Program-made: the position numbers and the translations under genes
DNA from: Treponemataceae bacterium
GTDB taxonomy: Bacteria > Spirochaetota > Spirochaetia > Treponematales > Treponemataceae
Direction of reading: 5' to 3'
NCBI GenBank assembly: GCA_024685655.1
Contig: JAIKVO010000052.1
Coordinates: 1-41,497, forward strand
DNA: 41,497 nucleotides
In this document: piece after piece, positions 1-41,497 of the stretch
Position numbering within the stretch: position 1 is the stretch's first letter
Layout: every line of letters starts with the position of its first letter
The notes under the pieces: generated by a model
The model's input: the letters and a program-made list of their open reading frames with translations, nothing else
Databases searched by the model: none
What the model was told of the DNA's origin: nothing

Positions 1-1910
1 TCCTGTTTTGCCGAAAGGTTTGCTTCCGCAGAGACAATTTCCTGGAACTCAGCCTGCTCCATAATTTCTTTCTCAAGGAGCCGCTCCGCAATGTAGTCAA
101 GCAGGACGCGCTTGCTCTTCAAAAGCTCAACGACATGCTTATATCGTTCTTCCATAATGCGCGCAAGTTCCGAATCGATGTAAGTCTGCGTTTCTTCGGA
201 ATAATCGCGAACAAGTTGAGGCTCCGCGGCTCCGTAACCGCTTCCGCGCTGTGAAAGCACGACATTACGGAACTTCTTGCTCATACCGTAATCCGTAAGA
301 ATTCTGCGGATAATATCCGTAGCACGCTGCAAGTCGTTGCCAGCACCGGTTGAAATCTCATCAAAAACAATCTGCTCCGCCGCGCGACCACCCAAAAGAA
401 CGTCAATCTCACCATAAAGCTCGTTTTCTGTTCTTAAATAGCGGTCTTCCTCCGGCATTTGGAGCGTATATCCAAGAGCCGCAACACCACGCGGCACAAT
501 CGAAATCTTGTGAACTTTGTCCGCACCGTCCGTGAACGCGGCGACAAGAGCGTGACCAGTTTCGTGGTACGCGACAGTGCGGCGTTCTTTTTCTTTTATT
601 ACGCGGCTTTTTTTCTGAAGACCGGCAACAGCTTTCTCAACTGCTTCGTCAAAATCTTCCATACTTACGAGCTTTCTGCCCGCCCTGACGGCAAGCAAAG
701 CAGCTTCGTTCACGATGTTGGCAAGGTCTGCTCCAGCAAAACCGGATGTTGTGCGGGCAATCGCTGCCAAATCAACGTCGCTTCCCATCTTAACTTTCTT
801 TGAGTGAATCTTAAGAATAGCCTCACGGCCTTTCACGTCAGGGCGGTCAACCACAACCTGCCTGTCAAAGCGGCCCGGTCTGAGCAACGCTGGGTCGAGT
901 ACGTCGGGGCGGTTCGTTGCAGCCAGAAGAATAAGACCCTTTGAGTTGTCAAAACCATCCATCTCAACAAGAAGCTGGTTAAGTGTCTGCTCGCGCTCAT
1001 CGTTACCGCCGTTGATTGAGTTGACACGGCTCTTACCGATCGCATCAAGCTCATCTATAAAAACAATACATGGAGCTTTATCGCGTGCCTGCTTGAACAA
1101 ATCCCTTACACGGCTAGCACCCACACCGACGAACATTTCAACGAAATCTGAGCCGGAAATACGGAAGAACGGAACGCCTGCCTCACCAGCGACGGCGCGG
1201 GCAAGAAGCGTCTTACCTGTTCCAGGCGGTCCCACAAGAAGAACGCCTTTTGGAATACGTCCACCGATATCAGTATATTTTTTCGGGCTTTTAAGGAAAT
1301 CTACGACTTCCACAAGCTCCTCTTTTGCCTCATCAACACCCGCAACATCACTGAAACGCGTTTTTACCTGCCCCTCTTCAACCGCCGCTGTCCGGCTCTG
1401 TCCTGCAGAGAAAAGTCCTCCGCCAAGACCGCCGCCCATTTTCTTAAAGATGAGTCTCCACATAATCAGGAAGAAAGCGATCGGTACTATCCAATTAATA
1501 AGGATTTCAAGCAGGAAATTATTCTGTTTTACAGTCGCACGGTACGTAACGCCCTTTTCATTGAGAAGGTTCAAAAAATCCTCAGTAAGAATGGCGGCAG
1601 TCTTGTAAACCGCGCTTGACGTATTGTAACTGCTGTAAGAAGGTCCGTAGCCCGTGAAATACGTATCACCAAGTTCTACGGAAACAATCTGACCATTCTC
1701 AATCATCTGCCGGAAATCAGAGAAAGGAATAGTATCATTTGTAGAACGAGACATCAAAAAGAAATTCAAAAGCGCAGTGACTACTACAATCAAAATAAGA
1801 ATAACCCAGAAAGGTATTTTGGGCTTTTTGTTTTTATTTCCTGGTTCAGGGGAAAGTTTGAAAAAATCGAACGGATCGTTTTTATCAGGTTTCTTATCTG
1901 GATCACTCAT
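1..1910 (-). CDS. ftsH: ATP-dependent zinc metalloprotease FtsH (3' end truncated by window edge)
   Basis: Manual reverse translation from ATG at 1910: [19 protein letters not shown]..., TM segment, Walker [12 protein letters not shown] second region of homology, HETGH zinc motif. Not in the ORF track because it runs off the window. Confidence 0.97.
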
Positions 1911-2210
1911 CTATCTGTTTTTCCTTTATAAAAATATATTAGGCAACGCCATATTATACTAAAACTGAAGTTTTTAGAGGTTGCATAAGTTGAATCGGTC
2001 AGAAGTTCCGCAAGCTTCCGACCATTTTAATATAAGGAATTTAACGCGAATAGTCGAGAGAAAAATTTCGGAAAAGAAACGAACCCCAACTTAAAATTCC
2101 GGGGTATGCTCCTTTTGCGCGGAACTTTACGCACAAAGAACTGACTGCGCGAGGGGGTGTAAGGGTGCGCGAGCGGGACGGTCTGCTTGCTGACCTAACC
2201 GCGATGCGCA

Positions 2211-2284
2211 AACACGCGCCAGCGTGTTCGAAGGCGAAAGCCGTAGCCCTGGAACACCCGGCCGGCGCATTTTTACGCCGGCCG
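2211..2284. repeat. GC-rich intergenic segment with two perfect hairpins
   Basis: AACACGC-GCCA-GCGTGTT (2211-2228) and CGGCCGGCG-cattttta-CGCCGGCCG (2259-2284). Confidence 0.6.
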
Positions 2285-2368
2285 CGCCCAATATCCCATT
2301 ATCCTGCCGTATTTTATTCTGATACAGCTCCGTTTTCACATGACACTGCACATACTGAAAAACTCTCC

Positions 2369-2395
2369 TTATGTTTTTCTTTCCAAAGCCGATAT
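2369..2395 (+). promoter_or_regulatory. Candidate sigma-28 (FliA) promoter upstream of fliS
   Basis: TTATGTTT-N11-GCCGATAT compared with the enterobacterial sigma-28 consensus TAAAGTTT-N11-GCCGATAA; correctly oriented about 77 nt upstream of the fliS start. Confidence 0.5.
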
Positions 2396-2471
2396 TCTAT
2401 TCGAATAAGAATTTGCAAAAATCGATTTGCACTCAGATGATTTTGCAAACCAACAAGGACGGAGGTTCGCA

Positions 2472-2912
2472 GTGGGCTACACAAACGCATACACAGCATA
2501 CAGAGAGACAGGCGTAAAAACTGCAAGCCAGGGAAAACTTATCGTGATGCTCTACGAGGAGGCAGTTCGCCAACTTGGAACTGCTATATCATTTTTTGGT
2601 GAAGGCAACAAAGTTGAACCTGGAAACATCGAGAAACTTAACAATTGCATTATCAAGACTCAGGATATCCTTACGGAGCTGATGACATCTCTCGACATGG
2701 ACAAGGGCGGCGAGATTGCGAAAAACCTGATGGCTCTTTATGTCTTTTTTAACAAGGAACTTCTTGACGCGAACATAAAACGTGACAAGCAGAAAATCGA
2801 ATCCGTCCACAGAATGATGGACGAGCTGACGAATGCATGGATTACTGCGGTTGAATCGACAGCACCGGTTGCACCGCCAGTATCACGACCAAATATCGAT
2901 ATAAACGGATAA
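2472..2912 (+). CDS. fliS: Flagellar export chaperone FliS
   Basis: VGYTNAYTAYRETGVKTASQGKLIVMLYEEAVRQL is FliS-like; likely GTG start at 2472 with GGAGG 6 nt upstream (the ORF track begins at 2427). Confidence 0.92.
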   Translation: MGYTNAYTAYRETGVKTASQGKLIVMLYEEAVRQLGTAISFFGEGNKVEPGNIEKLNNCIIKTQDILTELMTSLDMDKGGEIAKNLMALYVFFNKELLDANIKRDKQKIESVHRMMDELTNAWITAVESTAPVAPPVSRPNIDING

Positions 2913-2924
2913 AACGGACAGCGT

Positions 2925-3419
2925 ATGGCAGAACTCAACCTGACACAAGAAGAAATTGATGAGCGCATTGCTATTTTGCGTCGTTTCAGGACATTGCTGG
3001 AACAGCAGAGAAACAAGTTCCGAGAATATCTCGATGTGCTCGAAAAGCAACAGTCGGCAATAGAAAAAGGCGATACGGAAGCCATGCTCGCTCATACAGA
3101 GCTTGAACAGCAGATTGTGGCGAATATCGGAAGTCTACAGAAAGTCATAATTCCGATGGAAAAACTTTATGAATCCAAAAGTGCGCCTGTTTTTGGCGGA
3201 GGAAACAGCGAGGAAGCCGAATTCATTCCTCATCTCAAGACCGATTTAATAAAGCTTCAGCAGGAAGTTCTCATGAGAAACCGTCAGAACTGCGAAATGC
3301 TTCGCTCCAATATGACAGAAATGAAGACACGCATGGCTATGTTCAAGAATCCGTACAAAAACAACCGTTCAGTTTACGCGAACAGCAGCACAGCGTCTCT
3401 CGTAAATTTGCAAGGATAG
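2925..3419 (+). CDS. FlgN-like flagellar chaperone
   Basis: Coiled-coil helical protein directly after fliS (MAELNLTQEEIDERIAILRRFRTLLEQQRNKFREYLDVLEKQQSAIEKGD); matches FlgN-type organisation. Confidence 0.7.
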   Translation: MAELNLTQEEIDERIAILRRFRTLLEQQRNKFREYLDVLEKQQSAIEKGDTEAMLAHTELEQQIVANIGSLQKVIIPMEKLYESKSAPVFGGGNSEEAEFIPHLKTDLIKLQQEVLMRNRQNCEMLRSNMTEMKTRMAMFKNPYKNNRSVYANSSTASLVNLQG

Positions 3420-3460
3420 CAGATTTTTTTCATAAGGCACGATTTTTGAGACGGGCGCAC

Positions 3461-3488
3461 CCGTTCGGCAGCATTCGCCACCGAACGG
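3461..3488. repeat. Perfect 8-bp hairpin in GC-rich convergent intergenic region
   Basis: CCGTTCGG-cagcattcgcca-CCGAACGG. Confidence 0.6.
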
Positions 3489-3580
3489 TCAGGCTTTCCG
3501 GGGTTCCGGTACGCTGCTTCGCACCACCTCCATTCTGTCCGTTCAGCTTCGCTGACCGTCCAGAACGCTTCGCGCCCCTC

Positions 3581-3640
3581 CAATCCTTTGCGCAATCTGG
3601 CATTCCTTTGCACGAGCTGGCAATCCTTTGCGCGAGTTTC
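3581..3640. repeat. 20-bp tandem repeat, 3 imperfect copies
   Basis: caatcctttgcgcaatctgg / cattcctttgcacgagctgg / caatcctttgcgcgagtttc, exact 20-bp period. Confidence 0.85.
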
Positions 3641-3647
3641 CGCTCAC

Positions 3648-5822
3648 TTAGCAGATTTTCGCGAAAAGCGCATCCAATGCCGCATTGAATGCTTCCGTAT
3701 CTCCCTTCAGCTCTTTCAAGAAGCTGTTATCTTCCAACCTTCCCACGACATTCAGCATTTCTTCTTCATTCTTGTATGTTATTGTGCGGAAATAATCCGT
3801 GTAGTCTTTCTGGCGCGATGAAATGCTGCTCTCGTACATATAGTTGGACACAATCGTTACATCGCTCTTAATATCCTTGAAAATTTCTGCGTCGAACTCT
3901 TCAATCGGGCGCGTGTAAAGCTGCTCCAGAATCCACACGCTGTAGCGCGCTTTCCAGTCACAGTAAGAAACCTGGCAGTCATCATAAAACGTGTGAACTT
4001 CCTTCCACGAGTTGACCTTGCGGCTCTTTATGTTCTCAAAAAGCTCTGAAAGCTTCTCGTTCGGAATAATCTGTCCGCCGGCGTTCGACCACTCCGTATA
4101 AAGCGGAATATCGCGCGTAATGTCGCTGAGAGTACGAGTTTCCAAAGCGGCTGTATCATGCGCCTTACACCATGCCATAAGCGATTTCACGGCAAAGTAT
4201 TTGGCAACCTTGCGATATTCCTTATAACCGGCGGCAGGCTTGCAAACCTTTGCACCGTTCCGTTTCATGCCACGAAGGTCTGTAAGCACAATGTCTGCGT
4301 CCGGGTTCTGATGCAAATAGTCTTTTGCAAGCTGATATATGTTGTCCGTGTTTCCACAGAACTCAAGCTTGTTTTCTTTGAGCCAGTTAGCCGTAAGCTG
4401 GATAATGCGCTCAAGGCTCTGCATTATTTCCTGCATGGTGTCAGGCGCAAGCGGGTCTGTTTCTATGTGCTGAACTTTCACCTTGCGCTTGTCGCGTTTA
4501 AGGAATTTCGAGTTGTTGCGCGCCATTGCGAACATGTTGTACATGAACCAATAAGCCGGAATTATGTGAATAGCCTTCTCGTCACAAGAAATACTCACGA
4601 GCGAGAACGGATACGTAATATCCATTTCGCTCTGGTACGACCCTTTCGAAACAAGCACGAATGACGCAAAACGGCTGTTATGCTTGAAATCGGAGCAAAG
4701 TCCCGGCCAGAAACCGCGTCCTGCAAGAATCTCGCCGTCTGGGCTGCGCGAGTTGTGGTTTGAACCGATTGTCGCGCCTGATGCGATATTCGACTGTCCA
4801 CCGATTGTGGCGGCAATAAGGAACGACGAGTTGTGGTGCTGCTCGTGGAACGGGAAAATCAGGTTGTTAAGAAGCTCGCAGCAAGAAACAGTTGAGTTGT
4901 CGCCGAGCACAGTGTTAAGAACGCGAACGCCGTACTTAAGCTGGCAGTTGCGTCCGATTATAAAGCGCACAGCCACAGCCTGATAGAACACTTTCGAACC
5001 GTAGCCCATAATACCGTTGACCATCTCGACGCCCTCGCCTATCTGCGAAGGCTCCGCTTCCGAAGAAAGCACTGTAATATTCTTCAGCTTGAACGCGCCT
5101 TTTATGTACGCGCACGAGCATATCCACGCATCTTTTATAAGACTTGTATTCTTTATTACGACATCATCTTCAACAACGCCGAACGTATTCAGTTTTTTGT
5201 CGTTGCCGTTTTCGGTAAGCTCAAGGAAGCGGTCCATCAGCGCGGCGTCATCACGATTCCGCGACCAAATGAAAGCATCAGCAGGAATCATATCTCTGAA
5301 CGGAAGAACGCGTCTGCCGTCATTTTCGTTGCCAACGCCAATCCAAACACGGTTATCTTCCGGCTCGCCCTCTTTCAGGATACCCTCACCAAATTTGGAA
5401 TGATCAGTACAGCTCATCTCCTGAATGTTGAAAAGCATTACGCGGTTACCAATCTGATAGTTGTACAGATAATGCACGTTCCGGATAGCAACGTCGTCAC
5501 CGAAAACACACGAATGGATCTTGGAATGATAAAGGCCTGTCTCCAAAGTAAGGTCGTGGTAGCGGAGCGTAGCCTTTTTCAGTCTTCCGATAACAACGAT
5601 ACCCGAAAACTCGCAGTCGCATACAAGCGCAGGATCAAACTCCTCGGAAACATATACATTTTTCCAGTCAGGATTGCTGTTTTTGTTGTTATTTGCGATA
5701 AGTATGCGTTTTTCGTGATCTGAAAGCCCACGCTTGTTTTTCAAGGATTGTTCGGATGGAAAGTAAGAATCAGAAGGAAGAGTCAAGCCAGATGCCGAAG
5801 AAAGATAATCAACTTTAATCAT
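3648..5822 (-). CDS. DUF4954 family protein (left-handed beta-helix-like)
   Basis: 724-aa ORF; sequence resembles DUF4954 proteins of Treponema and Bacteroidetes (hexapeptide-like IGxxxx repeats). Confidence 0.8.
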   Translation of the reverse strand: MIKVDYLSSASGLTLPSDSYFPSEQSLKNKRGLSDHEKRILIANNNKNSNPDWKNVYVSEEFDPALVCDCEFSGIVVIGRLKKATLRYHDLTLETGLYHSKIHSCVFGDDVAIRNVHYLYNYQIGNRVMLFNIQEMSCTDHSKFGEGILKEGEPEDNRVWIGVGNENDGRRVLPFRDMIPADAFIWSRNRDDAALMDRFLELTENGNDKKLNTFGVVEDDVVIKNTSLIKDAWICSCAYIKGAFKLKNITVLSSEAEPSQIGEGVEMVNGIMGYGSKVFYQAVAVRFIIGRNCQLKYGVRVLNTVLGDNSTVSCCELLNNLIFPFHEQHHNSSFLIAATIGGQSNIASGATIGSNHNSRSPDGEILAGRGFWPGLCSDFKHNSRFASFVLVSKGSYQSEMDITYPFSLVSISCDEKAIHIIPAYWFMYNMFAMARNNSKFLKRDKRKVKVQHIETDPLAPDTMQEIMQSLERIIQLTANWLKENKLEFCGNTDNIYQLAKDYLHQNPDADIVLTDLRGMKRNGAKVCKPAAGYKEYRKVAKYFAVKSLMAWCKAHDTAALETRTLSDITRDIPLYTEWSNAGGQIIPNEKLSELFENIKSRKVNSWKEVHTFYDDCQVSYCDWKARYSVWILEQLYTRPIEEFDAEIFKDIKSDVTIVSNYMYESSISSRQKDYTDYFRTITYKNEEEMLNVVGRLEDNSFLKELKGDTEAFNAALDALFAKIC

Positions 5823-5904
5823 TTTAAACTCCCATGCGCCGCGCTACAAAGATGCCAATCTTGCCCAAAATGTGCGGCGAATTACAAAACTTGCTAAATA
5901 GCTT

Positions 5905-6017
5905 TCGATTCAAAATTCAGACGAATTTTGAATCGATTTCCAAACTTACCTCAAAAACCGTAATGCAATGAGGTTTTTGCAAGCCAATTTCAAAAGTTAC
6001 AACTTTTGAAATTGGCT
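5905..6017. repeat. Three consecutive hairpins in a divergent intergenic region
   Basis: TCGATTCAAAATTC-agac-GAATTTTGAATCGA (5905-5936); CAAAAACC...GGTTTTTG (about 5952-5979); AGCCAATTTCAAAAGTT-ac-AACTTTTGAAATTGGCT (5982-6017, 17-bp perfect arms). Confidence 0.85.
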
Positions 6018-6156
6018 CATTATACTAGCGCGAAAAAAGTTTGTCTATTATTTTAATCACAATTGAGATATTGCACCATATTTGCGACTCAACTGTTTTC
6101 AATCCACGTTTTACCGACCGCTATCACAAGAACAACAAATACGCTAGAATAGCGAC

Positions 6157-8790
6157 ATGAAAATCATGACAATCAACGGGGATTTTACCCTTTCACCTTG
6201 CAATAAAAACGATATTCCGGCAGGAACAATACTGCCAAAAAAAATGACGATGCGCTTTCCCGGTGACGTACATTCAACGCTTTTGCGGAACAAATGCATT
6301 CCCGATCCGTATTACCGCAAAAACGAGCTTGACGTTCAGTGGGTTGGCAAAACAGACTGGCAAGCAGAAACTTCTTTTTCTGTAAGCGCGAATTTTCTTA
6401 AAGGCAGGCAGTTCATAGAGCTTGAGGACGCAGATACATTCGTGCGCGTGTTCGTGAACAAAAAAGAAGCCGGTTTGTGCCAGAATTTTTTCAGGAAGTG
6501 GCGTTTTGAGATAACTGATTTACTCAAAGCCGGAACGAACACGCTGCGACTCGTTTTCGAATCAGCGGAGCGTCATGCATGCGAGAAAGCAGAGACACTC
6601 ACACATCCCGCACCTTGTTCTGTTTACGATATTTATTCGCCCCACCGGAACCTTGTACGAAAAACGCAGTGCAATGCAGGTTGGGACTGGGGCATCTGCC
6701 TTATGGTGTGCGGTGTCTATAGCCCGATAAAAATTGTACAAACAGCGACCGGTTTCCTTGATTACGTGCAGACTACAACCGTTCCAACTGGAAAAGAAAA
6801 AAACTGGGAAGTTGGCATAAAAGCAATTTACACAAGTTTAAAAGCAACTAAAACGCGTTTTTCGTTTGCTGTTTCCGAGGATTCTGAGGTGGCGACCTCG
6901 CCTAAAAACCCAAAAGCCGCAGACGGCGGACATGAGAACGTCACAGCGAGCGCAGACGGCAACTCCGTTTTGTGCGAAAAATCAGTTGATGTTCAGCTTA
7001 TTCCCGGCGAAAACATCATAGAAACCACACTTACGATAAAAAATCCGGATATATGGTGGCCAGCGGGGTGCAGTCCGGCAGATGAGAAAAACATCACGAA
7101 AACAGGCGAGCCGCTTTTCCGCGAAAACACGCTTTACACGCTCACTGCAAAAGCTGCCGGTTCCATAAAAAAACAAAACCTGGCGTTCAGAACGCTTGAA
7201 GCAGTTTCTGAAAAAGATGAGCACGGACGCTCGCTTTACTTCAAAGTGAACGGAAAGCCTGTTTATGCAAAAGGCTCCAACTGGATTCCGTGCGACGCGC
7301 TCCCAGAGCGGCAGACACCGCAAAAATACAATGAGCTGCTTTCTGCCCTCGTTGCAGCTAACCAGAACTGCATTCGCGTTTGGGGCGGCGGACGTTACGA
7401 AAAAGACGTTTTCTATGATCTTTGCGACCGAAAAGGAATACTCATTTGGCACGACTGTATGTTTGCATGCTCAACATACCCCGCAGACGCAGATTTTCTT
7501 GATAACGTGCGTCTTGAAGTGCGCCACCAAATCCGCCGTCTGAGCCACCATCCTTCTATTGCGCTTTGGTGCGGCAACAACGAGAACCTTGGCGCAATCA
7601 CTTGGTACGAGGAATCTCGCAAAAACCGCGACCTTTATGTCGTTGACTACGACCGCCTCAACGAAGGTACGGTCGGCGACGAAGTTCGCAAAAACGATCC
7701 TTCACGCCGCTGGTGGTCAAGCTCGCCTTGCTCCGGCAACGACGACTTTGCCGACAACTGGCATTCTGACGGCTGCGGCGACATGCACTATTGGAGTGTT
7801 TGGCACGAAAAAAAGCCGTTCGAAGCTTATTATGACATTACGCCGCGCTTCGTCTCTGAATTCGGCTACCAATCTTTGCCGTCGCTTTCGGAAACAAAAA
7901 CTTTCGCTGACGAAAAAACAGACTTCAATATCACAAGTCCAGTCTTTGAATTTCACCAGCGGTCACCGGGCGGAAACTCCATCATCTTTGAAAACTTCGC
8001 TCGCTATTTCCGCGTTCCGTCAACTTTCGCCGATATGCTTTATTTGAGCCAGGTTCAGCAAGCCCTCGCTATAAAAACTGCTGTAAATTACTGGCGGTCG
8101 CTACGACCTGTATGTATGGGCGCAATTATTTGGCAGCTAAACGATCTGTGGCCAGTTTCCTCATGGTCATCAATTGAGTATTCAGGAAAATGGAAGCTCT
8201 TGCACTATGCCGCAAAACAGTTTTTTGAACCAATCGGGCTTTCTCTCTACAAAAAAGACGGAAAAATTAAATGCTTCGTCGTAAATGATACATCACTTTC
8301 CGTAATTCCGGCATTGCGCATATCATACATCGATTTCAACGGAAACCTTTTGCATCAAGAAGAGATTACCGACAAAGAGGTTCCCGGAAATTGCAGCACT
8401 TGCTTTTTTAATACTGATGTAAACTCAACTGGCTTCCCGGAAGACTCTTTCTTTGTTTATGCGGAACTTACTTACGGAGACACAACTACCTCCGACGCAC
8501 TTTTTTGCACACAACCAAAAAAATGTGAACTTATGGAGCCAAAAATAAAGTATTCAGTGCATGAGAATAAAGACGGCTCTTATAAAATCACACTGAAAGC
8601 GGAAAAACCTGCATTTTATGTCTTGCTTGATGCTAATAGCATTTCTGGGGTTTTCAGCAGGAATTTACTTACGATTATTCCAGGGAAGCCGGAAACTGTT
8701 ACGTTCCGCACTAATAAGAACGGCAGAAAGCTTTCGGAAAAGGCGTTCCAAAAAAAGCTCGTTGTAACGACTCTACGCGATATATACTAA
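6157..8790 (+). CDS. Glycoside hydrolase family 2, beta-mannosidase-like
   Basis: 877 aa; N-terminal GH2 sugar-binding domain, RVWGGGRYEKDVFYDLCDRKGILIWHDCMFACSTYP and WCGNNEN motifs typical of beta-mannosidases. Confidence 0.92.
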   Translation: MKIMTINGDFTLSPCNKNDIPAGTILPKKMTMRFPGDVHSTLLRNKCIPDPYYRKNELDVQWVGKTDWQAETSFSVSANFLKGRQFIELEDADTFVRVFVNKKEAGLCQNFFRKWRFEITDLLKAGTNTLRLVFESAERHACEKAETLTHPAPCSVYDIYSPHRNLVRKTQCNAGWDWGICLMVCGVYSPIKIVQTATGFLDYVQTTTVPTGKEKNWEVGIKAIYTSLKATKTRFSFAVSEDSEVATSPKNPKAADGGHENVTASADGNSVLCEKSVDVQLIPGENIIETTLTIKNPDIWWPAGCSPADEKNITKTGEPLFRENTLYTLTAKAAGSIKKQNLAFRTLEAVSEKDEHGRSLYFKVNGKPVYAKGSNWIPCDALPERQTPQKYNELLSALVAANQNCIRVWGGGRYEKDVFYDLCDRKGILIWHDCMFACSTYPADADFLDNVRLEVRHQIRRLSHHPSIALWCGNNENLGAITWYEESRKNRDLYVVDYDRLNEGTVGDEVRKNDPSRRWWSSSPCSGNDDFADNWHSDGCGDMHYWSVWHEKKPFEAYYDITPRFVSEFGYQSLPSLSETKTFADEKTDFNITSPVFEFHQRSPGGNSIIFENFARYFRVPSTFADMLYLSQVQQALAIKTAVNYWRSLRPVCMGAIIWQLNDLWPVSSWSSIEYSGKWKLLHYAAKQFFEPIGLSLYKKDGKIKCFVVNDTSLSVIPALRISYIDFNGNLLHQEEITDKEVPGNCSTCFFNTDVNSTGFPEDSFFVYAELTYGDTTTSDALFCTQPKKCELMEPKIKYSVHENKDGSYKITLKAEKPAFYVLLDANSISGVFSRNLLTIIPGKPETVTFRTNKNGRKLSEKAFQKKLVVTTLRDIY

Positions 8791-8908
8791 AGGCATCGCG
8801 AAAAAAAACTTACTTCTATGACTTTTTCGCGGTTGTGCCAGTTAATTCCGAATGGTTGAACCAATTCGATGGAACAGCCGGCACCTCTTGATGTATACAG
8901 TCTTCATC

Positions 8909-8952
8909 ATGAATCAGCACCCCGACATAAGCACCGGGGTTTGTTGATTCAT
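8909..8952. terminator. Two-step hairpin between convergent genes
   Basis: ATGAATCA-gc-ACCCCG...CGGGGT-ttgt-TGATTCAT, between the beta-mannosidase end and the TonB-like gene end; no strong T-tract. Confidence 0.5.
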
Positions 8953-8961
8953 GCCGTGATT

Positions 8962-10974
8962 TTATTTTACGCTTATAGTGTATTTGAAAGTCGCCATACC
9001 TTTTGAATTACTTGACTCAAAACGCCAGTTTCGCGAGATATATTGCTGAATATCCGTTGTCACGTCCGACCATTGGAGCGGTGGAGATATCTTTATGCTT
9101 TCTATAGGGATATCTCCGGCTTCATTGACAGTAAACGAAATAGTCAAACTAAGGTTGCTTTCGATTTTGAGTTTGCTCGCATCTGAAAGCTGGATATCCG
9201 CTATAGCTGGTTTTATGAGTTTACGAGACTTTCCTTCAGTCCAGTCAATAACGCCATCCATGCCGCCGTTTCCAGTATCAGAGTCTTTTTGCGTTGATTG
9301 CGAGTTGCCACCGGAACCGGTTCCGCCCTCAGAACCTGCATTTTGCGCCAAATTGTCAAGGCGACCGCTAAGATTGCTTGATCCGGTAGAATTATCAGTT
9401 TTTCTGCCACCGCCAGTATAACTAGTGCTTTGTGAACTTTGTGTACCCTGATTTGATGAATTTCCGCCCGACGAAGCTGAGCCAGAAAGTCCGCTGCCTG
9501 CGGAAGAAGTTGCTTGTTGCCTAGATGCGTTGGAACTTCCTGATGATGTTGTTCCGGCAAAATCGTCCCCCATAAGCATAGCCCACATTTCTTCTTCAGT
9601 AGGCTGGCGAGGCGTCGGTTTTGTCGCAACAGCAGGAGTCGTTTGCTGTGCCGTACTCTGCGCCTGTGCCGCTGCAGAGGTCTGTGTCTGCTGAGTTTGC
9701 GCCGGAGCCGAACTCTGCGTTTGTGTAACAGGTTGTGGAGTTTGTACAGGTTGCGGTTGTGCCGCCGTTTGCACTGTTGGTTGTGCAGTAGTTGCAGTTG
9801 ACGTTTGCGCAGGTTGCACTTGCTGTGGCTGTGTGTTCGTCTGCACAGGTTGCGGCTGAGTCGTCTGTGTTTGCGACGACTGCGCGACCTGCTGTTGCGC
9901 AGTTGGCTGAACTACAGGCGCAGAAACAGGAGTTTCTACAGTCGGAGTCTGTTTTACAGGCTCCGGCAAAGCAGGAGTCGGTGTAACAGGTGTTACCGGA
10001 GCTGGTTCCGTTTTTTTGGGTGAAACTGCTGTTGTCGGTTGCTCCGGTATCGGCGCAACAACGGGTTTAGTATCTATTGGTGCAGAAGCAACTTCTGAAG
10101 TCGGAGTAACGACAGGCGTTGTCTCGGACAGTTTTTGAGTCGTCGAGGGCTGCTGAACCGGGGCTGTATCTTGCGCCGGTTTCGCTGCTGATGCTTGCGC
10201 AGGCTGCACTTGTTGTGTTTGTGTATTCGTCTGTACAGGCTTCGTAGGCTGTGGTTCAACCGGCTTTGCCGGCTGTGACGACGGCACAGGATTCTGCGCA
10301 GGGTTTGCTGTCGATGCTTGCGCAGGCTGTACTTGCTGTGTTTGTGTATTCGTCTGTACAGGCTTTGTAGACTGTGGTTCACCCGGTTTCACTGTTTGCT
10401 GGGCAGGAATCTGCTGTTGCTGTGCCTGTGAAACAGGTGTCGATGAAGAAGTTTGCGGAACTGACTGCTGTTGTGCCACAGAAGCCTGCGTTTGTGCAGC
10501 AGCCTGTGACGCTGCCGTAGAAGATGGCGCAGCTTGAGATGCCGAAGATGCAGCTGAAACATTCTGCGGTGTGGTTTGCTGAGTCTGCGGTGTTGCTGCG
10601 ACTGACTGAGTTTGCACAGGTTGAGAAGGTTCCGCCGTAGCTGCAGTTGGCAAGTTTGTCGTCTGTGACGTTGACTGCTGAGCCTGCGATGTAGATTCAA
10701 CCGGAGTTTCATTTTGCTTAGTAGATGATTGAGGTTCAATAAGCTGAGGCTCTGGCGGCGCAATCTCTGGAACTATCTCTTCAATTTCTGGCTCACCAGT
10801 CTCAAGAAGCGGAAAATCTGAAAAATTTATACTTATCTCTATATACTCCGGCTCTGTTTCCAATTTCAACGGCTTTATCAAAGCAAAGCAAAGAACCATC
10901 ACTGCCCAGAGAATAATTGTAACTATCAAACTTCCAATAACGCTGCCGGAATCCGAAGAACTTCTTATCCGCAT
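8962..10974 (-). CDS. TonB/TolA-like energy-transducer protein with long Q/T/P-rich linker
   Basis: N-terminal TM, Glu/Pro then Gln/Thr/Pro-rich linker of more than 400 aa, C-terminal TonB-like domain; ExbD and ExbB directly upstream. Confidence 0.8.
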   Translation of the reverse strand: MRIRSSSDSGSVIGSLIVTIILWAVMVLCFALIKPLKLETEPEYIEISINFSDFPLLETGEPEIEEIVPEIAPPEPQLIEPQSSTKQNETPVESTSQAQQSTSQTTNLPTAATAEPSQPVQTQSVAATPQTQQTTPQNVSAASSASQAAPSSTAASQAAAQTQASVAQQQSVPQTSSSTPVSQAQQQQIPAQQTVKPGEPQSTKPVQTNTQTQQVQPAQASTANPAQNPVPSSQPAKPVEPQPTKPVQTNTQTQQVQPAQASAAKPAQDTAPVQQPSTTQKLSETTPVVTPTSEVASAPIDTKPVVAPIPEQPTTAVSPKKTEPAPVTPVTPTPALPEPVKQTPTVETPVSAPVVQPTAQQQVAQSSQTQTTQPQPVQTNTQPQQVQPAQTSTATTAQPTVQTAAQPQPVQTPQPVTQTQSSAPAQTQQTQTSAAAQAQSTAQQTTPAVATKPTPRQPTEEEMWAMLMGDDFAGTTSSGSSNASRQQATSSAGSGLSGSASSGGNSSNQGTQSSQSTSYTGGGRKTDNSTGSSNLSGRLDNLAQNAGSEGGTGSGGNSQSTQKDSDTGNGGMDGVIDWTEGKSRKLIKPAIADIQLSDASKLKIESNLSLTISFTVNEAGDIPIESIKISPPLQWSDVTTDIQQYISRNWRFESSNSKGMATFKYTISVK
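9801..10391 (-). repeat. Internal repeats in the TonB-like linker
   Basis: Protein unit TKPVQTNTQTQQVQPAQAS occurs twice with a 123-bp DNA period (gatgcttgcgcaggctg...ggttca, starting at 10190 and 10313), plus a related QPVQTNTQPQQVQPAQTS copy near 9801-9860. Confidence 0.8.
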
Positions 10975-10978
10975 TTAT

Positions 10979-11398
10979 CTACTCCGAGTCTTTCGTCCTT
11001 AAATTAAGAGCCGCAAAGCCGTTTTTTCTGAGAATATCGAAAACATGAACAATCGCACCATTCGTTACGAGCTCATCCGCCTCCAATTGAACCGGATAAT
11101 CCCTGCGCTCTGCGTATTCTACCTCATCAAACAAAGAAAGCCGCTCGTTAAGCTCATCGTAAGAAGCCATTTCATCTGAATTAAGCCAGATTGAGCCGTC
11201 TGTTTCCAGCGTTATTGTAATTTGCCCTATGGAAACAGATTCCGAAGTTTGTGATGATGGCAGTTTTAACGTAATAGCAGGAAGCATTGCGAATGTTGTC
11301 GATACCAAGAAAAACAAGATGAGCTGAAAAACGATGTCTATCATCGGGATAAGATCAACTTGTGCTCCAGGTCTTCGCTGGTGTCTGCTGCCTCTCAT
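10979..11398 (-). CDS. exbD: ExbD/TolR family biopolymer transport protein
   Basis: VDLIPMIDIVFQLILFFLVST motif; overlaps the ExbB-like gene by 4 bp. Confidence 0.9.
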   Translation of the reverse strand: MRGSRHQRRPGAQVDLIPMIDIVFQLILFFLVSTTFAMLPAITLKLPSSQTSESVSIGQITITLETDGSIWLNSDEMASYDELNERLSLFDEVEYAERRDYPVQLEADELVTNGAIVHVFDILRKNGFAALNLRTKDSE

Positions 11399-12036
11399 CT
11401 TATACTCACCTCTTTGCTTTCACCATGTCGAATTTTCAACATCATGTCGGAAACCGTGTTTTCTGCTTCAGTCATGATTCTATCAGCTTTGACAACAAAA
11501 AAATTGTGCGCAATAACGGACGGAATCGCAATTATAAGACCTGCTGCTGTCGTTACAAGAGCTTCCGAAATTGAACCGGCAAGAATAGCAGGGTTTCCCA
11601 TAGTTCCGCCATCGCCAAGAACGCCAAAAGCCTTTATGTTTCCTGTTACAGTACCAAGCAACCCCAGAAGAGTCGCAACATTTGAAATAATTCCAAGCGC
11701 GGTTAAAAATCTTTCAAGCCGTGGATACTGGCGCGCTGTTTCCGTTTCGACAGCATGGTTTAATTCCTCGGAAGAATAATCCAAACTGTCCAAAGCACGC
11801 CCAATAACCATTGAAGTCGGAGTTGCAGCTGCCCTGCACTCAATCGATGCGCCAACATAATCTTTTTCACTTATCATCGGAACAATCTTCGCCATAAGAC
11901 TTCGATTGCTTTTTCCAAGCCCGATAAAATAGAAAATTCTCTCTATAATTATGAACGTAGCAACAACTCCGCAGATCAAGATTGGAATCATGATGATTCC
12001 GCCGTTCTTTATCATTTCAAACATATATACCTCCAT
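11395..12036 (-). CDS. exbB: MotA/TolQ/ExbB proton channel family protein
   Basis: LGIISNVATLLGLLGTVTGNIKAF and GSISEALVTTAAGLIIAIPSVIAHNFF motifs. Confidence 0.93.
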   Translation of the reverse strand: MEVYMFEMIKNGGIIMIPILICGVVATFIIIERIFYFIGLGKSNRSLMAKIVPMISEKDYVGASIECRAAATPTSMVIGRALDSLDYSSEELNHAVETETARQYPRLERFLTALGIISNVATLLGLLGTVTGNIKAFGVLGDGGTMGNPAILAGSISEALVTTAAGLIIAIPSVIAHNFFVVKADRIMTEAENTVSDMMLKIRHGESKEVSIR

Positions 12037-12074
12037 TATCGCAACAAACTTCGAACAGAAAACTTCAAAATTAT

Positions 12075-13793
12075 TTAGAAAAACATCTTCACATACAGAG
12101 CTGCATAGCCGCCTTTCTGCACGTAGTCACAATAATCACCGCTATAGCGACGTTCACTACCGGTAACAAGTTTTATAAAATCTGCCAGCTTCAGTTCAAG
12201 ACGCATAGATTTTGTAAGCTCCCAGAACGCGGAAATTCCCAAATCAGGAGCTTCGCCCTTAAATGATATATCGATATTCGTTTCCGCGCCCCAACTGCCG
12301 TTCACATGAGCAACACCAAGTTTTACAGATAGCAGATGGCTTTCTTCAAGTATATCCCTGTCAAACCAGCAACCTTTCCATCCTGTAAAAAAGTTGATGT
12401 CACATACTTCACCAGCCAGGAATGACACAGCCGCACCACATGACGTATCAAAGATAAGCCTGTCCACAACATCTGCTGTCATAAGCCCGGTAGTATTATC
12501 CGAAGTAAACTTAGCAAGTGATTTGTTGCCGAACGCAGTCGTTCCAAAATCAATAGCCACAGAAGGCTCAAGCTTAGTCACAGAAAACGCCTTTTTCTCT
12601 GTTTCGCCACTTGAAAACTCAACAGGGAAAGACATATCCACATTTGCAAACCATAAAGATTCTTCAAACGGCTTAACGCTCATGAACATATAAGGTATTT
12701 TTTCCTGCAGAACGGAAAGATTCGCCGCCGAAGATTTTAATCCGCCCGAAACAGAGCCAATGAACGGAATAGAGTTTCCTGTCTTAAATCCGATTTGGAA
12801 CGGAACGACAACAGAAGATGCCATGTTTTTTGTCCAGACTACATCTACAGAAGTGTCCACAGTACCGTACTCACCGATAAGATAATTTAAGGCAAAACCG
12901 CCAGAGATTCTGTTTTGCTGGGTTCCGCCATCGTAACCGACGCGCGTCTGAATTGTAAACTTATTTCCGTTCTCGAACGGAATGGCATATTCAAACACGA
13001 CACGAGGCTGAATCATAAAATAAAATGATGAATCAGACACACCATCCTGTAATGTTCCGGTATATCCTGCAAACTGATTATTGAACACGACTCCTATATC
13101 AGACAGAAGTTTCGCATTATCATTGATGCTCCAAAGAAAATCTGCCTTGCCGGATATTTTCTGATTGGAAAGCATATAAAACAACGGGCTTTTACCCTGA
13201 AGTCCGTCTGCTTTTGTGGAATAAACGCCCTCAAGGTCCAGGACGAGCGAGTCGGTGAACGCAAAACGCTTCTGTCCAGAGAGTGTCGTAGAACTTGTGG
13301 TGAATCCTTCTGAAACAGTGTGTCCACCATATCCGTTTTCAGTCAGATGGGAGAATTTTAGGCTGAAAGGCTCCGCGCCTTCGTTCCGATAAACTGTAAA
13401 ATCACCGGAGAAAAGACTAGGAAAACCGCCGCCAACAGCACCCTCAATAAATACATCACTGACGACCGATTCCGTACCATCATTTATTTCTGCCGCATAA
13501 TCAGTTTTAGGCGGAATAAACGTATCTGGAGCAAGCCCAGTATCCGCAATATCAGGAAGTTCTATACCCGATTCCGGTAAAAGCAGCCTGAAATCAGGAA
13601 CTGCTTCCGATTCCACAGGAATGCCATTATCAGGCTTAAGAATCGTCGTGCTGATATCCGGAAGCAATATCTCATCGTCATCCGCACTTACGTGAAAACA
13701 GACAGCAGCGAACATGAGCAAAACCGCGGTCTTTTTTAATCCGTTCAGCATAATTCTTTTTTTCCAAGCAGATTTCATTCTATCAGATTTCAT
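12075..13793 (-). CDS. Probable outer-membrane beta-barrel protein
   Basis: Signal peptide (MLNGLKKTAVLLMFAAVCFHVSA), alternating amphipathic strands, C-terminal ...YAALYVKMFF ending in Phe as in OMP beta-signals. Confidence 0.6.
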   Translation of the reverse strand: MKSDRMKSAWKKRIMLNGLKKTAVLLMFAAVCFHVSADDDEILLPDISTTILKPDNGIPVESEAVPDFRLLLPESGIELPDIADTGLAPDTFIPPKTDYAAEINDGTESVVSDVFIEGAVGGGFPSLFSGDFTVYRNEGAEPFSLKFSHLTENGYGGHTVSEGFTTSSTTLSGQKRFAFTDSLVLDLEGVYSTKADGLQGKSPLFYMLSNQKISGKADFLWSINDNAKLLSDIGVVFNNQFAGYTGTLQDGVSDSSFYFMIQPRVVFEYAIPFENGNKFTIQTRVGYDGGTQQNRISGGFALNYLIGEYGTVDTSVDVVWTKNMASSVVVPFQIGFKTGNSIPFIGSVSGGLKSSAANLSVLQEKIPYMFMSVKPFEESLWFANVDMSFPVEFSSGETEKKAFSVTKLEPSVAIDFGTTAFGNKSLAKFTSDNTTGLMTADVVDRLIFDTSCGAAVSFLAGEVCDINFFTGWKGCWFDRDILEESHLLSVKLGVAHVNGSWGAETNIDISFKGEAPDLGISAFWELTKSMRLELKLADFIKLVTGSERRYSGDYCDYVQKGGYAALYVKMFF

Positions 13794-13812
13794 TCAATCC
13801 TCTCTAAACTCA

Positions 13813-16800
13813 CTAAAAACCGATAACAAGAGCAGCTGCCTTTTCAGCCCACTGCGAACCAGAATCCATAGAAACAAGCGTCCTGTACACGGCTTCCGCA
13901 TCGGAACGTCTGGCCGATGACACAAAAATATCTATTGCGTTATACAAAACTTCTGCCGCTTTTCCTTTGTCTACAGAAGCAAAACATTCTGCAGCAGAAA
14001 GGTAACACTCTGTAGCATCATCGTCCCTGTCGAGCTGTCTGTAATACAAGCCAAGAAGCTCATAAGACTCGCCAATTATAAAGCGGTCATCAGCAGCGAG
14101 CCCCGTTTCAGAAGCGGCTCCCACTATATCGAGCAAGATATTCTCTCCCTTCCCTCTGTCAGAAACTGTGTTCATATATTCGAGAGCGAGAGTGAATCCG
14201 TTTTTGCGACCTGCCGGTGTCGAGCTGCGTCCAGATTCTTCGTATTTTGTCTTAAGGGCGGCAATCGTCTCATCAGTGCCTTCTACCATCTGACGGAGAT
14301 TCTGAACAGTCGTTACTATTCCGGAAAATTTACTTTCCTCCGGGTACTCAGAAAGGGCGCGCTCCGCAACCGTAAGAGCCATGTCATAGTTCATGCTGTT
14401 CCGATAAAGCTCGATAAGCTGTCGTAACGCCGGGAAACCGAACGTGTCGTTGTATTTATCGTAAGAGGCGCATTTCTCAAACAGAAGGATAGCTTCTTTT
14501 TCACGCCCGATGTTCTTTAGGCTCAGCGCATTGTAGAACAAAGCCTGCACAAAGAAAGAACTTTCCGGATATTGATTTCTGAACTGCTCATAATAATCAG
14601 CTGCTTTAGTGTACTCAGCAGAAGAATAATACAGCTCTGCCCTTCTGTAAGCTGCTTCTTCCGCGGCTTCACGCGTCTCAGGGTTTGTCTTAAAATACAT
14701 CTCTGTTTTTGAAAGCAATGAGTCTGCTTTTCTCAAAAGAGTCTCGTATGTAGCAGTTTCGTTGTTACGTTTTGCAAGCGAAGCATGTGAAGAATAAACC
14801 TGAGAAAGAAGAAGATTCAATGAAACCGATTCAGATGAAGGCGCATATACTTCAAGGAGTTTTTCTGCTTCCTCATAATTCTTCATTGCGGTCTTATAAT
14901 CATTCTTGACAACATCATAATTATTGAAATCATTGTATATGCTCGCGCAAAGAACGGAAGCCTCCATTCTTTGGTCAGGAAGCACAGACTTATCTACTGC
15001 AAGCTTTGCGAATTTAAGAGCATTGTCACCCTCACCATTCTGAAGCGCGCAGACGGCTGCGTAGAAACAAGCATTACGCGCCATGCGGTGATACATATTC
15101 TCATTGTAGAATTTCGCAAACAGAGGATATGCTTCATCAGTCCGGCTTTGGCGGTAAAGAGCGTAAGCAGTGTAATACAGACCGTAAGGCTTATCCGTAC
15201 CGAGTAAAGTTTCTGCTGTTTTCCAAACACCGCAGCCTGTTGCGGCAAGCCCCATAAGATAAAGATATTCATCATCCGCATCAGAGGATCGGACATTACC
15301 GCCCAGCTTATATGCGTCTTCATATTTTCCTGTCAAAAGCAACGCTTTGGTCCTGTCGGCTACAGAAATAATACCCGTCTCGGTCTGGGACATTGCTTCA
15401 AAAATATCCATCGCCTTTGCGACAGCAAGATCGCTACCGTCGGCAAGCAAAAGTGATTCCGCAAAAAGAACGCTCTGCGGATAATCGTACACCTGCGTAA
15501 CCTGGTAACGATTGCGACACGCTGTAAGCACACTCTTCCAATCTTTTTTCTCTGCAGCCGAATAAGCCTGATAAAAATATGCCTCGCCTGCAAGTTGTTT
15601 TGTTGAATCCGGGATATCAACAAGAACAGTGTTGCTCATCGTTTTTTCAAGTTTTTCAACAGCATTCTGCGCATATGTTCCGCAAAGGTCGCTGCGACCA
15701 GTCAAAGCTGAATAACGGGCAAGCTGCACCATATACTCCGGGTAGCGGACACCCGAAGGATCAGCACGCTCCTGAAGAAACTCCACAGCCCGATTTTTTT
15801 CGCCATGAGTAAACCAATATTCCGCCTCATAAAGACCGGCAAGCTCCAGATATTCTTGAATCTTTGAAATATCAGTACGTATAATACCTGTCAGACTGTC
15901 GATATTTTCCAACGCTTTTGCACAACTGTCCTCTGCTTGCACAAAACAGCGCATAGCATCTTCTTCATTTCCACCGTTCCATTTACTTACTGCAAGCTTC
16001 ATCCACAAGTCACACAGCTGGATATCGCCTTCTGGAAAATACTGAGCCGCGTTCTCAAGCACAGAATATGCGCTGTAGTTTGCCGCGCCAACCGCACTGT
16101 TCGCTCCCAAGCCAGAAGCAACCGCAAAGTCTTCACTTGTCGTTATAAGGTATGAATTCTGTAATGCCGCTGCTTGATATGGCTTTTCATCGCATTTGAT
16201 AAGCTTGTCGAAAATATTCAGAGCCTGAACTAAATCGCCTGTCTCAGAAAAAGCATCAGCCATATAGTATAGCATCGCGTGGCTCCACTCTTTCGGGAAA
16301 CACTCAATGACTCCGTTTATCTGGTTGTAGAGCCATGTAAGACGCTTTTTGTTCGCTGTGTTTTTATATATTGAAAAAAGTAGCTGAACAGCCGGCTGGA
16401 AATCTTCTTCCATATTGAAGTTTATGAGCGTATATTCCAGCAACGATGCCGCCTCTTCCTTTTTTCCGCAATTGTCAGCGGTAAAAGCAGAATATACAAG
16501 CAGGCTTCGCTTGGAGAACTCATGGTCCGCAACGATATCTGCGGACATCTCACTGCTTTCACTGTTCAAAATCTTTAACGCAAGATAAAACGAATTATAT
16601 GCAGATTCGAAATTTTGCAGGCGGTAGTAAGCCATTCCCTGCCAATATGCGGCATCCGCATTAGAATCGGCTACAAGATCGAATTCTTTGGCAGCCTCAA
16701 CATAGCGCGAAAGGCGGAAATAACTTTTACCACGAATAAAATGAACCCTTGGAGTAAACTGCGAGTATGGAAAACTGGCAAGAAATTCCTCAGAGACTGT

Positions 16801-16932
16801 CAGTACGGCAGGATAATACCCAGAATCATACGCTGATGTAAGGCGGGTATAAAGCTGAGATTCTGTCTCAGCCGCACTAAGAGGTAATACAAGGCTTATT
16901 ATAAATAAAAATGATAATACAATCCGTTTCAT
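13813..16932 (-). CDS. Secreted/periplasmic TPR-repeat protein
   Basis: Probable start MKRIVLSFLFIISLVLPLSA; multiple TPR motifs such as AAEEAAYRRAELYYSSAEYTKAADYYEQFRNQYPESSF. Confidence 0.85.
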   Translation of the reverse strand: MKRIVLSFLFIISLVLPLSAAETESQLYTRLTSAYDSGYYPAVLTVSEEFLASFPYSQFTPRVHFIRGKSYFRLSRYVEAAKEFDLVADSNADAAYWQGMAYYRLQNFESAYNSFYLALKILNSESSEMSADIVADHEFSKRSLLVYSAFTADNCGKKEEAASLLEYTLINFNMEEDFQPAVQLLFSIYKNTANKKRLTWLYNQINGVIECFPKEWSHAMLYYMADAFSETGDLVQALNIFDKLIKCDEKPYQAAALQNSYLITTSEDFAVASGLGANSAVGAANYSAYSVLENAAQYFPEGDIQLCDLWMKLAVSKWNGGNEEDAMRCFVQAEDSCAKALENIDSLTGIIRTDISKIQEYLELAGLYEAEYWFTHGEKNRAVEFLQERADPSGVRYPEYMVQLARYSALTGRSDLCGTYAQNAVEKLEKTMSNTVLVDIPDSTKQLAGEAYFYQAYSAAEKKDWKSVLTACRNRYQVTQVYDYPQSVLFAESLLLADGSDLAVAKAMDIFEAMSQTETGIISVADRTKALLLTGKYEDAYKLGGNVRSSDADDEYLYLMGLAATGCGVWKTAETLLGTDKPYGLYYTAYALYRQSRTDEAYPLFAKFYNENMYHRMARNACFYAAVCALQNGEGDNALKFAKLAVDKSVLPDQRMEASVLCASIYNDFNNYDVVKNDYKTAMKNYEEAEKLLEVYAPSSESVSLNLLLSQVYSSHASLAKRNNETATYETLLRKADSLLSKTEMYFKTNPETREAAEEAAYRRAELYYSSAEYTKAADYYEQFRNQYPESSFFVQALFYNALSLKNIGREKEAILLFEKCASYDKYNDTFGFPALRQLIELYRNSMNYDMALTVAERALSEYPEESKFSGIVTTVQNLRQMVEGTDETIAALKTKYEESGRSSTPAGRKNGFTLALEYMNTVSDRGKGENILLDIVGAASETGLAADDRFIIGESYELLGLYYRQLDRDDDATECYLSAAECFASVDKGKAAEVLYNAIDIFVSSARRSDAEAVYRTLVSMDSGSQWAEKAAALVIGF

Positions 16933-16977
16933 AGTAAACCAATAATCAACGAACCTCAACGCAAGCTTCGGTACGAA

Positions 16978-18333
16978 TTACCGCGGGAAAAACTGCTCAG
17001 AAGCCTGAATTCTTACAAGCTGCACGAAGTCACCGTCATAGTCTTCTGTAAAATCTTCAATCTTAATCTCTTCGCCATCCATGAACACTGCGACAGAAAA
17101 CTTTCCATTCTTATCAAAAGCAGGGAAAAAAGCCGCACATTCATTATACACCACAAATTCCGCCCCGTCATTCACTGTATGACGAATTGCTCCCAAATAG
17201 AACCGACCTGGCTCCGTAGCTGCCAGATAGTAGAAAATCGGCTTCAGAATTGAGATTTTGAAACCATTGCTTTCATAATACGCATCATTGAACGGCACGG
17301 AATTCAACTGAACACCGGATGTCTCATACGTATAATCTCTACCTGAATATATAGACACCATTGCGGCCGCAAGGTTACGAGTCCAATCAAGAGCAAGAGT
17401 CGTATCGTATTTTTTTGCCATTGTGTCAGAAAGACTACCTGACTTAAAAACTTCCGTCTTTTTTATAAGCGGCTCTCTAAGAATACCGCTGCCGGAAAGC
17501 GGTCGTACAAGTCCGTCAACAATCCATTTTACAAAACCCGGACTGCTTACATAAAGCGGATCTTCATTTGAACCTGCAGCAGCAAGAAAAATTCCATCTT
17601 TTATAGTCACAAGGTTTCCAGCTTCATCGTATGCGGCATCCTCAAGGAAATGGAATCGCGGCAAATTATCGCGGATAACACCTGTCATCTGCAGGATATC
17701 GTTGTAAAGACTCGAATAGAACGGCTGACTTGCCCACGGAACAACATAACGCAAAAGAGACAACACATCATCACAACTCATGTCATAAAAATATTCCAGA
17801 GGAATGCCCACAGGAACGTTTTTCGCAGCATACTCGCCAAAAACCATGACATCCGCAAGTGATTTTTCTGCCGGAATGCTGCCGCTTCTTCTGAATTGGA
17901 TGAAAATCTCAGTGTTTACAGTGAAATAATACCGGACGCAAGTGGGCTCACCAGTCTTGGAATTCCTGAAAAGAATCCATGAACCGGGTGATTCTGCCTT
18001 ATACATTTTCCGTTGGATATACTCAACGCCTGAATCTGTATAAAGCTCGACTTTCTCTGTCTTTGCGGGTGCGACAATAATCATACTGTCATTCCCGTAC
18101 TCCTCAAAATGAACTTGAAAAGAATAACCATCGACACTTTCCAACTCCTCATCCTCATATGTTCTCAGAATTGGAATAGGCTGTTCTAACCATGTATCGA
18201 CAATACGGCTTCGAACCTCACTTGACTCAGGGATATCAATGACATCTTGCGCTTCGGCAGCAAAAATGACAAACAGCGACAAAAAAACTGATATGAAAAA
18301 ACTTCTATATTTCCTTTTTCTTTCAAGTCTCAT
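16978..18333 (-). CDS. Hypothetical secreted protein
   Basis: 451 aa with signal peptide ([20 protein letters not shown]); no family recognised; start overlaps the upstream activase stop by 11 bp. Confidence 0.75.
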
Positions 18334-21300
18334 CCGGGTGTTTTCCTAACGGAGCATTAGCCAACAGGAGCTTAAGTCTGTTAAGCTGATTAACTTCACT
18401 AGAGCCTGGGTCATAATCTATTGCAGATATATTGGCCCCTGGGTATCTTCGCCTAAGTTCCTTTATCATGCCTTTACCGGTAACATGGTTAGGCAGACAA
18501 GCGAACGGCTGCACACATGCAATTGACGGAACTCCCTCATTGATGAGCTCCACCATCTCTGCTGTAAGAAACCATCCTTCGCCCGTAATGTTACCAAGTT
18601 GGACAATATCATTTACACCTTTCATCAAATCATAGATTGATGACGGTGGTTCAAAACGACGGCTCTTGCGCAGACACTTCTTGATATACCGGCGGTAAAG
18701 CTCCAACCCCCATACAAGAAGCCGCGCATTACGCTCAGTTTTTTTCGGGAACGCAAGCTTTTCGTGCCGGAAAATACCTGTGGAGAACGTGTAGAAAAGG
18801 AAGTCCGCAAGATCCGGAACAACGCATTCTGCGCCTTCTCGCTCAATAGTGCCAAAAATGTCGTTGTTCGCAGTTGGGTGGAACTTAACAAGAATCTCCC
18901 CGACAACACCGACGCGCGGCTTTTTCACCGGCAAAAGCGGCATACTGTCAAAATCTTTTACAATACCGCGGATGAGGCGGTGATACGTTCCAAGCGTAGG
19001 ATGCTTAAGTTTTGCCTGAATGCGACCGTTCCACTTCTCGTAAAGCGCATTTGCCTCGCCGGGGTTAGCCTCGTACGGGCGCGTGCGGTACAACACGCGC
19101 ATAAGAAGGTCACCGAGCATAACAGCCATAAGCGCGCGGTTAAGCAAGGCAGGCGTAATCTTGAAACCAGGGTTCTTTTCCAAACCGAGGGCAGAAAGCG
19201 AAACAACCGGGATTTTGCTTAAACCAGCGTCGTTCAGCGCGCGCCTGATAAACCCGATATAGTTCGTGGCTCGGCAACCACCGCCTGTCTGCGTAATCAT
19301 AAGGCTTACATGGTCAAGGTCGTATTTACCCGATTTAAGGGCTGCCATCATCTGGCCGGCAACGATAATAGACGGATAGCATGCGTCGTTGTTTACGAAC
19401 TGAAGTCCTGTCTCTACAGCGAGCGCGTCAACGTCCGGCAGAACCTCGAAATTGAAGCCAGAATACTGGAACGCTTTCTGAACAAGCCTGAAATGAATAG
19501 GAGACATCTGAGGCGCGACAATCGTATGCGTTGCCTTCATCTCTTTCGTAAATACCTGACGCGTATATGCGGCAGAACGGATTTCCGGTTTCTGCCGGTT
19601 GCGCTCGCGTTCTTTTACAGCGGCTATAAGGCTTCGGATGCGGATGCGCACCGCACCAAGGTTCGAGCCTTCATCAATCTTAATGAGCGTATACATGCGG
19701 TGCTTTGAGGAAAGGATTTCCTCAACTTGATCGGCGGTAACCGCATCAAGTCCGCATCCGAAGCTCGTAAGCTGGATAAGCTCCAAGTTCGGCATTTCCG
19801 ATGTAAACGCCGCCGCCCGGTAAAGCCTGTTGTGATATGTCCACTGGTCAACAATGCGGAGAGGACGCTCTATAGCACCAAAGCTTGCAACGCTGTCTTC
19901 TGTGAAAACAGCGATACCAAGGCTCGTTATCATTTCAGGAATACCGTGGTTAATTTCAGGATCCAAGTGGTACGGGCGGCCAGAAAGCACTATTCCGTTC
20001 AAGCCACGCCTGATTATAGTCTCAAGGGCTTCCTCACCCTTCGCTTTTACTTCCTGACGGAACTTTTCCTGCTCCGCCCAAGCAGCGTCAACAGCTTTGG
20101 TAATTTCTTCCTGCGAAATATTGAACTTCGGTCCAAGCTCTTCATAAAGACGAACAGCCAGGCGCGGCTTGTCGTAAATCGGCAGGAACGGGTTCATAAA
20201 AGTGATGCCAGAGTCTTGCCGCAGCGCATCAACGTTGTTTCTAAGAACCTCAGGATAACTTGTTACGATAGGACAGTTGTAGTGGTTTCCAGCCCCGGAA
20301 TCTTCCTGCTGCTCGTAAGGAGCACATGGATAGAAAATAAATTTGATGCCCCAGTTAAGCAAAGCCTGAATATGACCGTGCGATATTTTGCCAGGGTAAC
20401 AGACAGATTCAGAAGGAATCGTCTCCAAACCAAGCTCATATACGCTGCGGCTTGAACGCGGAGAAAGCCTGACGCGGAACCCAAGCTCTGTGAAGAAAGT
20501 GAACCACAGTGGGTAGTTTTCGTACATGTTAAGGACTCGCGGAATACCAACATCACCGCGCGGCGCGTCTGCAGCCGCAAGTGGTTTGTAACCGAAAAGC
20601 CGCTTGTATTTCCAGTCAAAAAGGTTCGGAATGTCAGCACGTTCGGCTTTGTCCGCAACAGCGGTTTTCTCGGCATTTCCAGCGTCCACAGTCTTTGCAT
20701 CGCCTTCTTGCTGCTCCGCGCCGCGCTCACAGCGGTTGCCTGTTATAAAGCGGCGTTTTTCGTCACCGGTCGTGAACGTGTTTATCGTAAGAAGACAGTT
20801 GTTCTGGCAGCGTCCGCAACGGCGAAGCTCCAAATCAACATGAAAATCTTCAAGTTCTTTAAGCGTAGCCAATCCTGTTTTAGCGAAACTCCGCACATCC
20901 GGCGGCATTTCGCGCCACTGGTCACGCGCGATAAGGGCAGCTCCGTACGCGCCCATAAGACCCGCCACATCTGGGCGGAAAACGTTTACTCCGGCAATTT
21001 TCTCGAACGCGCGCAAAACGGCGTCATTGTTGAAAGTACCGCCCTGAACGACAACCTTTTTGCCAATATCAGATGCTTTTCTAAGCTTTATAACTTTGAA
21101 AAGCGCGTTTTTGATAACTGAATATGAAAGACCGGCAGATATATCAGCGACAGTCGCACCCTCTTTTTGTGCCTGTTTTACGCGGCTGTTCATAAAGACG
21201 GTGCAGCGGCTTCCCAAATCAATAGGATGCTCGGCAAGCAGAGCCTTTTTGCTGAAGTCCTGAACACTCATACCGAGCGAGCGAGCAAAGTTGTCAAGGA

Positions 21301-22744
21301 AGCTTCCGCAACCAGAAGAACACGCCTCGTTAAGCTGGATATTCGTAATCGCACCGTCTTTCATGCGCAAACACTTCATATCCTGCCCACCGATATCAAG
21401 CAGGAACTCAACGCCCGGAACAAAGAAGTCAGCCGCACGATAATGCGCTATAGTCTCTACTTCACCAGCATCAGCGTTCAGCGCAGCCTGGAACAAAGCC
21501 TCTCCGTAACCTGTGGAAACCGTGCGAGCAATATATACATCAGACGGAAGTTTGTGATACAAGTCCTTAAGAACCCGGACAGCAAGCTCTACAGGGTTTC
21601 CTGCATTCACATCGTAGAAACGCCAAAGAATGCGTCCCCGCTCATCGATAAGAACAGCTTTTGTCGTTGTGGAACCGGCATCGAGGCCAAGGAATACAGC
21701 ACCTTTTGCGTCTTCTATATTTCCAGACGCAGCTTTTTCCTCAGCGTGGCGTTTCTGGAACTCCGCAAGCTCTTCCTCGTTCTTGAAAAGCGGCTCAAGA
21801 CGCTGAACCTCTGTCATCTCCGCGTCCACAAGATTTTTAAGAGCTTCTTTAAATTCCGCGGCTGTACGGAAAACGTCTGTTTCCTCCGACGGATTGATGC
21901 ATGTATACGTCCGCTCGGCAGAGTAAGCCGCTCCTGCCGCGACAAAAAGCTGAGAATCTTCCGGCACAAGAACTGCCTCATCAGGAAGCTTGAGCGTAAC
22001 GATGAACCGATGCCGCAGCTGATCCAAGAAATGAAGAGGACCACCAAGGAAAGCGACATTACCACGAATCGGCTTTCCGCAAGCAAGTCCGGAAATTGTC
22101 TGGCTTACAACAGCCTGGAAAATAGAAGCCGCAATATCCTCGCGACGCGCACCTTCGTTAATCAGTGGCTGAATATCAGTTTTGGCAAAAACACCGCAAC
22201 GTGCCGCTATCGGATAAATCATCGTAGCTCCGGCTGCAAGCGTATTAAGTCCGGATGCGTCAGTCTCAAGAAGAGCCGCCATCTGGTCGATAAAAGCACC
22301 TGTACCTCCGGCACACGTACCGTTCATGCGTTGCTCAACGCCGCCCGTAAAATACGTAATCTTGGCATCTTCTCCGCCGAGCTCTATGACAACATCAGTT
22401 TTCGGAATAATCTTCTGAACAGCAGTCGTTGACGCAACAACTTCCTGTATAAACGGAATAGAAAGCCACTGAGAAACAGCAAGGCCTCCCGAACCTGTAA
22501 CCTTTACACTGACAGTCTGCTTCTCACCATGTTCACATTTTTCCGCAACAGCATCCAAAGCGCGTGTAACAACAGCGATAATCGTGCTACGTATATCCGC
22601 GCGGTGGCGTTCATACTCACTATAAATAACAGAATCGTCATCTGCCAGAACAACAACTTTTACGGTCGTAGAACCTACATCAATTCCCATCCGGACCGGA
22701 ACAATATCTTCTTCATTCTTTTCTTTCAGAACAATCATCTGCAC
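18323..22744 (-). CDS. Acyl-CoA dehydratase activase (two BadF/BcrA-type ASKHA domains + DUF2229 + HgdB-like region)
   Basis: [15 protein letters not shown] and [19 protein letters not shown] phosphate-1 motifs, [19 protein letters not shown] cysteine cluster, 1473 aa. Confidence 0.92.
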
Positions 22745-22875
22745 CTCAGTTTATTGGACAATTCCTGGAGAAAAAATGTTTCACCTCGCAGCATCGCCGG
22801 CAAATCCTCAGCAATCCACTGTCGAAAACTTGGATATAAAACCATATTTGCTGGAAAAAAACAAAAACTCAATTT

Positions 22876-22904
22876 ATTATATATGATTCAGATGTCAATT
22901 ACAA
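22876..22904 (-). promoter_or_regulatory. Candidate sigma-70 promoter for the activase-to-TonB gene run
   Basis: Minus strand TTGTAA-N17-TATAAT about 130 nt upstream of the activase start. Confidence 0.55.
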
Positions 22905-22915
22905 CACAGTGAACG

Positions 22916-23055
22916 GCTCCGGGAATTGTCAACGAAGTGTTTCAATTCCCGGAGCAAAAACAGTCCAGTGGACTGTTTTTAGTGAACTGCCCCAGAGCTA
23001 TGCTCTGGGGGATATATAGGCTTCCGGGGATTGCCAACGAAGTGTTTCAATCCCC
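22916..23055. repeat. Four-hairpin array, two hairpins sharing a conserved loop
   Basis: GCTCCGGGAATTG-tcaacgaagtgttt-CAATTCCCGGAGC (22916-22955); AAAAACAGTCCA-G-TGGACTGTTTTT (22956-22980, also a bidirectional terminator candidate); CCCCAGAGC-tat-GCTCTGGGG (22990-23010); GGGGATTG-ccaacgaagtgttt-CAATCCCC (23026-23055). Confidence 0.9.
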
Positions 23056-23057
23056 TT

Positions 23058-23621
23058 CTAGCAAGCAGAAAGATATCTTTCAGGGCCGGTAACGTAAAGG
23101 TCGTTTCCTTTTGTGTCTATTACGACAGTGAGCGGCATATCTTTCACCTCAAGCTTGCGGACGGCTTCACAGCCCAAGTCCGGCCATGCGATAATCTCTA
23201 CGCTTTTGATGCTTTCTGCCATAAGGGCACCGGCACCGCCAATCGCCCCAAGATACAAAGCTTTATTCTTTACAATGGCATCTTTTACGGCTTGATTGCG
23301 TTTGCCTTTGCCAATCATGATTTTATTGCCAAGGTCAAGCAGAAGCGGACTGTACTTGTCCATTCTGCCGCTCGTTGTCGGTCCGGCGGAGCCGATAACC
23401 TCACCAGCTTTTTCCGGCGTGGGCCCTACGTAGTAAATCGCACTGCCTTTCAGGTCGAACGGTAACGGCTCGCCGCGCTCATACGCTTCAAAAAGCCGCT
23501 TGTGCGCCTGATCGCGTGCTGTGTACACAATTCCCGAAAGAAGAACGGTGTCGCCCGCGCGGAGCGTTTCAAGTTTTTCCATGTCGTCAGAAGAAAATGG
23601 TGTCGTAATTCTATATTCCAT
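23058..23621 (-). CDS. Class I fumarate hydratase / Fe-S hydro-lyase, beta (C-terminal) subunit
   Basis: LRAGDTVLLSGIVYTARDQAHKR, GPTTSGRMD, KNKALYLGAIGGAGAL motifs. Confidence 0.93.
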   Translation of the reverse strand: MEYRITTPFSSDDMEKLETLRAGDTVLLSGIVYTARDQAHKRLFEAYERGEPLPFDLKGSAIYYVGPTPEKAGEVIGSAGPTTSGRMDKYSPLLLDLGNKIMIGKGKRNQAVKDAIVKNKALYLGAIGGAGALMAESIKSVEIIAWPDLGCEAVRKLEVKDMPLTVVIDTKGNDLYVTGPERYLSAC

Positions 23622-23731
23622 AAAAGTTTCCTTAGAATAAATAAGCTAGCGCGGGCTTGTACCGCGTGTGGCGCACAACTCAACGCACACCAAGTGCAGC
23701 TCGCGGGCTCAGTACATCGCGTGGTGTACAC

Positions 23732-23862
23732 CGCAAGCCCCTACGCGCGCATTGCCGCGCTAACCTCGCCAGACTCGCCAAAAGCGGTGCACCGTTTGGG
23801 TGGCGCGAGACACGCCAAAAGCGGTGCGCAGTTCAGCGCAAGCCCCTACACGCGCATTGCCG
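23732..23862. repeat. GC-rich direct repeats between fumarate hydratase subunit genes
   Basis: CGCAAGCCCCTACGCGCGCATTGCCG (23732-23757) and CGCAAGCCCCTACACGCGCATTGCCG (23837-23862), 25/26 identical; CGCCAAAAGCGGTGC at 23776-23790 and 23813-23827. Confidence 0.85.
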
Positions 23863-23933
23863 TAAAATCTCGCAAAACTCGACAATGCGTGCGACGCAAA
23901 ATCACGCACACCGCAAGCGAACCAGAGCGTTCA

Positions 23934-24791
23934 CTACAGCACCACGCTGGCGCGGCGCGTAACGTGGCAGCTAACGTTCACGGCGACAGGCATTCCAGCA
24001 ACATGTGTCGGCATAACTTCAACGGCGAGCCCAAGGCACGTCGTCTTTCCGCCGAATCCCTGCGGCCCCGTACCAAGCTTGTTAATTGCCGCAAGAAGCT
24101 CTGCTTCCAAATCGGCGTAGAACGGATCCGCATTTTTCACGTTGAGCGGACGCATCAAAGCTTTTTTCGCAAGGGCAGTAACTTTGTCGAACGTGCCGCC
24201 GATGCCGATTCCCAAAACAACCGGCGGGCAGGGATTCGGCCCCGCAAGCCGAACTGTTTCAAGAACAAACTCTTTTATACCGTCCAAGCCGTCTGCAGGT
24301 TTAAGCATGGCGACGCGGCTCATATTCTCGCTTCCAAAGCCTTTAGGAAGCACGGTCAGCTTTATTTTGTCGCCGCTCACAAGATGCGTCGTTATAAAAG
24401 CAGGGGTGTTGTCCTCGGTGTTTCCGCGCCGCACCGGGTCTTTCACGATGCTTTTTCTAAGAAAGCCTTCCGTGTAGCCCTTACGCACACCAGCATTCAC
24501 TGCCGCCTCAAAATCACCGTTTATGTGGACATCCTGCCCAATTTCAGCAAAAACGCAGGCAGCTCCCGTATCCTGACAAACCGGGATGTTGCGCGACGCG
24601 GCAATTTCCAAGTTTTTTTCGAGCAGCCTTAAAGTATCTGCGGCAGCTGGAAAATCTTCCGTTTCAACAGCCGAATGAAGAGCTTCTACAACATCTTCCG
24701 GCAACTTCAGATTTGCCTTAATACAAAGCTTGCTTACGGCTTCCGTAATTTCTGCCGCATCGATCTCACGAATAGTGCTCATATCACGCAC
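23934..24791 (-). CDS. Class I fumarate hydratase, alpha (N-terminal) subunit
   Basis: PVCQDTGAACVFAEIG, RRGNTEDNTPAF, GPNPCPPVVLGIGIGGTFD, GPQGFGGKTT motifs. Confidence 0.95.
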   Translation of the reverse strand: MRDMSTIREIDAAEITEAVSKLCIKANLKLPEDVVEALHSAVETEDFPAAADTLRLLEKNLEIAASRNIPVCQDTGAACVFAEIGQDVHINGDFEAAVNAGVRKGYTEGFLRKSIVKDPVRRGNTEDNTPAFITTHLVSGDKIKLTVLPKGFGSENMSRVAMLKPADGLDGIKEFVLETVRLAGPNPCPPVVLGIGIGGTFDKVTALAKKALMRPLNVKNADPFYADLEAELLAAINKLGTGPQGFGGKTTCLGLAVEVMPTHVAGMPVAVNVSCHVTRRASVVL

Positions 24792-24930
24792 CTCGCATCA
24801 AACTCGCGCAAAAAACCGACCGCGCGAAAAACGCAAGCCTCGCGCAAAACACGAGACTCACGAACCGCGCAGACATCACGAGTTTCCGACGGCTCGCGGC
24901 CGACGCAAGCATTCTGCCCATCACAGCGAA

Positions 24931-26103
24931 TCATATACGCGCGACTCCGCTCTTGACCGCCGCCTCTGCAACTGCTTTCGATACAGCAGCAACAACTCTT
25001 TCATCAAACGGTGACGGAATAACATATTCTTCGCGGCGTTCTTCGTCGCTTACAAGATCGGCAATCGCATATGCTGCTGCAATCTTCATCTCATCATTTA
25101 TGTCGCGTGCGCGGACGCTAAGCGCACCCTTGAAAATGCCTGGGAAACCAAGCACGTTGTTCACCTGGTTCGGGTAATCGCTTCTTCCCGTTGCAATGAC
25201 TCTTGCTCCGGCTTCTTTTGCATCCTCTGGGTAAATCTCCGGGTCAGGGTTCGCCATAGCGAACACAATCGCATCTTTCGCCATCGACTTGACCATTTCT
25301 TTTGTAAGGCAGCCCGGCTTTGAAACGCCAATAAAAACATCAGCGTCCTTAACGGCATCTTTCAGCTCGCCTTTAACTCCGCGCGGGTTCGTGTTCTTTT
25401 CGAGCCACTGCTTGTGGCTTCCGGCACTTCCGCGGCCGTCGTAAATAACGCCTTTAGAGTCAATGGCGACAATATCCTTAACGCCTACCGTCATCAGCAT
25501 TTTGATAATAGCTGTTCCCGCTGCTCCAGGACCGTTCAAAACAACCCGGATATTTGACAATTCTTTGCCTACGACACGGAGCGCGTTTATAAGAGCCGCC
25601 GTCACAACTATCGCAGTTCCATGCTGGTCATCATGGAAAACCGGAATATCAAGCTCTTTACGGAGCCTGTCTTCAATCTCAAAACACTCAGGGCTCTTTA
25701 TATCCTCAAGATTTATGCCGCCGAACGTAGGCGCGACAGCCTTGCAGAAAGCGACGACTTCATCAGGCGTATCTGCCTTAATGACGAGCGGGAACGCATC
25801 GACCCCGGCGAACTCCTTAAAAAGAATGCACTTTCCTTCCATAACAGGAAGTCCTGCCTCAGGCCCGATATTTCCAAGCCCAAGAACTGCGGTTCCGTTC
25901 GAGATAACGGCGACCGTCCTGCTTTTCAGCGTATATTTGTATACATCATCTTTATTTGCGTGAATTTTGCGGCACGGCTCCGCAACACCCGGCGTATATG
26001 CCGTTGATAAATCTTCCCGTGTTTTAACGGAAACCATGCTCGTAGTTTCGAGCTTGCCATTATTTTTCTCGTGCATTTCGAGAGAGAGCTGATTGTAATT
26101 CAT
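24931..26103 (-). CDS. Malic enzyme (malate dehydrogenase, oxaloacetate-decarboxylating)
   Basis: TAYTPGVAEPCRKI, VFHDDQHGTAIV, LNGPGAAGTAI, FAMANPDPE motifs; likely start MNYNQLSLEMHEKNNGK at 26103. Confidence 0.95.
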   Translation of the reverse strand: MNYNQLSLEMHEKNNGKLETTSMVSVKTREDLSTAYTPGVAEPCRKIHANKDDVYKYTLKSRTVAVISNGTAVLGLGNIGPEAGLPVMEGKCILFKEFAGVDAFPLVIKADTPDEVVAFCKAVAPTFGGINLEDIKSPECFEIEDRLRKELDIPVFHDDQHGTAIVVTAALINALRVVGKELSNIRVVLNGPGAAGTAIIKMLMTVGVKDIVAIDSKGVIYDGRGSAGSHKQWLEKNTNPRGVKGELKDAVKDADVFIGVSKPGCLTKEMVKSMAKDAIVFAMANPDPEIYPEDAKEAGARVIATGRSDYPNQVNNVLGFPGIFKGALSVRARDINDEMKIAAAYAIADLVSDEERREEYVIPSPFDERVVAAVSKAVAEAAVKSGVARI

Positions 26104-26476
26104 GCGTTTATAGTAATGATAATCAAGCACAAATTCAATTATGTTCGATATTTCATTTTGGGATGTTCCTCAAATGTTCAAATTTCGCTGACGCATGAAG
26201 GTGATATTTTCGTTCAGCGCATTCTTTAGAGAATCCCTTTACTTTTCGAAAAATCGCCTTATATTATACTAGTGCAGTTTGCTGGAAGTTCTGTAAAAAC
26301 TTCCGTTTGAAGGCAGTGCTTTTGTGCTGCTGGGTTTCGCGGTTCGGGAGATGACACAAGGAGTGGGAAACTCCCATTTTTCTGCCCCATTTTTTTTGCC
26401 TATTTTGTGCGATTTGAGGCCAGTATTTTACGAAGTAACACCACCCCAAAATACCACGCCCGAGATGCAATCCTCA

Positions 26477-26527
26477 TTTTACCGTTTTTACCGTCTTTAC
26501 CGATTGACAACTCGGTAAAAATGGTAT
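26477..26527 (+). promoter_or_regulatory. Candidate operator/promoter with repeated TTTACCG/CGGTAAA motifs and a TTGACA box
   Basis: TTTTACCG-TTTTTACCG-t-CTTTACCG-atTGACAact-CGGTAAAAatggta just upstream of the ATPase pseudogene start at 26539. Confidence 0.45.
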
Positions 26528-26538
26528 CAGGGGTTTAA

Positions 26539-28387
26539 ATGACAAACGAAATCGACATGGAAAAGAGCTGGAAAATCTTCCTGCCGGGTATATTACACGC
26601 AGGACTATAAACGGCAAAACATATCTTTTTCATCAAGGAAGCAAGAATGGCAAACAGTTTTCGTATTCTATCCAAAAAGAAGAAGCCGAAATTCTTGAAA
26701 AACAAATTCAAAGACGAAAACAACTTGAAAAAGAACTAAAAAAACTAAATTTCACTGCAAAGCGCACAAAAACTTCCGCGCAAGAAACAGCATCTGCTCA
26801 AACACAGCGATTCGCATTCTCGACAAACGTAATGTACGGCAACCTTATCAAACCTTTTACGGAGTCTGCCAAGAATTTTGAAAAACGCGACTGCTATTCG
26901 ATAATCGAAAACTACATAAATGAGAAAATAGAAGATAAAGTTTGTGTCGTTTATGGGTTGCGCAGGACAGGCAAAACGACGCTAATAAAGCAAATTATCC
27001 TTTCCTTTTCTGACGAGCAAAAATCAAAGACCGCGTATATAAAAGGCACTGTGAACGATACTATCGCGGCACTCAATAATGATATAAAGCAATTGCGCGA
27101 TTCCGGCTTTAAATATCTTTTTATTGACGAAGTAACTCTTTTGGAAGATTTTATAGAATCATCTTCTCTTTTTTCAGATGTCTATGCTGCACAAGGAATT
27201 AAAATTATTCTTTCTGGAACGGACTCCCTTGGCTTTCATTTTGCCATAAACGATGAGCTTTATGACCGCGCGATAATGATTCACACAACATATATTCCGT
27301 TCAAGGAGCATTCACGGCTTCTCGGAATTAACGACATCGATGAATACATCCGTTACGGAGGAACGTTGAAAGCCGGTGAGCTTGATTTTGAAAACCGCGA
27401 AGTAAACGCAAAAGATGCATCGTTCCGTGATGACGAATCCACAAGGCACTACATCGATACTGCAATCTGCTCAAACATCCAGCATTCGCTTGAATGCTTT
27501 AAAGACGGAAGATATTTCCGTCACTTAAAAACTTTGTACGAAGAAAACGAACTTACAAACGCGATAAACAGAATTATCGAAAGCATGAACCACGATTTTA
27601 CGGTAAAAATCATTACGGAAACTTTTAAATCGCACGATTTACGCTCTGCATCGCAAATGCTAAGAACCGAAAAAGACAAGACAAAACGCACGTCTGCTCT
27701 TGATGAAATCGATACTGCACAAATACTTACTACGCTTAAAAAAATCCTTTCCATAAAAGAGAAAGAAGAGCAAAAAATCGGGATAACACAAATTCACATT
27801 GAGGAAATAAAAGAATACTTAAAATCGCTCGATTTGATTGAAAAAACAAATATCGAAACAAGATTTGCCGACAAGCCTTCCTTGAACGCAAGCGAAGAAT
27901 ACTACATTTTCACACAACCGGGAATGAGGTTCTGCCAAGCGCAGGCTCTTATTTATTCGCTTTTAAAAGACCCCCAGATTGACGGTTTGGATTCCGAAAC
28001 AAAAGATTTAATCGAGTCAAAAATCACGGAAGATGTTCAGGGAAGAATGCTGGAAGACATAGTTATGCTTGAAACAAGAAAATCGTTCGCTAAAAAATGG
28101 AACGAGAAACGCCGTGCATTTAAGCTACGTTTTGCGGATGGTGAATTTGACATGATTATCGTAAACCCGGAAAACAAATCATATGAAATTTACAAAGTAA
28201 AACATACCAAAAAAAAGGTTCGCGAAGCAATACAAAAATCTCGTTGATGACGAAAAAGTTTCTCTCGCCGAAAGAGCGTATGGCAAAATTGCAAAAAAAA
28301 ACCGTCTTGTACAAAGGAGAAAATCACACTGAACCAAATGGCATTGAATACAAAAATGTCGAAGAATACCTTAAAGAACTGGCATAA
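26539..28387 (+). pseudogene. AAA_14/DUF4143-like ATPase with C-terminal nuclease-like domain, broken by three poly-A frameshifts
   Basis: ATG at 26539 preceded by AGGGG. Shifts at A4 26561-26564, A8 28209-28216 and A9 28293-28301. Restored: MTNEIDMEKELENLPAGYITRRTINGKTYLFHQGSKNGKQFSYSIQKEE...VVYGLRRTGKTTLIKQ...YEIYKVKHTKKRFAKQYKNLVDDEKVSLAERAYGKIAKKTVLYKGENHTEPNGIEYKNVEEYLKELA*. Confidence 0.85.
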
Positions 28388-28479
28388 ACGCCATGCGTGA
28401 GCTGTCCTTGCTCTGCAATGAAGCCACAACGCCAGCACTGCAACGCCACGCGCCCCCAAACGGAAAAACCGTTTGCAAG

Positions 28480-28655
28480 ATAAAATCAATAAGTTTTTGT
28501 TTTTTTTCGCATTCAAGGAAAACTGTTTTTCCGCTTGAAAGACTCATGATGTATTTTACCTGCTCAAGAGCAAACGAGATTAAATCTGTTCCAGAAATTG
28601 AACTTGAATCTTCACTAAAGTTTCTGCCAAGCTACGCAATCAAAATAGCGGCTAG
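28480..28655 (-). pseudogene. Remnant of GNAT-family acetyltransferase (TA-toxin-like)
   Basis: Minus-strand translation AAILIA*LGRNFSEDSSSISGTDLISFALEQVKYIMSLSSGKTVFLECEKKQKLIDF resembles the GNAT core ILIAQLGRN...GKTVFLECE..KL..FY, with an in-frame TAG where Gln is expected and no intact ends. Confidence 0.55.
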
Positions 28656-28690
28656 TAATCATCAACCTGCGTCTATCGCCCCGGATAGAT

Positions 28691-28748
28691 AAAAAAAGAG
28701 CCAAGCGAGAAAACTCGACGCACCACTTTAAGGCAGCACTCTTGACTC
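28691..28748 (-). terminator. Possible terminator for minus-strand transcript
   Basis: Minus strand GAGTCAAG...CGAG-TTTT-CTCG-CTTGGCTC-TTTTTTT; outer 8-bp stem (one G-U), nested hairpin, T7 tract. Confidence 0.5.
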
Positions 28749-28933
28749 TTGTTATAGATAGAAAAAGATTCTACAAACCGAGTTATTCACATGTAGACAG
28801 ATAATTTCTCAAAGACTCAAATACTTGTTTTGAATAAATCTTGATATTTTGCAGACAGCGCGAAAGTATCAATTTCTTAAAATATTTTTCGCAACCATCA
28901 TCTATTTTCGCATAAGATTTCAGCAATTCTATC

Positions 28934-29528
28934 TTAAAACCTGCACATCAGCCTGTATACGCCGAAACCTGCAAACGTACAGATTACGCGGTCAAGAACA
29001 GTAATCGGGATTCTGGGAAAAAGGAACGAAAGAAATGTGTTGAACTGGAAAGATTGCAATGTTTCGGCGGCAGAATCGATTGCAGAAAAACCCGATACCT
29101 CGTCAAAAAACCAGACGTACAAAAGTGTCTAGCAAACTTGCGCACAAACAGCTCGCAAAAGCGGACGCAAGCGAGATAATCAGCAGATAAAGGATTGTCA
29201 CCATTCGGGTGAAAAAGAATTCTTTTTTGTTATGGCTGATTGCCCATGTAACCACAACTATAACCATTCCGCAAAGCGCGTAGAAAAAATCGTAGTAAAA
29301 AATCGCTGTTCCGTTTATAGCGCAGCGTAAAACCGTCATAAGCGGATTAAAACCAGCCGCAACGATCAAACCTGGCACAAGCCCGGAGTAAAAAGTAATC
29401 GCGACTGTGAATATCGTATCCCAAAAAACCGGGTAAAGCAAAACAGGCATACTCACTGCAATATAAGATGTTAGCATATTCAGCGCGATTGCGAGTATGC
29501 ATAGAAGTGCCGTTTTTAGAAGTGCCAC
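28934..29528 (-). pseudogene. Polytopic membrane protein (sensor-like), single frameshift
   Basis: ORFs 29103..29528 and 28934..29122 join as ...LLDTFVRLVFDEVSGFSAIDSAAETLQSFQFN... if the T6 run (plus-strand A6, 29105-29110) is reduced by one base. Confidence 0.65.
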
Positions 29529-29974
29529 CCCAATATTGTCCGACCTGTGCCTAGATACCGAAGAAAGTTCACTACCGTTTTTTCAGATATACCGAGTGCA
29601 CTGGCAATATCCGCGTTCGTGTTGTAAAGCGTTATTGCTTCTGCAATTATCTTCTCGCGCTTAGAGAATGTCTGCGTAATATCGCGCACTTCAAGCAAAC
29701 CCTTTACAAGTTCAGCCTGAATGTAAGTTCCTCCGTTCGTGACAGCATTCAACGCATCAAGAAGCACTTTCTCATCCGCTACTTTAGAGACAAAACCTTT
29801 CGCGCCATGCACCGCTTGTTCCAATTTTTTCAAGATTTCTGCACACTCTGAATAAGTTCCTGCTTCAAATTTCACTCTAAAATCGGAATTGTTCTCTATC
29901 CAGTTTTTTCTTCCGTTCCGCAAAACGGCATGGTCGTCAACAAGAATCACACTTTTTGTGATGTTTGGGTTCAT
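29516..29974 (-). CDS. Degenerate LuxR/NarL-type response regulator lacking the phosphoacceptor segment
   Basis: SVILVDDHAVLRNG acidic pair and GAKGFVSK Lys are present, but the intervening Asp/Thr segment is absent (...AEILKKLEQ-AVHGAKGFVSK...); HTH FSKREKIIAEAITLYNTNADIASALGISEKTV then an aberrant C-terminus. Confidence 0.7.
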   Translation of the reverse strand: MNPNITKSVILVDDHAVLRNGRKNWIENNSDFRVKFEAGTYSECAEILKKLEQAVHGAKGFVSKVADEKVLLDALNAVTNGGTYIQAELVKGLLEVRDITQTFSKREKIIAEAITLYNTNADIASALGISEKTVVNFLRYLGTGRTILGWHF

Positions 29975-30121
29975 ATCCCGATTATATCATGAGTTTAATA
30001 GGGAGTTTAGTTCCGAAATTTCCGGGAGTACAGCTCCCCTATGTGCTGCCCCTACAATCTTTGCCGCACCATAAACAGCGTTGCATATCAAAATATAAAA
30101 TGATATTATTCAGACTATATT

Positions 30122-31807
30122 ATGGAAGAAAACGAATCGAAAATCACACAAACAAAAAAATCACCAGAGCCTTTGAAAACTGAAGGTTCAGCACAATCCG
30201 CCGCTTCCGCAGCCAACAAAAAGTCGCTTGTCCGCTCAGGAATCAGTCTTTCTTTTTTAACGCTTCTATCACGCATCCTCGGGCTTATCCGCGAAATGAC
30301 GAAAGCCGCTTTCCTCGGTACGTCTTTCCTTGCCGATGCGTTTACATTCGCGTTCCAGCTGCCAAACCTTTTCAGGCGGCTTTTCGCAGAGAACAGCATT
30401 TCCGTGGCGTTCATCCCGACTTTCAAAAGCTATTTGGAGCAGGAACAGACTGACCCCGCGAAAAAACAAGAGACAAAAGAGTTCCTTAAAGCAACATTCA
30501 CGCTTATCTCGTTTTTGACGACGGTTTTCACGCTGCTCGGCATTCTGCTCGCTCCGCTTATCACGCCTTTCTTCACAGAAAGCACCGACCCGGAGCTTGT
30601 TTCCGAAATGGCAGTCCTTACGCGAATAATGTTCCCGTATCTCATCGTCATTTCGATAGCGGCGTTTTTCCAGGGCATCCTGAACGGAATGAAAATTTTC
30701 GCTCCATCCGGCTTTACGCCAGTACTGTTCAACCTTATCGTTATTTTGGCAAGTTATATTCTTTCACCATATACAGCGAACCCGGCGCGAGCAATGTCCA
30801 TAGGCGTTATATCCGGCGGCGCGGTACAGGCTTTATTCCAGCTGCCTTTCGTGCTTAAAAACCACCGGACTGTTCAGTTCACGACGCTCAAAAAAGCGTT
30901 CACGAACCCCGGAACACGGAAAGTGCTGCGTCTTGTCGCGCCGACAATCTTCGGCATGGCGGCGTATCAGCTCAACGACCTTGTTTCAATGTGGCTCGCC
31001 GGTAACGCAGGCCCCGGAATCCAGTCAAGTCTTTCGTACTCGCTCCGCTTGCAAGAACTTATCCTCGGTATATTCGCCGTATCGGTCGGTACTGTAATTC
31101 TGCCTGACCTCACATCGTTCTCGGATAAAAAACTCGACAAAGAATTCAACGATCTGCTTCTTTCCTCAATTCGGATAATCACACTGATTGCAATTCCGGT
31201 GACGTTTTTCGCCATGTCTTTCAGCGACAACATAATCAGGCTTGTGTACAAGTCGAAAAACTTCACAGAAGAGTCCGTTATGCTCACTAACAGCGCGTTT
31301 TTGTTCCACATGACAGGTCTTTTCTTTATCGCTGTGAACAGGATAATCTCACCGGCATTCTACGCAAAGAAAAACACGAAGTCGCCCACGATTGCAGGAA
31401 TCATCTGTTTCGCCGCAAACATGGCGATTGCCGCCTGCCTTGCAAAACCGTTCCAAGGAGCGGGAATCGCACTTGCACTTTCTGTTGCTAGTGCAATAAA
31501 CACTATAGTACTTTTCATTTTTATGAAAAAAGATAAAATAGCCGATACCGCTTTTATGCTGAAAGGTACTCTTTTGTACGTCATTCGCATTTTGATTTTC
31601 TCAGTGGTGGCGACAATAATTCCGTTGCTGATAAAAAAGCCCGTTTTCGCGCTTTTTAACACTGGAAATCGCTTTATTGATCAAGGCGCACCGCTCGTAA
31701 TTTGCGGACTTGCGTTTGCGGCAGTTGGTGTGCTGATGCTCGTGATTACAAAAGATCCTCTGCTTGCGACAGTGTGGCGACGGTTCGGGCGGAAATCAGG
31801 AAAATAA
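30122..31807 (+). CDS. murJ: Lipid II flippase MurJ (MviN)
   Basis: LTLLSRILGLIREMTKAAFLGTSFLADAFTFAFQLPNLFRRLFAENSISVAFIPTF is diagnostic of MurJ. Confidence 0.96.
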   Translation: MEENESKITQTKKSPEPLKTEGSAQSAASAANKKSLVRSGISLSFLTLLSRILGLIREMTKAAFLGTSFLADAFTFAFQLPNLFRRLFAENSISVAFIPTFKSYLEQEQTDPAKKQETKEFLKATFTLISFLTTVFTLLGILLAPLITPFFTESTDPELVSEMAVLTRIMFPYLIVISIAAFFQGILNGMKIFAPSGFTPVLFNLIVILASYILSPYTANPARAMSIGVISGGAVQALFQLPFVLKNHRTVQFTTLKKAFTNPGTRKVLRLVAPTIFGMAAYQLNDLVSMWLAGNAGPGIQSSLSYSLRLQELILGIFAVSVGTVILPDLTSFSDKKLDKEFNDLLLSSIRIITLIAIPVTFFAMSFSDNIIRLVYKSKNFTEESVMLTNSAFLFHMTGLFFIAVNRIISPAFYAKKNTKSPTIAGIICFAANMAIAACLAKPFQGAGIALALSVASAINTIVLFIFMKKDKIADTAFMLKGTLLYVIRILIFSVVATIIPLLIKKPVFALFNTGNRFIDQGAPLVICGLAFAAVGVLMLVITKDPLLATVWRRFGRKSGK

Positions 31808-31818
31808 GGAGAAACAAA

Positions 31819-32958
31819 ATGAAAACACAAAACGAAATGACAGCGATATACAAAAAACGCCGCGCCAATTTTGCTACATGGCTTGCCAGACAAGGTACAG
31901 GCGCAATGATTTTCATAGATTCGGAAGAACACAGGTCACCTTCAATCCGATATTTTACAGGACACCCGCAGGACGCAGTTCTTTGTATCGCTGTTGACGG
32001 CTCTTCCGTGCTTATTCCGTGGGATGAAATTCTTGCAAGCAAAATCGCATGTGTCGAGTATGTAATCCCATACACACGCTACGAGCGGCAGGAAGTAAAA
32101 GCCGCCGCCGGTGCGCTCAAAAAACTGAAGGTTCCGGCCAATTCGCGCGTAGAAATCCCAGGTTCAACACCATACCCCGATTTTTTGAAATTCGTAGACG
32201 GGCTTTCTGAATTCGATGTTATCTGCCGCGAGAATGGCGGTGAGCAAGAAGCCGCAAATATGCGCGCCATCAAAGACGAATACGAGATTTCATGCATCGA
32301 GAAAGCGGCAGAAATTACTGACAAACTTATAGACATTATTGAAGCCGGAGTTAAAGACGGCACTATAAAGACAGAAATGGATGCCGCGTTGCTTATTGAA
32401 CGCGAATGCCGGGCAGCCGGATGCGAGGGAACAGGATTCGACACACTTGCAGCAGGTCCGGCAAGAAGTTTTGGAATTCACTGCTTCCCGAACTACACAG
32501 CAGGCGAGTTCCCGGCACAGGGACTTTCGATACTCGATTTTGGCGTAATTTACAACGGCTACACAAGCGACGTCACGATTACAGTAGCAAAAGGACCGCT
32601 TTCCGAAGCACAGGAAAAGCAGCTCGCACTCGTGCAGAAAGCGTATGACGAATGTCTTGGGCTTTACGCAAAAGATATTCCGGTAAAAGCAGCGTCACAA
32701 AAAGCAGATGACGTTTTTGCAAAGTCAAAGCGGACAATGCCGCACAGCCTTGGTCACGGAATCGGGCTGGAATGCCACGAGGCTCCCGGAATAAGGCTTC
32801 GCGCACCGCAGAAATGCGTTTTTAAGCCCGGCATGGTCGTAACGCTGGAACCGGGTCTTTACGATGACGCAATCGGTGGCTGCCGCCTTGAAAACGACAT
32901 CCTCATAACAGAAGACGGCAACAAAGTCCTTACCCACGCAAGAATTATAAGGATTTAA
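31819..32958 (+). CDS. M24 family Xaa-Pro aminopeptidase
   Basis: Start at 31819 with AAGGAG upstream; SILDFGVIYNGYTSDVTIT, MPHSLGHGIGLECHEAP, GMVVTLEPGLY motifs. Confidence 0.93.
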   Translation: MKTQNEMTAIYKKRRANFATWLARQGTGAMIFIDSEEHRSPSIRYFTGHPQDAVLCIAVDGSSVLIPWDEILASKIACVEYVIPYTRYERQEVKAAAGALKKLKVPANSRVEIPGSTPYPDFLKFVDGLSEFDVICRENGGEQEAANMRAIKDEYEISCIEKAAEITDKLIDIIEAGVKDGTIKTEMDAALLIERECRAAGCEGTGFDTLAAGPARSFGIHCFPNYTAGEFPAQGLSILDFGVIYNGYTSDVTITVAKGPLSEAQEKQLALVQKAYDECLGLYAKDIPVKAASQKADDVFAKSKRTMPHSLGHGIGLECHEAPGIRLRAPQKCVFKPGMVVTLEPGLYDDAIGGCRLENDILITEDGNKVLTHARIIRI

Positions 32959-32962
32959 GGGA

Positions 32963-32980
32963 AGGGGGAAGTCTCCCCCT
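32963..32980. terminator. Hairpin downstream of the M24 peptidase gene
   Basis: AGGGGGA-agtc-TCCCCCT immediately after the stop; no T-tract. Confidence 0.4.
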
Positions 32981-33132
32981 GGCTTCCAAGTCCTCACTCG
33001 CCGTACAGAAGTCCGGCGAGCTTCGGTCTTGTCCGCTACCCCCTCTCCTAGTGGCTCTGCCCCTAAAACCCCGGCGGCTTTCCGGGTCGTCGGCATTTCC
33101 GAAAAAAACATTGAAATGCGCGAATCAGGGGA

Positions 33133-33369
33133 TTGACAGATTTTGCAGTAGCGAACGGGGCTTTACAAAATGGATATGGGTATGGCTTTTGGAGATTGCG
33201 TTCTCCTTATGGTGAAACAAATTACAACAGTTGGTATGTTCAGTGTGTGTATTTTGACGGCACGGCATACTGTTATCGTTGTGTTGATAATGATGGACCG
33301 GATAATCACCATGACACAATTTCATATGATTGCAACAGCATTGTCCCTGCCCTGTGCCTCGACAATTAA
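33133..33369 (+). pseudogene. Orphan DUF6273-like C-terminal cassette (possible DGR variable-region-like fragment)
   Basis: TDFAVANGALQNGYGYGFWRLRSPYGETNYNSWYVQCVYFDGTAYCYRCVDNDGPDNHHDTISYDCNSIVPALCLDN resembles the end of DUF6273 (tdyA.anGa...WLRSP...V...G.V....gvrPAL.l); no credible start or RBS. Confidence 0.55.
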
Positions 33370-33397
33370 GTTTCACGGAGCACCGGGAATAACGATG

Positions 33398-33412
33398 ACC
33401 GCTTTAAGCGGT
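33398..33412. repeat. Small palindrome downstream of the DUF6273-like cassette
   Basis: ACCGC-TTTAA-GCGGT about 30 nt after the stop. Confidence 0.6.
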
Positions 33413-33426
33413 ACGTCTCGTCGTCT

Positions 33427-34314
33427 TTAACTAAGCTGTTTCGCCAGCTCTTGAATTTGCTCAATTGGAAGCTTCACACATTTTGCTATTATCTCCGGTG
33501 AAACATTCTCTTTTAGCAATTCTATAGCATCTTCCACAGCTTTTTTCTGCCTGCCTTCCGCCAGCCCCTCTTGTCTTGCGGCTTCTTTCATAGAAAGCTC
33601 GTCGGAGACATGCATCCAGTAGCGCGTCTCGTGATACCAGTTAAGCTCGTCCTGGCTGACGTTTTTCAAAACTGTGAAAGCCATTGCTATCCCCCTGTTA
33701 TGCTTCGCAAGTTCACTTATGTAATCCTGCTTTTCAGCATCAGATGCGTACAAGAAGAATTTACCCCACATTTCTGCAGGTGTCAATGAAGCAATGTCAT
33801 CGGGAAGCTTCGCGATTTTCGGCAGTTCCATGAAAATAACGTTCAGCGTCCGTGAGATTACGCGGCCGTCCTCGTTACGCAGGCAGTAATAGTTCACACA
33901 GTTTTTTTCTTCTGAATCAAAGACGAAGTTCAAAACCGAAATCTGGAAGACTTGCGGAATATCCTGCCATTTAAGGCCTTTTGGGGTGTAGTGGTTAAGG
34001 ACGTGCGCTGCATGATACTCCGCACGTTTGCCGTAATCGGCCTGGCTGTTACTTCCCTGCATTTCAACGTTCGCGATTTTACCATCGATTTTGCAGTTGA
34101 TGTCGAACTCGGCCTGCTTGTCGCCAACGGCTTCGCCAGAAAGCTCGTTGGGCTGGAGCACGACATCGGTGACAGGTTTCTGCAGAATGTCGGAAAGAAA
34201 ACAGGTAAGTGCCTGGTGCGCTTCCGAGGATTCGGTCGTGAAGAGTATCTTGAAAATCGGATCGACGCATGGGTTAAGAAGTGCGCCGGGATAAGGACGT
34301 AAAGTTTGTGCCAT
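33427..34314 (-). CDS. Rpn family recombination-promoting nuclease / PD-(D/E)XK nuclease family putative transposase
   Basis: LLNPCVDPIFKILFTTE...AEFDINCKIDGKIANVEMQ...YGKRAEYHAAHVLNHY motifs. Confidence 0.88.
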   Translation of the reverse strand: MAQTLRPYPGALLNPCVDPIFKILFTTESSEAHQALTCFLSDILQKPVTDVVLQPNELSGEAVGDKQAEFDINCKIDGKIANVEMQGSNSQADYGKRAEYHAAHVLNHYTPKGLKWQDIPQVFQISVLNFVFDSEEKNCVNYYCLRNEDGRVISRTLNVIFMELPKIAKLPDDIASLTPAEMWGKFFLYASDAEKQDYISELAKHNRGIAMAFTVLKNVSQDELNWYHETRYWMHVSDELSMKEAARQEGLAEGRQKKAVEDAIELLKENVSPEIIAKCVKLPIEQIQELAKQLS

Positions 34315-34424
34315 AAAAACTCCTGAAAAAAGCGTTCATAATTATTATTTGACAACGACAAAGAGTTTTTGACACTTTTTCTGAAAAAAATAAAAAAATT
34401 TTGCGTCCGATTACTGTGGGTTTA

Positions 34425-34650
34425 GTGCGCATTTTTAGCAAACAACTACATTCTTTATGATATTGCGTAGCTGGCAGGTCGCCTGTGTGGAAAGCATTGA
34501 CGAACACAGTGAGAAACTGGCTTTCCACACAGGATTTGTGCGGAGGTTGCTTTGCAACCGACTGCAATACCTTTTGAAAACAACGAACTTTGTTCGTTGA
34601 TGCCAGCGAGAGCAATATCATAAGAACATGTGTGTTAAAAATATGCGCAC
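34425..34650. mobile_element. TA-flanked inverted-repeat element with nested hairpins (MITE-like or structured RNA)
   Basis: Imperfect arms of about 50 bp: GTGCGCATTTTTAGC...TTCTTTATGATATTGC...GCTGGCA versus TGCCAGC...GCAATATCATAAGAA...TAAAAATATGCGCAC; TA at 34423-34424 and 34651-34652; inside: 14-bp perfect stem CCTGTGTGGAAAGC/GCTTTCCACACAGG, GGTTGC-ttt-GCAACC, CAACGAAC-ttt-GTTCGTTG. Confidence 0.75.
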
Positions 34651-34685
34651 TATTACTTTTCCATCTGCATAATTATCTTGTAAAC

Positions 34686-37600
34686 TTACTTACCAATCAC
34701 CCATGACTGCGATGAGTCCGGCAAATTGTTTATAAGCGTGCGCATATACGTCATCGTTTTCAGCAAGCTGGGTTTGGATCTGCCGTTCATTCCCGCAATT
34801 CCTCCAGTCTTATACACTGCCGATGCCGCAGACAGCAATCCCGGTTTACTGGAAAGCCGCTCCACAACATAATCAAGCTTAAGTTCGTTGAGATTGCTAA
34901 AAAGAGCATCTTTTTGCGAAGGTTGCAAACTAGAGCTTAACGTCCTGAGTGTCTTGAACATATCCCCGGCATTACGGAACTGTCGTTTCACAGGTGCTTT
35001 CATTATATTCTGCAAAGCATCACTTACAAGATTCATTGTAGTTTGCTCGTCTCTGAGAGGAGCTTCCTGCTTTTCGACTTTCTCATCCGGTTTTTTGCTG
35101 GCGATATTTTCAACGACTTCCGGAGCATGATTGTGTATCACAGAATCATGGGTTTCATGCTCTACAGGTTTTTCTTCAAATGCAGTATTATCCGAATCAG
35201 AATCAATCTCTGCACTATCGCGCATCATATCTTCCGAACCTTCAGGATTTTCTTCTTCAAGAACTTTTTCCACAGACTCCTCGGTGACATCCTCGTCAGA
35301 TGCCTCTTCTGGTATAAGCTCAGACTCTACTGGTTCCACATCTTCTTCCGCAAAAGGCTTTTCCTCATCAGATTCACCATCACCAAAAGAAGATAAGCCT
35401 GAAATATCGTCAAGAGCATTTTCTCCCTCTGAAGTGTCGTCTTCACCATTAAAAATGCCTTCACTGTCTGAACTGTCTTCTTCAGAGGCGGCTTTTTCGT
35501 CGAGAATATCTTCAATCGGCTCGCCTACACTGTCATAAGGATTTGGCTCCTGAACGGCGTCTAGAATATCTCCAGAATCAAGTCCTTCACCGGCTAGAGG
35601 AGGTTCCGATATATCAACTTCTTCCAACGGGGTATCCGGCAAAGCTTCGGACGACGGAATCTCCGACTGGTCAGAAGTTAGCGTATCCGGCAATATATCA
35701 GATTGTTCTGAAGGCGGCACATCAGGGTCGTCCTCAAAAGCGTTTTCCATAAGAGTGGGGCTTTCTTCCGGCATCGGAACAGGTTGCACCGGCGGCTTCA
35801 CAGTGGGCTGCTCAGGATATTGCGGCTGTGCCATCTGCGGTGTGAACATTGCAGGTTCCTGCCTTGGTGGCTGCGGTGGATACTGAGGTTGCATCGGATA
35901 TTGGGGATAGCGAACTGGTTCACGCCGATTTTCGGGTGCCTCTTCTTCCTCGAATTTATCTTCTTCAAACGGAGAACCAACTACATCAAGCATTTCATTT
36001 TGCTCAGAGGGAGAATACTTCGGTGTGTAGTTGTAGTCCAATGGATTGAATCCAGAATCATCACGAGAACTGGCAGAAAACTCAAACGGCATATCCTGAG
36101 GTATAAGCTTAGAAGTACCCAGTGTTTCTTTTCTGTCGTCATATTTCTCAGAGACAAAATCAACCGGAGACTCTTCCATTATCAGATTAGAATAATCACT
36201 GTCAGAATCTTCACCATCTTTATATTCAAGCTTCAAAAGCTCATCAAAATCTATTTTCTCAAACGAATCTATATCCTGACCAATCGAGTCGTCATCCGGC
36301 TTCTGATCATCAGACACAGCGAATTTCTCAAGTTTACTAACAGAATTCTCATACAGGCGGATTTTTTCCTGCAATTCCTCTGGAGAAGCTTGCTCCGTAT
36401 TTTCTGAGAGAAGCTCCGACATATCTGTCGTATCCTTTCTATTCGTGTCAACATGCGCGCCGACTCTGGATACAGCTTCTTCCAGCCGTGGATTTTCCAC
36501 ATCTTTTTCAAGAACTTTCTTAAAAACTTCCAGAGACTTCTCGTACTGCTTCTCTTCCTCATAAATATCACCCAGAAAGCATAAAGCCTCCGGATTATCA
36601 CCGCGTTTCTCCAGATATTTTTGCATATAATCTTCCGCATTCGCATAATCGCCCATGCGTTTGAACTGCATTGCCGCATCCCAAAGAAAATTTACAGAAC
36701 CCGGCTTAACTTCACATAAACGCTTGAAACATCCGTGAGCTTTGTCTATTTTGCCTGCACGGATAAAATACTGTGACAAAAGGTTCAGCATTTCAGGATC
36801 ATTCGGCGAAGAAGCTTTTTCTTGATTCAACAGTTCTCCTGCATCCTTAAGCTTTCCCTGATTTATAAGAAGCTGGATTTTTCTGTGCAACAAATCTTTT
36901 TCATTTGTATTAACAGCCTTCATGCGGTCAAGTAATCCGTAAGCCTCTTCAAACATATTCTGTTTTTCATAAACACGTTCAAGCCGTCCCATCACCGAAT
37001 AATCATTAGGACGTTTTTCGAGCACAGAACGGAAAATAGATTCTGCCTCGACATAATTTCCGCGTCTTACATGGAGCCTTCCCTGCGTAACTTCAAGATT
37101 TATATTCTCCGGATTTATTTTCAACCCCTGGGAAATAAGTTCCTGCGCCCCAGTATAATCCTGTTCGTGCATATATAGATCCGCAAGACCGTTCATAGCA
37201 TCCGGCCAGCCCGGCTTTGCCCTTAACGCATTCTCGAACGATTCACGGGCTTCCTTATATTTTCCCTGCGCTATGAAACTCAACGCAGAATTATAGTGAA
37301 GCACGGGATGGTTCTGGTCAACCTGAAGTCCTTTCCAATATGTTTGGAGCGCTTTTTTGTGATCACCACGCTTTGCTTGTATCGCACCAAGATGATTGTA
37401 CGCAAGCACATCGTTCGGATTCGTCTCGATCACAGATGTAAAGCATTCCGCAGCAGCATCGTATTCTTCCATGAGTTTGTACGTGAAACCCATATTATAT
37501 TTAACTTCGCTGCTGTCATGAATTTTTAGCGCACGTTCCAGTACTTTTATAGAATCCTGATATTTGCCAAGTCGTCTGAAAACGCCTCCAAGACTGTTCA

Positions 37601-37829
37601 AAGCCTCATAATTGGAAGAGTCGAGCCGAAGCACGCCAAGATACGCGCTTTCTGCTTTTTCGTCCTGACCAGCCTTTACGTAAGTCGAGCCGAGTTTCAG
37701 ATACAAATCCTTATTTGTAGGATCGTTTGCAAGAACTGTCCTGTAAAGACGAGCAGCCAGGGAAAAATCCCTGGCTAGAAGAGCGGAATCCGCCCTATTC
37801 AGAGTAAAATCGTTCTTATCATTGCCCAT
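34686..37829 (-). CDS. Large TPR-repeat protein with acidic low-complexity C-terminal half
   Basis: Repeated TPR units (YEALNSLGGVFRRLGKYQDSIKVLERAL...); Asp/Glu/Pro/Ser-rich second half; likely start MGNDKNDFTLNRAD at 37829. Confidence 0.85.
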   Translation of the reverse strand: MGNDKNDFTLNRADSALLARDFSLAARLYRTVLANDPTNKDLYLKLGSTYVKAGQDEKAESAYLGVLRLDSSNYEALNSLGGVFRRLGKYQDSIKVLERALKIHDSSEVKYNMGFTYKLMEEYDAAAECFTSVIETNPNDVLAYNHLGAIQAKRGDHKKALQTYWKGLQVDQNHPVLHYNSALSFIAQGKYKEARESFENALRAKPGWPDAMNGLADLYMHEQDYTGAQELISQGLKINPENINLEVTQGRLHVRRGNYVEAESIFRSVLEKRPNDYSVMGRLERVYEKQNMFEEAYGLLDRMKAVNTNEKDLLHRKIQLLINQGKLKDAGELLNQEKASSPNDPEMLNLLSQYFIRAGKIDKAHGCFKRLCEVKPGSVNFLWDAAMQFKRMGDYANAEDYMQKYLEKRGDNPEALCFLGDIYEEEKQYEKSLEVFKKVLEKDVENPRLEEAVSRVGAHVDTNRKDTTDMSELLSENTEQASPEELQEKIRLYENSVSKLEKFAVSDDQKPDDDSIGQDIDSFEKIDFDELLKLEYKDGEDSDSDYSNLIMEESPVDFVSEKYDDRKETLGTSKLIPQDMPFEFSASSRDDSGFNPLDYNYTPKYSPSEQNEMLDVVGSPFEEDKFEEEEAPENRREPVRYPQYPMQPQYPPQPPRQEPAMFTPQMAQPQYPEQPTVKPPVQPVPMPEESPTLMENAFEDDPDVPPSEQSDILPDTLTSDQSEIPSSEALPDTPLEEVDISEPPLAGEGLDSGDILDAVQEPNPYDSVGEPIEDILDEKAASEEDSSDSEGIFNGEDDTSEGENALDDISGLSSFGDGESDEEKPFAEEDVEPVESELIPEEASDEDVTEESVEKVLEEENPEGSEDMMRDSAEIDSDSDNTAFEEKPVEHETHDSVIHNHAPEVVENIASKKPDEKVEKQEAPLRDEQTTMNLVSDALQNIMKAPVKRQFRNAGDMFKTLRTLSSSLQPSQKDALFSNLNELKLDYVVERLSSKPGLLSAASAVYKTGGIAGMNGRSKPSLLKTMTYMRTLINNLPDSSQSWVIGK

Positions 37830-37836
37830 AATCCAC

Positions 37837-39348
37837 TCACTTTTTTTGCAATTGCCGCCGGAGAGGTCTAGCATACACTTCAGGTGACAGCTGACCTATT
37901 ATTTCCGGCGAAGAGGCAGAAACTCCTGCCACTGCAAAATAGTATATTTTTCCATTCTCAAGTCCGGTAATCCTGATGCTGTTATCTTTTCCCACATATA
38001 TAGGAGAGCTTCCCTCCGTCGCTTCGTTCCCCAAATATTCACCGGGACGTTTTCCATAATAAAGCATATAACCACCGGTATTGCTCGTTTTGTTACTAGC
38101 AGTTCCTGCCCATGAAAGGTCCACATATCCATCGCCAGCTACAGCCTTCAGATCATATGGGATTACAGGCGGCTCATGCTCCTTGTATGTCACCGTGAAT
38201 TCAGAGATAGAAGGAGTAACCGAACACGCTCCGTCCGGATACAAATCTGCGGCAAGCTGGAACCAAACGCCATCCACAGCGTTGAGAGTATCGCCTGGCG
38301 TAAAAGTTTTCCATTCAGGCTGAGTTTCTGTCCAGTCGAACGGAGATTCAGACGACCGTACGTAATACTCTATCCAGGTTTGCGCAGGAACAGTCGCGAG
38401 AGCGTCAACAGAAAGTACTTCAGCTCCGTTCTTGCCGAGCGTAAACAAATCTGTCTCAAATCTGCCGCCTTCATCAGGATAAAGAAAAGCCACATTTTCA
38501 TTGTTGTCGCTGTTCCGGCGGATACAGAAATTATCAACCCAGCCTGTGTAAGACGGACAAATTTCAATAGAAGCCGGAACACCTAAATGTGCCTCGTAAA
38601 TAGTTCCGCGTTCATAACCTGTGTTAGTTATAAAAAGAATATCCTCGGTGACACCGTTCATTTTGTATTCAACCATGCCAGTATCATCATCGAATGTAAG
38701 CTCATGGTGCGACCATTTTCCCGGAATCAGGATAGATGCTCCCATCAGTGTGTAAACAGAATTTTCTTCCGTCATTGTGTCGAAGACATTCGTGAAGTTC
38801 CAGCGCATTCGGCTTCCATATACAGATGCAGTGATGCTTTGATAAAGAGAGTAACTTTCCAAGTTTCGGGATGAACGCCATGAGAATATTATCTCACCGT
38901 TGCCAGATGAAAGCGGACAAAGCCAGAATTCAATTGAGAAAGAATCTGTAAGCCCCTGCCGTCCGAAAAGTGAATTCGGATTTCCTGTCAAATGGATTCC
39001 GGTAGTTTCCCCTCTTGAAAGCGCAGCTTTTTCACCACGAGCAGAATTGTCACCCACAAAAACTTCAGCAGAATCGACAGTGTAGTTGCCTGTATCATCA
39101 ACGACCGCACCGTTTTCAAAAGTAAGCAGTAAATCAGTGGAATCATCAGGATTTATTGTCTGCTCCGAAAGCATATAGCTGTCATAACCGTATCTTCCAG
39201 TGCCGAGCGTTACGTTCTGTGTATATGAAACACCTTTCCATCCCTGTTTTCCGCCAAGTACGAGCGTCTGCTCACCAAATAACGGCTGAATTAAGCATGA
39301 GAACAGTAGACAAAAAGCTGAAAAAAAATATATTTGTTTTCTAACCAT
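37837..39348 (-). CDS. Secreted LamG-like / fibronectin type III-like protein
   Basis: Signal peptide MVRKQIYFFSAFCLLFSCLIQPLFG; LTDSFSIEFWLCPLSSGNGEIIFSW concanavalin/LamG-like; PYDLKAVAGDGYVDLSWAGT...YYFAVAGV Fn3-like. Confidence 0.75.
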   Translation of the reverse strand: MVRKQIYFFSAFCLLFSCLIQPLFGEQTLVLGGKQGWKGVSYTQNVTLGTGRYGYDSYMLSEQTINPDDSTDLLLTFENGAVVDDTGNYTVDSAEVFVGDNSARGEKAALSRGETTGIHLTGNPNSLFGRQGLTDSFSIEFWLCPLSSGNGEIIFSWRSSRNLESYSLYQSITASVYGSRMRWNFTNVFDTMTEENSVYTLMGASILIPGKWSHHELTFDDDTGMVEYKMNGVTEDILFITNTGYERGTIYEAHLGVPASIEICPSYTGWVDNFCIRRNSDNNENVAFLYPDEGGRFETDLFTLGKNGAEVLSVDALATVPAQTWIEYYVRSSESPFDWTETQPEWKTFTPGDTLNAVDGVWFQLAADLYPDGACSVTPSISEFTVTYKEHEPPVIPYDLKAVAGDGYVDLSWAGTASNKTSNTGGYMLYYGKRPGEYLGNEATEGSSPIYVGKDNSIRITGLENGKIYYFAVAGVSASSPEIIGQLSPEVYARPLRRQLQKK

Positions 39349-39355
39349 AATTGCG

Positions 39356-41497
39356 TATGAATACAGATAAATCAGTCCGCGGACAGCTACACGAAACAGC
39401 ACTCAAAGCGCCTCAATCGAGCGGAGTTTACCTCTGGCGAAATGAAGACGGCACCGTTCTCTATGTAGGCAAGGCAAAAAACCTGAAGAACAGGCTTTCA
39501 TCCTACTTTTCCGGGCGGAAAGACATAAAAACTCGTATTCTTATCTCCCGCGCACATTCAATTGAATATATCGTTACCCAGAACGAGTACGAAGCTCTGA
39601 TTCTGGAAAACAACCTGATAAAAAAGTATTCTCCGCACTTCAACATAGAGCTGAAAGACGGAAAATCGTACCCGATGCTCCGCATTACGAATGAAAAATT
39701 TCCACGGCTTTTCAAAACAAGGTCGATGGTAAAAGACGGCTCCGCCTATTACGGTCCGTTCCCCGACGTTTCCGCGCTCGAAACGTTTTTGGAGAACATC
39801 AGCATAAAATACAAACTGCGGCGGTGCAAAAAATTCGTAAAAAAAGAAACACCGTGTCTTTACTACCACATGGGACAATGCTCCGCGCCTTGCTGCGGAA
39901 AAATTTCTTCGGAGTCCTATATGGAACTTATCGATGAAATAAGGCGCTTACTTGAAGAAAATCCGGCTGAAAACCTTAAAAAACTTGAAGATGAGATGAA
40001 AGAAGCCGCGAAGCTTCTTCAATTCGAGAAAGCCGCGCGGATTCGTGACGGAATTAATGCTGTAAAGATTCTTCACATGAAAAATACTGTTTCCGATTTT
40101 GATCCGGATTCACGCGACTACATCGGCTATGCGACCGAGGGAAGCCTTATCAGTTTTGCGGTTCTGCGGATGAGGAACGGCAAGCTTGAATCGCGCGATA
40201 TTTACAGGACGTTCAGCCTTAAAGAAGATGATGAGGTGATGACGGAATTTTTCCCCGCATACTACACCGAAAAAGAAAACTGCCCGGCTTTTATTTTCGT
40301 GCCGCCAAAAACCGATACAACTCTGATTCGCCGATGGTTCAAGGAACAGCTGAAAGTCCGACCGTCCATAAAAGTTGTTCCGGCGAACGGTACTTCCGCA
40401 AAAAGCGCGGCTTTTCCGGCAAAGCACAAAGCGGCGTTCGAAATGGCTGTCCAGAATGCCAAAGAAGATATTATACGACGAGTACGCGAGCGTGGTGACA
40501 TTCCGGCGATGCAGGAGCTTCAGGAAATTCTTTCATTGCCGTCGCTACCAGTTCGCATAGAAGGATTTGATATTGCGCATATCGGTGGAAAACTGCCTGT
40601 CGCAAGTCTTATAAGCTTTTACAACGGTAATCCCGATAAAAAGAACTACCGCTTTTTCCGCCTAAAAACTACGGACGGAAAGATAGACGACTTTGCCTCA
40701 ATGCGGGAAGCTTCATCCAGAAGATACTCTCGGCTGCTCCGCGAAGGCAGCGAAATGCCTGATTTAATCATGATTGACGGCGGCATTGGTCAAGTGAACG
40801 CGGTGCAGGGCGTGCTTGACGAACTGAATCTTGATATTCCGATTGTGGGTCTTGCGAAAGAGGATGAAGAGCTTTATTTGCCGGGAAGCAGCACGCCTAT
40901 CTGCCTTCCGAAGAGAAGCGATGCATTGCGGCTTTTGCAGCGCGTCCGCGATGAAACACACCGCTTTGCGACGAGCCGGAATCAGGCATTGCGCACCAAA
41001 GCGAACGTTGTCAGCCGTTTCGAGAGCCTGCCTCACATTGGGAAAAAGCGTGCTAAGCTGATAATAAGCAAGTACCGGACGCTTGAAACTTTTGAGATGA
41101 AGTGCCGCGAGTTCCCGGAGGAAGTGGCGGAGCTGCTTTCGGTGCCGGTCGCGCAAGTTACGGAAGCTGGCGAGGCGTCGGCAAAACTGCTTGCCGACGG
41201 TGGCGCAAAAGTCCACATCAACAAGCGGTACACCGCCGTGGACGAGTATATGAAGACGAGAGGTGCGAGTACCGCAGGGAGCCACGAGCCGCACACAGAG
41301 GCAGACAGTACAGGTGGCGCGACTGCCGCGACCAGCGAGAACCTTACAAACAGTCGCATTTTTGGCGCGGATCGCACGTCAGACATGGGCGACCACGCGA
41401 CTGGCGGAAACTCTACGTTCGGCACGGATCGCGCGACAAACGCGACCGACACACACGAAGCCGCGACTGGCGGACTTCTCGCCGCCGAAGACGAACC
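39356..41497 (+). CDS. uvrC: Excinuclease ABC subunit UvrC (3' end cut by window edge)
   Basis: Manual translation MNTDKSVRGQLHETALKAPQSSGVYLWRNEDGTVLYVGKAKNLKNRLSSYF...; GIY-YIG domain, UVR motif, IDGGIGQVNAV, LLQRVRDETHRFA, C-terminal HhH. Absent from the ORF track because no stop lies in the window. Confidence 0.96.
41362..41474 (+). repeat. Imperfect repeat within the UvrC C-terminal extension
   Basis: FGADRTSDMGDHATGG (41362-41409) and FGTDRATNATDTHEAATGG (41418-41474). Confidence 0.6.

Follow-up and report, generated by a model that had tools for sequence, protein, structure and literature searches.

A hairpin array between fumarase and activase genes of a Treponemataceae bacterium: probably an inserted copy of a dispersed palindromic repeat

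The locus and its hairpins

We analysed a stretch of 41,497 nucleotides (the window) from a Treponemataceae bacterium, in which an array of hairpins has genes for the alpha and beta subunits of fumarase and for a CoA-enzyme activase as neighbours. The genome of the window is denoted G000, its congeners G001, G002 and G003, and two further genomes of the family G110 and G146. The features of the locus are as follows.

18323..22744, minus strand: CoA enzyme activase (BcrAD_BadFG + DUF2229), downstream neighbour of the array
22871..22904, minus strand: candidate activase promoter sites (TTGACA-16-TAAATT and TTGTAA-17-TATAAT), within sequence that aligns among G000, G001 and G002
22906..23060, no strand: about 155 bp without counterpart at the orthologous junction of two congeners (alignment with the G001 and G002 loci), a probable insertion
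22907..23011, plus strand: complete repeat unit of the long-hp1 form (leader CAGTGAACG, hp1, hp2, linker AGTGAACTG, hp3), matching family model R2
22907..22915, plus strand: leader CAGTGAACG (family consensus TAGGGAGCG)
22916..22955, plus strand: hairpin 1 (hp1; hairpin A), long form, 13 perfect pairs between GCTCCGGGAATTG (22916-22928) and CAATTCCCGGAGC (22943-22955)
22956..22980, no strand: hairpin 2 (hp2), AAAAACAGTCC-AGT-GGACTGTTTTT, with symmetric A5/T5 arms like those of a bidirectional terminator
22981..22989, plus strand: linker AGTGAACTG region (family consensus AGCGAGTCT)
22990..23010, no strand: hairpin 3 (hp3), CCCCAGAGC-TAT-GCTCTGGGG
23023..23055, plus strand: truncated second copy, hp1 alone, 8-bp stem of GGGGATTG (23026-23033) with CAATCCCC (23048-23055), inner sequence unchanged
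23058..23621, minus strand: fumarate hydratase beta subunit (PF05683), upstream neighbour of the array

A preliminary description of this DNA had placed four hairpins in the region 22916-23055, between the fumarase-beta stop and a predicted activase promoter. On re-inspection all four are there, the stop lies at 23058, and minus-strand TTGACA/TTGTAA ... TATAAT sites were found on the other side, in a promoter-like stretch conserved in two relatives (alignment with G001 and G002). Its count of 13 identical bases between two 14-nt loops (hp1 and the truncated copy) was also obtained by us. The hairpins are thus real, but to read them as independent of one another, with a 14-nt loop under selection, is incorrect in detail. 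Hairpin A has a longer stem than described (13 perfect pairs), and the hp1 "loop" holds a 2-bp mini-hairpin of the GNA type, AC-GAA-GT at 22932-22938, so it is not a plain loop. Hairpins 1 to 3 are a single module and the fourth hairpin is an additional, truncated hp1, which is 91% identical to 22918-22950 and matches the hp1 covariance model R1 at 23020-23060 with 50.8 bits. The complete unit matches the covariance model R2 with 69.3 bits (E 2.9e-14, model positions 1-82), a model trained on units picked by hand from several genomes, four of them from G000, with the window unit left out.

The array folds far better than its shuffles, both as RNA (-71.1 kcal/mol versus -38.5, z -7.9) and as DNA (z -10.1), and no shuffle was as good in either case. 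In the predicted fold, CAGT of the leader pairs with ACTG of the linker and encloses hp1 and hp2; three different complementary leader/linker quartets were seen in six units. A closing helix common to all units was considered and rejected, as a perfect leader-linker match exists only in variants of the window's genus and not for the canonical TAGG/GTCT.

A repeat family dispersed in Treponema relatives

The core CAACGAAGTGTTTCAAT has five exact occurrences in the 3.16-Mb G000 assembly and the reversed-pattern control has none, so the genome-wide loop search proposed in the preliminary description does recover further hairpins of this kind. Around these copies and those from relaxed searches of G000, the order TAGGGAGCG, hp1, hp2 (AAAACAGTCCAGTGGACTGTTTT), AGCGAGTCT and hp3 (CCCGGAGAGC-TAT-GCTCGTAGGG) is repeated elsewhere, and the succession hp1, hp2, hp3 is constant across copies and genera. 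R1 identified 17 copies in G000, three in G001, five in G002 and none in 37 other relatives, with stems kept by compensatory changes. Neither outcome that the preliminary description named as refuting, a loop without other hairpins or stems that are not preserved, was thus observed. The long hp1 form of the window was found in three species of the genus and in no others.

The commoner unit is short, about 80 bp (TAGGGAGCG-GCACTGC-GNA-GCAGGGC-AAAAACAGTCCAGTGGACTGTTTTT-AGCGAGTCTC-CGAGCAGC-TAT-GCTGCGAAGG). Units overall range from about 80 to 105 bp, are non-coding, keep the three hairpins in fixed order and have sharp borders (TAGGGAGCG...GCGAAGG or ...GTAGGG). R2, which represents the short form, detected units in 55 of 145 genomes, belonging to 5 of the 20 genera tested, with at least 31 copies each in G000, G110 and G146 (the per-genome counts are lower bounds, 31 candidates having been scored in each genome). 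The repeat is dispersed over the chromosomes of rumen and other Treponema-family bacteria, in dozens of copies. A search with hp2 by itself, which extends further than R1, reached 33 of these 145 genomes, whereas its reversed pattern had no match. The array therefore corresponds to one of the options raised earlier, a repeat family: R1, R2 and the exact core together identify it as a complete unit followed by a truncated second one, both belonging to a dispersed Treponema-family repeat. By an ORF-length proxy, 11 of 104 units lie within a long open reading frame. Three loci in relatives (L227, L228 and L263) have units within long open frames of 686, 608 and 727 codons (ORF length only) and are perhaps translated through. 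Of the matches from a pattern scan of genome contigs, we accept those in RGIG8125 and RUI560, both rumen spirochaete MAGs; the rest look like chance.

At the Rfam gathering threshold there was no match for the repeat, and the sole hit in the window was the unrelated DUF3800-VI RNA (28698-28748, minus strand, 55.7 bits, above its gathering score). Permissive E-values returned weak chance hits only (miRNA MIR949, a Brucella sRNA and CRISPR repeat models). We ruled out that GTTTCAAT/ATTGAAAC represent a CRISPR, a spaced array being absent. The plasmids, phages and viral contigs searched had no match to the repeat, and its exact strings were not found in the open-access literature searched; papers beyond open access may describe the family. 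The repeat family thus appears to be undescribed in Treponema relatives; REPs of Spirochaetota in general have been reported by a REP survey tool (PMC12306157).

One insertion site is orthologous and occupied in two species (C225, locus L034, and C105 of G002, locus L057). The two copies carry different types of hp3, and a compensating pair distinguishes their hp1 stems, which suggests exchange of modules in place.

Presence and absence at the fumarase-activase junction

In a three-way alignment of the MAG assemblies compared at this junction, the array is absent between fumarase-beta and activase of both G001 and G002. The G002 sequence aligns as far as window position 22905 and resumes at 23074; in G002 these two flanks are 8 nt apart. 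In both relatives the fumarase frame ends with TGT-AAT-TGA within the conserved promoter stretch, and in G000 the fumarase end of the array stretch supplies the stop TAG (minus strand, 23058-23060). The absence of the array from the junction of both congeners makes an insertion its most likely origin, and the gain between fumarase-beta and activase most likely followed the split from the two nearest sequenced congeners. The opposite polarity, an ancestral array deleted in both G001 and G002, draws on the fact that three genomes alone give no direction of change; it would need losses that leave an identical, uninterrupted TGT-AAT-TGA junction in both relatives, in a family that is repetitive and patchy elsewhere, and we regard it as very unlikely.

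Judged from presence and absence together with the sharp borders, the repeat is apparently mobile. The window junction is the one clean empty site. At a second occupied locus (C95) the unit is missing in G001 and G002, and the flanking intergenic DNA is also rearranged. The two sides of the window junction share only TTGY, with no clear target-site duplication, and copies in REP loops, read by eye, seem short of one to three loop bases rather than duplicated.

Covariation of the stems

Across 20 aligned hp1 copies, 89.1% of the cells are paired and no slid register comes close; double changes affect 8 of the 15 pairs (28 cells, compared with a shuffled mean of 9.7). The mini-hairpin of hp1 occurs elsewhere as GC-GAA-GC, GC-GCA-GC, GC-GTA-GC and AC-GGA-GT, and it shows A-T/G-C covariation. 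For hp2, 97.5% of the cells are paired and 4 of 11 pairs carry double changes, and for the whole unit this holds for 10 of 24 pairs. The covariation scores of hp1, hp2 and the unit were equalled in none of 500 shuffles.

RNA helices under selection tolerate G-U pairs. In 83 distinct units with 24 pairs each (about 1,900 paired cells), we counted 217 alternative Watson-Crick pairs, 14 G-U pairs and 47 mismatches. The alignment used (A6) was made to follow the structure; such fitting raises the share of paired cells but would not be expected on its own to eliminate G-U. This near absence of G-U against the number of Watson-Crick double changes suggests palindromes kept as DNA rather than as RNA. 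A structured RNA family, whether cis-regulatory or a protein-binding array, could account for the strong RNA fold, the covarying helices and the predicted closing helix. The 14 G-U pairs among about 1,900 paired cells, the lack of an Rfam match and the inconsistent orientation to genes make it highly improbable, and the RNA-protein binding array proposed earlier is accordingly disfavoured by the 14 G-U pairs set against 217 double changes.

The comparison of sequences thus suggests that stem pairing is maintained at the DNA level, which in turn suggests either that folded DNA is used or that quasi-palindromes are corrected by template switching. In the second case, stem complementarity would come from template-switch correction during replication and not from structural selection, a mechanism described for quasi-palindromes in E. 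coli (PMC7202029) and yeast (PMC3820800). Copying one arm in one step predicts what the variable pairs display, namely nearly all Watson-Crick double changes and few G-U or mismatch intermediates. Correction would, however, remove the A-G mismatch of the short hp1 and the internal loop of hp3, both of which persist in many copies and genera and so argue against pure correction; the apical purine-N-A triloops of hp1, an RNA-type loop, are likewise retained in 62 of 75 cases. We consider template switching a serious alternative, although the less probable one.

Nesting within other palindromes

Among 104 distinct units, 29 are enclosed by flanks that form a perfect palindrome of 6 bp or more. 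When the right flanks were shuffled 500 times, such units numbered 4.7 on average and never more than 12; the test is conservative, because REP flanks still pair together, yet dependent on REP abundance. The outer palindromes are mostly of the REP type, for instance GATGCTGAAACA|unit|TTCAGCATGAC and GTCATCCTGAACT|unit|TTCAGGATC, and uninterrupted palindromes of this type (ATGCTGAAACAAGTTCAGCAT, GTCATCCCGAACTTGTTTCGGGATC) adjoin some units. Published insertion sequences also target REPs (PMC1525189). With so many copies in REP hairpin loops, extruded or single-stranded hairpin DNA may be the target or substrate of the element.

In a tRNA cluster of G146 (contig 39, locus L265), a degraded tRNA-like sequence is split by a unit of reduced length, and a second insert-like stretch follows. 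Removing the unit in silico still left no detectable tRNA at this tRNA-like gene.

Search for a mobilising enzyme

The mobiliser survey covered Y1_Tnp, the domain of REP-associated tyrosine transposases (RAYT) and of IS200-type transposases. It was undetected in G000, G001 and G002 and in 12 of the 13 genomes with at least eight units, and its presence was not associated with that of the units (17 of 55 carriers, Fisher p 0.33). As the assemblies are incomplete (G000 is 88% complete), single absences are weak evidence and the pattern across genomes is stronger.

A REP/BIME family mobilised by a RAYT would fit repeats that are palindromic, mostly extragenic, composed of several modules and present in many copies, as well as the 29 units nested in mostly REP-type palindromes, and RAYT-like Y1 genes do exist elsewhere in the bacterial family, one of them in the congener G003. 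Besides the missing association and the absences in G000 and the high-copy genomes, the units have no GTAG or CGTC tag outside a hairpin, and the hairpins flanking the inspected Y1 loci of relatives are unrelated sequences. RAYT mobilisation is therefore decidedly unlikely, and the Y1_Tnp results together with those unrelated flanking hairpins disfavour RAYT/IS200 mobilisation as a whole.

An autonomous element with the right end of the repeat was not found among the 30 of 38 right-end matches inspected in G146; these 30 loci were units, either complete or with internal deletions, or a remnant. A bolder proposal, which we put forward tentatively and consider rather doubtful, is a class of miniature DNA elements that would insert into existing hairpin loops (REP palindromes and possibly a tRNA D-loop), with folded single-stranded or cruciform DNA as target and an enzyme other than Y1/RAYT, and whose copies number 31 or more per genome in some Treponema-family species.

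Possible effects on transcription

A minus-strand fumarase transcript would meet the hairpins directly past its stop codon, and hp2 ends in U5, which makes a terminator or insulator effect plausible. The anatomy of hp2 is that of a terminator on both strands, but its arms are partly AT, and a terminator scan of the region found none. In relatives within the family (L145, L146 and L162), the hp2 core ACAGTCCAGTGGACTGT occurs alone with A/T arms directly downstream of tRNA-Cys genes and looks terminator-like.

A more specific possibility is that selection at this locus produced the array as a terminator, or as an mRNA 3'-end structure, for the fumarase operon, its likeness to other copies reflecting common terminator function. 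The symmetric A5/T5 arms of hp2, the very stable fold of the array, the lone hp2 cores by tRNA-Cys genes and the TTTT that 76 of 90 recognised hp2 copies retain in their 3' arm speak for it. The array is, however, absent at the junction in two congeners, the scan was negative, units show no uniform orientation to genes (17 are convergent and 11 divergent, with 30 and 23 in tandem), and in several hp2 copies the T-tract is broken (TTGTT, TCGTT, TTTCC) while pairing is kept. We judge this explanation unlikely. The multi-hairpin terminator of the preliminary description survives as a possible side effect, in view of the A5/T5 arms and the hp2 cores by tRNA-Cys genes, and is weakened as a function of the family by the mixed orientation and the broken U-tracts.

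Relation to known repeats and overall interpretation

The general kind is already known, REP/BIME, BOX and MITEs being examples of small palindromic repeats interspersed in genomes (PMC3733652, PMC3049150). The repeat is palindromic, dispersed, multi-copy and mostly extragenic, and shares with REP/BIME (PMC3733652) short, modular, mostly intergenic copies whose stems differ in complementary fashion; CGTC REPs, reported from Spirochaetes, are likewise without a dedicated transposase (PMC3733652). Unlike REP/BIME, it has three different hairpins in fixed order (about 80-105 bp) with the ends TAGGGAGCG...GCGAAGG, and many units are nested in REP-like palindromes. The unpaired GTAG/CGTC tag is absent: leaders are TAGGGAGCG and variants, and GTAG occurs only within the hp3 arm of some copies. 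A linked RAYT, typical of GTAG-type REPs, was likewise not detected in G000, G001, G002 and 12 of 13 high-copy genomes.

Like the pneumococcal BOX (boxA-boxB-boxC, PMC3049150), the repeat is a modular, non-coding composite with predicted stem-loops and intergenic scatter, probably non-autonomous and able to affect neighbouring transcripts; by its description BOX differs in its tandem middle module and its phylum, and variation in our repeat concerns hairpin sequence and the hp1/hp3 type. IS1397, IS621, ISPpu9 and others also insert within REP palindromes (PMC1525189), but these are autonomous and encode a transposase, whereas the unit of about 80-105 bp codes for nothing. With MITEs such as RUP (summarised in PMC3049150) the repeat has in common that it is short (<200 bp), non-coding, strongly folded, dispersed, non-autonomous and variable in presence and absence. 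It differs in being GC-rich, and we saw neither terminal inverted repeats joining its ends (TAGGGAGCG and GCGAAGG do not form an inverted pair) nor a consistent target-site duplication, nor a parent IS among the right-end copies inspected in G146. Its three hairpins in constant order, its nesting in palindromes, the absence of a GTAG/CGTC tag and the failure to detect Y1 together set the repeat apart from plain members of REP/BIME, BOX or MITEs.

We think it very probable that the array is an inserted copy of a non-autonomous, non-coding, BIME/MITE-like palindromic repeat of a Treponema-family clade, gained in this lineage. On this interpretation a unit consisting of leader TAGGGAGCG, hp1, hp2, linker AGCGAGTCT and hp3 would have been inserted between fumarase-beta and activase, and the stems of the units would be kept paired as DNA. 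Copies would be spread by a mobilising enzyme, many of them entering REP hairpin loops, with extruded or single-stranded hairpin DNA as the presumed target or substrate. At this locus, hp2 and its neighbours probably keep the fumarase transcript apart from the promoter of the activase, with putative termination or insulation as a by-product.

The family combines hairpins conserved at the DNA level, sharp ends and a preference for the interior of other palindromes, and does so in genomes without a detected REP transposase of the usual type, so that the enzyme behind such repeats becomes a concrete search problem, and its units offer clean presence/absence markers. It also serves as a warning that multi-hairpin arrays with covarying stems in intergenic DNA of spirochaetes are not necessarily riboregulators.

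Other repeats were seen as well. In G000 and its congeners, at least three other dispersed intergenic repeats flank units (for instance stretches that contain CCCGCAACGCC or GGGGAAAGTCTTCCCC; search-query positions 647-689, 1690-1740 and 2161-2203), with matches on many contigs of the genus. Elsewhere in the window, 5905-5936 and 5982-6017 are unusually long perfect palindromes of 14 and 16 bp with 4-nt loops, separated by about 45 bases.

Follow-up and report, generated by a model that had tools for sequence, protein, structure and literature searches.

Our analyses show that a palindromic stretch of DNA from a gut Treponema belongs to a real repeat family, absent from Rfam and from the literature searched, that behaves as mobile and carries the evolutionary signature of a structured RNA. 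The window (the whole stretch analysed here, 41,497 nt of contig JAIKVO010000052.1) comes from a 3.16 Mb assembly that is 88% complete, hereafter G000. Its positions 34425-34650 are probably, though far from certainly, one copy of a mobile hairpin element that is non-autonomous and structure-dependent, its arms being kept complementary by copying from one arm to the other together with selection. Stems that vary in matched pairs around fixed loops look like those of a mobile element under folding pressure. The family is unusual in its reversed conservation pattern, with loops kept and stems and ends free, and in the locus-specific palindrome around each copy.

Region 34425-34650 folds at -99 kcal/mol on the plus strand, versus -56.3 +/- 4.4 for shuffled sequences (z = -9.6; 0 of 200 shuffles folded as well), and the minus strand gives z = -9.2. 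A sequence-only reading had described a 226-bp element with branched internal hairpins and TA on both outer sides, lying between two minus-strand genes, and every feature that it named is present: the ends read TA|GTGCGCAT…ATGCGCAC|TA, the outer arms TAGTGCGCATTTTT/AAATATGCGCACTA are located at 34423-34436/34639-34652, the 14-bp stem CCTGTGTGGAAAGC at 34482-34495/34520-34533, and both short internal hairpins (GGTTGC-ttt-GCAACC and CAACGAAC-ttt-GTTCGTTG) occur. Its extent has to be revised, as the unit recurring elsewhere is the inner core (~34462-34611) and not the full 226 bp. The parts of the window copy are the following.

34423..34424, no strand: TA dinucleotide outside the left outer arm, read from the sequence
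34425..34454, plus strand: left outer arm (GTGCGCATTTTTAGC...), locus-specific, imperfectly complementary to 34624-34650
34455..34466, plus strand: P1 left strand TTATGATATTGC, outer pairs locus-specific, inner TTGC conserved, from its P1 match at 34612-34623 and the flank pairing of the family
34467..34469, plus strand: conserved unpaired GTA on the left of the internal loop (GTAG when the first base of stem 1 is counted), from the alignment
34470..34476, plus strand: stem 1 left strand GCTGGCA, pairing with 34601-34607 in the fold
34482..34495, plus strand: stem 2 left strand CCTGTGTGGAAAGC, pairing with 34520-34533, from the window sequence and family covariation
34497..34518, plus strand: conserved apical motif TTGACGAACACAGTGAGAAACT, family form TTGA-[CGARCGNAGYGAG]-GAAC, from the alignment
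34520..34533, plus strand: stem 2 right strand
34534..34599, plus strand: extra module between the right strands of stems 2 and 1, made of the two hairpins GGTTGC-ttt-GCAACC and CAACGAAC-ttt-GTTCGTTG
34601..34607, plus strand: stem 1 right strand TGCCAGC, from the fold
34608..34611, plus strand: unpaired, conserved GAGA (GARA across the family) on the right of the internal loop, from the alignment
34612..34623, plus strand: P1 right strand GCAATATCATAA
34624..34650, plus strand: right outer arm (...AAAATATGCGCAC)
34651..34652, no strand: TA dinucleotide outside the right outer arm, read from the sequence

From the core outwards, the outer arms are 77% identical across 44 aligned columns. The window copy belongs to type 1 and carries the extra two-hairpin module, a separate 66-bp part (34534-34599) absent from the other own-genome copies inspected. 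Its left neighbour (33427-34314, minus strand) carries the Pfam domain PDDEXK_2 and its right neighbour (34686-37874, minus strand) codes for a TPR protein; a mechanical minus-strand ORF of 115 aa that runs across the element (34274-34621) looks spurious. A comparison of 34425-34650 with Rfam 15 gave no match, even with thresholds relaxed. Elsewhere in the window, a described structured motif, the DUF3800-VI RNA (Rfam RF02915, 55.7 bits), lies at 28698-28748 on the minus strand.

The DNA search of the own genome that the sequence-only reading had proposed returned 20 other matches, nearly all of them to the inner part (query 36-111), and a single-copy structured RNA is ruled out by these multiple copies. 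With a first covariance model, built from ten copies, 43 matches were obtained in G000; since one locus is matched on both strands and another is split or truncated, they represent ~41 loci. G002 and G001, the two nearest congeners, gave 29 and 5 matches, and four other species of the genus gave zero. A second covariance model detected members in 15 of 247 genomes of Treponemataceae, from 4 of 21 genera, and in an even draw of 199 genomes of the phylum our own genome was the only carrier. As far as sampled, the element is confined to Treponemataceae. Another genus of the family includes a species, G161, with 43 copies of a distinct sequence type, which is an independent amplification. The copies are dispersed and intergenic, have been amplified independently in several species, and are in some cases nested in other hairpins. 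A phage or plasmid origin was dropped for want of a match. In G087, a metagenome-assembled genome (MAG) placed in another genus, L272 and L283 hold copies that seem identical to those at G000 loci L032 and L043, as a result of either recent transfer or contamination of the bin.

The part conserved between copies is an inner core of ~85 nt, built up from the outside inwards of the closing stem P1, an internal loop (GTA:GARA), stem 1 (~7 bp), a short gap, stem 2 (~14 bp) and a TTGA-[CGARCGNAGYGAG]-GAAC tip. P1 varies between copies, ending in ~TTGC/GCAA in the main type, and the stems fall into at least three sequence types. The loop motifs are kept in genus g12 (G017) and appear in a modified form in genus g4. 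The TTGA..GAAC tip may consist of tandem G.A pairs around a GNA triloop. Type 3 copies have AGCACGAAGTGCT instead, and the orthologous copies L035/L065 differ by a compensatory change from CGAACGAAGTGAG to AGCACGAAGTGCT; this swap fits a fully paired tip. The stem polarity is TTTT-stem…stem-AAAA, and an intrinsic terminator was ruled out since no T-run follows the stem.

The compensatory changes in the stems are borne out by covariation. In an alignment of 57 distinct rows, fitted to a covariance model and including seven weak reverse-strand matches, 93.0% of cells are paired, 538 are double-change cells (144.5 +/- 11.6 when shuffled), and the covariation score is 0.675, versus 0.195 when shuffled and 0.06-0.12 after sliding the partners by 1-3 columns. 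Given the model fitting and the weak matches, the flanks were tested independently of the model, in copies chosen by loop motifs alone. Of the first 9 pairs outside the core, 80.6% are Watson-Crick, a share that falls to 40.2 +/- 2.9% once each core is given the right flank of another copy (n = 36, where a few copies may duplicate a locus present in two stretches and one, L023 on the plus strand, probably matches by chance); for the 17 copies recovered by BLAST the values are 79.7% and 40.1%. Flank complementarity goes on outwards, more weakly, to ~60 nt, and in three copies (L045, L052, L055) the outer arms at 36-50 nt are perfect over 13 nt. Nearly identical cores sit between unrelated flanks, which implies that the core did not carry its outer flanks along unchanged. 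The orthologous copies L047/L239 differ by a compensatory change of GCC..GGC to GAC..GTC. Among the young copies of G161, the third P1 pair is A-T in 15, G-C in 12 and T-A in 3, with no mispaired intermediates, as coupled changes would give, although several master copies could explain the pattern too.

Orthologous loci without the element were found in G002 or G001 for L003, L009, L020, L045, L048 and L050, while at the element-free L003, L006, L020, L048 and L050 neither of the complementary flanks was found in the relative. No clean filled and empty pair with a precise junction was obtained between G000 and G002 or G001, and as these relatives are ~75-95% identical around the sites, with intergenic DNA turned over, we do not claim a precise insertion junction. 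The family shows multiple copies, orthologous loci that lack the element and compensatory changes, if no clean junction. At L009, the G002 allele consists of a hairpin alone (CCAGACGG-ACGCGAGC-CCGTCTGG), whose loop is the site of the insert in G000, with the near loop copy CTCGCATCC inverted on the far side. At L045, the 13-nt outer arm CAGAGTAGTCAAT spans the stop codon of the neighbouring gene, and the orthologues in G001 and G002 have a similar gene end and lack the inverted arm copy downstream. The idea that the flanks are, as a rule, pre-existing host palindromes was not confirmed, the bare hairpin having been seen in a relative solely at L009. For the window locus, neither the element nor the DNA of the PDDEXK_2 gene was matched in G002, and the surrounding DNA differs too. 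That gene (33427-34314) is of the Rpn type and has several paralogues in G000 (L329, L332, L335). A tie between it and the element was rejected, since its homologues do not lie beside other copies and the paralogue loci lack the element.

Two processes fit the locus-specific arms: insertion that writes an inverted copy of one flank, or later template switching across the long hairpin. Template switching is the more economical of the two, and has been documented both to generate hairpins and to preserve them, through coupled compensatory changes (PMC8794818). That insertion itself writes an inverted copy of the host flank beyond the element, making each copy the centre of a locus-specific palindrome, we consider unlikely; such writing could proceed by foldback-primed synthesis from the hairpin or by mobilisation via a folded RNA. 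To our knowledge, transposition by inverted copying of the host flank has no description for bacterial elements.

The mobile hairpin element that we favour would depend on an enzyme acting in trans, which would recognise the folded core (the GTA/GARA loop and the TTGA..GAAC tip) on single-stranded nucleic acid and insert copies into intergenic DNA, at least sometimes at existing hairpins at the 3' ends of genes and, in one subfamily, with a preference for TA. After insertion, template switching during replication across the long hairpin would copy one arm onto the other, keeping the stems paired and extending the pairing into the host flanks. Transcribed copies would be further selected as folded plus-strand RNA, and such selection would explain both the excess of G.T over A.C mispairs and the sense orientation of the older copies behind genes. 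No mobilising enzyme was found in G000, where PF01797, PF00078 and PF13358 are absent from the 88% complete assembly.

If the fold were relevant only as DNA, G.T and A.C mispairs would be expected to be equally common. Their ratio is 35:16 in type 1, 36:3 in types 2/3 and 8:0 in G017 (two misregistered columns excluded), a subgroup bias that is partly exposed to the priors of the covariance model, and 20:7 in the model-free flank test, where the bias is weaker. This excess suggests selection for folding as RNA, on the plus strand. Copies of types 2/3 are sense to the upstream gene in 14 of 15 cases versus 12 of 24 for type 1 (Fisher p = 0.006), and copies in other genera, out of sample, in 10 of 11 (8 of 9 minus the two G087 copies that resemble G000 loci), evidence that is suggestive only, because the split by type was made post hoc and the genes were called with a simple codon-usage script. 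The young copies of G161 have no orientation bias (16:13). Together, these data are suggestive of insertion both ways followed by retention of the copies that work, or are harmless, in mRNA 3' regions, and the lack of bias among recent copies implies that RNA selection may concern retained copies only. The structured RNA that the sequence-only reading had offered as an alternative gains weight from the fixed loops, the covarying stems and the G.T excess. In its stricter form, in which the copies are functional cis-acting or small RNAs (3'-UTR hairpins serving mRNA stability or processing) that spread by ordinary duplication and are not mobile, this alternative seems to us quite unlikely. The fixed unpaired motifs, the covarying stems, the mispair excess and the position of copies of types 2/3 and of other genera, in sense and 25-200 nt behind genes, all agree with it, but it sits badly with an element that has 43 matches in one species and is missing from four congeners, with mostly non-orthologous sites and with recent copies in both orientations, and neither a terminator T-run nor a common class of neighbour genes was seen.

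An alternative that we rate as rather unlikely is a conventional MITE of a TA-targeting DNA transposon, of the IS630/Tc1-mariner type or other, whose internal palindromes are neutral baggage. Like such MITEs, the family is non-autonomous, has a length of 160-190 bp and, in the window copy and the G161 subfamily, bears terminal inverted repeats (TIRs) with TA outside. The whole element is visible in G161, with 16-bp TIRs, common to the copies, near GGTCGAATGTCGGGTT at 45-59 nt from the core; TA lies outside 19 of 28 recognisable ends (6.4% background), and at both ends in 8 of the 14 copies, out of 30, in which both TIRs are recognisable, a TIR that itself starts with TA being indistinguishable from a TA duplication. 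In genus g4 (144 kb), every GAATRTCG…CGAYATTC pair <=260 bp apart fits the length and position of the element. In view of the G161 pattern, the TA|GTGCGCAT…ATGCGCAC|TA of the window may mark real ends. Against a MITE of this kind, outer arms in our own genus are not common to copies and only 2 of 41 copies have good TA-flanked ones, DDE_3 (PF13358) is absent from the nine incomplete assemblies searched (G000, G001, G002, G003-G006, G017 and G161), and fixed loops with structured, covarying stems are not what neutral baggage predicts. The earlier proposal of a MITE consequently holds as far as the multicopy, intergenic and palindromic nature, the empty orthologous loci and the ~16-bp TA-flanked terminal repeats of G161 are concerned; its link to IS630/Tc1-mariner transposons is not supported, given the missing DDE_3 and the scarcity of TA-flanked arms.

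The same holds for the peel-and-paste fold that it had also entertained, which is unsupported in the own assembly: a Y1 transposase (PF01797) is missing from G000 and G001, with one each in G002 and the copy-free G003. Very unlikely, too, is a REP/REPIN-type element whose mobility would come from a Y1 HUH transposase (RAYT) with GTAG at the hairpin foot as its recognition site: the RAYT gene is missing from G000, and several copies in other genera carry GGAA or GTAA in place of GTAG. The likeness is nonetheless considerable: the family is short, extragenic, palindromic and of high copy number, has GTAG (GCGTAG) at the 5' foot of stem 1 in most own-genus copies, as in canonical REPs (PMC6006769), and shows compensatory changes in its internal hairpins, as REPINs likewise do (PMC3116915). 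However, REPINs have conserved ends and a variable middle, whereas the Treponema element has a conserved core and loops and locus-specific ends. SINE-like mobilisation by a reverse transcriptase (PF00078) was rejected, as this domain has no match in G000 and its presence is uncorrelated with copies, being found in G001, G002 and G017 and also in the copy-free G003 and G004.

The family is REPIN- or MITE-like in lifestyle but lacks a tested membership feature of each. Our searches for Treponema palindromic repeats or for the motif returned nothing on point in the literature. Rickettsia palindromic elements are also palindromic, ~150 bp long and present as multiple families per genome (PMC10969869), but are noted for in-frame insertion in genes, whereas the Treponema copies are intergenic. 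The repetitive (double) hairpin elements of mitochondria are likewise dispersed intergenic hairpins whose mobility mechanism is unknown; they belong to another domain of life, and in sponges their loops lack sequence conservation, whereas in Treponema loops are kept and stems vary (PMC2800124). With Rfam structured RNAs the element shares fixed loops and covarying stems, but it matches no Rfam 15 family.

Short palindromic repeats are common in bacteria, and how they move and why their stems stay paired are usually open questions. Here, identical loops occur on entirely different stems, in dozens of copies across genera, each within a palindrome of local DNA, so that the effects of structural selection and of arm-to-arm copying could be told apart in this system. 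It also allows the question of how covarying hairpins arise to be tested in natural strains. The family is, moreover, a warning: covariation by itself usually counts as proof of a functional RNA, yet it may accompany a mobile repeat.

Several related repeats deserve mention. L038 (G000:C47) and L071 (G002:C13) hold an element within an element (GCGTAG...[element]...CGAAAGC), conserved in both species. Extra hairpin modules occur within the core at L006, L009, L014, L015, L016 and L048, as a ~63-nt module (GTCGCTGCGCTCCGGTAGCTATAGGAAAG...GCGCAAACTGGCTATCG) in stem 2 and as tip extensions. A larger, second palindromic repeat family (...CACAAACAGCGTGT...GCGTAGC...) is found throughout G000 and G002 (L003 1279-1429 and L013; matches in G002 at L101, L122, L232 and L238). 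In the GTDB collection, 68 stretches contain the tip motif TTGACGARCGNAGYGAGGAAC, versus an estimated ~2 by chance, mostly outside Treponema, where it is generally the 3' tail of a ~80-bp hairpin repeat of termite-gut Actinobacteria, sometimes in tandem arrays of 79-82 bp (L136, L140, L151, L159 and L199 in termite-gut Propionibacteriaceae and Micrococcales MAGs; L133, L157 and L172 in Bacteroidales); common descent of the actinobacterial repeat and the Treponema element is unproven. Finally, a 31-nt part of the extra module of the window copy has one further occurrence in G000, beside a tRNA-like sequence (L021 ~1460-1640, G000:C192). The module relative there (GCGGAGG..hairpin..CCGACTGCAATACCTTTT..CAACGAAC..GTTCGTTG) directly follows the tRNA-like sequence, whose 3' end, CCTGTCGTTCCGA, is repeated downstream in the manner of an attachment site.
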